Assembly: GCA_950295325.1 (NCBI GenBank)
Contig: OX485805.1
Span: 41,564,758 to 41,628,757 of the forward strand
Reading direction: 5' to 3'
From: Polytrichum commune
Lineage: Eukaryota; Streptophyta; Polytrichopsida; Polytrichales; Polytrichaceae
Length of the DNA: 64,000 nucleotides
Made by a program: the position numbers and the translations under genes. Under the pieces are notes generated by a model. It had not been told where the DNA came from. It made no database searches and worked only from the letters and a program-made list of their open reading frames with translations. Below are positions 1 to 64,000 of the stretch, piece by piece (positions within the stretch are counted from its first letter, which is position 1; every line of letters starts with the position of its first letter).

Positions 1-1783
1 TCGTTCAAAAGAGAAGTGGATGAACGTGGATACATGTGTGCGTGAAGGCAATGTACGACGTGCTCGAGTTGGAAATGGCCTCAGCTTGGAAAAGCTTTGG
101 TTTTATGGTTTGGACAGGTCAGAGCACGGAGGGGAGTATTAACTGATGATGTCATTATGCAAAAGGCTAAGGAATTGAGGGATTCATTTGGCATATTTGA
201 TACCGAGTTCAAGCTTTCTCATGGGTGGTTGCAAAATTTCAAAACTCGACATGGAATGAAGTGTTATTATCTACATGAAGAAAGTGGAGATGTAGATGGA
301 GTTGGAGTTGCATTGGCCATGGCAAAGATCCCATTCATATTGAAGAAATATGATCCAGAATACATCTTCAATTTTGACGAGACAAGTTTGTATTATAGAG
401 CCTCTCCTTGCAAGACTTTGAATATTGGGAAGGCGAAAGGAAAAAGAAACAGAAGGATCGTGTGACATTGGGGCTTTGCACTAATATCTCAGGGAAGGAG
501 CAATTGAAGCTTGTTTTCATTCACAAATCAACGCATCCCATATGCTTTCCTCGGAGTTTTGATCCAAATAGTACAATACACTATTATTCTAACAATTCAG
601 CCTAGATGAATGGTGATGTTTTTACACATTGGGTGAAGAGTGAGAACCGAAGAATGGCATTGAAAGACAGAAAGATTTGCATTTTTATGGATAATGCAGG
701 AAGCTATGATATTCATGGTGAGGTCAAGAAAGTTATAGATTGGTTTAATGCTTTTGTACTCTCCCATATCACTATCTTGTTCCTTCCACCAGATGTGACT
801 TCAATTGTTCAGCCTTTGGATCAAGGAGTGATTGCAACATTCAAAATGTGCTATAAGCGCAAGCTTGTTGCCTGGACTTTGCAACAAATTGATAACAACT
901 CAAATGAAGATTTGGGGAAATTGAATGTTGATCTATTTCAAGCTATGCTATGGTGTATGGCGGCATGGCATGAACTAGATGATCAAACCATTATAAATTG
1001 TTGGAGAAAGTCCGCCATATTGCCTATAGAGTGGAATGTAGATATCAACAATTTTGATGAACGTATGAAGTCCAAAATGGAGGAAGCAGCTTTGGAATTG
1101 GGCAATCTCATTGCCGCATTGAATTTGGCTTTGGATGTCGAAGGCAAGCCTGTAGAAAAGCTTTGTCCTTTGGAGTACATAAACATGGAAGGTGAAGATG
1201 ATTTTGAGGTGGAATATTCTATTGAGGAGCTTGTGCAATTAGTGCAAGATGGCGAACAAGTTCTTGATTCCATGGAAGTAGACCCATTGATTGTTGATAG
1301 TAGTGATGATGAGTCTAAAGTAGTGAAGCTAAGCGATGCACAAAAATATGCTAAAGATGTTTTGAATTTTATGGCTAGCCAAGGTTCTCAGATTTTCAAC
1401 ACTCTAGAGTTGTTAGGAATGGAAAAAATCCATGACAAACTCATTAGAATTGGTGTTGCACATTTAACATCAACAAAACAATGTGACATTAGAAGTTTCT
1501 TTGTCTCTAGTGAGAGGTCTTTACCTGATCTCAATGACACATTATGATGTGCTATTGTTGTTATTCACAATTTTGAATTAGATTTTACATTCAAAAACAT
1601 TGAAGTCTCAAATTTGTTATTTTCTTTTTACATTGTAATTTTATTTTGATTTTCTACCTATTTTTTTGATAATATCACATTATGCACAAATCTTCAAAAT
1701 GTGACATTATCAAAAATGTCACACCTTATTTATATCACTCTTTTTGGTGAAACGGATGGTGTGACATTATCAAGGTTAGACTG
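1..1783 (+). mobile_element. Tigger/pogo-type DNA transposon, 3' part (5' end outside window)
   Basis: The body is a decayed CENP-B/DDE transposase gene, described separately. The right end reads ...CAAGGTTAGACTG followed by TA. On the other strand this begins CAGTCTAACCTTGATAATG, the CAGT-type end expected of Tc1/mariner-pogo elements with a TA target site. The subterminal sequence GTGACATTATCAA occurs twice (about 1699 and 1760), the first copy facing an inverted partner (TGTCAC), which suggests transposase-binding repeats. The left terminal repeat would lie upstream of base 1 and cannot be seen. Confidence 0.75.
2..1547 (+). pseudogene. Tigger/pogo-like transposase (CENP-B HTH plus DDE domain), broken
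   Basis: This encoded a cut-and-paste transposase. Bases 2-95 read KEKWMNVDT...RRARVG in one frame, then FGQVRARRGVLTDDVI continues in another, which is the CENP-B-type DNA-binding region. The catalytic region follows: NFDETSLYY (first Asp, about 371-397), IFMDNAGSYD (second Asp, about 681-710) and SIVQPLDQGVIATFK (third acidic residue, about 801-845). The C-terminal tail is acidic and ends at TGA 1545-1547. There are at least three lesions: a frameshift near 95, a second near 430, and TAG at 603-605 where a tryptophan codon probably stood just before MNGDVFTHWVK. The 5' end lies outside the window. It is non-functional as written. Confidence 0.85.
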
Positions 1784-1910
1784 TACATACCACTCTCCAC
1801 TGTTCAGGCAAGTTCGGTTAGTATATTCTAACAAGGCAGAGGCGGCTGGCCTTGACAGCCTGAGGAGTGAATCCATGTAACGTCACGAATAGTGACGTGA
1901 AGTATGTTAA

Positions 1911-2780
1911 GGGCCGCTTCACACTGTGGCAGAAGGTCGAGAGGCTGTCAATTTCCACCAATTAGACTGCAAGAAACCAAGAATTTGGCCCCTCGACCCT
2001 TCATATTAGAGGCCAAAGTCCAAAGGTTGTTGCTCTTTCAAAATGCCTACATGGCAGTATTTTTTGACCAAGGCGATGGACTCTTGAAGGAGGTTTGGGT
2101 CGGACATGATTGGAAACCCAAACTACGGTCGAGAGGTCGTCGATTTATTTTCAATTAATTTTTTTTAAAAAAACTAACAAGATCTTGGCTGTTAGATTGG
2201 AGAGGGGTGTTCTGGGTAGGGAATAAAGTGGGATGCTCCTTTTTCCTTTAGACTTTGGGCTTGGCCTTTGGAGGCTTCACACTATGGCTGTCCAAGTCGA
2301 GAGGCCGTGGGAGTTCATGGCCAAAGGTTTGGACTTTGGGCTTGGCCTTTGGAGGCTTCACACCGTGCCCGGCCAAAGGCTCCAATCCCTATATTTTATT
2401 GGCTATTTTCAACCCATTTCCTTGGACTCTCAACCAAGGTTGGCACCGCACGGTTTTTTACAGTTGGGTTTTTCATAGTTTTTTTTTAAAAAACCCAATC
2501 AATCTAAGGTCCAACAAAATCCGGTTTCATTTGGTTTTATTGTAGATAAGTTGAGATTATAGGGCAAAGGACCCAATATCCGTCAATGTTGGTGCCGATC
2601 GCCAAGTGCCAGAATAAAACCATGATGTTATTCATAAAAATCAGGTATTTTGCAACAAAACCCAAAACCCAATGCATCGGATGGGAAATTTCACACCCTT
2701 GCTCTCAACAAAGGTTTGGCCATTCAATCCCACGGCCTCTCGACGTGGCTGGCCATGTATAGCATAGTGTGAAGCGGCCC
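1911..2780. mobile_element. H1: non-autonomous TIR element, PIF/Harbinger-like (TAA target duplication)
   Basis: Left end GGGCCGCTTCACACTGTGGC and right end ...AGTGTGAAGCGGCCC are inverted repeats. They are flanked on both sides by TAA (1908-1910 and 2781-2783), the 3 bp TWA duplication typical of PIF/Harbinger elements. Similarity between the arms goes further in, including GTCGAGAGGC on the left and its complement at about 2739-2748. Inside, a unit containing GGCTTGGCCTTTGGAGGCTT occurs twice in tandem (about 2260 and 2340). There is no transposase. It shares end design with elements at 38.0, 46.2 and 56.5 kb. Confidence 0.8.
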
Positions 2781-3189
2781 TAAAAAGTTAGTACTGAGGA
2801 GTATACATAGAAGATTGCACCACTGGCAGAGGAGCCCGTGTCCTGAGATTCTAAGCTCGAGGCGGCAGCTTTATCTATTTGGCTTGGGGTGACGTGCATC
2901 TGGATAAGAGAGTAGAGTAATAACAAGGTGGCTGGTTGGGGTGGGTTAGTTGTCACTTCATCACTTTGCCCTAACTTGCAACAAAGCTGAGCACGATGTT
3001 TCGGCCGGGTTGGTTGTATTTTGGGTTCTCTCTACAATTGAATTCTCAATTTGTGTCGAAAATCAAATAAAATACAACAAAGTTGAGCAGCTCTTGCACG
3101 CCTCGTGAGCCCTAAAAAGTTCGAGAAGGATTCCTCTTCTCTTGTCTAGGCAGTCGTCTCTGCCCAATCATGTGCTCCAATGTGCATGT

Positions 3190-3590
3190 GTACGGTGTAA
3201 GGTACGACGTGGGTCTTATTTGGTTTGCTTTTCATGTTCTCCGACTTCTACTGATGAGTTTTACACAACATAACTCATGTTTGTAGTGGCAAATCTACGC
3301 TGACGCATATGCCAGAACCGGGTTGAAAATCGGATCTTTCCTAATTTAGTTATGGTTATCAAAAGTGCACTTTTGTTGATTTTTTTAACATGATACATAG
3401 GTCCTCCGAATTGTGTTCATTATTAAGTGTAGAGTGGTTATTAACATTTGAAGACGTAGTCCAATCTCTTTTAAGCATGTGCCTTTATGATGTTTGTCCT
3501 TTGATCCACACCGAACGGCATACCCATCGAAGCTAGGGGTCTGATTAAGAAAAGGAGCCACTTTAAGGCCCATCTACCTTAATCTTGTGA
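3190..3590 (+). repeat. Dispersed repeat family A, copy 1
   Basis: Shares ordered blocks with 63700-64000, among them TTCATGTTCTCCGACTTCTA, then GAGTGGTTA(T)TAA, then GTAGTCCA(A/C)TCTCTTT and ATGTGCCTTTA(T/C)G(A/G)TGTTT. The later blocks also match 17700-17880 (AATCCAATCTCTTTTA...GCATACC). It probably belongs to an unidentified retroelement. No coding frame is evident. Confidence 0.55.
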
Positions 3591-4086
3591 TTTTGGACAT
3601 ATGGATAAGTGAAATTTAATGTGAACAATCTTAACTCTGTAAAGATGCCATCCATATGGGTGGATCCATCATAAGAGATACGAGTTTTATTCAATAAAAC
3701 TGTTGAATTGAGCTGAACTTTTGAAGGCATTTATGAGGAGAATTTGCTTCGGACTTTATGGATTAGGTAAGAGGGCCTTAAAGCACTACTTCCAAACACT
3801 CTACGTAGCTTGGGTTACTTACCAAGAGAGAGAATTTCTATGTAGATTTGGAAATGTGTGTTGAACCTACATTTGAAAAAGAAAAAAGAAAAAAGGACTT
3901 TTTATATATTTATATCCAACCAATGAAAATTGATAAAGGTGATTGTCCAAATGGACCTTCAACCAACACATAGGGAGGTCCACCAATGTTGGATTGTTAG
4001 GTGACATTGACAACGAAATCAACCTTGTAATGTGTGAAAGTCTTATAATGGCAATGGATTTGTTAAAATATAGGTTCATGGCGAGT

Positions 4087-4118
4087 GCGCACACGCACAC
4101 GCGCACACACACACACAC
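4087..4118. repeat. CA/CG dinucleotide microsatellite
   Basis: An alternating purine-pyrimidine run (gcgcacacgcacacgcgcac, then pure CA). Confidence 0.9.
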
Positions 4119-4744
4119 TTTTACTTAGCCCCAAATGCATGAGGGGAATTGGCCTCACATCAAAGATGTATTATAAAATGTGATTGGAGACTGACCTTCG
4201 AGTTCGCTTCCAAGAGAAATTCATGGTTGATGAGTTGTAGACTACCATAGAGGGCTCTCTATTCCACCAATGAATGATTACTCTCATTCCTACATTGGAT
4301 GAGACCCCATATATATATATATTCCAAGTGCCTCCTACGGTAAATCATGACAGTTGGAATAAGTAATGTTGTCATTGGTCATCACTGATTTTTTTTTGTG
4401 AAGCATTTCTTTCATTGACCATCATTCTAAGACGACGTGACTCATAAAAAACTAACCTTGCAACATACATAATTGAAGCCAGGGCAATGAATTGGATGAA
4501 ACTAGCACATCTATACTCAAAAACAAATTCTAAATTATAGGACCCAATTTTGCACATCTATCTCTTCTTTTGAAACCCTTTATAACCTTATTATTTGTTC
4601 ACATTAGAGGAAAGCAACACCTCCCTTTATATATATTATGTATGCTTATGCCTCATATAATGCCCCTTTTACACTTACGTTAGTTCATACTTGGTTTGAA
4701 GAGTGCACCCCACAGTGCACCAATGTATGCAATGATCTACACAA

Positions 4745-4746
<2 letters not shown>

Positions 4747-4775
<29 letters not shown>
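4747..4775. repeat. (ACAT)n microsatellite
   Basis: About seven uninterrupted ACAT units. Confidence 0.9.
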
Positions 4776-4776
<1 letters not shown>

Positions 4777-6439
4777 GAGCCCCTAACAAGTATGAAAGTC
4801 AAACTTTACTTGGTCTATCAGGATCTTACTATTTTAAATAAAAACCTATTACACTAGCGAAGTGAAACTGAAATCATATGTAACAATCATGATAAGATAC
4901 ACATCATATGTATTTGAATATGGTCCATCTAGACAAGTCCAAATCTCTCAATATTACATTTAAAATATGTGTATGTTCCAAATTTAGGAAAGTGCAATTG
5001 ATACATGGGTTGATTCTAGGTGGGGTTACTATTGACATTTTGCATTAAATAATACATAACCTTAAAACACATTTGTAAGACACCTTAAGACCCATAATGG
5101 CCCTCTTGGACCTTAGAGGGTTGAAAGTCAAATCCTTTTGAATTTTGTTGGAATTGTTTAGATGTGGGCTACCCATATCTCAGGTTGGAGACAACATAAT
5201 GTGACTTTTGCTACTCCTGGTTTTGGTGGGTGTACCCAGTTGTTGAAGACATCATGTTGTTCAAAAGGTAGGGTCATTCTTATTCCTATGAGTTAAAGTT
5301 TACAATAATCTTCTTTTTAAGAAAGGGTTGAAGATATATTCAAGAGAGGATGGGTGAAAGAGGAAATAGTAGGAAAACTGGTCATTCTAAGTTAGCGTTT
5401 TCTTGAATTTTGCGTTGGAGTGAATGAGAACTTGAAAAGTATAAAAGGTATATTTCTTATGCTATCCTTCTAGATTTGAACTCCACCTTGAGATGTTGGT
5501 TGGGCCGAGTCCGGCTAGGATTGCAACAATTGTCGTGCACATCACTTGAACTAAGATTTGCAATTCTTTTTTGGGTGGGGTTTTGATGCTCGATTGTTGT
5601 GTGTTGGGCATGCTTGCCATTGTGCACTCCACTATTTCCACATTGTGCATTTCTCAAACCTCAATATGTTGGTTGGAAAATACATGTTTTTGTGCGCATA
5701 GAATTGAAACAATGAAGAGTTAAAAGCTTTGACTCTTAGCATCTCAAATTTTTTGGAGGTTTTTATTCCTTCCCCAATTCTCTACTCTTCTTCATTTTTA
5801 ATTTTTTTTAAGAAATGAAAGTTATGTTCATGCACCTTTAGGGCATTATTGGCACTATGACAATTGTTGTTATTATGGAAATGTAGTTGTTAGGGTTTTT
5901 TTGATGCCGGGTGCTGCTAGAACGCAAAATTAAGAGGTCCTCTGCGCCATGATATTAAAGCTTTTCTTGGTGGACTTTAAAATACCATGACTACAGTTGC
6001 TTGACCCCATAGCGTGTGGGCGAGTTGATTCCAAACGCCAAGCTTAGAGTTTTCTTGAAGAAGGAACCCGTAAATATGTATTTTCAGTTTGGTATAACTG
6101 ACAATAAGGCTAAGTTTTGGATAAAGAATTGAAAAAAACATCGTCAATTTTATTGTCTGGTCGGTGATTTCCTCGGACATTGTTTTTCTTTTTTGCATTT
6201 GCAAGCGCTAGGAAATACCTTTTGTGTATCAAACATATCCTTTAATCTAGTCTCATAAGCAAAAACATGGATATATTTTAATTTATGTAGGGTGAGAACA
6301 AACTAATCTTGCCTACATGAACTGGAAAGAAATACGATCTAAATCAACCAAATACATAAATAAACAACAAAGTGTTGAAAAAGACGATTTACAAAATGAA
6401 ATCTCTTTTGAATACGGCTGTTGAGACCGCCTTGGTAGA

Positions 6440-6850
6440 TTTACATAGAAGAAGTTTCGACTCCTGCTTCCCAAATGGAGTAGACGGGAGATGGGATTTG
6501 GGAGGCTTTTGTGGATAGTTGCGATCTTGATTTATGGGGAGATGGGTCGAAGTATCCATGGTAGCTTGATTGACGCTCACAAGAAGTGGGATGACCTTGG
6601 AAGTCAAAATTTAGATGGCGAGAGAGAATTATCGCATAAGAGCATTCCTTTATCCATCCAACATGAAGACTTGATTTCCTAGAGGTTTGTAATTGATTCA
6701 ACTCAAATGACTTGGACTGAACTAATTTGAGGTATCTGAAGTTAATTATGGTGTTATAATTAGCTTGAATAAGTAACCTCCAAGTTGCATACTATTTCAA
6801 GGTTTTTATGTTGGTTGAATAAGAGATATGTTCGTATGCGTCATAAATGA
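6440..6850 (+). repeat. Dispersed repeat family B, copy 1
   Basis: Has CATCCAACAT..., then TCAAATGACTTGGACT(G/A)(A)ACTAATTT, GAGGTATCTGAAG and GGTTGAATAAGAGATATG. The same blocks in the same order occur at 15660-15870 (CATCCATCCAACATAAAA, CTCAAATGACTTGGACTAGA, GATGAGTGAGAGATATGCTC) and inverted at about 54500-54600. Family unknown. Confidence 0.5.
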
Positions 6851-7629
6851 TTCAGTTTCTCACTTCTCTCTTTTCTACAAGGGGAATGGAAAGTGATAGA
6901 ATGTCAATGTTTGTACATTTCCAGGTAATTATCTATGCATGCACCATATAAGGAACCAAAGTTGACATGGGGTGCATATGTTGGTTGCCATGTGGGACCT
7001 GGAGCATATAGACAATGCGGACAAGAATATTGTTTAGTGTATTTTAAACTAATCACAAGCTAGATTACTGGGAAGGTTGAGCCCGTGGTTAGGAACCTGT
7101 CATTTTATAGTCATGAAGTGAACGATACTCATATTGAGTATGTTCATTTTGTAAGGGAGACCCATGAAAGGGCATTATGCTTGGGAAATACCCAGCCCAC
7201 AATGTAGTTGCCTACAACTGAATACTCTTATTGATCATTTCCCCTTGCCAACTTTGATCCATGTGCATGCAAGGGATCAATACAAAGATTCACTACTAGA
7301 AAATCATGACCAAATCAACAAAAAATCAACAGATCTTTGTCGATCCGGGCACTGCAATGACCGATTTCACTGATTTTTGAATTTTTGTAAAAATCAACAG
7401 TTTACTGCCTACATTTTTGTTGATTAGAATAGTACAATGACCAAATCAACAAAATTTTAGTAAATGTGAAATATTTTTTGAATATTTTTTGGAATATTCT
7501 AGGATCTATTGGAATATTGTAAAATCTTTTTAATTTTTTGCAATTTATGGACTTGTAAGTGTATGGGTATGGAAATAATTACGAATTCAAAGGTGTTTAA
7601 ATATTATAAATATTATATTAGTTGATAGT

Positions 7630-7767
7630 TAATTATATATATATATATATATTAATATGTATAATATGTATATAATATATGTAACATATAATATATATAT
7701 GTATGTATATATGTATATATATGTCTGTATATATGTATGTATATGTATATATGTATGTATATGTATG

Positions 7768-7798
<31 letters not shown>

Positions 7799-8015
7799 TG
7801 TAACATATATGCATATAATATATGTAACATGTATGTATATAATATATAATATATAAATATGTATACATTTACAGTAAATATATACAGTATATATTTACTG
7901 TAATTATATACTGTAATTATATACTGTATATATTTACTGTAATTATATACTGTATATATTTACTGTAATTATATACTGTAATTATATACTATATATATTT
8001 ACTGTAAATATATAC
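7630..8015. repeat. AT-rich microsatellite and palindromic tandem array
   Basis: Bases 7635-7865 are mixed TATA/TGTATATA runs. Bases 7868-8015 repeat the units TATATTTACTGTAATTATA and CTGTAATTATATA in a higher-order pattern. TTTACTG and CAGTAAA pair to form potential hairpins. Open frames here are artefacts of base composition. Confidence 0.85.
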
Positions 8016-8087
8016 ATCAAGTAGGTAGTAAAGAGAAATTAATGGCCTTATTCTAGAAAGGTTTAAAACACTCCATTTATATCATGT

Positions 8088-8275
8088 GTGATGTGATGAC
8101 CTAGTGGTTAAGGCACATGTGTGGGTATCACTAGGTGCAAGGTTTGATTCCCGTGGCCGACACCTTTGGCCTTGGCCTTGCCACCTATGTGAGTGGTAGG
8201 TAGTCTATACTTGTAGGTGAGGTATATGTTGAGGGTTACTTGGGAGGGGTTAGGAATTGCAGATCTGACATTTAT
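8088..8275 (+). mobile_element. tRNA-derived SINE-like insert inside the CACTA element
   Basis: GACCTAGTGGTTAAGG resembles a pol III A box, and GGTTTGATTCC about 40 bases later fits a B box (GGTTCRANYCC) with one change. The tRNA-like head is followed by an unrelated body and then T-rich/TA sequence. I see no clear target duplication, so the ends are approximate. A real tRNA is unlikely because the cloverleaf does not close and there is no tRNA 3' end. Confidence 0.55.
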
Positions 8276-8296
8276 TTATTTTTTATTTTTTTAATG

Positions 8297-8300
<4 letters not shown>

Positions 8301-8335
<35 letters not shown>
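8301..8335. repeat. (TA)n microsatellite
   Basis: An uninterrupted TA run inside the right part of the CACTA element. Confidence 0.9.
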
Positions 8336-8340
<5 letters not shown>

Positions 8341-8591
8341 AGTTTTTTTAAAAAAGTATTTTTGTGACCATATCAACAGAAAAAATCAACAAAATTGTGT
8401 TACATCATGTCCAGGTCAACGCGTCCTAAGTAACAACCGCGACCAACGCCTTTCTGTTGATCCGGACGCAAAATTTTCTACTAGTGATTCTTTGCGTGAA
8501 CTCTGGAATTCCAAATGCACAGTGATCATCAACACCTACAAGATGTTGTCTTTCCCAAAACAAGAGCCGCAATTAAAAAAAGACCGACAAT

Positions 8592-9080
8592 TTACAGGTG
8601 CTTGTTGAAAAATTCATAGTACACCACTTGAGTGCTCCCCATAACAAGGAATCCCGGAATTAAAGAAGAATTATGCTCATGTGAAACCTGGTCCCACGAA
8701 ACACAACCAAGAAGTTGTGTGTGCATAATTTTATGATCTCTGCACAGTGTGGAACGATCAAACTCAAATCTCCGAATCTTCCTTGTGTGTTTGCCAAGCC
8801 TGGACACCACAATCCGATCAGATTCCAGTGAAGAATGTGAATTTGCCATTGTCCCTTTGACCCTACACGATCGAGCGTCTGAGATCTCTCTTAAAACTCT
8901 CCAATGTGAGTCCTTCCTGTTCACATTCTTATTGCATGTCACTCCATGATCCGCTCTGGGTGAATTACGATACCGCTCTGAGCACCAAACAATTGTGGTT
9001 AAACTCCGACTTTGTGAGTCTCTTCCAATTGTAGAATCTGGTATCAAGAGACCATCATTCAATCGTTGAGCACCAAACAA
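8592..9080 (-). CDS. Unrecognised 162-codon open frame running into a minisatellite
   Basis: This is the longest intact frame in the first 20 kb that I cannot assign to a known element. The translated product is basic, with segments such as RIVVSRLGKHTRKIRRFEFD and CVSWDQVSHEHNSSLIPGFL. Its N-terminal ~30 codons lie inside the first unit of the 87-88 bp minisatellite that follows. The start is uncertain, and there is no domain or homologue I recognise. It could be an exon or gag-like fragment of a retroelement, or a chance frame. Local base composition is less AT-rich than the flanks, which mildly favours coding origin. Confidence 0.25.
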   Translation of the reverse strand: MFGAQRLNDGLLIPDSTIGRDSQSRSLTTIVWCSERYRNSPRADHGVTCNKNVNRKDSHWRVLREISDARSCRVKGTMANSHSSLESDRIVVSRLGKHTRKIRRFEFDRSTLCRDHKIMHTQLLGCVSWDQVSHEHNSSLIPGFLVMGSTQVVYYEFFNKHL

Positions 9081-9955
9081 TTGTGGTTAAACTCTGACTT
9101 CATGAGTCTCTTCCAATCGTAGAATTTGGTATCAAGAGACCATCATTCATTCGTTAAGCACCGAACAATTGTGGTTAACTCTGACTTAGTGAGTTTCTTC
9201 CAATCGTGGAATCTGGTATCAAGAGACCATAATTCAATCGTTGAGCACCAAACAATTGTGGTTAACTCCGACTTCGTGAGTCTCTTCCAATTGTAGAATC
9301 TGGTACCAAGAGACCATCATTCATTCGTTAAGCACAGAACAATTGTGATCAACTCCAACTTTGTAAGTCTCTTCCAATCGTATAATCTGGTACCAAGAGA
9401 CCATCATTCATTCGTGTAGCACGAAACGATTGTGGTTAACTCCGACTTCATGAGTCTCTTCCGGCCAATCGTATAATTTGGTATCAAAAGACCACCATTC
9501 AATCGTTAACCACCAAACAATTTGTGGTTAACTCCGACTTTGTGAGTCTCTTACAATCATAGAATCTGGTATCAAGAGACCATCATTCAATCGTTGAGCA
9601 CCAAACAATTGTGGTTAACTCCGATTTCATGAGTCTCTTCCAATTGTAGAAGCTGGTACCAAGAGACCATCATTCGTTCATTAAGCACCGAACAATTGTG
9701 GTCAATTCCGACTTTGTGAGTTTCTTCCAATCGTAGAATCTGGTATCAAGAGACCATCATTCATTCATTAAGCACCAAACAATTGTGGTTAACTCCGACT
9801 TCGTGAGTCTCTTCCAATCGTAGAATCTGATACCAAGAGACCATCATTCGTTCATTAAGCACCGAACAATTGTGGTCAACTCCAACTTTGTAAGTCTCTT
9901 CCAATCGTAGAATCTGGTACCAAGAGACCATCATTCGTTCGTGTAGCACCAAGTT
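8970..9955. repeat. Minisatellite, about 11 units of 87-88 bp
   Basis: Each unit reads approximately AGCACCAAACAATTGTGGTT, AACTCCGACTTCGTGAGTCT, CTTCCAATCGTAGAATCTGG, TATCAAGAGACCATCATTCA plus a short link. Unit starts fall near 8975, 9066, 9156, 9244, 9332, 9419, 9510, 9596, 9684, 9770 and 9858, with a partial one at 9945. Units differ by point changes and 1-3 bp indels. On the minus strand several consecutive units stay open as a 29-residue repeat (WYQILRLEET(H/Y)EVGV(N/D)HN...). Confidence 0.95.
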
Positions 9956-10164
9956 TGATCATCATTGCATTTGTTGATTGAAGTGTCCCATGGGCATACC
10001 TTATTTTAGGTTCTAAAGTTTTCTTAAGTTTGAGAGGAGGGAAGAGGAGGTTCACGAATGTTCATTCTACTTTCAAAATAGGCTCCAATGTACTATGAGC
10101 TAACGAGCTCTTATTAATAAAAAAAATTCTCCAAAAAGGATCAAACCCATAGTTTTGTCTCTTA

Positions 10165-10830
10165 TTAAAAGGGTATGGGTATTTGAGAGCATTTTTGTTT
10201 TGTTTTGTTTTGTTTTTGACATCGTTTGGATCTATAAACCATGCAAGAACCTTCGTACCAAGGTAAATCCCCCCTAGTATCAACAAGGTTTTGAATGGCA
10301 TTGATTCAAGTAATAACTCGTGTGTACAAAGAGTCTCTCACCTTGAGGTACCCATCAAATATCAATATTTGACTAGTATTACAAATTCAATACCCATGGG
10401 TAGGTTCTTTGATACCATATTGGATGTTGGTTGCCGATACCATGCATTCCACTTATATATTGTTTCAACTTTGGTATAAACCAGTATTGGTATGGTATCA
10501 TTTTTTAAAATGCCATTCAAGTTTCTATAATGAGGATTTCACATTTTTCTTGATGCCAGTAGTTATGGGTATTTGACGGTATTTCTTTTTTGATGCCATT
10601 TAGGTTTACATACCATGCAAGAATCTTCATACCTTGGCAAACTCAACCTAGTATCAACATGGTTCAAAATGATATTGACTCAAATTATAACTCGGGTATA
10701 TAAAGATTCTCTCACCTTGACATACCCACCAAATGTCAATAACGTTTGACTTGTGTTACAAATTTGTTACCTAGAGGTAGGTTCTTTGATAACATTATTA
10801 ATGTTGGTTTTTGACCTTGTGCATTCCTAC
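10165..10830 (+). repeat. Tandem duplication, unit about 380-390 bp (family C)
   Basis: Unit 1 (about 10170-10455) and unit 2 (about 10560-10830) share in order GGGTATTTGA, ACCATGCAAGAA(C/T)CTTC, CTAGTATCAACA(A/T)GG, TCTCTCACCTTGA, and GGTAGGTTCTTTGATA. The offsets are 390 falling to 374 bp, so a few small indels separate them. An inverted partial copy lies at 42700-42835. Confidence 0.75.
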
Positions 10831-12859
10831 CTTGTAAGCCCTAAACCTCCACCCTTATGCGTCGTAGTCCGGGGGGAGGCCTATGACTCACACTCAGTTC
10901 TCTCATTCACCAGCCTTCCCGGTACAAAGGGGAGAGGGCACTCACAATTGTCACACAAAATCCACATCTTAAATTAAATTCAAAGAGTACAAGCATTGAC
11001 AAATGCTCTTCCTCCTTTTGGTATCCAGATTCACAACCTAAGCATTAGGCACCCAATTCTATTTAGCTATTGGTTTTAAAGGCCATATTTGTGATTTTCC
11101 ACCACCGTGTTCCACCACACTCCTACCAGCCTTGGTTGAGGCCCTACTTAGCCTAATCCTAACCCCCTAATCTTACAGAAACCTCAATTAGCCTAAGTTG
11201 GCCTCGAAGTTAATCATACCAGCCTATGGGCCCCTACCCCCTACCCCCCAAAACCCCCTTAGTTCGGTATCAGTCTCCCTTGGTGATATGGAATTCTACG
11301 TTGTCCGGTCGATGGGTCTCACCTGTCAACGCCCGTCAGATGGCCTCCCCGTCAAGCCGTCAGCCTTCGATCAAACGAGGGGGGGGGGGGGGGGAAGGGC
11401 GACCTCACTCTTGGTGCGCCACCGCACCCCTCCTTCGGCACTCCTCTCCCTTCTCATGAAGAGGTTAAGCTTATACGAATCCAGGGGAATTCGCTACCCC
11501 ATGGACCTCAATGCAGCGGTGAATGTTGCTTAGATTTTGCATTGTCAAATTCGTGAATCTACCTTATAAGTGTGCCAAACACATTCTGTAGCGATTGTTG
11601 GCCGGTGGCATCGGAATGCTAGTGTCCTGCACTGGCTCCCCCTCCAGGTAAATTCTTCTCGGAAGCACGCTCACCTCGATTCCCCATCCTATCCTCTCCT
11701 GCTCCAGCTAAAGAATTCCCCTTGGCCGCCTCAATGCGGCCGAGACTGGTTTTGTTTCTCCACTCCAGATTGCACTGGTACCAGCCTCCTTCCTTCACAT
11801 CCCAGCTTCGACCCATCAAAACTCATTTTCTCCCCTTAGGTTGCTGCTATTCCCATCTACAGCCAGCTTCATCCTCTTCTGAGGATGCCTCCGCCTCCTC
11901 GCCTCGTAGCTCTCCCCTGGTCCTTTTTTTTCTCCACACCGCAGCCACCGCGCTCTCTCTCCTCTCGCCGCAACTCTACCTGGCTTCCCCGCTACCCCCA
12001 ATCCCGAGCTGGGATGGCCGTTGTTACAAGGGCAGTCCCCCCCCCCCTCAATTCAAACACCCAGCAGTCTCATTCGGTGCCCAACCCGCCTCAATGGGTT
12101 AATCAACTTAGCCCTTTTTCCTCTTTTACTTGCTGGTTTCCCCTTCTCTTGGGAACCGAACTAGCTTTACTCTGGTTCCCTAAAAAATAAAGATCCTACC
12201 TCTAAATTACTCACCGTTCCCTAGCCATGCTTAACCAGTCCCCTAATTCCCACTTAACCCTTATTAGGCCAAAACAACACAAGCCTCTTTATTGCATTCC
12301 CTCCCTCAATCCAAGACTAACAACACACATTCACTCTTTTTATCCTTTTCTTTGACTATGAAACTGAAACCCAAGCATAGTGTTATGGATTTTAGAAGTA
12401 AGAGCCTATGAGAGCACAAGAAAGGGCTCACATACCTATATACCATTCCAACATTGGTATAATACCCAATGAAGCCTCCACCAAAAAGTCTAAGACCGCC
12501 AAATGCCCTCAAGAATTGGCTCACCACATGCGGACCCAATTAACAAACATTTGGCACTTCTATGGGCGAATCCAAATCCATATCCCCCAAGTGCGCCATG
12601 CTACTTGCAAGGAAGTCAAAGGTCACTTTGAATCCAACAAGAGTGTAACCATGCTTCTAGACATCCTTGTACACAAGCGGGCATGTGAGTTCGAACTTCG
12701 AGTTTTTTTTCGGGGGGGAGGCTTTTTGAAGTTTAGAGTTGATGTGTTTTCATTTAAAGTTTGCACTATTTAGCATCACCCTATCTTCAAGCTTATAATA
12801 GTTTGGGTAGAGTGGTCTTTTCTCCAAAGAAAATATCTATGGGATAAGAGTCCTAACCA
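10831..12859. other. GC-rich, C-skewed patch without a recognisable gene
   Basis: About 11190-12190 is clearly richer in G+C than the surroundings, with strong C excess on the plus strand, a G run at 11380-11394 and a C run near 12040. Open frames exist in several registers but none shows a domain or consistent codon use. It may be the leader or LTR of an old retroelement or a foreign insert. The remainder shows nothing I can identify. Confidence 0.4.
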
Positions 12860-13160
12860 AAGAAGACTTTGTGACAAGTCAAAGAAATGCTCAAAACCTC
12901 ATTGGCTTGCTAAGAACTCAAATGTGACTCCGATTCTCGAGCTCTTGTCGAGAACTGCTAGCATCCTCCATCTTCATTTTGATAGAGAGATGTCGTGGAC
13001 ATGCCACATGGCACCCATCAAGGCACCATTTAAATGTCGTAAACCCGACTAAAAGCTTGAGCTTTCGATCGATGTAAAACATAATTGAGGGTAAAAGGTT
13101 AATTAAGACACTCTTGCTCATGAGCATGATAATTTCGTTGTGCTCTCAAGCCCCTCTTTA
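12860..13160 (+). repeat. Dispersed repeat family D, copy 1
   Basis: Shares GTGACAAGTCAAAGAA, CTCATTGG, CTCCAT, CAAGGCAC, a TTGAGCTTTC-like block, and (C/A)ATGAG(C/A)ATG with 20050-20345 in the same order. Diverged; family unknown. Confidence 0.4.
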
Positions 13161-15429
13161 ATACAACTATACATTCATTTTAGTGTGGCCCACCCTATTC
13201 ATCAGTGATCCCAACAAAGGATGTTGCAAATCATTTTGTGGCAACTAAAGAAGGTAGCATGAGACACTTGGTGGCCGGTACATGACAAATCACAAGGCGA
13301 CTCTGGTTCAAATTGCACATCCATTTTAATGTCACACTTACTTAGATAGTATATAGTGAGTTGGACTAGGGGTTTATCAATTTGTTTTTTTCCCAAGTAT
13401 TTTGTGTGTTTGGTTGTGTTTTTGGTGGTGAGTCCTTCGATCCCCCTAAGTAGTCTCCACTATGACATGGATATGAGTTTATGGTTTATGCGTAAACTCA
13501 TCATTGCAAAAGTGAAGACATTGTGAATTTTCTTATAGTGTAAGTGACTAATTTAAAATGATTTGACTCCGTAAATAACATCAAAGACCCCATATTAGTC
13601 TGATGAAGTTCAAGTGGAGCAAATTGGCCCTCAATCTTGTAGTGAACTTGTTTTTATTAGATCTCTTTCATCCATGATGGATGAGTTTATACAAACACCA
13701 TGAACCCCAAGCCCCATTAAATGCATGGACACCACATGAGATTCGGTGGCGTAACTTTACTACCTCTCTTACCACAACATACCATCTTTCAAAATGAAAT
13801 ACAAAAATGAGCAAAAAATCTTTCAAATTTGTCATGTACACTAATTTATTACCTACACTTATCGTTTTAGTGTGAACATGTAATAACTTTAAACTAGGAT
13901 TTCAAAATATCTTATTTATAAATGAATTTTGGACAATTGCAGCTGCCAATATGACGTACACTAAATCGCAAAACTACACAAATACGGTGATTAGCAAACA
14001 TGGAATACAAACATTTGAATTTATGGTTGTTGTGTTGTTGCTTTTAGTGTTTGATGTTTTTGTCCCCACAAGAGCACATCCCTTTTGATTTTTGAACAAG
14101 TGGTTTGTCAGAATAAACTTAAATGCCGCAAGAGCGCCGTAAGGCATATGGTGCTAGAGTCGTCACTTTAAGCATTGAGCATAGATATTATTATTGGTTT
14201 GAATAGTTTCAACTAATTCTCATTAGCAATTGTTAGATGACTCCAACGCACCAAAGTATGTGTTATTTGAATTTTCATCCAAAACTTTTAAGTATACAAA
14301 GTTTTATTAGTAGATGGCCCAAAACCAACACACGAGCTTAATGTTAGGGTGACAAACGTTTTCATAATTGATATGCAATATACTAAAAAGTCCAATCAAT
14401 GTGGGCCATAATAAGTTTGTAGAACTCACATCAATTTCCAACCCACGCCAATCCTCTAGTTTAAATATAGAGAGGGCCACATTGATTGTTTTTCTTGAAA
14501 ATTGATGGTAGGTGACTAACTTATTTTTGCTACTTTTGTCCTTGAACTTTCACTCTGATAGTGTTGGTCAGAAGTCTCCAAGAAAGCATAGGACATGTTA
14601 TGTCCACCCTGACTTGACATTTATTGTGGTCCACACTAAATATTTCCACATAAACTTTTCACCCACACTAATAGGATTATTTAGTGCAATTGTGCAAGAT
14701 TTCAAGGTGTTGCTTTTGGATGGGACATGGGTTTATCATCCTTCACCTTGTTGTGTTCTTTATTACCATTTGATGAGGATCATATTAACTTAATGTCTAA
14801 ACCACATATTTCTTGCGTCCAATGGATATTTCATGTGGATGTGCATAAATCAACGCTTAAAATTTGCACTAAAATGCCCTATTATAGTATACTACCAATC
14901 GGAATAACAAGTTGCAGCCATGTTGTTTTATTGAAAACATGATTTTTTTACCCAAATGAATTCTATCATGCACATTCAACGATAGGAAATTTCCTTTTCT
15001 TAGTAAAGAACGATTATTCTACATTTAGCATGTTCTAACAACACATAAATGGTAGCCCACACTTATAGGAGAGTAGTGAGTAACATGTGATTTGAACCTA
15101 CTTCGATGGTTCTCAATATCACAATAACAAGTTTTTTCTCTAACTAAAGTCATGCTTGGAAGGTGTTGAGAAGAACCCGAGATGAGATGAGGACATTTGT
15201 AGACAAAGTTATGTTAGGCCTTCCGATATTTGTGACATTCTCATTTCTTTGTCCCACCACCAATTGACATTTGGCTTGATATCGGAAGGGTGTAGGGAAA
15301 GGCGAGAGGGATTTATACATACAAGTATACGGCTCATGTGGAGGCCACATGTGTTTGGAATACGCCATTTTGTAATGAAGTTTTATAAGTTCAAGGTAAA
15401 AGAAATTTGGCCTTGACATGTGCCTAATT
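13161..15429. other. Non-coding stretch; no gene seen
   Basis: AT-rich sequence with only short, unrelated open frames on both strands. No domain, tRNA box pair, terminal repeat or microsatellite stands out. Confidence 0.55.
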
Positions 15430-15900
15430 TCAAGGGGCTTGGTTTCAAGATTGGCCCCTCTTGTATTGAATATAAAGGGTTGTTGTCAACTCCGATCCAA
15501 GATTACGGTTTTGCAAGGCTTAAAACCTCCAATTCTGATCGGAGTTGGAAACATATAGTTTTGACCCAAAAAAGAGGGATCAACTTGGAATTAACAAGCT
15601 TTTTGAAGTTTTAGGCACATGTGAAGGCCGAAATTCTTTTCCCATGACATACCAAATTGGCGTTTTCAAACGTGTGTGGCCTCCCCTTCATCCATCCAAC
15701 ATAAAAAATCAACCCCCCTATAGGTTTGTGGTCGATCCATCTCAAATGACTTGGACTAGACTAATTTGGGGTCTTTAAGACCAAATATGGTGACAAATCA
15801 CTAATAAATAATAACATTCAGGCTGCGTACTATTTCAAGGGTTTCATATTGGATGAGTGAGAGATATGCTCATATGCAATTATTCACCCTTGCCATTGGG
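15430..15900 (+). repeat. Dispersed repeat family B, copy 2
   Basis: Carries the same ordered blocks as 6440-6850 (CATCCATCCAACATAAAA, ATCTCAAATGACTTGGACTA, GAGAGATATGCTCATATGC). The upstream half (15430-15600) is open in two frames but I recognise no protein in it. Confidence 0.5.
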
Positions 15901-16049
15901 AAGAAGTTGAGATTTATGATGAGTTCGTTAAGGTGGAGAATCAAGATGCATGTTACCAATGTATGCAATTCCTACATTTGAGTTTCACAATGAATAGAAT
16001 AGACATGCTACATTTTAGAAGATACTAACTGATTTAGGAAGGATGTACA

Positions 16050-16480
16050 TTATGGAGGCTCCTACCTTAAAGGCCCCTTTTAGGTCTCATGAGCTCACAC
16101 ATTGAGCTTAATTCTTAGGGGTTCAATGTACAACATTTATACACAATTTCTACAAACCTCACTAAGTCTTAAAATCATTCATAAAAATTCAGGGTTTAAA
16201 ATTATATTTAGAACATTTCTTTTTTCAAAGATAAGATCAAAATACACTCATAAGTGACATTGTTTAAAATCACGGACTCGAGTAGTTTGCACTTTGGTCC
16301 TGGTCCAAGGAATGAAAAAAATAAAGTGACACTAATATGGCATCACTCTCCCGTCAATTCTCGACAATCCCCACTCGTGACAATACTCCCAGTTTGAGAA
16401 ACCAATATGGAATGAATATTCAAGCTTGGGTCCAATCTAAAAGTTTGAAAACAAGGTTTGTTCTTGGGAGTAGACTCTTC
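16050..16480 (+). repeat. Dispersed repeats, families E and F, adjoining copies
   Basis: Bases 16060-16290 (ACCTCACTAAGTCTTAAAAT, TTTAGAACATTTCTTTTTTC, AGTGACATT) parallel 17890-18075 and, more weakly, 57940-58060. Bases 16300-16470 (GGCATCACTCTCCCGTCAAT, ATACTCCCAGTTTGAGAA) parallel 53960-54070. These segments may all belong to one long, fragmented retroelement. Confidence 0.45.
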
Positions 16481-17689
16481 ATACAACGTATGAACTAAGC
16501 TGAGTGTAAGAAGGGGGATTCTTTGAGGCATTAATGTACATAGTATACATTAGGGAGAGGCATAATTTTTCTCTAGTGTGTACATCTAAAAAGGCTAACA
16601 ATTTGATAATAGATGTGTTAGTTTCATCCACTTCATATTTTCATCCATCTAGTGTTGTCACATGGTCATAGTCCTCAATGACTACCATGTCCCTTCTTGT
16701 TAGGGTTCACATTTAGGTTACATGTATTTACAAAGTAGAGGCTCTTGGAGCCCTCATGGACTTCCTTAAGGTTTTGCTCTTTGGGTATCACTAAGTAATC
16801 ATGCTCTTGTCTTTGTTTGTTGATATAATTGTTCGGTTACATGCTATGGATGAAAAATGTTTAATGACTTTCTCATTGGAAAGTGAAACTGTATATATAT
16901 TTATTAAAGACCTATTCAATTCATGATTATAGTTTGAATATGTAGTGAAGGCATTTACCATAGTTAATTGAAAATAATAATATAAATACATAAGTCCACT
17001 TTCTAGCATGCCGCTAGTACATATACATTTGTTTTTCTCTATAAACTTCTCATATATAAGGGGGATTTAATTTCATAGTGACCCACGTACGTCATTTAGG
17101 TTTTCAATGAAGAGTCCGCCCCTTGGGGGTCCGTTCAAGAGTGATTTGGACCCCAAGTTCCTTGGACATGGACCCTAATGTAATGCCACCCTCATTTAAG
17201 ATTTTCCAGTATTTACAAGACACACATTTTCCCTACTTCAGTTTGCATATGGTTTTGGTGTTGGAAGGTTCTAGTAGAAGACCACGACCTTATATGGTCT
17301 TATAATAAGACTATGACCTAGTCTTGTAATTAGATCAAAGTCAATCACATTGCCCTTTTTTAGAGCACTCTTGAGCATGGTAGGACCAATGGGTTCGTTG
17401 GTTTTTCTTTTCCTCTATCCAAGCACATGGTTAGCTTTGACACTTTTTTTTTTTTTTTATACAAAATAATACAAATCTCATAAATCTATCCAGCTACGGT
17501 ACATTCTCTAAAATATATGGGTCTTACATGGTCGCTTTTTCCAACTGGCCCACTTCTCCTAGGATGTCAAACACGTGGTTAGTACAACATGGTTAGCAAA
17601 TTCAAACTGAGATCGTAGCCACTTTCCTCGTAGTTCTTGGAGCTTATATGAACATCTCATTCATTATCAAGGGAAGGATTTCATGCACA

Positions 17690-18080
17690 TGAAATGATGA
17701 TGTAGGTTCCCCCAGTTATGTTGATTATTGAGTTGAGAATGACATTTGAAACATATAATCCAATCTCTTTTACACATATGTCATTTAGGTATCCGTTCTT
17801 GGAGCCACACAAACCGCATACCACTCAAGTATAGATTTTCTAGTAAGAAAAGTAACTGAATAAGGGTTGTCTACTTTACACACCCACACTACAAGGCCAA
17901 CTTAAACCCTTAAAAGTCCAAGGGACTTAATCTACGCCCTATATACGGAAAGTCTACAAGTCCTCACTAAGTTTTTATCTCATTTTTTTAATGGGTTTCA
18001 CATCTTATTCAGAACATTAATTTATGTCAAGGGAAAAAAAATCATAATTATATGTGACATTAATGATCAAGACACTTAGC
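17690..18080 (+). repeat. Dispersed repeat families A (copy 2) and E (copy 2)
   Basis: Bases 17700-17880 match the 3' half of family A at 3400-3590 (AATCCAATCTCTTTTA, ATCCACACCGAACGGCATAC versus GAGCCACACAAACCGCATAC). Bases 17890-18075 match family E at 16060-16290. The juxtaposition of A and E suggests they are neighbouring parts of one element. Confidence 0.45.
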
Positions 18081-18662
18081 GTGTCTCCGTATTCAAGGGC
18101 ACTCGGTTATGTATTTGACCCTAAATCTTCGATGACAATTTAAACAGTGGACTTGCAATTTCAAATAGGATCACTTTTAACACTATAATTCATGAAAACT
18201 GGAAGCGGGTAGCTCAAAGGGAGTTCAAACACGTGTTTTGTACATGTCAAGGCCCAAATAGGACCTCTTGGATGATTAGAGGCTAATATGTCTTTACCTA
18301 AGGCCTTTTTCAATAAATGATTCTCATCGGTCAACTTGTTTGGGGTGCTAATTAAGTAGAACCCATCAAGAAGAATAATAGGCATAAGAGCTACACCGGT
18401 AATCCCAATTAGTGTGTGTTATTAGTTGAAGTTACGCAACAATATATAATTGTTGAATGAGAATGTAATATTTTACCAAGAAAAACCATTTATGTTTTAC
18501 AATATGTAAACAACTTATTGAACTTTTGTTAGTAATAATAGAACTCCTGAGTAAGACGTTCTTGCATTGTGTAACTCCTAATCGTAGCATGCACTAATTG
18601 CGATAATCATTGTAGTAGACACTTTTCAATTGCCAACAAGTAGAGTGTTTTTCACTCTCTTG

Positions 18663-18997
18663 CACTGGTAGAAGACTACGCGAAGAAGAACCGCCGTCGT
18701 ATTCCCATTGCGGTTCTTTTGACCACCCTGCTCTGCAGTCACTAAACGACTGCAAATTTGTTTTTTTTTTGTTTTCCAACTAACATTTTAGGAATTTGGG
18801 GTCTCGTCATATACCGTTGGGAAGGTCTTGAAAATAGCTTTCTAGCGGTACATTACATGCACCAAATTTTAATAATTTCAATCGCAAAAAAGAAAAAGAA
18901 AAAGATGTAGTCGTTTAACGACTGCAGATCAGGGTGGTCAAAAGCACCACAATGGGTAAACGACCATGGTTCTTTTTCACATAGTTTTCTACTACTG
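18663..18997. mobile_element. CACTA-type MITE, 335 bp, with ~100 bp inverted arms
   Basis: The left end CACTGGTAGAAGACTACGCG and the complement of the right end, CAGTAGTAGAAAACTATGTG, are related CACTA-like termini. The arms stay complementary for about 100 bases, including CTTTTGACCACCCTG(C/A)TCTG and CAGTC(A/G)(C/T)TAAACGACT. A 3 bp duplication TTG flanks the element (18660-18662 and 18998-19000). It has no coding capacity. A folded single strand would form a long hairpin with an A/T-rich loop. Confidence 0.85.
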
Positions 18998-19000
18998 TTG

Positions 19001-20790
19001 GTTGATATGTTGGCTATGTTACATAGTATGTGTGGCACAATAAAATTGAAGGTACCTACACCAAATAGGGTCATCAGTTCTGACCCTTTGGATAGAGCGA
19101 GTTGTTACATTGACTTGTAGTTTCAAGTTACTAAGATAAAGTCAATTTTGTTTTTTGACATGTGGAGACATGTGGAGACATGTGGAACCATGTGAGTGTT
19201 TTTTTTTAATTTAATGAAATTATTTATTTTCTCTAATAGTACCATAATGAAAGCAAGTATTATAGATATTTATGAAGTGGTTGAGAAGTTAGTGTCAATC
19301 ACACTATTGACCCTCTTAGTGTAGTACCCTAGTAGTAACCCTAGTGCATCAATCATTTTGAAATTATTGAAAAATATGACAACATGCCAAATCTTGGAGA
19401 CATGACAATGAGATATCTAGAAAATCAAATCGGTGACCTAGGAGGAACAAACTAGCTGATATATCATGGTACCTCTATAGTCATCTATACGAAACATTGC
19501 ATATTTCAAATACCATTATGAACTACACTAAGTAATCATATTGGTGTGCATGGAAAAGTAAGATGGAAATAATTAATGTGGGCCACTCTAATAATTTTAA
19601 GGTCAAGGTTGAAGTAACAGTGGTCTTCCTTGGGACTTTTGACCAACACCTTATGGAAAAATAAATGAGTCACTTTGAATCAAAAGCAGTATAAAATCAA
19701 ATGCTCACCCAAATCAATTTATAGAAAGGAATCAATGTAGTCAAAAGTAATCTCAAAGTAAGTGTTTTGTGTGTCCTTTCATGGTTGTAATACTTGGTGC
19801 ACAACAAGACTTAGGAAAACCCCCTTTACACTAGAGCACAAGTTCAAAGTTTAAACTTGAAAATTTTGGAAGTTGATAGTTGGAATGGACAAGTTGTCAT
19901 CCAAATTAAGCTCAAACACTTGAGACATTGAGCAAATTATCATGCTCTCAATAATTTGAGCAAGTGACTAAGTGTACAATGACCCACCTCAAAATGAGAT
20001 ATAAAAGAGGGGGGGGGGGGGGTTTGCACAACACTAAATATAGAAAGTTATGACAAGTCAAAGAATGCATGAAAGCCCATCATCGTTGGACCCATAAAAA
20101 GAGTTCCAACTCTCGCCATTTTAAGCAACCTCCATGTCAAGGTAGGTAAGGATTTTGAAAGAGAACCTACCATAGTCATTCCAGATGGGATTCAAGGGAT
20201 TCAAGGCACTAGGGATCTAACCATTGTAAGTTGCATCAAAAGTTCAAGCTCTCTAGTTGAAACCTCAAGTGTAAAATGGACTTGAGTGAACAAACATGCA
20301 TAAAGGGCTCCTTGCCAATGAGAATGCTTAATTTTTGAGCTCTCAGCCTCTCTAGTGTAAAGGATTCCAATAATGAAATTGAATATTCTATTAATTAGCA
20401 ACCAAAGCCAGCAAGGCAACACCAAAAACAAGCAACCTAAAAGACATGTGAGCATGAGCTATGGGCCATCATGGCAACTTTATTTAAATACAACCCAAAA
20501 GTAGATCTAAGCCTTCGGAAGGTTTCCTTGTTATCAACTCTAATACCACGTACATGAACGTACAACAGTACACGGCGGTTGTTGCTAGCGCTGCAAGCTA
20601 GGGATGTCGTCACCACATGATGGCAACGATGACAACAAAGAAGCGATGGACTAGCAACCAACCTTGCAGGTCCCAATGTAGTTGGTGCAAACACCTCTTA
20701 TGCGGATGACGCTACACCTCCTTTGGCAACACCAACGAAGATGTCTTCCTCCAACATTGTCATCTGAGATATGTTAAGGGGTCTCTAGTG
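19001..20790. other. Non-coding stretch with family D repeat copy 2 and a G run
   Basis: The G homopolymer is at about 20010-20022. Bases 20040-20350 are the second copy of family D. There is no recognisable protein-coding segment. Confidence 0.5.
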
Positions 20791-20799
20791 CCATGAAGA

Positions 20800-21268
20800 T
20801 GACAATCATCTTGAAACTCACAATTAATCTCCCGCTCCTCCTCGTGATGATCCACCGCTAGTTGTTGAGCATTAAAGTAGTGCATTTTGCAACATCAGAA
20901 TTGGTATTAAAGAAGACATTGAAGATTGTCTCACATGCAACGGAATGATCAATTGCATGCCTCAAATATATTGAGGCTTCCATGACAATTGCAATGGGAG
21001 TTGTTGATATAGATGTTAGACTTGAGAACTTGAGGAAGTTCATAGAGGAGGATTGTATGCATGTTTGTGCTCGGTGGAGAGGGGTGGTGCATTGACGCAC
21101 AAGCATTTTCAATTGGTCATGAAGGAGAATTTTAATAGTTTATTAGTGTTGAACAAAAAAATCAAGGTTTGTTTGGGTTGGGATTTGAATCGTCTAACTT
21201 GTCATGTTGTTTCATGCAAAGAATTGAGAGATGAAAGTGAGAGCCATGCTACATACAAATGGAATACA
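20800..21268 (+). pseudogene. Decayed frame with HUH/Rep-like motif (possible rolling-circle-type transposon gene)
   Basis: Bases 20877-21055 read VVHFATSELVLKKTLKIVSH...LKYIEASMTIAMGVV and LRKFIEEDC in one frame, with TGA at about 20943. From about 21053 the next frame continues with CSVERGGALTHKHFQLVMK, then SLLVLNKKIKVCLGWD, HVVSCKELRDES. The His-x-His-hydrophobic-Gln arrangement after an ERGG turn resembles the metal-binding HUH motif of Rep-type endonucleases. From memory I associate the string ERGG...H.H.Q...KKIK..LGW with transposon-encoded proteins of plants and oomycetes, possibly Replitron-like; this is unverified. One frameshift and one stop make it a relic. No terminal repeats were located. 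Confidence 0.45.
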
Positions 21269-23127
21269 TAATTATAGAGGTCACAAAAACTACACGAAAA
21301 CAATGTTGGAGTGCAACGTCCCTGTTGCAGACCAAACACGAAGAGGCGGCTAGCACTGAGCAACACCTACCATATCCACTTAAAAAATATTTTCTATAGT
21401 GATAGTCAGACTTGCAGTACAATGAAACCTTGACCTTCAAACTGGCATTCCACTGCATGCCCCCCTCCCCCCCTAATTAATTTATTAAAAAAAAAAAAAA
21501 ACAAGTACTCCAAAGCAAACCTTAATTATTACCCAATTTATTCATACATTAGAGTTATCCGTAAAGTTTTTGTCATTTGGATAAAACTTCATGTGAATTG
21601 ACTGAAAGGTGAGTTTTAGAACGCATCCATAAAATCATCCAAAGTTTCTAAAGGTTTAAATTAACATGCTGAAAGAATGGTGTTGGATTTAAAAATAATA
21701 ACAATTGGCTTTCTAGCTTGTCATACTAGGATGGGTAGGTTAGCCTTGCATAGGCCAAACTGGGATTTAGGGTGGTAGGTCTCCCGGACAAACCCTATTT
21801 TAGACCCTTATATTCTCTCAAAGTTTTTCGCGTTGAAACATAAGGTCCAAGGAGTTTCACCCATCTTTAAAAATTAGACTTCAACACAAGACAAGCTAAC
21901 AAACTCGTATTAGAAAAGTCTCTCAAAGGGCAATTTATTGTGGCGCAATGTGAAATCGTCTGCATAAATCATCCATGATGCAAATACACAGCTTAGGATT
22001 TCAAAGTCAATATACAGTAACACGAGCAAAAAAAAGCAATCATGTAATTAGTTTAACCAAGTTGTCATCTTCTTGTGGTCTCCACTATTGGCAATGCAGA
22101 CTGTTGTAGGAAGATTAGTGGCCCACACTAGATTATAATCACATTGTTAAGGAGTCAAGACTACTTCATTTTCTTTTTTTGAGACATACCAATCAGCCAA
22201 CGCCAGGAATGAACTACACCAAAGAAAAGAACGCTCCCACTTAGAGGGGAGGCCAGTAGTGAACACAAAAGGGAAGACCTATATATTAAATGAAGAAATC
22301 ACCAAACATGCACTTCCAATAACCATAACTTGAACCAGGGGAGGCCTGATTTTGCCTAATGCTTCATCATAGATTTGATAATGCAGCAAGTTTCATTATG
22401 TATATCTAATCTAATCAGTAGAAGTTGCAGAACATGAAAAACAAACCAAATGACATCCACAAACCTTAATTGATGACTCTCATCTCCAAGTCTGAGGATT
22501 GCAGTCAAGGAACAGAGAGGGTGGTGTTGGCCTATCATCTGCAAAGAGCTCCAGACAGAAGTAGCAATAACGCAGAGTATAAGTGATGGGGAAGCCACCT
22601 GTAGTCAAACGTCCATATCCTCCACAGCTTGTCAACATCAAAAGCAGCTCAGATTGGAGTTCCCGGTAAAAGGCATTCCTCTGGGAATGGAATTCGAGTT
22701 CAATGAACCAACATGAGAAAGTGCTTAGAATGGCAGACCAAAGGAGTATAGCTCAGCCCAACACCAAGACCAGAAAAAGTCACTGCAAGGCTCCAAAATA
22801 CTGAGTATATACGAATAACCAGAGTCCCTCGATTTTGCACACAATAATGTGAACAGGAATCAAAATTGGAAAACTAGACCATTGGGCTATTTATCAAAAC
22901 CATCAGCTTTGCTGATAACATACCAATTTGTTTGGGAAACTCAACATGCTAGAGACATGACTTGCCTCAGAGCGGAAGCTTTTTGCATCCAAAGATTCTT
23001 CCGGGTGGACTATCTACATACCTAAAAAGATTAGAAGTGGGGTTTCCTAAGTTTCCAAATCAAGGATCTGGCAAAATGTACAACTGTCTATGCCAAAAAA
23101 ACAGCAGGGTTGGATGTGATTGAAGAG
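21269..23127. other. Region downstream of the host gene; no gene seen
   Basis: Includes a C run at about 21461-21473 and an A run at about 21486-21500. The part nearest 23127 would contain the 3' untranslated region and polyadenylation site of the minus-strand gene, but I cannot place the end. Confidence 0.45.
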
Positions 23128-23201
23128 TTAAAGCATGAGCTTGGCGAAATACTCATCAAAGTCACGGTCAATCGTAGTTGTCCGCATCTCATTTTGAGCA
23201 G
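23128..23201 (-). CDS. Terminal coding exon of the host gene
   Basis: Encodes AQNEMRTTTIDRDFDEYF then AKLML and TAA. It is preceded by a polypyrimidine/TTTGTGCAG acceptor. The two bases at its 5' end complete a codon started by the single base left over at the end of the 992 bp exon, so phase is exact. The compact acidic-aromatic ending looks like a conserved C-terminal motif. Confidence 0.65.
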
Positions 23202-26200
23202 CTGCACAAACAAGACAAAAGACTCTGAGCATCATACAGCATGAGCAAGTTCTTCAAGCATGAAAGTTTGTATATGCAAAAGGATCAAAAAGATTCTCAA
23301 GGGAATGGAATCTCGGTCAAAAAACTGAGACCACAGAATATAAACCTTTAAATGACCCCACTCAGTCTTGATATTTGAGATATTTCTTATGTCCAGTCAC
23401 AGTATACCTCCTGACAAGCTATCAGTTCCACCAACAGCATATATGCCATCCTAGTGTACATGAGTCGCAACTACACTATACATCTGATTTAGTGTGGCCC
23501 ACACAGTTCTTCATTTACCCGCAATAATTGTTTTTCAATCACCAGGTCCCAACTAGAGAGGGTTTCCATAGACATTCTAATTGTCCATTCTAATTAACAT
23601 GACACATCAAATTTCATGCCATCCTAATTCAATTATTTAGTGCACCCACTCCAACTAAGATACTAATCTATTTATCACTGCAGAGGCGTGAAAATCCTAA
23701 AGCATTGGAACCTAGAATGCACATCCCAATCCACTTCAAAGATCACCTGTGAAAATAGCTAATCTCATGACAGTATATGAGGCCTCAACTCGAAGTAACC
23801 GTGGCATTCAAAACTTCGATTGAACAAAGAGCTGAGTGACAGCATACCTTCCACCTGACGCACTCGGCCTGATGAAAGAACAAACTTCTGGTGCAGATCA
23901 TGACTACGAAGTTTGTGAATCTCTTGTTCCATCCGAACAGTCGAAAACGGGGAGCGACGAAGCCCCCGCAATTTATCTGTCAAAAGGATCCTCTCCTCCT
24001 CGTCACTCGTAGATTTACTGGCCAAGATCACTGAAGTGTTCTTCAGATCAACAATGGGTTGGAACTTCATCCCCTCGCTTGTCTTCATTTTTGATAAAAG
24101 TGTCGAGCTCACTGTGTTGGGTTGTGTGATTCTTGTTGGGTGTCGAGGCTGACTACTTTCTGCATGCGTGCTACTACCTTCAGGGAAACCAGACATGGAG
24201 GCACTGCTTTCCGAGGATCTTCTGCCAATGTTTGCCGGAGGGCCCATGCTTCCATATTCATGTAAAGAGCCAGACAGCGAGTGCTTACTACCACCAGAAC
24301 TACCTCCTGATGAAGACGACTCTAACTTTTGTTTCTCTTTATTAATAAAGGAACCAAGTTGCCAGTTGAGATTACTACTGCCCCCTGGCCACTCGTCTTC
24401 GTCCTTTTTCACTTGTCGTTCCAAATGGTCAAAGGCAGAAACACTCCGATCGGCCCGAAGAAAAGGGTCACAATACTGGAGATGCTGGCTGGAGCCGCCT
24501 TCTTCACTTGACGCAAATGTGCTCGTAGCGTGACCTCCACTACATTCATCATCGCCATTGTTATCATGGTCCGTGCTCCAGCCACTTGTGTTGTATCCTT
24601 TGGCAGCTCCAGGCGCCTCACCAAAAGTGCCTTGGTCATCAAACATGTGGTGGTGCCTTTGAGGGGATAGAACAGCATACTTTGTTGACTGCATCATAAG
24701 GGAACTCTTCCCTGGAATAGCCGCAGATATGGAGTTTGACATCGAGTCAGAGGATGCCCCACTATACTCAGGGAGGAGTGCATGTTTATTCCGTTTGTTT
24801 TGATCTAGATTAAGGTTCACATCTTTTCCAGCTGAGGCCCTGCACATGCCAGAATCATCCCACTTAGAACAACATCACAAAACCTCTAAGAAGACAGCTT
24901 GATATAGCAAGCCAGAATAAGAAAGCATTTGATACATTCATTGAGGTTTCAAAACAATCAACAAATAGCTCAGCAACAGGGCCTGTGTTGGAGAGTGTTA
25001 GAGTCTAGGCACACTATACGTTCCATGCCGATAACTGAACAGGAAGAATGGCATTTAACTGATACATAGGACAAATCACCAACGACCAAAAAGCATGATC
25101 TCATGACATGGTGAGACCAGATTCCCCTAGCCTGGTTATAGTGAAGAGGCATTTACACATCACAAGGTTAGATGAGACATTAGAAACAGCATTCACATCA
25201 ATAAATTCTCAAATTCTGTCAAGCCTTAATTTGTCAACTACTTGCACCAAGACACATCACTCCAGATGATGCAGCATTACATGATGCAAAGTAACTAGCA
25301 ACAAAAGACAGAGATACCAAGGACCCATCTAAGACCAACATCCAGGGGAAAACTTGTTGCATGCTATGCAATCAGGTGCCAAAATTCAAGAGCAACAGAA
25401 AGTGCCTCTTTGCAAGCTCCTGCACAAGGAAGTCAAGGACCATCTACAGGTTCCCCTGACAAAATCACCTTTCAAGTATCAAAGGTCAAACATCATCAAC
25501 ACTTGCAGAGGAAGGTAACCAGTAAACCATAAAGTGAGAGTCAAGAGAGATGGTTAATCCAAAGCATTTCGAGGTACATACTCCATAGAAAGCAATCAAA
25601 AGAAAGAAATCCAAAACTAGAATGAAATAAGTAACAAGTTACACACGCAGCAATAGCCATATGGTGGCAAGCCATCCCAACAAACCATCTACATAGTAGA
25701 AGCCATCTTCCACTACATCCCCATTGATGGGACTTAATGAGCTCCCATCGTAGATCATCCTTGTCTATGAGTTTCTGCTACTCATCTCCAGAGGAAAGGG
25801 GAAGACTCAAGCAAATTGTTGTATTACATGTGCAATAAGAGCGTCTCCATTCATGGACCCGCAAACAGGACTCTACCATTGGCCACGTGATATGCCCCAC
25901 CCAGAAGCCCTTGTATGTATTTAATTATGTCATTGTCCACCAATTATATTATAGATGCAATCTCTCGGCTCACCAAGTATTGTGAGTCAAAGGGATCTGA
26001 AAGGGCCTTTATGATACAATCGGTAGGCAATAAAAAATTTGGAATATAATTAGACTTTAAAGGTGGGACGTAACATGCAGTCTTGCCTTGACAGACCGAT
26101 GAAAGCCAAAGGTAGAGGCTTGTTTGCGGCTCCATAAGTGGAGATGCTCTCGGACCTTGATTTTGTTAACAGACGGAAACCAGGAAAGGTATAGACAAAT

Positions 26201-27065
26201 TCCACAACCAGGAAACAGAGAAACCATCTTAGAGTGAAACACTATTCTCATGGTTTCTGCTTACAGGATTCAGGAGATATTCTTGTGATTTCTGAGATCA
26301 AAGTTCATGTAACACTTACTCCTTCTATTTCAGGCTGTCAACAGAAGATGGTCTTGCATTGCTATCCGTGTCCTCACTAGAAAGTTTACATACTCCACAA
26401 TAAACAATCAAAAGGAAGAAATCAAGAACTAGAATGAAATAGTCCAAAAGATGATCCTTGCCTTCAAGACAAGGATTGATCACTACTTCATTCTAGTCCA
26501 AGAATGATCACACATGCAGCATTTGACCAGGGCCATCCACGACAAACAATCTGCATAGAAGAAGCCACCTTCCACGACATCCCCACTGATGGTTCTTCCC
26601 CATCAGTTCCCGACGGTGGATCAACCTTGTCTTCATGAGTGTCCAGAGGTAAAGGGAAGACTGAAGCAAATTGTTGCATAGCATGTGTCCTAACTAAGGA
26701 CTCAATTTCATAGACACAAGGGAACCAGGAAAGGTAAGACAAAACCCACACTAAGGAAATATAGAAATCACCCTGTAGTGGAACTCTTTCTTATGTTTTC
26801 TGCTTACAGGATTCAAGTGATATCCTTATGATTTATGACAGTAAAGTTAAAACACTTACTCCTTCCGTTTCCGGCTGTCGGCAGAGGACGGTGTTGCATT
26901 GCCATCCGTGTCCTCACTAACGCCCGCGCGGTCTTCACTGGAAGACACATGATGATCGGAGAGCATGGCCGCAAGCCCCACTCGCTCTCCCCTTTGCCAT
27001 ACTCGAACACTTGCGGTCGTCGCCGCTACCACCGCCACATCAACGGTCTCTGTCATTTCTTTCAT
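23128..27065 (-). CDS. Spliced host gene, serine-rich protein with a short C-terminal exon; 5' part uncertain
   Basis: Three exons can be joined in phase. Exon i ends at 26860 (...SSADSRKRKE, donor GA|GTAAGTG). Exon ii is 24839-23848 (acceptor TGTGCAG|G, donor GGAAG|GTATGC). Exon iii is 23201-23128 (acceptor TTTGTGCAG|C). The joins give RKRKE|ASAGKDVNLNL and RQVE|AAQNEMRTTTIDRDFDEYF, ending AKLML then TAA. The product is hydrophilic and rich in Ser, Gly, His and acidic residues, probably largely disordered, with no membrane segment. From memory it resembles the uncharacterised plant family containing Arabidopsis At4g26450; I am not certain. The start codon is not settled: the ATG at 27065 is one option, but further 5' exons are likely. 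Confidence 0.6.
23848..24839 (-). CDS. Large internal exon of the host gene (992 bp)
   Basis: Open for 330 codons. Visible tracts: a Ser/Gly run (SSSSGGSSGGSKHSLSGS, mid-exon), basic/acidic patches, and near the 3' end KFQPIVDLKNTSVILASKS followed by DEEERILLTDKLRGLRRSPF and TVRMEQEIHKLRSHDLHQKF. The splice donor and acceptor match consensus. Apparent plus-strand frames at 24133-24533 lie antisense to this exon and are shadows. Confidence 0.75.
25576..26930. repeat. Intragenic tandem duplication, units of about 500-540 bp, one carrying a dead exon copy
   Basis: Unit A (25576-26386) and unit B (26389-about 26930) both begin TACATACTCCA and share AGCAAATTGTTG, TCTGCTTACAGGATTCA and CTTACTCCTTC. 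Offsets are 855 bp before and 543 bp after a ~312 bp insert in unit A (the MITE below). Unit B includes the live exon end. In unit A the matching stretch (26320-26380) keeps the donor GGAGTAAGTG but has TAG at 26325-26327 where the live exon has CGG. The exon copy in A breaks off after ...TCCTCACTA, which marks the duplication joint. Confidence 0.8.
25838..26150. mobile_element. MITE, about 313 bp, inside the host gene intron
   Basis: The left end AGAGCGTCTCCATTCATGGA (continuing CCCGCAAACAGG) and the complement of the right end, AGAGCATCTCCACTTATGGA (continuing GCCGCAAACAAG), form ~32 bp inverted repeats. The element accounts for the length difference between the two intragenic duplicate units, which supports insertion into unit A after the duplication. 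No clear target duplication remains. Ends of the GAGCATCTCCA type are common among plant MITEs; the superfamily is not decided here. Confidence 0.75.
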
Positions 27066-27303
27066 ACCTTACACCTCATACCCATACTACATCAATATTC
27101 CACATAATAATGTTTTTTCCAACACATGAAATTGCCTTCCTTCCGACACCCTACTTCAAGACCTTTTTTTCTCTCGAAGAACCTCAGCTCCACGTTACTC
27201 GGATCCAATTAAGAATACCTTGATAACCCAAGTCCAACCCACATAATCATCGATCCTTCCTTTATAAGAACAAAATAAAACCAGCTGGATTCCCGGGGTT
27301 TGA

Positions 27304-27588
27304 CTAAGTCGTCTGCCTCATTGACCAGATAGATCCTTCCACGCTGTTCTTCTTGTTATGCACACCATCCACATTCTGCCAAAGATTCCCGTAATCACTG
27401 CATTTGCCAGATTGTTTCCTTATCTCTTCACCAAGGTTAACCCTCCGTAACCACGATCCTCTGTTGAAACTCCAAGTGCTAAAAGCTTCCAGCCCAAACT
27501 GCTCAGACCACTCAAGAAGAAGAATCTGGGCGCGATCTACTGAAAAATATCCTCGAGTTGAAAAGCTTGCGAGTAGTACAACCCCCTC
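27304..27588 (-). CDS. Possible upstream exon or coding relic
   Basis: About 94 codons open without an ATG, reading ...RAQILLLEWSEQFGLEAF, STWSFNRGSWLRRVNLGEEI, KCSDYGNLWQNVDGVHNKKN, then stop. A TTTTTCAG acceptor-like site lies just before the VDRAQ codons at about 27541. It lies 5' of the host gene exons on the same strand, so it could be an earlier exon, an untranslated segment, or chance. I recognise no domain. Confidence 0.25.
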   Translation of the reverse strand, partial: EGVVLLASFSTRGYFSVDRAQILLLEWSEQFGLEAFSTWSFNRGSWLRRVNLGEEIRKQSGKCSDYGNLWQNVDGVHNKKNSVEGSIWSMRQTT

Positions 27589-28429
27589 CTATTCACCGAT
27601 GAGTGGCAAGTATATGTGTGCACCGACAGCAATATCTGCAATTCCCTTTCCTTTCCTTTTTCCTTCGCTTAGGTAGGTATATAATTGAGGAAGCCTTGAA
27701 ATGTTCAAATAAAATACTGCAGGAAATCCCTCTCTACCCACTCATCACAGGCATTTGTCAAGTTTCCGTGGATCTAGACACATTGAGTAGATTCTATCCG
27801 AAAAATGAGGAGTTCGGAGGATGTATGTCAAACCTCCTCACCAAACAACAAAGAGTTCTACCCAACCCTCAAAGAAAAGCTCGTCTCTAGTTTCCAGACA
27901 GAAACCTCAACTATGTGTTTCCCTTGTATAATAAAGAGGGCGGCTATGGAGTGCATTAACTACCAAAACCGACCAACCCAAACCTGCAACTTTCCTTAGC
28001 ATCCAGAAACCCAAATGGCTGAATAAACACAACACAAGAACACAAGAACGATTCAGTGGCTGCAAATCAACACTACTTTTTGAAGTTTCGAAGGATCGAA
28101 AGACATGGAAAAGGGAAGGTGACCAAAACCCCCACCAAGAACCAACACTACCTCCGAGCATTCGATGCAAAATCCAAGCTCACAAGTTAAGCATCCCTCA
28201 TTGACCAAAACCCTCAACCACAACCACCTTCAAACTCCAACTGATAACAACTGCCCACAACCCCAATCACCCTAACTCTAAGTTTCCCACTTCTTAACCC
28301 TCAGAGCAAGCATTCGCAACACCCCCACCCCGCCCCACCCAAAATCCTAACCCCAAAATCAAACCTCCTAACCTTTCAAACCAACCACCTCCACCCAAAC
28401 CTCTTCAAAACTCCCAACCCTCCAAACAC

Positions 28430-28960
28430 ATGCGAGATCACAAACACTCCTCCCTCTTTCCTTCTCTCTCCCCCTTCCTTAAGGCCCTGTTCCTTCCGAA
28501 ATCAACCCGAAGGTTCTAGAGACTGAACTGCTCATCGGGTGGGAAACCAAAAACTCGAAGAAACGCAACGCAACGCGAGCTTTTCCTTCCAAGTGATGAA
28601 ACCTTGCAAGTACGCCTGCCTGCGCATGTATTTCGGGAACTCTGTCTGTGTGTGCGTGGATTGTGTATTTTTGGCCTGCTGAATCTGTTTTCTATATATA
28701 TGAGCGTGTGTGTTTGTGCCTATCTTCTCGTCGTCGCCGTCGTTGTGTGATGTGTTGATGATTACAATGGCGATCCCTTGAAGGGTCGTCTGGGGCGAGG
28801 GAGGGAGGTGAGGGCATCGGAGTGGTGGCAGGGATGGAGAATTAAGAATGGGCATGTGGACGAGGATGAGCAGGCGCAAGAAAAGAGGGGCGGTGCGAGT
28901 GGCCGCTCTCCGAGTGCGGTCCCACTCCGCCCAAGTGGAGGAGCAAGCTACAAGCCTACT
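28430..28960 (-). promoter_or_regulatory. Possible 5' end/promoter region of the host gene
   Basis: Base composition shifts to higher G+C with many CpG steps (for example CGTCGTCGCCGTCGTTG at 28729-28745) and a pyrimidine-rich tract (28450-28480). A TATATATA string sits at 28693-28701. The plus-strand frame at 28778 and minus-strand frame at 28532 show no protein features. The position is consistent with a first exon and core promoter of the minus-strand gene. This is inferred from composition only. Confidence 0.25.
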
Positions 28961-29729
28961 TGCCTTACCTCACTCCACTTACTCACTTCCATTCCCAACT
29001 AAAAAGTAACAAGTAATAGGTAATGCATGAGGGGAGTGCATTATGGGATATACACAAGGGAATGTGGCTTTGTCACAAGAGGCTTTATCCTAAAATGACA
29101 TCTTATGAGTAATCATTTTATATTACTAGCTCCTTTCGTATTAAGTTGGAAATATCACTAAGCTTCAACTAAGCTTCACCAACCTTTCTTCTTTAAATAC
29201 TTAAATGTATTACTCAGGCCCTATTACCACACAAAGGTAATCTCCACAATGTCTCTATCCCATGATATAAGACGAAGCCAATAAGGACACCCGTGCAAGG
29301 CGGTAGCCGAACATATGTGTTCGTGTCCATTCCCCTATATGCAACACCGAACGTAAGGATTGATTCCAGTAGCTCCAATTGGTTGGAGAGACATAATGAT
29401 TTATCCAAAGATGTAATGCACTATGAAATACATGGGGTGTGTGCATTACGCAAAGTAAGGTTATCTCACATTACAAATTGGGTATTTACGCACAGGAATA
29501 TGCTCTAGAAGGAATGCCCCTAAATTAAATAGTGCACGATCATGAAGGACATTTCCTTGCATATAGACCATGTATTCTAGGCATTATGACGTAAAGCATT
29601 ATACATTGACCATTACGTGGGCCTCAGTGCATTGTGGCCTCAAATGAGTTGATTATGTTAAATTATGGACAAATTTTAAAGAACGTACAAAATACTATGT
29701 CTATATATTAAGTAAAGTAGTAGAGGAGA
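28961..29729. other. Intergenic; no gene seen
   Basis: AT-rich; short frames on both strands without recognisable protein features. Confidence 0.5.
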
Positions 29730-30012
29730 TGTAGAAGTCAATGAGACTACAAATTAGATTGCACAAGCATATACACATACACAAAGGCATATGCACAAAT
29801 GCTTGGAGTGAGATGGTCTCACGCTCTCCTTGCTTTGCCTTTTATTGTTTTTCTTCTCTTCTTTGTTCATATAAACAATATGGGATAATTCTTATTCCTC
29901 TTTGGATTAAAGTTGTGGCCTTATTCTAACCTTATTATTTCTCATGTTTCTTCCATCGCAATTATATTTATTACAAGCAATATAGTGCTCTACCTTCTAT
30001 ACTTCTACTTTA
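29730..30012 (-). repeat. 3' LTR of the copia element
   Basis: Begins TGTAGAAGTCAATGAG on the plus strand and aligns in blocks with 34788-35018. It is about 50 bp longer than the other LTR. The exact inner edge is uncertain. Confidence 0.65.
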
Positions 30013-30061
30013 CAAGTAGTCAAAGGCTTCTAAACCCATTGTATTTGTTAATGCTTGATGC

Positions 30062-30568
30062 CTATCCTTTGCAAGTGTTTTGGTTAGTATGTCCGCTATC
30101 ACATCCTCCGTTGGACAATACTTCAAACATATCTCTTGGTTTTCTAGTTTCTCTCAAAATGAAGTGATGTTGTACATTTATATGCTTGGTGTGAGAATGA
30201 TGTGTGAGATTATTTGCAAATGTTATGCATCTTTGATTGTCGCACATGATGGATGTCGGCCCTTCTTCCACGTATCCCACATCCGCCAAAAGTTGCCTAA
30301 GCCAAACTGATTCCTTTGTGCAATGGCTAGTAGCCATGTACACGCCTCCATCATAAACAATGCAATGGTTGGTTGTTTTTTGTAGTTTCACAACATAACT
30401 CCAATGCCCACAAGAAATACATTCGTCGTGGTGGATCACCGGCCATTTGCATCTTCGATCCAATCCGCATTGCAAAATCTTCTTAATGCAATATCCTTGC
30501 CTCCGGGGCATAATTTGAAGGCCAAAATCCCCTTCAAATACCTCATAATGCGTTACACAACCATCCAA
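30062..30568 (-). pseudogene. Copia RNase H domain
   Basis: Conserved copia RNase H blocks: GGVYMATSHCTKESVWLRQL, LADVGYVEEGPTSIMCDNQR and the TKHINVQHHFI motif near the C-terminus. The normal first block (SGYVF.. with SKKQ) is altered to VVKLQKTTNHCIVYDGGVYM. Frame intact for 168 codons, then lost. Confidence 0.85.
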
Positions 30569-30599
30569 TGAGATGGACCAACCTTCACAATAAATTGAC

Positions 30600-31473
30600 T
30601 CACCATACTCATCACAAATGCAAGATTGGCCCTTATAGCCACCATTGCATACATGAAAGATCTTACCCTAGCCTTGTATGCAACACCTTTCATTTTCCTT
30701 TACGTATTCGCAAATTCATCATCCAGAAGTTTTAACAATTTCAAATTTGCATTGAACGGAGTTTCGACCGGTTTGCATTATTTCATATTGAAACGCTTGA
30801 GGACCTCCTTGATGTAACTCATTTGGTTCATGGTGATGGTACGAGTTTTTTTCTTTTTCTTAGATTCCACTCCTAGATAATAATGCAACTCTCCGAGATT
30901 GCTCATCTCAAATTCCTACTCAAACTCCAATTTGAGCCACTTCAATTGGATTACATTGTTTGTCAATATGATTAAATTGTCACGTAAAGGATTGCCACCA
31001 ACAAATTCTCATTTGTTTCATTGATGTACAATGAATGATCCATTTGGCTCCTACCAAAACCCTCATTGATCACGGACGAGACGATACAATGGTACCACGC
31101 TCTCGGTGATTGCTTGAGCCCGTAAAAAGCTTTCTTGAATTTACATACAAAATACTTCTTCCCATCTTATACAAACCCCTTTAATTGATCCATGTAGATC
31201 TCCACCTCCGATATTCCATTTAAAAACGATATTTTTAAGTTCATTTGGTGAATCTCTCAATTTCATGGCCGTTCTTATTGTGAGAATGCATCTAATGGTG
31301 ATGAACTTGGCCACGGGAATAAATGTCTTGTTAAAATTCACTCTGGCCACTTGAGAATATTTCTTTGCTACTAACCACGTCTTATGCCTAACAATTTTAC
31401 CTGATGCATCCCTCTTGCTGCAGAACACACATTTGCACCCTGCAGTCTTGCGATCTTTTGAAACGTTCGTCAA
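30600..31473 (-). pseudogene. Copia reverse transcriptase domain, fragmented
   Basis: The N-terminal part (31141-31473) reads GCKCVFCSKRDASGKIVRHK, TWLVAKKYSQVARVNFNKTF and IPVAKFITIRCIL. These match the copia RT entry block GCKWVFKIK...ARLVAKGYTQ. The remainder down to about 30600 is recognisable only in pieces across frames. The catalytic YxDD box is not intact in any frame I could follow. Confidence 0.75.
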
Positions 31474-31879
31474 TTCTTATGTATCATTGGCCATAAGTGA
31501 GTCATATTCCTTCCGCATTATGGCCTCCCACTTGCTCGCATCTTCGGATCTCAACGTTTTGTACGAATTCAAAGGAAAATTAAAAAATGCCACATTGGCC
31601 CATTCTTCGCCGTGTTGGGTAGAATGTGATTATTCCACCACTTTGTATATGAACGCCATTTCTTTTTAGGATATCTTCCATTTTCACTGAATCTCTCAAC
31701 GCGATTGTCATTTCATAGGATTTTTCAATTATTTCTTCGTTTGCAACTAAGTGATCTCCCCCAAGTTTCTTCACCGAGTTTCCCACTGTCATCACACGAA
31801 GATGACTTGGAAAATTCGTCTATAACAACCATCGTACAACCTTTATTTCCATGGTATTAAGAAGCAAATGCTACCCCAT

Positions 31880-32843
31880 ATAGGCTTTAATAAAACATAG
31901 TGGCGGAGCGTGCACATTGTATAACCTCAAATGCCTTGGAAATGAACTTCCCGCCATTGTCGTACCAAAATGCCTTGATTTGGAGTTCCAATTGTGTCTT
32001 TCTAAGCGCCTTGAACTTCTTGTATCTTTCAAAGCCTTCTTTTTTTGGATTTCAATACATACAACTACATATTCTTCAATAAATTATTAATGAAGGCCAT
32101 GAAATACTTGCACTGTCCATGACTGTGGTCTTCATCGACTATTTGTCATAATACAAAATTTTCATAAGTTTGGTTGCTCATCTCTTCCCTCATTAAAAAA
32201 TACAACCATGTGTTGTGTATCTTTAATGAGGCACCACGGGCCTTGGCTTGGTGGTTAGGGCTCATGGCCCCCAATGAGGAGGTTGTGGGTTCTATTCCCC
32301 ATGCCGGCGTGGTGCTCACCACCTTAGTCCACCCAACTATGGTGGGGGGTCCTTGGACCTTGTTGTATGGGTACCTCAAAGCCCTTTGGGGGGATACCAT
32401 GTCTGGTATCTTCAAGGCACTAGTGGCTAGCTAGGAACTAGTATAGTGTGTCACTATAGTGTCCATCCTCGAAAGGGGAGAGTAGTATTGTCCCAATGTC
32501 CCCTTGTCCAGTGGGCATCGGGTCATTGGCATTACGAACGGACACTTCATTCACGCCAGCCCCTTGCTAAAAAGGGACCGGAGTTTCTATCTATCTATCT
32601 ATCTTTAATGCACGCTTTGGAAAGCAATGAGGATGTCGGACAAGAAAATTTGCCAAGATTCATATCACTTTCCATGTTCTGGAGCATATGAACACCTTTC
32701 ACATCCAAATGGCCGAGGTGGCAGTGCCAAAACTCGAGCGCACCACAATCTGTTGGAGATTGCACCAAGTTGGCCGCATCCGCTCCATACACCTTTGTAC
32801 AAATTGTCTTTGCGTAGCGCAATTGCAATGGCTTGAACATCAA
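31880..32843 (-). pseudogene. Copia GAG-pre-integrase and integrase, split by a SINE
   Basis: At 32595-32843 the GAG-pre-integrase signature EFWHCHLGHLDVKGVHMLQN is clear (His/His of the zinc-binding region). The SINE then interrupts the frame. On its far side, about 31890-31990 reads AFWYDNGGKFISKAFEVI, the integrase D-N-G-G-E/K-F block. The frames are not continuous. Confidence 0.75.
32229..32599 (+). mobile_element. Full-length tRNA-derived SINE inserted in the copia element
   Basis: The head carries an A box (TTGGCTTGGTGGTTAGGGC) and a B box (GGTTCTATTCC) spaced as in tRNA genes. The tail is a (TATC)n run. Both sides show the same 11 bp duplication TATCTTTAATG (32218-32228 and 32600-32610), the hallmark of target-primed insertion. 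The body is about 371 bp. The perfect duplication means the insertion is recent compared with the decayed copia host. Confidence 0.9.
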
Positions 32844-33006
32844 AATTTTACAAAGAATTTGTTTAGATTGAATTGCACTTTCAAAACATTCGACACAAGT
32901 TTGCTCACTAAGAGCAAATTGGCTTACAACTAGGGCATGTGAAGCGCATCATTGATATAAATTCAATTTATTTTACCTCTCACAATTGCCTCCACGATGA
33001 TAAAGC

Positions 33007-33210
33007 TCATTCCGATGGTTTTACAACAACATCATCATCCAAATGCACACTGCATAAAGTAATTTCCTCATACATTTTGAATGCGACCCTGTACGAAATC
33101 ATGTGTTTGGTGGTTCCTGAATCTATCATCCATTGACACATGCTTTTGAAACGTGTCTCATTACGAATTACAAATATATAGACGTCATCATCTTTCACAT
33201 TTTTTTGCAT
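33007..33210 (-). pseudogene. Copia aspartic protease fragment
   Basis: CQWMIDSGTTKHMISYRVAF contains the protease active-site DSG triad in the usual copia context (W.(L/I/V)DSG.(S/T).H). It lies between gag and integrase as expected. Confidence 0.8.
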
Positions 33211-33238
33211 TTTGGCGTTCTTTGTTCTTTATTTTGTA

Positions 33239-33916
33239 CTAATAGAGGCACGATCTTTTGTCTTGGCGCGGAAATGAGTTGTCGCCTTTGCATTGTTGCA
33301 AAATCATGGCAACATTTTCACCTTGGAGCTCTTTCTCCTTATACTTTGATATCGCGTGCATCAAACATGTCATCGCATAATGCATTGCACGATGCATTGT
33401 AAGTTCCTTCGTCAATATCGTTTCCAAGGCGGTGATCAAATAGTCATACGACGCTGACAAACTCTACAGTAAAGTCATGATGATGTATTCATCTCTCATA
33501 GATACCTCCAAACAGACAAATTCATTGACAATGCATGGTCCAACAAGTCATCGTCTTCTTATATATTGCACATGAGGAACTTGCAGCGGACAAAAAAAAT
33601 GTTGGACAAACTCTTCGTCTCGTGAATGTTGCAAAGGGTTTTCTATGCCTCCGCAGAACCTTTGCAATTATTGATGTATGCAAATTGGTCATCTGCCAAT
33701 TTGCACCTTTGTATATGGTATTCTTGATGCGCCTTTAATATTCCTTAAACACTTTGTCATCCACATTGAAAGGTGAAGCTTCATAGGATCCATCACAATG
33801 TCCCAAAGATCCATAATTGCCAATAACGTTTTGATTTTGAACTTCCAAAGGTTGATGTTCCCTCCATTGAACTTGTTAATGACTCTAACGGCCCCGCTCT
33901 CAAATGATGTCATCAT
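33239..33916 (-). pseudogene. Copia gag, fragmented
   Basis: The N-terminal piece (33689-33916) reads NKFNGGNINLWKFKIKTLLA then IMDLWDIVMDP, the typical copia gag start. The C-terminal piece (33239-33460) has YDYLITALETILTKELT and the run towards a zinc knuckle. Frameshifts and stops separate the pieces. Confidence 0.8.
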
Positions 33917-34787
33917 ACGTTTACATATACTCTCAAAACACTAAACTAACATTTTTTGGCCTACAATCAAACCCAACCTAATCCAAATTGAAAGATAACA
34001 CCTTACACTTAGAATACGCATTTGCACCTCAATGTAGTGGAAACATGTTCATATCCTCTCAAATGGGCATCTTGGTCTCTAGAATGTGTTTTTTACCTTA
34101 AACCATTCAAATCACTCAAATCGTTCAAAAATTATCTTCTTCACATCAAATATATTAAGTTAGATCTTCTACACCTCAAGGGACATGAAGACACTTAAGT
34201 AACTCAAATAAAATTTGTTTACCTCAAATGTGTCTTATACTTTCAAATAATCTCAAGTGAAATCTTCTACATCTCAACACACTTAAAAAATATTTCTTTC
34301 AACTCAAAATACCTTGAATGGTTTCAAACAAGCCTTACAACACTCAAGCCTCACAAATAAACCTCAAACCACTTAAAATACTCAAGTTTTGGGCTTTTGA
34401 AGTCTAAACACCTCCAAACCTATCAAATAAACTCTATAACACTTAAGCCTCTCAAGTCATGTGCTCTTGGAGTTTAAACACCTTCAAAGCTCGCAAACAT
34501 GCCCTTAAACTCTCAAAACACTCAAGTCAAATTCTTTTGAAGTCTAAACATCTTCAAACCTCTCATATATGCCTTTTAACACTCAAGACACTCAAGACAC
34601 TCAAGTCACATGTTCTTGCATCAAACATACATTCAAGCAAAAACGAAAGACAAAAAACACCTATAATAACCAAATGCACCCTCGGACACCTCCAACGCTC
34701 CAAAGCGCCAACTACTCAAGATCCCCTCCGTAACCTCAAAGCAATCAAATATCTAGACTCTTCACTTGCATGCGTAGGCCCATAACC
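33917..34787 (-). other. Copia leader region, strongly strand-biased and internally repetitive
   Basis: Between gag and the 5' LTR the plus strand is poor in G and built from imperfect repeats of ACTCAAG, ACCTCAAA and CACTTAA words, most regular at 34080-34620. No conserved frame. The 108-codon plus-strand frame at 34459 is low-complexity and unlikely to be real. Confidence 0.6.
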
Positions 34788-35018
34788 TAGTAGAAGCCAA
34801 TAGGACTAGAGATGAGATTGCGCAAGCATAGACACATACACAAAGGCATATGAACAATGCTTGGAGTGAGAATCATAAAAAATCATAGTGTTTTATTCTA
34901 ACCTAGTCCAATGCGTTGTGGCCTTATTCTAACCTCTTTTTTTTTATGCCTCTTTCATTACATTTATATTGACTACGAACAATCTAATGCTCTACCTTCT
35001 GCTACTTAACTTTGAAGA
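34788..35018 (-). repeat. 5' LTR of the copia element
   Basis: Starts near CTAGTAGAAGCCAATAGGAC and aligns with the left LTR. Several deletions make it shorter. The divergence between the LTRs indicates an old insertion. Confidence 0.65.
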
Positions 35019-35559
35019 TAAATATTTTTTTGAATGTTATGAACTTCGTTTTCATAGAATGGAAAACTTATACATGGTTTTGAACCGTTTTCACTTCAAG
35101 GTTGTTGGGGATTAAGATTTATCCACTTTATTGTCCTTGCATCCGCATGTTGACGCATTTATCACGGTTGATGTATCCAGTCTTGTGCAAAGCCCACACA
35201 ATGCTTATGCATAGGTTATGATAAGATGAATCACACAAAGTCAACAATTCATAGACGTTGAAGCTCAACAAAACGATTGCATGCATAGGGCAAATTCCAA
35301 ATTGTGTGTCATGTGTGTTGGCACATGGACATGGTGATGGTGGTTATGCCCACTAATCCACAACCCTATGGATAGGAGATTTGACTTTCAAAATATCACT
35401 TTGTGTCGTGTCCTTCAAGAGAGCCCTCCAATTTACCAATCAAAATAACACTTTGGATTGCCCCACAAAATTGATTCTTTGAGAAAACAAGGTGCACCTC
35501 TTTAATGCTAAGTTTGGTTGGAGGCGTTATTATTTCACCATCTCTTGAAGAACATCTTG

Positions 35560-35990
35560 TGGAGTTTCTTTCAATGAAGTTGTACTTCATCTTCAAAATT
35601 CCGAGAATAATAACAAAAACAAAATTGTCATGGTATTTTGCTCCTTCCTAACAACATAATAGATTTTCAAGGATGTGATAGTTGATTTATTGGTTGTGGG
35701 CCATACTCATGAGGACATTAATGCCTTTTTCAATTACTTCTCAAAATATTTAAAGAAGATTAATATATGTGTGTTTGTTGATCTTGTGAAGGGGTTCATG
35801 GACTCCCCAAAACAAATGCATTCATTCCGGAGTTTGTGCAAGAAATTGTTGACTTCAATTCTTATATTAAAGATTTCCATCATAATAGTAATAATAAGCT
35901 ATAGATAATTGGTGAGATGCATCTCTTCAAGTTTTATGTTGAGGAGGATGGTTCATAATGAGGATGGCTAGTCATGGAATATAAGGGCCA
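35560..35990 (+). pseudogene. Decayed frame with DN..KN and GHTHED motifs (DUF7869-like)
   Basis: Reading across two adjacent stops (TAA TAG at 35657-35662): NEVVLHLQNSENNNKNKIVM, VFCSFLTT, IFKDVIVDLLVVGHTHEDIN, AFFNYFSKYLKKINICVFVD. A frameshift near 35815 leads into AFIPEFVQEIVDFNSYIKDF and MHLFKFYVEEDG. The order ENxNKN then GHTHED(I)(N/D)xFF resembles, from memory, the DUF7869-type domain found in transposon-related proteins of early land plants and animals. Stops and shifts make it non-functional. The element boundaries are unknown. Confidence 0.5.
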
Positions 35991-36236
35991 CCAATTGAAT
36001 TGAATATTTGTATTACTAAAGTTTTATGTAATATTTTTCCTATTGTATTGGATAGTAGCCAATGAGTCTTCGTAGACACTAGTGCTCATGGTCTTTCTGA
36101 TCGAAAGTGATCAACAAATTTTTCATGGAATTCCTCCTATAAGACCCATTAGAATATGGAGAGCATATGACAACAACATCCTCTTCTTCCGGTAGGTGAT
36201 CCTCAACTTATCCTAATGAAACCTTTGTGAGGCAAT

Positions 36237-37034
36237 ATGGAAACTAACCAACTTAAAAGAAATGTAAAAAATGACATAATAAGAGCCGACAAAAGCATTG
36301 GGTGGAGGAAAGTTTTAATAAACTGTAAATCATCAAAAATAATTGCCAAATATATTGAGTATTGGAAGTATTGTATGGTTTGGAATGTGAAGTATGCTCA
36401 AAGGATGGTTGACTATGTAACACATTGGGAGAATATTCACATAGATATCATTGGCCCTTTACCAACCACTCCCAAAAAAACCACATGAAATATTTGGGTT
36501 GCTTTCTAGTTTGAAGAAATCATGCATACAATTGTTTGGGTCATCAAATACATGTAAACGCATATAATGTTATACACAAGGGTGAACCAAAGTCTTATTC
36601 TTATTATGGTTAGGCTAGAGAAAGATTGAAGGCCCTATTCGATTCTTACATAGATATAATGATGACTTTGTTTTGTGCTACCTAAATGACAAACAATGTC
36701 TTCCATTTTGGATGGAATTAGCATTAAGTTGTGTTGATTTAATTGAAAAGGTTAATGATGGAAAATATACAATAGAACACATAGACTATTTTGTGTGGTA
36801 AGAGGTTAAACTTAACAAACCATTGTTAGAGAATGTGTGGACGAGGTAGTGGACAAAAGAGGCATTCATTCCTGATGTTATTAATTGCAAAACCATTTTA
36901 TTCTCTTATATGATGTCATGTCATGCAAAATTAGGGTCATGCTACAACGCATTTATTCCCCGCAACGTATGTGAATATTGTGGTGACAAACTTGATGTTT
37001 GCATGCTTTATTATAAAGCCCAATGGGAATTTGA
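36237..37034 (+). pseudogene. Unassigned coding relic 3' of the GHTHED frame
   Basis: Open pieces on the same strand: YVTHWENIHIDIIGPLPTTP (36410-36475; weakly like a retroelement integrase WxxxxxDxIGPLP block), CYLNDKQCLPFWMELALSCV with EKVNDGKYTIEHIDYFVW (about 36675-36800), and MMSCHAKLGSCYNAFIPRNV with CEYCGDKLDV (36910-36990). I cannot place these in one family. They may continue the element at 35.6 kb or belong to another. Confidence 0.25.
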
Positions 37035-37987
37035 AGACTACCGTACATTAAGGGCAGCTTCGGCACAAAATATTTCTAAAAATAGACGCCGGAACTTTTG
37101 CAATATTATTTGCATTTTTTGCCGAATATAAAATTAATTATTTTTCAAAATTGCCGAAAAGTAAGAATTTTTACTTCTCACTAGAGTTTTACTTATAGTG
37201 AAAGCATATGTGAATTTTGAAAGAGAGAAGGTGCTCCTTTTGTAATCAAGCTCACTTACATTAGTCCACAAAGAATATGGGTTAAGAAGTAGCAAGACTC
37301 TAGGCGAGGCTTTTCAAATGTGTTGTACACAAATTTTTGGAGTCCAATTGAGCATAGAAGATGAAGTTTTATAGTATTTTGTCCAACTAGCAAAAGTTGA
37401 GAAATCAATCCTTCTTCCACCTCCAATAAGTTTTTTGTCAAAATAAGTCTTTATGCAAAAGATACGGACAAAACATTGCAGCCATGTAAAGATCAAAAAA
37501 TTAAAATGCGTTCATAACAGTTTTTCAGAGCTCATTTGTGCATAGAAGATCAACTTTTTTGGAATTTTGTTGGTCAAAGAAAAGTTTACAAATCAAGTAA
37601 TCTTTCACCTCCAACAAATTTTATGTCATTTGAAGACTCTATGCAAATGTTATGCAAGTTATAAAAATGAAGTCTAACTCGGTGCTTCACCTCAAAGTTT
37701 ACATATCCCATATGCATTGTTAAACACAACTCCACTCTACTTGCATAAAGCACAGAGCATTCTCTACTCTTCACTCACATCTTACTTGTCATTCAATGCA
37801 AGAGAGATGTACAAGATATAAGCTTAAATAGAAAATAAAAAATGAACTTAAGCTGAATTTTAAAAATTAAAAGAGAAAATTGCCGAAAACATGAATATGC
37901 TATTTCTAGGTGCCGAACACTATTTTTTTACTTTTAATAATTATTCGGCAAGAGAGCGCCGGAGCTGCCCTTAATGTACGGTAGTCT
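37035..37987. mobile_element. TIR element, about 950 bp, abutting H2
   Basis: The left end AGACTACCGTACATTAAGGG (then CAGCTTCGGC) is matched by the complement of the right end AGACTACCGTACATTAAGGG (then CAGCTCCGGC). Weaker similarity continues inward through TGCCGAA blocks. Inside, two diverged copies of a ~200 bp unit (about 37310-37500 and 37510-37680) share GCATAGAAGAT, TTTTGT, CACCTCCAA and TATGCAAA. The target duplication is not clear. There is no transposase. Confidence 0.65.
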
Positions 37988-37991
37988 CTTA

Positions 37992-39790
37992 GGGCCACTT
38001 TATACTTGGGGCCGGATTGAGGGCCGGCCGGAACTCTGAAAAGTTGAACCAATAGGATCGCTCGATTTCATCAAATCGGGCCCAAGGGCTTTATACTTGA
38101 GGCCGGCCCGAACACTCACCTATCCCATGTGGCGTCTTTGGTGGCACAATTTTGGCGCCAAACCATCGGGCCCTAGATGAGATTTCGGGACAAGCTTTTC
38201 CTCGTCCCGAACTCCCATCTAGGGCCGGATGGGGCTCCTCCGTTGGATTGTTCCAATCTTGTCCGTCAATCAATAGGAGGGGTTAAAACATTTCCTCTCC
38301 TCCTTACTACTCTCCCCTCCACCTTCCCCTTCTCTTCTCTCCCCTCCACCTTCCTCTCATCGCTTCTCTACTCCTCTCCCTTCCACCTTCCTCTCCGAAG
38401 CCTCTCTGAAACACTTTGTGCGTCGCTCAAATCGCAATTTTGTCACGTGGGTGAGATCCGTGAGTTGCAGGTGCGTCCTTCGAAACCCCCTCTTGCTGCT
38501 TCTTCACTACATACTCAACTTGTGAAAAAAATCTGTATTTCCAAGAATTTCTGTATCTCCAAGAATATTGTTCGCCTTCTTCTACCACACCCCTAATTTG
38601 TACTCTCTTAATTCTCACAAACAGCAGTAGTTCATGGGAGGGGCGAGTTCCAGAATAAAATCAAATATTGGCTTTTTTTTTTTAGATACAACTTGGCCGC
38701 TTGACAGTCTTCTCTGTCTTCAAAATGTGGTGAATTCCAAGCCTTCTACCACACCCCTAATTTCGACTCTCTTAATTCTCACAAACAACAGTAGTTCATG
38801 GGAGGAGCGAGTTCCACAATAAAATCAAATATTGGCTTTTTCATTTTAGAAACAACTTGGCCGCGAGACAGTCTTCTCTGTCTTTGAAATAAGCTGAATT
38901 CCAGATTGGATGATATTTAGTGTTTGATTTTACATTTAATGTTACTTACTTTCATAGGGTTAGTGATATTTAGTCTAGTGATTGTATTTATAGTATCTCA
39001 CACTAAATATCATGTTTAGTGTAGTGACTCCACAATTTTAACTATAACAAACACATTCCAAAAATAAGCCAAAGATAGTTTCCAAGTGGAACCATGCTCA
39101 AAAGTTTACACGCACTTAGATCCAACAATAATGTAAACTTATACTATGGTTAGAATTATTATTTTTTAAATAAAATCTCTTATCTATAAAGAGAAAGTTA
39201 ATTGAGGCTTTAGAAAGGTTGATTAAGTCTATAAATTTATGTAGCTTGAAAAATAAAAAGCACGACAACAATGTTGGCGCAATGCCTACTTACAATCAGT
39301 AACCCACACCAAAATATATGCTCAATGTCGTCATGTTCCCGAACGGAACGAAGCCAATTAATATCTACAAACATAGATTACTCTATAATGAATATTGTAT
39401 CATTGCAACTTTGGTTTTCTTTTTGTTACCGGGTACATCGGTTATTCCATTGTACATGGTGGGTGAATTTATATGAGCATTTTGACACCGGAATTAGATT
39501 CAAAGGGCTCGATATAGTCTAATGGGACCCAAGGTTGACCCCTTAACGATAAGCCTATGGAGATCATCCCCCATAGTAAAACCCGTGTAACTAATGCTCA
39601 AGAGCACTGGGCATTGACCACGGTAAGTTCCATGAAACTTAACCCTCAAGACCATCGGGCCCTAGAATCGGGCCTCACCACTTTACATGCGACAAGGTTG
39701 GGCCGGAAAAAAGTTCATAAAGTGCGTCCCGATTGAGGCCTCAATCGGGCCGGTGCTCCGGCCGGCCCCAGGCCGTGTATAAAGTGGCCC
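37992..39790. mobile_element. H2: non-autonomous TIR element, PIF/Harbinger-like (TTA target duplication)
   Basis: The left end GGGCCACTTTATACTTGGGG and the complement of the right end, GGGCCACTTTATACACGGCC, are inverted repeats with GGCCGGCCGG blocks further in. TTA flanks both sides (37989-37991 and 39791-39793). The outer parts are nearly identical to H4 (56532-57920). The interior 38340-38905 is different from H4 and contains a 164 bp tandem duplication. Open frames inside (for example 38177-38596) are shared by the copies only where the DNA is shared and show no protein features. Confidence 0.85.
38577..38905. repeat. 164 bp tandem duplication inside H2
   Basis: CTACCACACCCCTAATTT starts at 38582 and 38746. 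Both copies run through TCTTAATTCTCACAAACA, GTAGTTCATGGGAGG, AAAATCAAATATTGGC and GACAGTCTTCTCTGTCTT. Neither copy is present in H4. Confidence 0.9.
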
Positions 39791-39793
39791 TTA

Positions 39794-42040
39794 GCCCTTG
39801 AATTCCTATCATGTTATCAACCATTAGTTTATGTGGCCTATAGTTAACAAAAGCGACGTGGCTCTAAATCCATGCAAATGTGCATCCCAAACATGCATAT
39901 GTATCAACATGCATCTAATGCACCCTCTAACAATGAATAAAGAATTTTGTATGGAGGTGTGGACTCATATCATTTTCTTGCATATATTCAAAGATCCATT
40001 AATGGTGTTGGACTACGTATTATATCTAGAGGATGAGAAATGAACTAGAGTTTTTAGTATATCGAGGAATGTGTTTCTAATGGAAGTTTGTTATAGGTTG
40101 TGTAGGGTCCAAGTTCGAGGGTTGAATGTGAAAGGTTCATACTATAAATTCAAATAGTAATACACGTAGGTGGTTGAATACGTATCAACTCCCAACCAAT
40201 TAATTGAAATAAAAAATATCTTACATTTGCAAAGATTCGATTTATGAATGCATTTTATTTCCTTGTTGTATAAATTGTTGTAAATTTCCATCATTCGGTG
40301 TCTAAATTGTTTTTAGTGGATAACATTTGTCTAGAATTAAGCAAAAAATCCTTAAATAGCGAAATACATGTTTAAAAGTGTAACATTAGTTAATAGTGAT
40401 ATTTGGCAGGTATTAGAAAGTGATAGAATCTTTGTTTACCCAACTTATCATTCAGGTCAACAACATTCTACACCATTTTGAGACTACGATGAAATTATCT
40501 ATATATTATGAAGGAAAATGGATGGTATATAGGCAAACCCAAGTGGTAAAAAATAGGTCCTCAAATACCCACATCCTATCGGTTCCAAAAATGTGTGAAA
40601 TCCTTGTTACAAATACATGAATGATATCAAAAAAGACAATACTAGTCTAGCACTTCACAATATATTGTATTTAGTGTCACTTACTATTTGGAGTTAAACA
40701 ATGTTATGTATGTTCATTATTGATGAATTCTTTTCACTGAGTAAAGATGTTAATATTCTATAATTTCCAAACAACCAATTTGACGTTTGTTGGCCAAAAT
40801 GAGATATACAATAAATATATATAGCATTGTGTAAGTCCAAATATAAAATAACACTAAGTTCAATATTTATTGTAGCTAGAACCCCCAACTTTAAGTGACA
40901 TGAAGGAGAGGCATTTTACTTTGGCCAAACAATGGCTAAATAAAAAGAATTTAATGGCAAACTTTTGAGGACACCTAAACCAATGCCCTCAATAGATTGA
41001 CACAAGATTCAAATTTATTCAATTATATCTTGGCCAAGTCAAACATCTCCTCTTTGAGCCATCGTGGTTGGGGGTTCCAACACCACCTGAACACTCTTGA
41101 AGTATGTCTTTAAAACTAATTCTAGTGTCAAATCAACTTAATACATAATCTTTGGATTGCAACGCTTCTCAAGACCTTTAAGTTGGATGAACGAGGGGTA
41201 CACTCACGTGCAATGATTCCATATCGTCTGTAAATTGGTGTGCCATATGAATTAGAGTGGTCTTTGTGACTTAACCCTTGAATACCCATAAGTCTCTTCG
41301 TTACCTATATATGAAATAAATAATACACTAAATTACTTCATTTGGCATCGATTTCCTCTATAAAATGTGTAGAGACTCAGTTTTAGATCACATTCATATG
41401 ATTGTAATTTCACATGACCTCCTTCAACATTCAACTTTGAAGTTTCTTAGACCAAGGACATGGCATGATTCCGATTCACAAATTTGGCAAACATCTGCAT
41501 GAGCATGTATGCTATCAAGCCATGCGTAATGCATATGAAAGTGGTGTAATGCATGGGAGAATTAGGCCAATGCTTAATATTTATACTAAGAGTAATTGGC
41601 ATAAAGCTTATTTTCAAAAAACCCGAGTCCTCATAGTGTGATATCAATCAGGAGCAACCAATGTTTTATTGGTATCACAATTATATAATGTCGGTGGCGG
41701 GCCAACTCAGGATCCATGCTGGCAGGGCCCATCAATGAGGTGTACAACATCCAGAGTCGGCCAACATCCATGTCACCGAGGAGTTTTGAATGGAGGGTGT
41801 GGTTTCATGGGCATATCACATCCAAGTCATTCATTCATAGCGTCCCATCCTACAGTCTACGAAACTGTTGGGGTAACTTGGAAAAAAAACTTTCAATGAA
41901 TGAAATTCAAGCGGATGAAAAATCAATGTTTGCAAGATGAAGGTGTTGATAGTTCATCCAGTTGTACGAGAGCATTTGTGTGGGATTTTTGAAGGTTCCC
42001 ATAGGGTTCCCCCAAAGTTCCCAATGGAGTTCCCCAAGTG
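39794..42040. other. Intergenic; no gene seen
   Basis: AT-rich. The segment 40400-40620 shares TCCTCAAATACCCA(C/T)A(T/C)CCTA with 63655-63680, so it is another dispersed repeat fragment. No coding signal. Confidence 0.5.
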
Positions 42041-42044
42041 GTCA

Positions 42045-42190
42045 ACAAAAGGGGCTTGGAGTTTATGGCTAGTACCCTTGGCTCTACCTTTGGGAAGGAA
42101 GAGGTGGGAGTTCGATTCTCCCCATTGGCACCATCTCTTCGATAAGTCCTTTCAATGAAGGATTGAGTTTGAATAATCTCATCCTAAATT
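42045..42190 (+). mobile_element. Possible tRNA-derived SINE head
   Basis: GAGTTCGATTCTCC contains a good B box. An A-box-like TATGGCTAGTACCC lies about 50 bases upstream. No tail or target duplication could be defined, so this may be a fragment. Confidence 0.3.
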
Positions 42191-42699
42191 CATAAGTGGA
42201 TGGAGGTGGAGATTTCATCCAATGTGAAGTTTTGCAAGTTCTACCCGAGGGGAAGAGAAGCCAAAGGTTGGGGCAGTATAGGAACCTTCAGATCTTTCAA
42301 ATCAAAATCGACAGCCGAGATCTTCCTAGCACACGACCACAAGGGAGGCGTTCACATCGCCTCAGCGACGTGGGCCCAACATCCCTTATTAGCCAAGAGT
42401 CCAAGACTCCAATTTTTTGGGGGGTGACCGTAAATCAAATTATTTATTACTTTCCTGGTGGTCCCACCACTGGTGACTATGCAATACGGCCGTGCGGGCG
42501 CACAAGTAAGTGTGGGCCCCACTTATGGATGGCAGATCCAGTGACATATATGGGGGCCCCACATTCACCACTCGGATGACTTTCATCCTTTTAGTGGCTG
42601 GCCTTTCTAGATGGGACCTTTCATCCACTATTTCACACCCTCTCCATCCTATTTTAATTCCGGTGGACGGTTCTATTGTGGGACCACTATATATGTGAA

Positions 42700-43050
42700 T
42701 TCACGGTATCAATAATTCATTTATACCAACAGCCTCATGTGGGTATCAAGCTTATAATACTATCCAAATACATAGTGGTGCTTGGTGAGTATCTCAAGAT
42801 GAGAGAATCTTTGTATACATGAGTTAGTGTTGGAGATATTTTTGGACATAATTAGTCAAAGTCTTAGTGTTTCCAAGTTCAACCGGTTAAGCATTGTGAT
42901 ATTTCAGTATTCCTTAAATAATTTGAGGTATTTTCTGCATATCTCTATTAAATTATCAGTTAATTCTCTAGAGTTTTGAACTTCGACCGGTTGTTTCTCA
43001 AACTCAACCGGTTCATCTAAAACGAGCAATCGGTTCTCCATGTTCATTGA
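42700..43050 (+). repeat. Inverted fragment of family C followed by an ACCGGTT-rich repeat (family G, copy 1)
   Basis: Bases 42785-42830 (GATGAGAGAATCTTTGTATA, CATGAGTTA) match the reverse complement of 10305-10345. Bases 42868-43045 hold repeated (A)ACCGGTT words and TTGAACTTCGACCGGTTGTT, a composition also seen at 45950-46160 and 55078-55255. Confidence 0.5.
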
Positions 43051-45945
43051 CCCGAGTTACTAAATGGATCCATATCTTTCTATACCATATTAATAGTCGG
43101 GTGATTGTACGAGGGTGCTTGCATGGTATATAGATCCAAATGGGATTGGGATAATCGACAGAGTGGATGTTTCTTCTGGATGAAGGTTGTCATCCATTGT
43201 TCCACACGCTCTTGAGCCTATTTTATGCGGATATGTTGCGCCCCCAACTCCCCAAAAGTGACAAGTGCCACGCCCTTCCTAGGTGGCCTTTAGAAGCATG
43301 GGGCTTTTGGATGGTTTTCCATTTGCCGAGCCACCTGGAACAATGGAACCACTACAGTAGTGCCCCCACTCCAACATGAGAGAATTGCCAGCCACCCCCT
43401 CCCCTCCCTCCCCTCCCCCCTCCTCAAGTGTTCAAAATTGAAGCCCTCTTGTGAGTTTCATTTTGAAGGGCAATCAAATTTCAGCCCTTCATTTGAAGGC
43501 CTAGTTCAAATCCAAGACGTAAATATAGGAATATAGTAATGAAATACAAAACTTATAGTAAACTTGTGCATGAATTATATGGTACATGTTTTCAGTATAA
43601 TGTGAAGAATTAAGAATTAATCATCTAACTCCATTTCTTGTAGTGACAATGTCCTACACTTGTGATGGACATATTATATTGAGGACTTCAATCGACGTCT
43701 TCATTTTTTATTTGGGGTTGCATTTTGAAGGCTTGTTTTGAGAGAGGTTTATTGTGAAGGGCCAAATTGCATTTGAAGGGCATTGAAGACTTCGATTCTT
43801 GAACACTCCCCCCCCCCCCCAAATTGCCATTGCACAAGTTAGGGTAACTTAGGTTTACATTAGGGTCCACATAACATTTCACAACTCCTTGGTTGCGTTC
43901 CGTGGGATCAAGTATCACATGCCTATGGTTATCCTTGATTTACATGATTCCCCGTTTATTAGGAGCACGGAAATGTGAAGTTTTCCACAAGGAGTTGTGA
44001 ATTATATCAAAGTTTGTAACTTTCAACCTCCTTCTTTGGAAAGAGACCACCATGTAGGTTGCTTAGCAATGTCATGCCAGTCCAAAAAACTTTAGGTCCA
44101 ATACACCAAGGGGCGGTTCATAAGGGGTGCTAAGTCCCAAGTCAGTTGAGTTCAATCCGTGCAACCTTAGCCATTGAGAGCACTGAAGTTCAGACTTGCC
44201 ATTTCACATGACTCTCAAGTCTTAAGTCCCTTTCAAGTATGACATGGATTCTTACATGGCAAACATTTTTGGGAGGTGAGACAAGGGATTTGTGTTGAGA
44301 ATTGGGCCGAGCAAAAAGGTACACCCAACCCTCAACACAAGTCCTACAATTTTATTTTATTTTGCGTTAAATGATAAAGATCCAACTTTAATGAGTATAA
44401 CATACCTTGGATAACCATAACTAAATTATGGGAAGGTTGATTTTTAGTCCGATTTTTGTTGATGCTTCATCATAGATTTGCTACATCATTCTAGAAACAT
44501 GTGCCGGGAAGGCCATATTCAAGGTCAACTTTGATAACTCCTTACGGCATGCACACATCAAGTTAGGTATGTAGTTGGGATGTAGCTATGTCTTTTATTT
44601 GGAAAGATAACTCCGGCACTTGGGCTAAGTAATGTTATCCATGTCTACCCACTTTACATGAAAGTTACACCAAGACTTGACCCCAAGACTAAGTGGGTGG
44701 GTAAATTAGGGGTCACATGTCCAAGTTACACCTTTCACACCTTTGAACACAATTAGGATTTCAGTCAATATGGACAAATGACTTGTCTGAAATTTATCAT
44801 GCATCTAAGAGTATTCTTTGCACACTTAAGACATGCACCTTGCAGAAAATCATTTGATGGAAGACTATGATAAAAATTCCTAGTTCCACATATTTTTAGA
44901 AACAATATGATCAAACATATCAATCTATATGTGTTGTGTTTACAAATGACATAGTGTGCATGTGACATGTGCTACAACAAGAGATGCAATCCACGTTTAG
45001 GAGTAGTTGTTGTCATTACTATCATAGGGTTTGCCAACATAATTGCATATATAAATTTTCATTTTGTCTACAATTCATGAATAGGTCTATATTCACTTTT
45101 TAAATGGTTATAGGCCCTCCATAATTTTGACATACCATGATGATTTTGGTCAATGTAGCTTCTCTTGACCCATGCCAATTTTGTGCCCATGATATCATAT
45201 GCTTTAAAGCTAGGAATACTAAATCAATAACACACTAATCAATGGAGATGAAGAATATAATATAATAATATTAAAAAATGCACTATATATTTGAATATGA
45301 TAATTTTACTAATTTTATGAGCCACCTTAATTTTGAACCCTTATATAAAATGCAATGGACAACAATAGTTTCTACCCACACTAACTCTCAACGCATACTA
45401 ATAAACTAAACATCCCTTATTCAATTACTTTTCTTAATGAGACACCTTATATTTGAGTTATATGAGGTTTGATGTGACTCAAAAACAAATACCAGAAAGA
45501 CACATGTTTGAAATAAAATTAAAATACATGCTCAAAGTATGAGAACCATCCTTGACTCAACACTCAACATAACATAAAGAACCTATGCAATCATTTTAAT
45601 GAACACGAGAACATCCACTTTGATAATGGACGAGATATTGATGTGAGCTCCAAAAAGGAAGAGGGAAGTGGCCACAGCCTCGATGATTTGGATTTGCTAC
45701 CCAATGTTGTACTTATACTAAGTTAATCGTGTGTTTCATATCGGTAATTTGGTACGATTAACTTATAACCAACGCATCTACCTTACGAGGTGTGAAAGGG
45801 TGTACTTGGTATCATTATATTAATGTCAAAGTGGACGGGTACTTGGAGGCCTTTGAGTTCCAGTTCGAAGCTCTGCCGTTCCTCAGATACAATAGATTTT
45901 TTGTATGACGCATTATACATGGGAGTCGGTGCCCGGAAAGTTTTT
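43050..45945. other. Intergenic with C-rich tracts; no gene seen
   Basis: C-rich stretch at about 43390-43425 and a C run at 43808-43820. Otherwise AT-rich with short unrelated frames. Confidence 0.5.
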
Positions 45946-45949
45946 GGGC

Positions 45950-46160
45950 TTATATAGCCGGTCAAGATCCCTAGTGATTCTACATGAAACCGGTTACATG
46001 TTGACATCTTCCGGTTTTGCTTCATTCATTTGAGGTATATTCTCCTATAGATTCTTCTAAAATGATGGGTACGTTTTGTGAAGTCTCCAACTTCCACCGG
46101 TTATTTCTCGAACGTCAACCGGTTTGTCTGTCAATAACCACCGGTTTTCCCCGAGCCCGG
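45950..46160 (+). repeat. ACCGGTT-rich repeat, family G copy 2
   Basis: Contains GAAACCGGTTACATGTTGAC, TTTGAGGTATATTCTCCTAT, CACCGGTTATTTCTCGAACG and CAACCGGTTTG. The same order occurs inverted at 55078-55255 (ATAACCGGTTGAAGTTC, GATGTCAACATGTAACCGGC) and direct at 42868-43045. It may be part of an LTR. Confidence 0.6.
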
Positions 46161-46175
46161 ATGGGAGCTAACTTA

Positions 46176-46673
46176 GGGCCACTTCACACATGAGCCAAGG
46201 GTTGTGACCATTGATTGTGAGAGCCCAAAAGAAAGTGTCCAAAGGCCGTCCCAACACACCTCCATAATCACGTAGTGTGGTCACGGGCCCTCAAGTGTAG
46301 TGTGAAGTCATATGTGACCGGACCCTCAATCAAGTGCTATTTCAATGAATTTCTATTCATACAGGTCCTCGCACATGATAAAGTAGAATAAACCAACGGT
46401 TGTGAGCGTTCGGAGTGCCATGGTCTCCCGGTTCTGTGCTAGGTCTCCCTCCAAGAAGTGGTTTTTGAAAATAGTCCAAGTGACCATGAAACATGATCCA
46501 TTCGGTGCCATGTAGGAATACATGTAGACTTTACATCCATCTTGCATTCACATACTTTGTTAGTCCCTCAAGCATAGTGTGAAGTGAACTCGGACCGGCT
46601 CCGTCCTTTCCACCAATGAGAGTGCTTGGAGTGTAATGGTCACGGGCTCTCAGTCCCCTGTGTGAAGTGGCCC
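46176..46673. mobile_element. H3: non-autonomous TIR element, 498 bp (TTA target duplication)
   Basis: The left end GGGCCACTTCACACATGAGC and the complement of the right end, GGGCCACTTCACACAGGGGA, form inverted repeats. TTA flanks both sides (46173-46175, 46674-46676). The interior includes tandem-like ATAGTGTGAAGT and GTAGTGTGAAGTC words. It has the same end design as H1, H2 and H4. No coding capacity. Confidence 0.85.
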
Positions 46674-47355
46674 TTAGGTATCATCATTGTCACCAGGCAG
46701 AGAGTTCAAGTATTGGTGATGTCATATGGGATGCTGATGTGATGTCATATCTATAACTACAGTTACTAATGCATTTCAAATCATTGCCTGCCCCCATATC
46801 CAAACCTAAGATAAATAAGCAGGCCTGATTCTATGATCAGTCACCTTAATTACCGGGGGTTTACACTAGGACCCAAGACCAAAAGAAACCTCTGAAATTG
46901 AGATCTCGGCTTCAACTCTTGTCCCAAACGATCTGGCACTTATGAGGTTATGGCTAGCTAGTGATGACCTGTACATGGGACCTGACATACATGCAATTGC
47001 CCTTGTGCCACCGTTGGTAACCGATATTTTATATATTTTTATTAAGTTAGTTAGAGCATCACCACTAGTAGTCAAGCATCTTGAATTGAAAAATTTAAAC
47101 ACAAAACTGATATTCATTGGAGTTCAGTTTGGGTTGAAAGCGTCCCCACCATGTTGGGTACCTGGTGGGTGAATGGTACTCTGTGACTTCGGGAAATGGG
47201 AATGCCAAGCCGGAGAGTTCACATGCTCCGGCAACCTTAAAGTGAGCTTTGGGGCGGGCTTCCAACATTGCACTTCTTGGCAAATTTAGCTTGGGTGGCG
47301 AGCTCCCCACGGCAATGCCATCGACGTGAATTGTTTTCTTTGGACAGTTTGCGGC

Positions 47356-48112
47356 ATGTCAAGCAGGGTAGAGGATGGTGTCACAACGGGAGGAAGGACC
47401 AAGAAGGGTAGGAACTTCTACCTGGAGGAGGAGGAGCAATGTTGTAGAAATTTCATGCATAGCTTCATGGACTCAAGGAGATGGATAGGCTAGAAGAGTG
47501 CCGCATTTTGGAGTAGTGTTGTGTTGCACTACAGTCGCCACAAGCCAGAGGGAGGAGCAAATCATCTAGCCATGTCATTGGAAACAAAGTGGTCTAACGT
47601 AAAGGCGGAAATTTTGAAGTTTACCGGTTGCTATTGCACAATCAAAGATCTTGATGAGAGTGGAAAAACGGAGGATGACATTGTTGTTGATGATGTGAAT
47701 CTTTACAAAGTTTTTGTTTTTTTATCATTCACAATAAATAATGAAGGCGCCGCACCCCTGGATGAGATGAGAAGTTTTTTTCAAAACAAAAGTGTGGGAA
47801 GGCCTTTGTTTTTAAACATTGTTGGTTGTTGCTAAAAACCTATTCTCGTTTTGCAGCAATATTCATGGCCAAGCGGAAGGCGGGAGGGTATGATCTCTCT
47901 ACCCAAATGTTTTTCCAATGGATCAACGAGATGTTGTCACTCCGAATGGTGCAACTCTTCCATTCAATTCCGCACCTGTAGCAATGCCATCCCCTGGTGC
48001 TAAGTCCTCCAAGGCAAAACATCTCAACATGAAGGTCAAGAAACAAACAGTGCGGGCCAGTGTAAAAACAACCATTGGTTTTGTAGCTGCAACTATGAAA
48101 AAAGCATAGCAA
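47356..48112 (+). pseudogene. PIF/Harbinger ORF1 (Myb/SANT-like protein with NAM-associated C-terminal region), broken
   Basis: Begins MSSRVEDGVTTGGRTKKGRN then FYLEEEEQCC, and continues AAFWSSVVLHYSRHK, MSLETKWSNVKAEILKFTGC, and after a frameshift near 47790 GKAFVFKHCWLLLKTYSRF. This matches the plant Harbinger-associated Myb-like protein (KGRNFS.EEDE..C, SLE.RW..I......F.G.Y, F.FKHCW.LLK). TAG at 47491-47493 breaks the frame between the two helices. A Lys-rich segment (GAKSSKAKHLNMKVKKQ, about 47998-48050) follows. In living elements this partner helps the transposase bind DNA. Confidence 0.8.
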
Positions 48113-49609
48113 ATCGCACAACAAAATGTATTCACCTTTTTACTCTAGAGGATAAATCTATTACATGTGACATAGCCAGTCAGTGGGTTCTCCTTCGAAG
48201 AACTCAAAAACTAGCAAAGCTCTGGGCTGAAGTTGCGAACGATGTTGCTATTGCCCTTGTTGCCTCCACAACCCATGTTCCTACAAGGTCCGGCGTCGCC
48301 ATGTCCCTCACCAAACTTCCTCCTTCATGTGCACCGCCACCTACACCTGCACCAGCACAACAAGTGCAAGGGTCCGGGTTTGCTGACCTTAACGTAGAGG
48401 CCTTGTTGATGAAGATGACGATTGCGCTAAGCTTGACGCCAAAAGTGAACACGAAGATGAACACCAAAGAAGCGAATCCATCTTTGACATAACAATGAAG
48501 CCAAGTCATGGCAGCCTCCAGCTGCAGACTCCAGTGGCAGACAACCCTAATATGGGTAGAAACATCCATCAACGCGAAGATGATCTTGCCACATTTGGTG
48601 AAGATTTCTCCCAACCACCTTTGGATTATGACGAGGAAAAATATGACATTAGCGACACAAATGTGAGTTTATTCCACATTAATCCTCCCCCATCTTAGCG
48701 TCGCCAGATCTCTATAGATCCACACGAAATGCATGCATCTCATGTAATGTTTTGGAATTCATGTAATAGGTAAGAATTCGCAAATGGGCATTCACACTCT
48801 CATCAAGTCATGCACTTCGACTAGGTGTCTCAGCCTCTTGACATCTCCTCTCCTTACCAATCAACCATGCACCATTCTAATTGAATGTCAAGTGCCAGGG
48901 TATACATAGTAGATTCACGGTTCTCCACAATTTGAGTCCGAATGCTAACCTTGACGAATCTAGAACTATCCCCATACCTGAGGTAAGACGTCCCTCATCA
49001 GTTCAAGTTTAGGGTACAAGGGTTGAAACCTATGTTTTTATCATAAGCCTTGCATTATCACAGTGGCACTTGTGATTAAGGGCGTACATCATGAAGGTGA
49101 CAACTCTAAACTATGCAGTCTGTTATTTGCAGTTTGCTGTCACTTGTTTGTTATTTGTGGTATGTTGTATGCGTTTACCATCTGCTATCAGTCATTTGCT
49201 ATCAACTACGTCATACACAAACAACCATCTGCTATATATCAACTAAATCATACACAATCAGCCATCTGCTATCTGTTGAATCATACACAATCAGATTCAC
49301 CCCTGGTTCATATTTAGACTGTGATTGCACAACCCTGGTTCAATTTGGGACTCTTTATCCACACTTTGATTCCATATTCCAATTGCACACTCCGATTCTC
49401 CAATCCATATTCAGAATACATGCAAAACTTGCAAGCCAATTACATAAGCTCACATAATTCCCAATACAAAATGAGCATCTTATAGCTAATGTATGGAAAT
49501 TAAAAATAAAAGGTGGTTGCGGAAGGAATACACACACACACACTTGATAATGAGAACCTTTTTCATTCCACAAATGTTGAACCAAGTCATCGTGCAAAAA
49601 GTAATAAGT
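48113..49609. other. Interior of the Harbinger relic between its two genes
   Basis: Holds the possible tail of ORF1 (48301-48698; acidic/Pro-rich short frames) and a minor tandem array at 49205-49300 built on CCATCTGCTAT and ATCATACACAATCAG. A CA microsatellite sits at 49531-49543. No further gene. Confidence 0.45.
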
Positions 49610-50500
49610 TTATGAGTCCTGCAGGTTGGATGTACCAACTTGCAGGTCGTGAAAAATGAAGCCCCTCCTCAATCTAATATGGGAGGAGCTTGAAGCATGA
49701 AGGGTAGGAAGATCTTCATCAACCTCATCCTCAATGATCAAATTATGCATAATGATATATGTGTACATGATATCAGTCATATCGGGGGTGCTCAACAATC
49801 TACAAGGATGTGCAACCATGGACCATCTAGATTGCAATACACCAAAACACCTCTCCACATCTTTTCGAGCAGATCCTTGAGAAGCAGAGAAGTTGCTTTC
49901 TTTTTGGTCTTCTAAATCTTGGAGGCTTTGCACGAAATAACTCCATCTTTGGATAAATCATGTTAGCAAGCAAATAGTTTTTATCATGCTGGTTTTCGTG
50001 AACCTAAAAGCCCACTCCATTCGCATGATCAATAAGTATATTTTGCACCAAAAGGCTCCTATCAAGAACGTTCATATCGTTGTTCCCCCCTAGAATGCCA
50101 ACGAATGCATGCCAAATCCACAACCTATAATCACAAACAACCTTTAAGATGTTGGATTTGTTTTTGTTATTGTCTTGATAAAACCATTGCAAAACAACAT
50201 GACATAGTTTCCATTTCTAGTGCATGCAATCAATGCTACCAAACATACCAGGCCACCCCCTATCTTGGTTCACAATCATTTGTGTTATAATGTCCTCATG
50301 AGTGGGTTGGCGCAAGTATACATGGATTCTTGAGCAGTGCTAGGTGCCATCCTACAATATTATTCTTGCGCCTTTGCAGGTGTATCAAGCGAGAGCATGA
50401 GCATGGCAACCATTGTTTTCTACACAAAAGACAAATGAGTAGCACCCGCACAATTTTTTTTCTACTTAATGTAATCGTCACTTGAACATGCAAAATTGTG
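49610..50500 (-). pseudogene. PIF/Harbinger DDE transposase (HARBI1-like), broken
   Basis: On the minus strand: GMFGSIDCMH (first catalytic Asp, about 50233), TAG at the position where the next residue is normally Trp, KWKLCHVVLQWFYQDNNKNK, SNILKVVCDYRLWIWHAFVG, GGNNDMNVLDRS (second Asp), and after a frameshift SASQGSARKDVERCFGVLQS then MYTYIIMHNLIIEDE. The acidic E of VER(C)FGVLQ is the third catalytic residue. It lies convergent to ORF1, as in many plant Harbinger elements. The element's own terminal repeats were not identified. It is dead as written. Confidence 0.85.
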
Positions 50501-51500
50501 CAATCACAAAATTAAAAATTAAAAATTAAAAACACACACACACACACTTATGCATCTTGTAAACCTCGCAAAAGTAGGCAACATTAAAAATGGGTGATTC
50601 TAGAAATAATCATAGTAAAGCAATTCAACGTGAAACAATGCAAGCCTATCTTTGTTTGGTTTTCTACTTGGTCGGCTACCACCCCTTTGAACATGTTCAT
50701 CGTCTAAGGAGTCTATGGTTCATGTACACTAGTTGGTTCATCATATATTCTTCTTCCTCGTCATCTTCGAGATTGTCCCTAATACTTTGTTTATAAGCCC
50801 TCCATTGTTCATACATTATAACAACTTGCAAAAAGGTCCTATCAACAAAGTTCCACCATAAGAAAAGAAAGCAATGAAAGATCTAAAACATTTAAGAATG
50901 GAAATATAAATCGATGATGGACGATGGAAATATGTAGGGCAACCTTAACATGAAACCTCAAACCCCAAACAATAAGTGAGGAACAATGGTGCGTCCATAA
51001 TAGAGCTTTGATAGCATATAATTATTCGAATGATAAGTGGTCATGTGCACGGTTTGCTTGAAATAATTACACTAAATCCAATGGTATCAATAAACCAACT
51101 GCGTGACGTTGACAACGTATGTAGGAATTTGTGGATTTTGTGGATTTGTCTTAATTGATTGTTCAAAGGGTCCAATAATTCCAACATATATATACTAAAT
51201 GCACCCATAATTGCAGTGGTATGCGGATAGGTATAAGAATAACAAGGATATAAGAACAACCATCAAAAGAACATCAATGCTAACATGGATTGGATTTGGT
51301 AATTATCTTGTATTAGTTTGGTGTTTATACAATTCTAGGTAGGGCATCCAAGCAGGGTGTAAGCCGGCCAGGGGTCGGCCTCGGGCCAGGTCCATCGGTA
51401 CACAATACCGGGATTGGTGGGCCTTGGGCTTTGGGCCAGGCATCCCCCACTATGTCTGGGCTACCAACCGAGGCATCTAGCCTTTGGCGGTGTGTGAGCC
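50501..51500. other. Intergenic or distal Harbinger sequence; no gene seen
   Basis: CA microsatellite at 50531-50547. A GC-rich block follows at 51355-51490 (GGGCCAGG, GGGCCTTGGGC). No coding frame. Confidence 0.45.
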
Positions 51501-51509
51501 CAAAATGGT

Positions 51510-52731
51510 GCCCACATGTGGTGATTAACTCCTCGAAACCAATTTTAGTTTGACTTTGATGTGTTATGTTTATTCACAAAACATAAAAAGAGTGAAGTGT
51601 GGTGTGGATTTAAGTTTAGGCATTAGAATGTGTTGTGTGATTATCTCAAGGTTGAATTCAATAAGAGTATGCCTTGATAATGTGAGTAGGGGGTAAGGTG
51701 AATCAAGGTGAGCTCCGCGGGTTAAATGCCCACTTTTGGATCCACCTTGGTAGTTTAGGAAGAAGGAAGCTTGGTGGATGGGGATTAGTCCCTACTTCGG
51801 AGGAGAAGGTTAAAGGATTGTGATTGGGGGTGCTAATCCTCTCACCCTATCCTCACCTCTCTCTCCCTCTCTCCCTCTCTCCCTCTCTCCCTCTTCCCCT
51901 CTTTGCTACTTAAGGTGTTTTCTCTCTCATTTTTCTCTCTCTCCATCAAGCGCTCTCAAGGGAGCAAGCTCTTAAGAGCTTGAGCCACGTGTGTGGGTTA
52001 TTAGTTTTTAGTGAAGTTAGTTAGTTAAGCTCTCTCTCTCAATTTCTCCCACGGGAGTGAGCTCTTATAGCTTGAAAGCCACGTGTGTGGATTAGTTAGC
52101 CCTTAGTGATATTAGGGAGTTAGTTTAGTTAATTAGCCCAAATCATAAAAACCAAGTAGCAAAGTATTTAATTAGAGGCTTAGAGTCACCAAATTAGCTT
52201 GTAGTTTGAAAGCCCTTTAGGTGTACTCCTAATTAGTGGGTTGGTTAGGGCCATTAATAAGCTTGGCCAACCCTTAGTTGCGAGTGTACTAAGCTCTGCC
52301 CATCAGACCAAGGAGCTACTGTTCGGCCAACAGACTAAGGAGCTACCCGGTTTACCATCAGACTAAGGAGTTACCTGGTTCGGCCAACAAACTAAGGAGC
52401 TACCCGGTTCGGCCAGCAGACTACGGAGCTACCTGTTAAAGCCGAAATTACTACCACCTCAAGGGTAAACCAAGCCGAGCTAGGATTAAGGGACCTAAGA
52501 ATTAGTTGGACACTAAGCTAGTGAAACCATCACCTAATGAGTGATGTGGGTGCCTTAGAATTAGGACTTAAGGGGATGGCTTAATGAGATTATTCAATGT
52601 GTGAGTTGTGTGATTAGATAGCTAGGAGGGTGTGTGGTTTTTGCAAGCAATTGTATTTGAGGTTAACCATTGAGGGAGTGTTTTTTCAACACTTACATCC
52701 TTTTTGGTAAAAATCAATCACTTATATAACA
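51510..52731 (+). repeat. LTR-like leader region with CT-rich tract and duplicated segments
   Basis: The CTCTCTCC microsatellite is at about 51856-51893. GAGC(A)AAGCTCTTA and GCCACGTGTGTGG(G/A)TTA occur twice (about 51961-52005 and 52048-52100). The pattern of a CT-rich tract after a stable AT-rich zone, followed by a long untranslated leader and a small ORF, is reminiscent of an LTR retroelement or solo LTR. I could not find a matching second LTR. Confidence 0.3.
52304..52440. repeat. Minisatellite, five units of 27-29 bp
   Basis: The unit is CAGACTAAGGAGCTACCCGG followed by TTCGGCCAA. Unit starts are 52304, 52331, 52359, 52388 and 52417. Confidence 0.9.
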
Positions 52732-52905
52732 ATGCAGAAAGAGGAGGACTCAAGCAATGGCAATGTGAAGGAGAGGATAATCAAAGGTGCAAGGAGAATA
52801 TCCTTGAGAGCTTGTGTTGCCAAGGCTGCCGGTTGGACTCTTGAGAAGGCCAATTCGGCCACAAGCCAAGAGGCTACTACTAATAAACAAAGTGATTCAA
52901 AATGA
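52732..52905 (+). CDS. Small unrecognised ORF, 57 codons
   Basis: ATG at 52732 to TGA at 52903-52905. The product is basic and amphipathic in its middle (ERIIKGARRISLRACVAKAA) with a Ser/Thr/Asn/Gln tail. It sits right after the leader-like region, where a gag start would be expected, but the frame closes early. It could be a truncated gag or chance. The minus-strand 114-codon frame across the same DNA shows no domain. Confidence 0.25.
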   Translation: MQKEEDSSNGNVKERIIKGARRISLRACVAKAAGWTLEKANSATSQEATTNKQSDSK

Positions 52906-53600
52906 CATGAATGCCTTGGGATGTGAAGAGAGCATTTCTCAAGATTCATACAGTACATGTGATTCTCAAAACCATCACCCGGACTAGGACGCTTAAGGGT
53001 GGTGGGTTTGGCCTCACACGGTGCCCATGCTAGTGGGGATGCTCTAAGGGCATATGCCCCACCCACATGCTCGTTTCTTAGGGTAGCTTCAACGATCGCC
53101 TCTTAAGCCATGTGAAAAGTAAACACGTGAATGGTCCCATACAATAAGTGTAATTGTCTCCCAAGAGATTGTGCAACCCTCCATAAACATCTACAAGGTG
53201 AATTCATAATGTGATGAATATAGCTTCCTTTTACAACATTCTAAATTACAAGTTGTTCATCTATTGCAATGTCACAAAAGGTAGCTTCAAGAGCCAATGT
53301 TGAAAAGTTAAAATCAATATCACGGTGGAGTTGTTCTAATTGTTTTTACGAGGAAGTAAGTCCAAAAGTATTGGCGAAGTATAATGGACCTCATCTTATT
53401 CAATATGCATTGGAGTTGAGGTCACCTCTCTTCATTGAAAACATGGGTTGTTTCCCCCCGAGCCTTCCCTCAGTTTTGAGTTCATCCAATTTTTAGGCAG
53501 GTGGGGCAATTTCAAACTGAATTGAATGTGTTTACATCCATTTTACAGTTGAATTCCTTCATTAGTGGCAATGCTCTTATTGGTAGGCCAAGCCGCAAGG
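52906..53600. other. Intergenic; no gene seen
   Basis: Short frames only. GGGGATGCTCTAAGGGCATA at 53036-53055 is a small palindromic region. Confidence 0.4.
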
Positions 53601-53639
53601 TGTGATTGGTGACAAGTTGTTTCATTTTGCATATGATCC

Positions 53640-54660
53640 CCATAAAACTAGCCCCATGGTGAGGTGGCCTACTACTAGAGTCTTGTTACGAGGGTTAGAG
53701 TCCAAAGTATGGAAAATAAAGAGTTGTTGGTGTTGCAACATTTTCCCACCAAATCTTGGGACTCCTAACCCAATAAAATATTATGGCCAATTTGAGAAAT
53801 CAATCTTCAAGGTTGGGTTCATTTTTGAGTCCAAAAGCAAGGTCTATGAGGGATGTTTTGGACCCCGACTTTCTTGGACATGACCCATAACTTGGGATCA
53901 AAAACACTCCTTTGAAAACCTTGCTTACCCAAATTGAGCCATGCTACATTAAGTACTAAAAAAATATGAAGCAATGTTAATGTGGCATCACTTTCCTACC
54001 AATTATTGTCGGATTCCGGTTGGGAAAATACTCCTCCTAGTTTGAGGTCCCAGTCTTAAAGCTCAAGGTCAATCTTTGAGTCCACAAGTAAGGGCTATTA
54101 AGGGGTTTTTGGAACCCCAAGTTTCCCCTAGATCCCAATGTAAACCCACCTTTGATTAACCACCTATATTTGAGTGATATATGACAAGGTTGGAAGGTAA
54201 GAACGAGCACCAAAAAAACATGCAAGGAAGATCTACAATTTTTTTGAATGGTAACATTTGCATCGCTGCTCACTCCGATTCTCAAGGTTTAATGACAATC
54301 TTTGTGATTTGCAATGCTAACCGGAGGAGGCACTTCCTAGTCCAATCTAATGGCCGAAATTGGGAGAGTTTGACTTGTTGTATACGAGCATAGATCTTAT
54401 CCATCCAACATAAAACCCTGAAATAGTATGCATCTCAAAGGTTATTTTTCAAAAGTTTTCAAATTTGACACCAAAATTCATTTTATAATTTTATAATTAG
54501 TCCAATTTATATCATTTGAGATGAACCGGCAACAAACATATAAGGGATCAAGTTCTTATGTTGGATGGATGAGAGGTACGCCCGTATATGATAAGGTCGA
54601 GGCATCCATAGTTGGCCATGTCCATTTAACCGCTCACCAAAGTCATGTAATGCCGACATG
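53640..54660. repeat. Composite of dispersed repeat families F and B
   Basis: Bases 53960-54110 match family F at 16310-16470 (GGCATCACTTTCCTACCAAT, ATACTCCTCCTAGTTTGAG). GGACCCCGACTTTCTTGGAC at 53860 parallels GGACCCCAAGTTCCTTGGAC at 17150. Bases 54500-54600 carry family B in reverse orientation (complement of ATCTCAAATGA and CATCCATCCAACATAAGAAC). Open frames here are scattered and not conserved between copies. Confidence 0.5.
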
Positions 54661-55077
54661 GATGAAATCTATGTTTCTTAGGCAAAGAAATTTAAGATTA
54701 TGTGGCAACAACTTGTGATTGATTACCCTCGTAAGAATTTTGACAATTGTTGTAACCGCTATTAGAATCTATATGAGCATTTATGGACTAACCTATAGAT
54801 CGACTACATGTTACCCTAATTTTTATCATCTTGAAAATTTGTAGCAATTTCCAATTTCTACAATCATGAATTTTATTTTATTTCATTATTGCATTCTCCT
54901 CAATTCCCCACTACTACTCCTTAGTGTGTATGTTTGACGAATTTCATTTGAACGTTCAACTTCATATCCAAAAACAAAATGGAATGTCAATTGACATCTA
55001 CACTGTCTTCTAAAATGTCACCTCAATGTCACATGCCGAGTACTATGATCGGAGAGAACGGGCATTTAGTTACAGAT

Positions 55078-55255
55078 GAACCAGTTGAGTTTGAGAAATA
55101 ACCGGTTGAAGTTCAAGACTGCAGGGTGATTTACCGATCATTTTAGAGGAATTTATAGAATATACCCCAATTTAATAAAGGGAAAACCGAAGGATGTCAA
55201 CATGTAACCGGCTGGACTTGCAAACACTAGGACCTCAACCGATTACGCCTGAAAA
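55078..55255 (-). repeat. ACCGGTT-rich repeat, family G copy 3 (inverted)
   Basis: Reverse-orientation counterpart of 45950-46160: AACCAGTTGAGTTTGAGAAA, TAACCGGTTGAAGTTC, AGAATATACCCCAA, and GATGTCAACATGTAACCGGC. Confidence 0.6.
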
Positions 55256-55794
55256 TCACCTCAATCATTGGCCTAGTAGTGTGTATCATTTCAATTTCTA
55301 ACGTGTCAATCAACGTGTGATTTTTTTCTTCACAAGTCACACTGCATGTCAAATCCTAAATTGTGCGTGTCAATTGACATGCACTTTTTTTGGGTGCAAA
55401 CTTCACACGTGTCAAATGTAAAAAAACCATGTAAAAAATACACACTGTTCCAAATACTCCTCTTCCTAAACAGATGCAAACCTATGTTCGGTAAAAACCG
55501 ACAGCTAGTTCATTATTAGCCGATGGATTTCCCCTCATGGCTGGTCTAAATTTCCAATCATCGGATGGCAATCCAACTGTAATTTCAATCCTCCGGCAAT
55601 CAGCCGATGGACCAGAAAATGTCTCGGAAATGTAGCCGATTCTTCTTGTGAGTTACTGGATTTCAGCCGGAAGCATCCAGAGCGCTATTTGTCCGGGGCA
55701 TATGATGATGCACTTGAGGAAGTACCCTAAACCTTGAACTTTTTGAATTATGCAACCTTTCCATGACCAAATCCAATTGCTTATATGAAGAATT

Positions 55795-55880
55795 GGGGGA
55801 CCCTTGGCCTTCAAGCGGTGAAGGCATTGCTAGGTTCAATTCCTGCCAAGGATATTAACTCTTCAAATTTAAAGTTTTGA
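55795..55880 (+). mobile_element. Possible tRNA-derived SINE fragment
   Basis: TGGCCTTCAAGCGGTGAAGGC resembles an A-box arm, split here as TGGCCTTCAAGCGGTG and AAGGC. GGTTCAATTCC is a near-consensus B box about 30 bases later. No acceptor stem pairing, so this is not a functional tRNA. Boundaries unknown. Confidence 0.35.
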
Positions 55881-56531
55881 ACATGCCTTTCTTTTCACTT
55901 ATTCAAGATTTTGTACTAAGAAATGATTTCTAATAACTTTTCATACACTTTTTTAAACAATTAGTGCCGATATGAATTCCATTTAATTGGATATTGGCCA
56001 ATGAAAATATGAAAATATAGGCAATTGGCCGATTGATTTTACAAAAGACCGGCTGTTGCCGATGTAAATTGGAAAAAATCCGACCGTTCGTAGCAACTAC
56101 CGGCAATTAGCCACTAAGGCTTCAAAAACTTCCCGAATTCTGATGCAAACTCTCTTATTTTATCTGTTAATTAAAAGACGCCTCTTCCTTAATTCCCTCT
56201 CTCCTCCAAATTGTGCATGGGGTTGGAAGTGGCTCCTTGTGGCTTCGATCCAAATCGGTGTCAGTCAACTTGCTAAAACCACGCTTTGTTGTCGCACTTT
56301 CATGATGTGGACTGCACATGAGAATGATAGTTGTCCACCTCCTCCAAATTGCCAAATGACACACACAATTTGACTTACATATATATATATCTGATTTTCT
56401 CCCCCGGAATAACTCAAAGTCTTCGAAATCACATCACATCTGACCAATTTAATCCACTAATAGATTTTCTGCAACCTGGCACTGAGGTCCCTTTTTAAAG
56501 TAAGGCAACATGTGCAGCTTGTGGCCCTTAA

Positions 56532-57920
56532 GGGCCACTTTATAGTTGGGGCCGGATTGAGGGCCGGCCGGAACTCTCAAAATTTTAACCAATAGGATCG
56601 CTCGATTTCATCAAATCAGGCCCAAGGGCTTTATACTTGGGGCCGGCCCGAACACTCACCTATCCCATGTGGCGTCTTAGGTGGCACAATTTTGGCGCCA
56701 AACCATCGGGCCCTAGATGAGATTTCGGGACGAGCTTTACCTCGTCCCGAACTCCCATCTAGGGCCGGATGGGGCTCCTCCGTTGGATTGTTCCAATCTT
56801 GTCCGTCAATCAATAGGAGGGGTGAAAGCATTTCCTCTCCTCCTTACTACTCTCCCCTCCACCTTCCCCTTCTCACCTTCCACCTTCCCCTTAATTATTT
56901 TTTCATAGAATTAGTGTTAGACATAAATGCGCCACCACCTTCCCTACTACCATGTCCCTTCTGTTTTTCTCATTGTTAATTTTTTTTCATATCCTTCCTA
57001 ACACTAAATTCGTGCATGTAACTTTCACATATTACCATGGATGATGTTTAGTGTTTGATTTTACATTTAATATTACTTACTTTCATAGGGTTAGTGATAT
57101 TTAGTCTAGTGATTGTATTTATAGTATCTCACACTAAATATCATGTTTAGTGTAGTGACTCCACAATTTTAACCATAACAAACACATTCCAAAAATAAGC
57201 CAAAGATAGTTTCCAAGTGGAACCATGCTCAAAAGTTTACACGCACTTAGATCCAACAATAATGTAAACTTATACTATGGTTAGAATTATTATTTTTTAA
57301 ATAAAATCTCTTATCTATAAAGAGAGTTAATTGAGGCTTTAGAAAGGTTGATTAAGTCTATAAATTTATGTAGCTTGAAAAATAAAAAGCACGACAACAA
57401 TGTTGGCGCAATGCCTACTTACAATCAGTAACCCGCACCAAAATATATGCTCAATGTCGTCATGTTCCCGAACAGAACGAAGCCAATTAATATCTACAAA
57501 CATAGATTATTCTATAATGAATATTGTATCATTGCAACTCTGGTTTTTTTTTTGTTACCGGGTACATCGGTTATTCCATTGTACATGGTAGGTGAATTTA
57601 TATGAGCATTTTGACACCGGAATTTAGATTCAAAGGGCTCGATATAGTCTAATGGGACCCAAGGTTGACCCCCTAACCATAAGCCTATAGAGATCATCCC
57701 CCATAGTAAAAGCCGTGTAACTAATGCTCAAGAGCACCGGGCATTGACCACGGTAAGTTCCATGAAACTTAACCCTCAGGACCATCGGGCCCTAGAATCG
57801 GGCCTCACCACTTTACATGCGACAAGGTTGGGCCGGAAAAAAGTTCATAAAGTGCGTCCCGATTGAGGCCTCAATCGGGCCGGTGCTCCGGCCGGCCCCA
57901 GGCCGTGTATAAAGTGGCCC
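56532..57920. mobile_element. H4: non-autonomous TIR element, close relative of H2 (TAA target duplication)
   Basis: It shares both ends with H2 almost base for base (GGGCCACTTTATAGTTGGGG on the left; complement of the right end GGGCCACTTTATACACGGCC). The flanking duplication is TAA (56529-56531, 57921-57923), different from the TTA of H2, so the two are independent insertions. Bases 56877-57040 replace the 38340-38905 segment of H2. The 57046-57920 part parallels 38906-39790 with few differences. No transposase. Confidence 0.85.
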
Positions 57921-57923
57921 TAA

Positions 57924-58060
57924 CTCTTAAAGGACGTAGGGGCTCAATGTACGAGACACATAAACAATTCTACAAGCCCCCCCCCCCCCCCACCCACCAA
58001 GTCTTCAAATCGTTCAAAAGAAAAGAAAAGAAGTTGGGTTTCGAAAAGTATATTTAGTAT
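57924..58060 (+). repeat. Dispersed repeat family E fragment with a C run
   Basis: GGGGCTCAATGTACGA, ACAATTCTACAAGCCCC and CCAAGTCTTCAAAT parallel 16110-16170. A C homopolymer lies at about 57977-57991. H4 sits directly against this repeat. Confidence 0.4.
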
Positions 58061-61000
58061 GTTGTCTTGTGTCGAGGATTAAATAACAAATTCTTCTTTA
58101 TTTTTGACATTGAGGATCGAAATCAACGTATCTATTTGTATTGAAAGTGCTCGTGTTGTGGATTTGTACTTCAATCCTTTACGAATGCACTTGAAGAATA
58201 AGTTTATTTTAGGTAGGGTCATTGTTGGGATGGTTTGCTAAAAAGGGAGGTATGTAGTTCAAATACACATTCTTGTGCATGGAAAGGCTTTGTTGGACCT
58301 CTTGAACACTTAATGATAACCTTACATGATTGGGATTGTGTGTTTATATGGGATAGATGATGGTTGGTGCAAATTATAATTTTGAAGTTTTAGCCATAGT
58401 CTTTTTCTTTTCACTTGCAAGCCTTAGCATTCACTGAAGGAACATGGATAGAAAGTGAGAAGGGATGTTAGATGATAATATGAGGTGATAGGCATGTAAT
58501 GACAATTATAACTACTTTGGCACTAGCCACCAAGCAAGGCTACAATAAGGCAAGGCAACATGCAAGAAACAAGTTAGAAAACTCAAATAGTGTAGGGGAG
58601 TGTGAGAGAGCACGAGGGCAATAGGTTGTGATTTTGAAGTTGTTGAAGCAACAAGCAAGGCTATAGCCTTTAGTAAGAGTTGATTGAGAGAGACAATGCA
58701 TGTGAGAGAATTGTTGAGTGGACTATCACTAGGCATTGAGTTCTCATGGGATAGGAGACGACGCCTAGATTCATTTTTTAACATAGCCAATATTTCCAAT
58801 CACATCGGAGTTGGGTGTTATTATGTGCAATTCATTGTCTCGAATGTGTAGGTTGTGAGAGGAAGCAAAGTTAAACGAGTTGTGAGTTCAGTGTGAACAT
58901 GTTGGAAAATGGCAATCAAAGTCTATGAAGCCAAGAGGAACCTAAGAGTGGAAAATGAGATGACATAATAGGAGCTAAACATTGTGACCTATCTAAAGGA
59001 GTAGGTAGGAGCGATGACTCTAAGAACATACCATATAAGAGTGATGAGGAATTGACAATAAGGATGCATGCAAATTGTATATCAAACAATAGGTTGAGAG
59101 AAGAAAAGTCCAAGAGAAACGATCGTACCCTACATGAAGAGGGAAACCACTTGACATCGAGAGGTTCAGTGAGTGAAACGTTGAATGAGTTAGGTGAACA
59201 ACCTTAGAAATAGGATCTAAAGTGAAGAGGGAAGACAAAGAAGTTAGGCCATAGGCATGCGAGCGCAACTGAAATAGTAGTGGGGCACAAGCACGGTCAA
59301 GTACACAACTCCATTACCCTCCATAGGTCTAAGTGAAATGATTCAAAATTATACACTAACTTTGAATTTTGTGAAGGAAAAATACGAAACATTTGGAAAA
59401 CACATTGCTCTACAAAGCCAAGCAATGGATGTTGACAAAAAAAAAATACAAGAAAAGTCTACATATTTCAGAAGATGTTGCAAGTAGTGTGCAAGTAGAT
59501 ATATTGAGCATGTAATTGTCTAGGACTTGTTTAAAACATGATAAAAATACATTAAACTGATGTTATTCTAAAAAAATTGTGCCCTCAAGTCTATAATGAA
59601 TTCAAGGAATATGAAAAAAATAACCTTCAAAATATTGAAGGTTGTGAAATCTATGTCTAAAACCACATTTAGACATTACCTTTTGAGCAATACTTTTAAC
59701 GATAAGTTTTGAAGATTTCATCTCGATATTCTAAATTTGAGTACCTAACACAACAATAGAGAGTATCATGAAAAAAATAATTAAAATCACTTTGCTATTA
59801 CTTTTAGGCATTGGACCAAGAGAATTATGAGTTTAGTATACCGGAGCATTTTTTTTGGGTACACTTAACCATGCTTGCTCCCAACGCAAATGTTAGGAAG
59901 GTTGTTAGGCTAAATTAGGTTGTTGGAATCATAATTACTTGTTGTCACATGATGTGTACAATGTGCTTATCTGTATGGTTGGTTGGATAGGATGACCATA
60001 TATAGCTTATGTATATCACTTTGATAGATTATTGCTTTGTTGATGTACATATATGAAAGTATTCTAGTAGTTTTCTTACCTTGCATATGTTGGTCTTGGA
60101 CTTTTCATGGGAGTTAAATGGTAAGTGAATGTTTTGTATTTAATCAATGCAATGTTATTTTGGATTGCGATTAAAAACGAAGTCATCAAGGAATAGACTA
60201 ATGAAAAAACTCATGACGATAGTCTTGAGTAAACTATTTCCACTTGAAAAGGAAAAAGGCCATTGCCAAGTTACAAAACTATTGCCAAAAGCTGATGGAT
60301 TGTTATGTGTGGGCACTTCCAACTTACGGACATTCTATGACCATTGGAAAAGGAGAATTTTTGTTATCATATTATGAATAATCAAAACTGTTAGTTCAAG
60401 TTTCAAATTTGAGGTTGAGATATAAATGTCCACAATGAAGATCCTCCTTCTCCTTGGACGATATTACACCCCTTCCAATTGTTGTAACTTAGGAACCTAT
60501 AATGGCTTTCACTAGATAGCACACAATTCGATATGCTTGCAAGATGTGCTTTTTGGTTAATTATTACTTGCACTCAACGTTTGCCTAATCGATTGGGGAT
60601 TAAGTTTTAGGGCCACATGGCTCTATATCAACTAAGTCATATGTTATAATGGCACTAGCCCACTTTAATCTACTGTCGTAATAAACCACATGGCCCACAA
60701 TAATAAACATCAGTGATAAAAGTGACAATAATTAGTCAAATTTTCATTGTCATGGGTAAACAATGAATGGTGTAGCTTACACTAAAACATTTATTAAATG
60801 TATTTTATTATGTTTCCACCTTCTCAAAGGATAAGTTTATCACAAAGCTAGACACCGTGAAGGTCTAGACAAGTAGTTGGCTTGAGCTTCTTGGCATCTA
60901 TATAATCTCACTCATCGTGGATGAATTTTTTTCAGTAATCAACCCTCTCACAAGGTTGATAGTTGATTCGTTTCAACTAGAACCGTTATACATAACATTA

Positions 61001-63690
61001 TTTAGATACGTAACAATATTCTTTGAGACTGACGATATTAAATGCAATATTCTTCACATTCAACATGTTTGACAGAGGAATATCCAATAATATTCGAAGG
61101 AATATTGTTAGTCCCACATAACATTGGTATGTACTAATTTGGAGTCTTTGTTGTCATTTTGAGATTCAAATTGTTTGAAAATGATTGTTTTCATACTATA
61201 AAGTAGCTTGTTGTGTTCACCTTCCTAATGAACGACTTTACATAGACACCACGAATCCTTGGCTGAGAAGTTGATTATAAACACATACACATTTGATATA
61301 AGATGAGGTTTTTAATGACTGGACTGATTTCACCATGGACAGGCGATCTTTCAATGGCGCAAGAGGATCTGTAGACAGGGACTTTATTGGGGCTGAGGCC
61401 ACCCTCCTTATCAAGTGCAAAGTTAGGATCGTTCTTGAAAAGAGCAACCGACACAAGAGCAATCCGTACCCTTAGAACTTAATCCTTACCAGGCCTAGGC
61501 TTAAATCTCCCGCAAATTGCCTTATCAATGTTATCCCAATGCAGCAGCTTAATCAAGAGAATACGTACCTTAACTAGCTTGGACCTGTGCATATGAATCA
61601 ATATTCCGGTTACCTTATCTTTGTCCAATCTCGCTGTACTTGTGCATATGAATCAGTGCCTATGAACCAATATCCCAGCGATCTTATGTCCATCATGTGT
61701 CGTTGCACCCATGCATATGAATTAATATCCCGGGGCAACCTAATCCCGTGTACCTATGCAATCATATGTTAACATTTCCTTGTCTGTATGCCCCCCCCAT
61801 GTCCGTGTGTACCTGCCTCAAGCCTAGGCTCATAAGCCCAAATGATCCACCACCAATAGCCTCATGCCATGCTTGACACCTCCCTTAGGTTTCCCTCACC
61901 ACACCCACCTTTTGCATCGGGTAATCCCCCACCTTTCCACATATGTTCCCTCTTTCTTTTGTCCCATACATGTTTTGGGAAGGAATCTATGACATGTGGC
62001 CCCCTTTTTTTTTTGGAAGCTTTTTGTTTTTTTAAGGCAACCATCACCATCACCACCACTGCCGCCACCAATATGTATAGATGGTGGACTTGACCATACG
62101 AATGATATGTTTATAAAGGGAAGATTGTTTACACAAAATTCCAGCCGTTCATTTGTCTCAAATCAAAAGATTATAATGCAATTGTGTACACTGGAAGTAT
62201 GTGCAATTTGCATAGTAGGCCTCCCAAGGCAAGCTTTTATTGTGACGAGGTTTTTGTAGCATATATGGTAACTACATCTATCATCGTCTTTTTAGACATA
62301 GGAGTATGTATATTATAATCAAATTCCTTGATTTATATTTGAAAGAGCATTTGAGTTAACACATCATTGCATGTAGTTGTTGGACATTGTATGACTCGTA
62401 AGCTATGGCTTTTTGAAACGTTGATTACATGTGTGTCCAAAACCAGTTGTACGCTTTCATGTTGGTACCATGTTCATTTTAGGTCAAAGTATATAGGGTC
62501 ATTTTTTGGTAAGGGTGCCCAATTCTACATGTAATTATCATATCATATGGCCCAAGCCTCAAAGGTTCCACACTTGTAAAAAGTGGTAATATCGACTCAA
62601 CACTTCAACTAGTGAAACAATATTCAATGTATGACACCTACCAAGGGTGGCGATCAAAACTTTCCCCCTATAGTTTGTTGTTAATTTAGTTCAATTGGGT
62701 CTTACCCTACTATGTCAACGTCACCAATCCCAAACTAAAAGTCATTGTAACTTGAAATAATAACATTCGTGCTACAAAAAATTCATTTCATTTTCACCCT
62801 CCCCATTGGTAGGTGGAGAGGAATTAATCTATCAATAGGAATTTCTATTATGGGCCTATTACATAAGACCAACACCGTGCTATATTCTATTCAATGACCT
62901 ATTATGACCTAGTTAAGAGTTGGGTGATGTTGCATAGGTTATACGAGGGGCTTTGATCCAAGACAAAGTATGTTTGTGTATGTGTGTGTCTTTTTTCTAG
63001 TGATTAAGGTTGCCTATCATTTCATTTGATAATAGCCCCTGCAAGTTATTTCTAGTTATTACATATGCCGTCGTGTAATTCGATAACTATTTGTTATTAT
63101 ACATGTGCCATCATATAAATCAGTATCCCTTAAGTTATTACATATGTCGTCATACAAATCAATAACACTTAGTCATTAGATATGATGTCACAAGATCAAA
63201 TCAAATATGCTTCAAAGCTTGATGAGGATCTAAGGCATCTATGTTATCATATGATGAACGAGATCATCCACGTATGAATGCCAGTTCCAATGTGGGCTAT
63301 AAAGAAACAACATGAAGCCCAAAAAATCTTTGGACATGTTACTAGATTTCTTAAGATCATGTACGACTATCAATGTGTATGTTAGCTTTTTAGGATGGTA
63401 CAAAGACAATAGGAGGAATACAATTTTATCTTGCCTCTTACCTCATACACCAAAACTTGGTGTAGGAATTAACATTCACCTTGCTCATAGATAGATAAAT
63501 GTTTTGCATACATGACCATGTGTATATTTTTTTGACTTAACTAACTTTATACGAAACATCACTCTAAACCATATCGATATCATGGTGTTTTTTTAATCCA
63601 AGTATGGAGATTTGTGGATAGTATATGAGACTCAAATAGCATCAGAAAGAAACAAATGTCCTCAAATACCCATACCCTACTAGTACCCAA
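58061..63690. other. Long intergenic stretch; no gene seen
   Basis: Frames up to 95 codons on both strands show no domain. TGTTAGTCCCACATAACATT at about 61107 looks like the start of a plant LTR, but no partner copy was found. The 61315-61465 plus-strand frame (NDWTDFTMDRRSFNGARGS...) is open but not recognised. C run at about 61789-61797, T run at about 62003-62013. Confidence 0.45.
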
Positions 63691-63699
63691 ATTATGAAA

Positions 63700-64000
63700 T
63701 CATGATTAAGGTACGTGGGTGTTATTCAGTTCATTTTTTCATGTTCTCCGACTTCTACCAATTAGACCTTAACAATAGATTTTTTGTTGCATCGACAAAA
63801 TTGCGAGGAAGTATCGACAAAAATCACATTGAAAATTGGACCTCCCTTGCTTTAGTTTCGAACATCGAAGAAACGCGTTTGTTGATTCCTTGATTGAATA
63901 CATAGGCCTTCCCAATTATGTTCACCACTAAACATGGAGTGGTTAATAAAATTTCAAGATGTAGTCCACTCTCTTTCAAACATGTGCCTTTACGGTGTTT
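63700..64000 (+). repeat. Dispersed repeat family A, copy 3, running off the window
   Basis: Matches 3200-3500 in order: TTCATGTTCTCCGACTTCTA, GAGTGGTTAATAA, GTAGTCCACTCTCTTT, ATGTGCCTTTACGGTGTTT. It continues past base 64000. Confidence 0.6.

What the first reader, a model, noticed from the sequence alone, without database searches (positions are those of the whole stretch)
20800..21300. HUH/Rep-like endonuclease motif in a decayed plant frame
A VERGGALTHKHFQ segment followed by LNKKIKVCLGWD reads like a Rep-type HUH catalytic core rather than any common plant transposase. Upstream coding (LRKFIEEDC) joins it after one shift. If correct, this is a relic of a rolling-circle-like or Replitron-like element, a class little described in plants, and intact relatives may exist elsewhere in this genome.
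Basis: partly seen in the sequence, partly recalled or inferred. Interest (0 to 1): 0.7.

Follow-up and report, generated by a model that had tools for sequence, protein, structure and literature searches.

The report
Dead fragment of a Replitron transposon
A short stretch of plant-like DNA looks like the broken remains of the enzyme gene of a Replitron, a recently described type of jumping gene already reported from algae, mosses and ferns, so it is a worn-out member of a known kind rather than something new.

Summary
The 81-aa open frame at 21026-21268 (+) carries VERGGALTHKHFQ...LNKKIKVCLGWD; LRKFIEEDC lies upstream in another frame. The reading is right in kind. The one Pfam model listed is PF21859 Replitron_HUH, weakly: E 0.024, 15.4 bits, cut-off 28.5. 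Detectable homology covers about 21030-21235, about half of the HUH domain. The motif reads H-K-H, not H-hydrophobic-H; the catalytic-tyrosine region is not detectable, nor a Replitron_C domain in 20000-23300, nor a second copy in the window. It is most likely a dead, truncated pseudogene. [quoted passage not shown] No genome is held and I could not identify the host, so whether the known range is extended is open. A fossil member of a known kind; low interest unless the host is a seed plant.

The parts
21030..21056 (+). LRKFIEEDC: upstream piece of the decayed HUH domain, in a different frame from the rest
   Evidence: The upstream piece (ten residues, LRKFIEEDCM) adds 3.6 bits to the anchored Pfam score (51.7 against 48.1 with it masked). 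Adding it to the free-standing query did not raise the score (13.9 and 15.1 against 15.4).
21056..21235 (+). Main HUH-domain relic (YACLCSVERGG ... CKELRDE); free Pfam match covers profile 28-74 of PF21859
   Evidence: PF21859.2 E 0.024, 15.4 bits, residues 11-53 of the frame, profile 28-74/128; anchored test 51.7 bits against 25.8 masked; tblastn with a recalled family protein 50% over 60 columns (possibly circular).
21098..21106 (+). H-K-H, counterpart of the HUH metal-binding motif, with lysine where a hydrophobic residue is expected
   Evidence: Direct reading; definition of HUH from a passage of PMC13231165.
21236..21271 (+). End of the open frame (stop at 21269-21271), without detectable homology; the catalytic-Tyr region is not found here
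   Evidence: Downstream frameshift-tolerant alignment (21226-22300) scored 28, below the best of 20 shuffles (34).

Best explanation
The segment is a decayed, truncated pseudogene of the HUH endonuclease of a Replitron, a eukaryotic DNA transposon. When intact, such an enzyme is expected to nick one DNA strand with an HUH metal site and a catalytic tyrosine, and to move the element through a single-stranded or replicative intermediate (inferred from the HUH superfamily, not shown here). What remains detectable is about half of the catalytic domain, split by one change of frame, with the HUH motif reading HKH and the frame ending before the tyrosine region (shown). That it makes no working enzyme and has no present function is inferred from this.
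For: PF21859 Replitron_HUH is the only Pfam family listed at E<=10 for the 81-aa frame, in a library of 24,736 models (filters drop most matches above about 0.1). PHROGs listed only unknown-function families (best E 0.093) and NCBIfam none. Anchored test: relic 51.7 bits; masked 25.8; 4 full shuffles 26.6-30.9; 10 motif-keeping shuffles 30.0-44.1; the recalled family protein itself 57.3. Masking the motif in the relic leaves 31.0 and the motif alone between masked letters gives 27.0, so both are needed together. In free-standing scans 0 of 7 shuffled decoys matched PF21859.
Against: The free-standing match is below Pfam's cut-off. Matches of similar E that I take for chance occur: 0.035, 0.087 and 0.089 among 10 other window ORFs, and an 18-bit match to PF21859 itself in 1 of 101 prokaryote genomes. 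The match was not listed for the full-length frames, for two sub-fragments of 37 and 52 aa or for a 123-aa joined reading (third protein). One of the 10 motif-keeping shuffles came within 7.6 bits. HKH is not a strict HUH. No tyrosine region, C-terminal domain or element ends were found. No real relative was recovered in the searches made.
Confidence: 0.87

Rival explanations
1. Chance: a random open frame in plant DNA that happens to read like an HUH motif.
For: The free Pfam match is only E 0.024; matches near E 0.03-0.09 to unrelated families occur in 3 of 10 other window ORFs and one in a shuffled decoy (0.08). H.H and frames of this length are common in the window.
Confidence: 0.07
2. Relic of another HUH system: Helitron, an integrated virus Rep, or a plasmid Rep.
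For: These share the H-x-H nickase core (established knowledge). The best PDB match of the recalled family protein is an entry named Rep, but only at E 0.47.
Against: No Helitron, viral-Rep or plasmid-Rep Pfam model was listed for the frame at E<=10, within HMMER's filters; no match of the DNA in plasmids or of the frame in phages.
Confidence: 0.05
3. Remnant of a host gene that had domesticated a Replitron HUH domain.
For: It lies about 2.5 kb from a 369-aa open frame on the other strand (23768-24874).
Against: The domain is truncated and frameshifted; the nearby frame has no Pfam match at E<=0.1 and nothing links the two.
Confidence: 0.01

Closest known systems
Replitrons (Craig 2023 PNAS, not held; known here through a passage of the review PMC10741241; Pfam PF21859 Replitron_HUH and PF21860 Replitron_C)
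   Same: Profile match over the HUH core: profile 28-74 free, and aligned from about profile 19 onward when anchored.
   Different: Frameshifted; HKH in place of H-hydrophobic-H; no tyrosine region and no C-terminal domain detected; no direct terminal repeats or target-site duplications shown.
Helitrons
   Same: Eukaryotic HUH transposases.
   Different: No Helitron Pfam model was listed for the frame, and no Pfam family at all in the six frames of 20000-23300 (a scan that also lost the Replitron match).

Membership tests
Replitron | HUH endonuclease domain of the Replitron type (PF21859) | tested here: inconclusive
   E 0.024, 15.4 bits, below the 28.5 cut-off; the anchored decoy test is in favour.
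Replitron | Intact H-hydrophobic-H motif | tested here: not met
   Reads HKH at 21098-21106. Expected of a decayed copy; it bears on activity, not on ancestry.
Replitron | Catalytic tyrosine downstream of HUH | tested here: not met
   The frame stops at 21269 and the free profile match ends at position 74; in the recalled protein the presumed Tyr (residue 109) falls at about profile 98 by the coordinates. Downstream alignment is not above shuffles, 28 against a best of 34 in 20.
Replitron | Replitron_C domain (PF21860) | tested here: not met
   Six frames of 20000-23300 with stops as X: 0 Pfam families in 6 of 6. The same scan also lost the HUH match, so its sensitivity is limited.
Replitron | Short direct terminal repeats (5-11 bp) and 2-8 bp target-site duplications (as given in the passage) | not testable with these tools
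   Needs intact copies or empty sites; no genome is held. Repeats this short cannot be told from chance in one decayed copy; the repeat search had a minimum of 14 bases and does not address them.
Helitron | Helitron Rep/helicase domains | tested here: not met
   Not among the Pfam matches, within HMMER's filters.

The most novel reading that the evidence does not exclude
The window comes from a seed plant, and the relic shows that Replitrons once invaded a lineage from which they are reported absent.
Probability: 0.15. Interest if true: 0.5.

Novelty: new member of a known kind. Interest (0 to 1): 0.2.

Why it matters
It adds one fossil copy to a transposon group described in 2023 and shows that such a relic can be recognised from raw sequence. 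It would matter more only if the host turned out to be a seed plant or hornwort, where the group is reported absent (review passage).

Tried and rejected
Own-genome search for intact copies: no genome is held. Relatives in IMG/VR: with the relic, 7 stretches matched a pattern and none was confirmed; with the recalled protein, no stretch matched. GTDB genomes: 156 stretches matched a pattern, 1 was kept, a 17-residue match in a Lachnospiraceae MAG (L001), which I take for chance. PF21859 in the genome behind L001: 0 of 1; 3 of 14 control genomes ring at E<=10, none over the cut-off. PF21859 in 101 genomes of that phylum at E<=0.01: 1 sub-cut-off match to profile 8-38, outside the HUH core, taken for chance; controls 0 of 14. 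PF21860 in the genome behind L001: 0 of 1; controls ring in 6 of 14, none over the cut-off. Plasmids by DNA, phages with the 81-aa frame, plasmids with the recalled protein: no match at the limits used (E 0.1, 1 and 0.1). PDB: 4 sequences at E 0.31 or worse for the frame and 1 at E 0.47 for part of the recalled protein, none convincing.

Extending the relic up- or downstream with a frameshift-tolerant alignment: scores 23 and 28, not above shuffles (best of 20 each: 31 and 34). A suggestive downstream pairing at 21249-21293 was rejected for that reason.

Second copies of the locus in the window: none by blastn of 20200-22200 (best other match 16 bases, E 0.11) or by tblastn with the recalled protein. 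Host identification: Rfam at gathering thresholds and a tRNA scan gave nothing; 2 of 10 ORFs scanned had a Pfam match over the cut-off, both from a transposase; so the host was left open. I first took the repeated pair near 38 and 56.5 kb for the LTRs of one large element; the ends show two copies of an element with terminal inverted repeats instead.

Full report
Observation. H-x-H and frames of 81 aa are commonplace in this window, so the motif alone proves nothing.

What it is. Pfam lists a single family for the frame, PF21859 Replitron_HUH, at E 0.024 and 15.4 bits, below the 28.5-bit cut-off, covering profile 28-74 of 128. Matches of comparable E to unrelated families turn up in 3 of 10 other ORFs of the window, and an 18-bit match to PF21859 appeared in 1 of 101 prokaryote genomes, so this alone would be weak. 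It was also not listed for 1100-residue frames, for sub-fragments of 37 and 52 aa or for one longer joined reading.

Anchored test. I recalled from memory a plant Replitron-like protein; it matches PF21859 (9.9e-15) and PF21860 Replitron_C (2e-11), so the recalled letters behave as a two-domain Replitron protein. Keeping only its flanks, I replaced residues 30-98 by the relic and scored 140-aa versions against Pfam. Relic 51.7 bits; relic with the upstream piece masked 48.1; all 69 residues masked 25.8; four full shuffles 27.5, 26.6, 27.8 and 30.9; recalled original 57.3. Ten shuffles that keep VERGGALTHKHFQ in place scored 33.7 and 44.1 and 35.0, 30.0, 33.5, 39.4, 34.1, 33.5, 30.4 and 32.4. 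The relic exceeds 14 of 14 decoys, the nearest by 7.6 bits. The motif alone between masked letters gives 27.0 and the relic with the motif masked 31.0, so the score needs both together. Pfam, not the recalled letters, scores the relic part. But the flanks are recalled, and the frame junction and register of the relic were chosen by alignment to the recalled protein, a freedom that the shuffles did not have, so the margin is somewhat flattered. The direct tblastn of the recalled protein to this place (E 4e-12, 50% over 60 columns) is reported as a lead only.

Extent and state. Homology runs from about 21030 to 21235 with one change of frame. Beyond it, neither the tyrosine region nor the N-terminal part is detectable, and no Replitron_C was found in the six frames of 20000-23300 (limited sensitivity). 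The motif is HKH, whereas HUH enzymes have a bulky hydrophobic residue between the histidines (passage of PMC13231165). I conclude that this is a dead fragment. No second copy was found in the window.

Known or new. [quoted passage not shown] The primary paper is not held. A search of the held library for words beginning with Replitron found 3 papers. I saw passages of all three: the review, a mention among HUH enzymes (PMC13231165), and a reference-list entry only (PMC13253262). Further searches were seen as listings, partly capped, and added no paper with that word. So I know of no report of Replitrons in seed plants in this library, which lacks most subscription journals.

Host. The source of the window is not known to me: no genome is held, Rfam and tRNA scans gave nothing, and the transposons seen (a pogo/Tc5-type transposase; a Copia relic) do not fix the clade. 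If the host is a fern, lycophyte, moss or liverwort, this is ordinary; if it is a seed plant it would extend the known range.

Noticed in passing
37991-39791 and 56531-57921: Two same-orientation copies (aligned pieces 94.6% and 98.0% identical) of an element with inverted ends GGGCCACTT...AAGTGGCCC, flanked by TTA/TTA and TAA/TAA: looks like a PIF/Harbinger-type element (type recalled, not tested). The first copy holds a tandem duplication of a 164-bp unit.
   Followed up: partly
46-1547: Pogo/Tc5-type transposase in two open frames on the + strand: HTH_Tnp_Tc5 (1e-12) and DDE_1 (1.3e-20).
   Followed up: partly
about 30000-33940, minus strand: Frameshifted Copia retrotransposon relic: RVT_2 at E 2.5e-10 near its low end; the rest of its extent read by eye from the translated frames.
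   Followed up: partly
8981-9952: Tandem array of an 87-bp unit, 11.1 copies, 86% matches.
   Followed up: no
23768-24874, minus strand: 369-aa open frame without a Pfam match at E<=0.1, perhaps an exon of a host gene.
   Followed up: no
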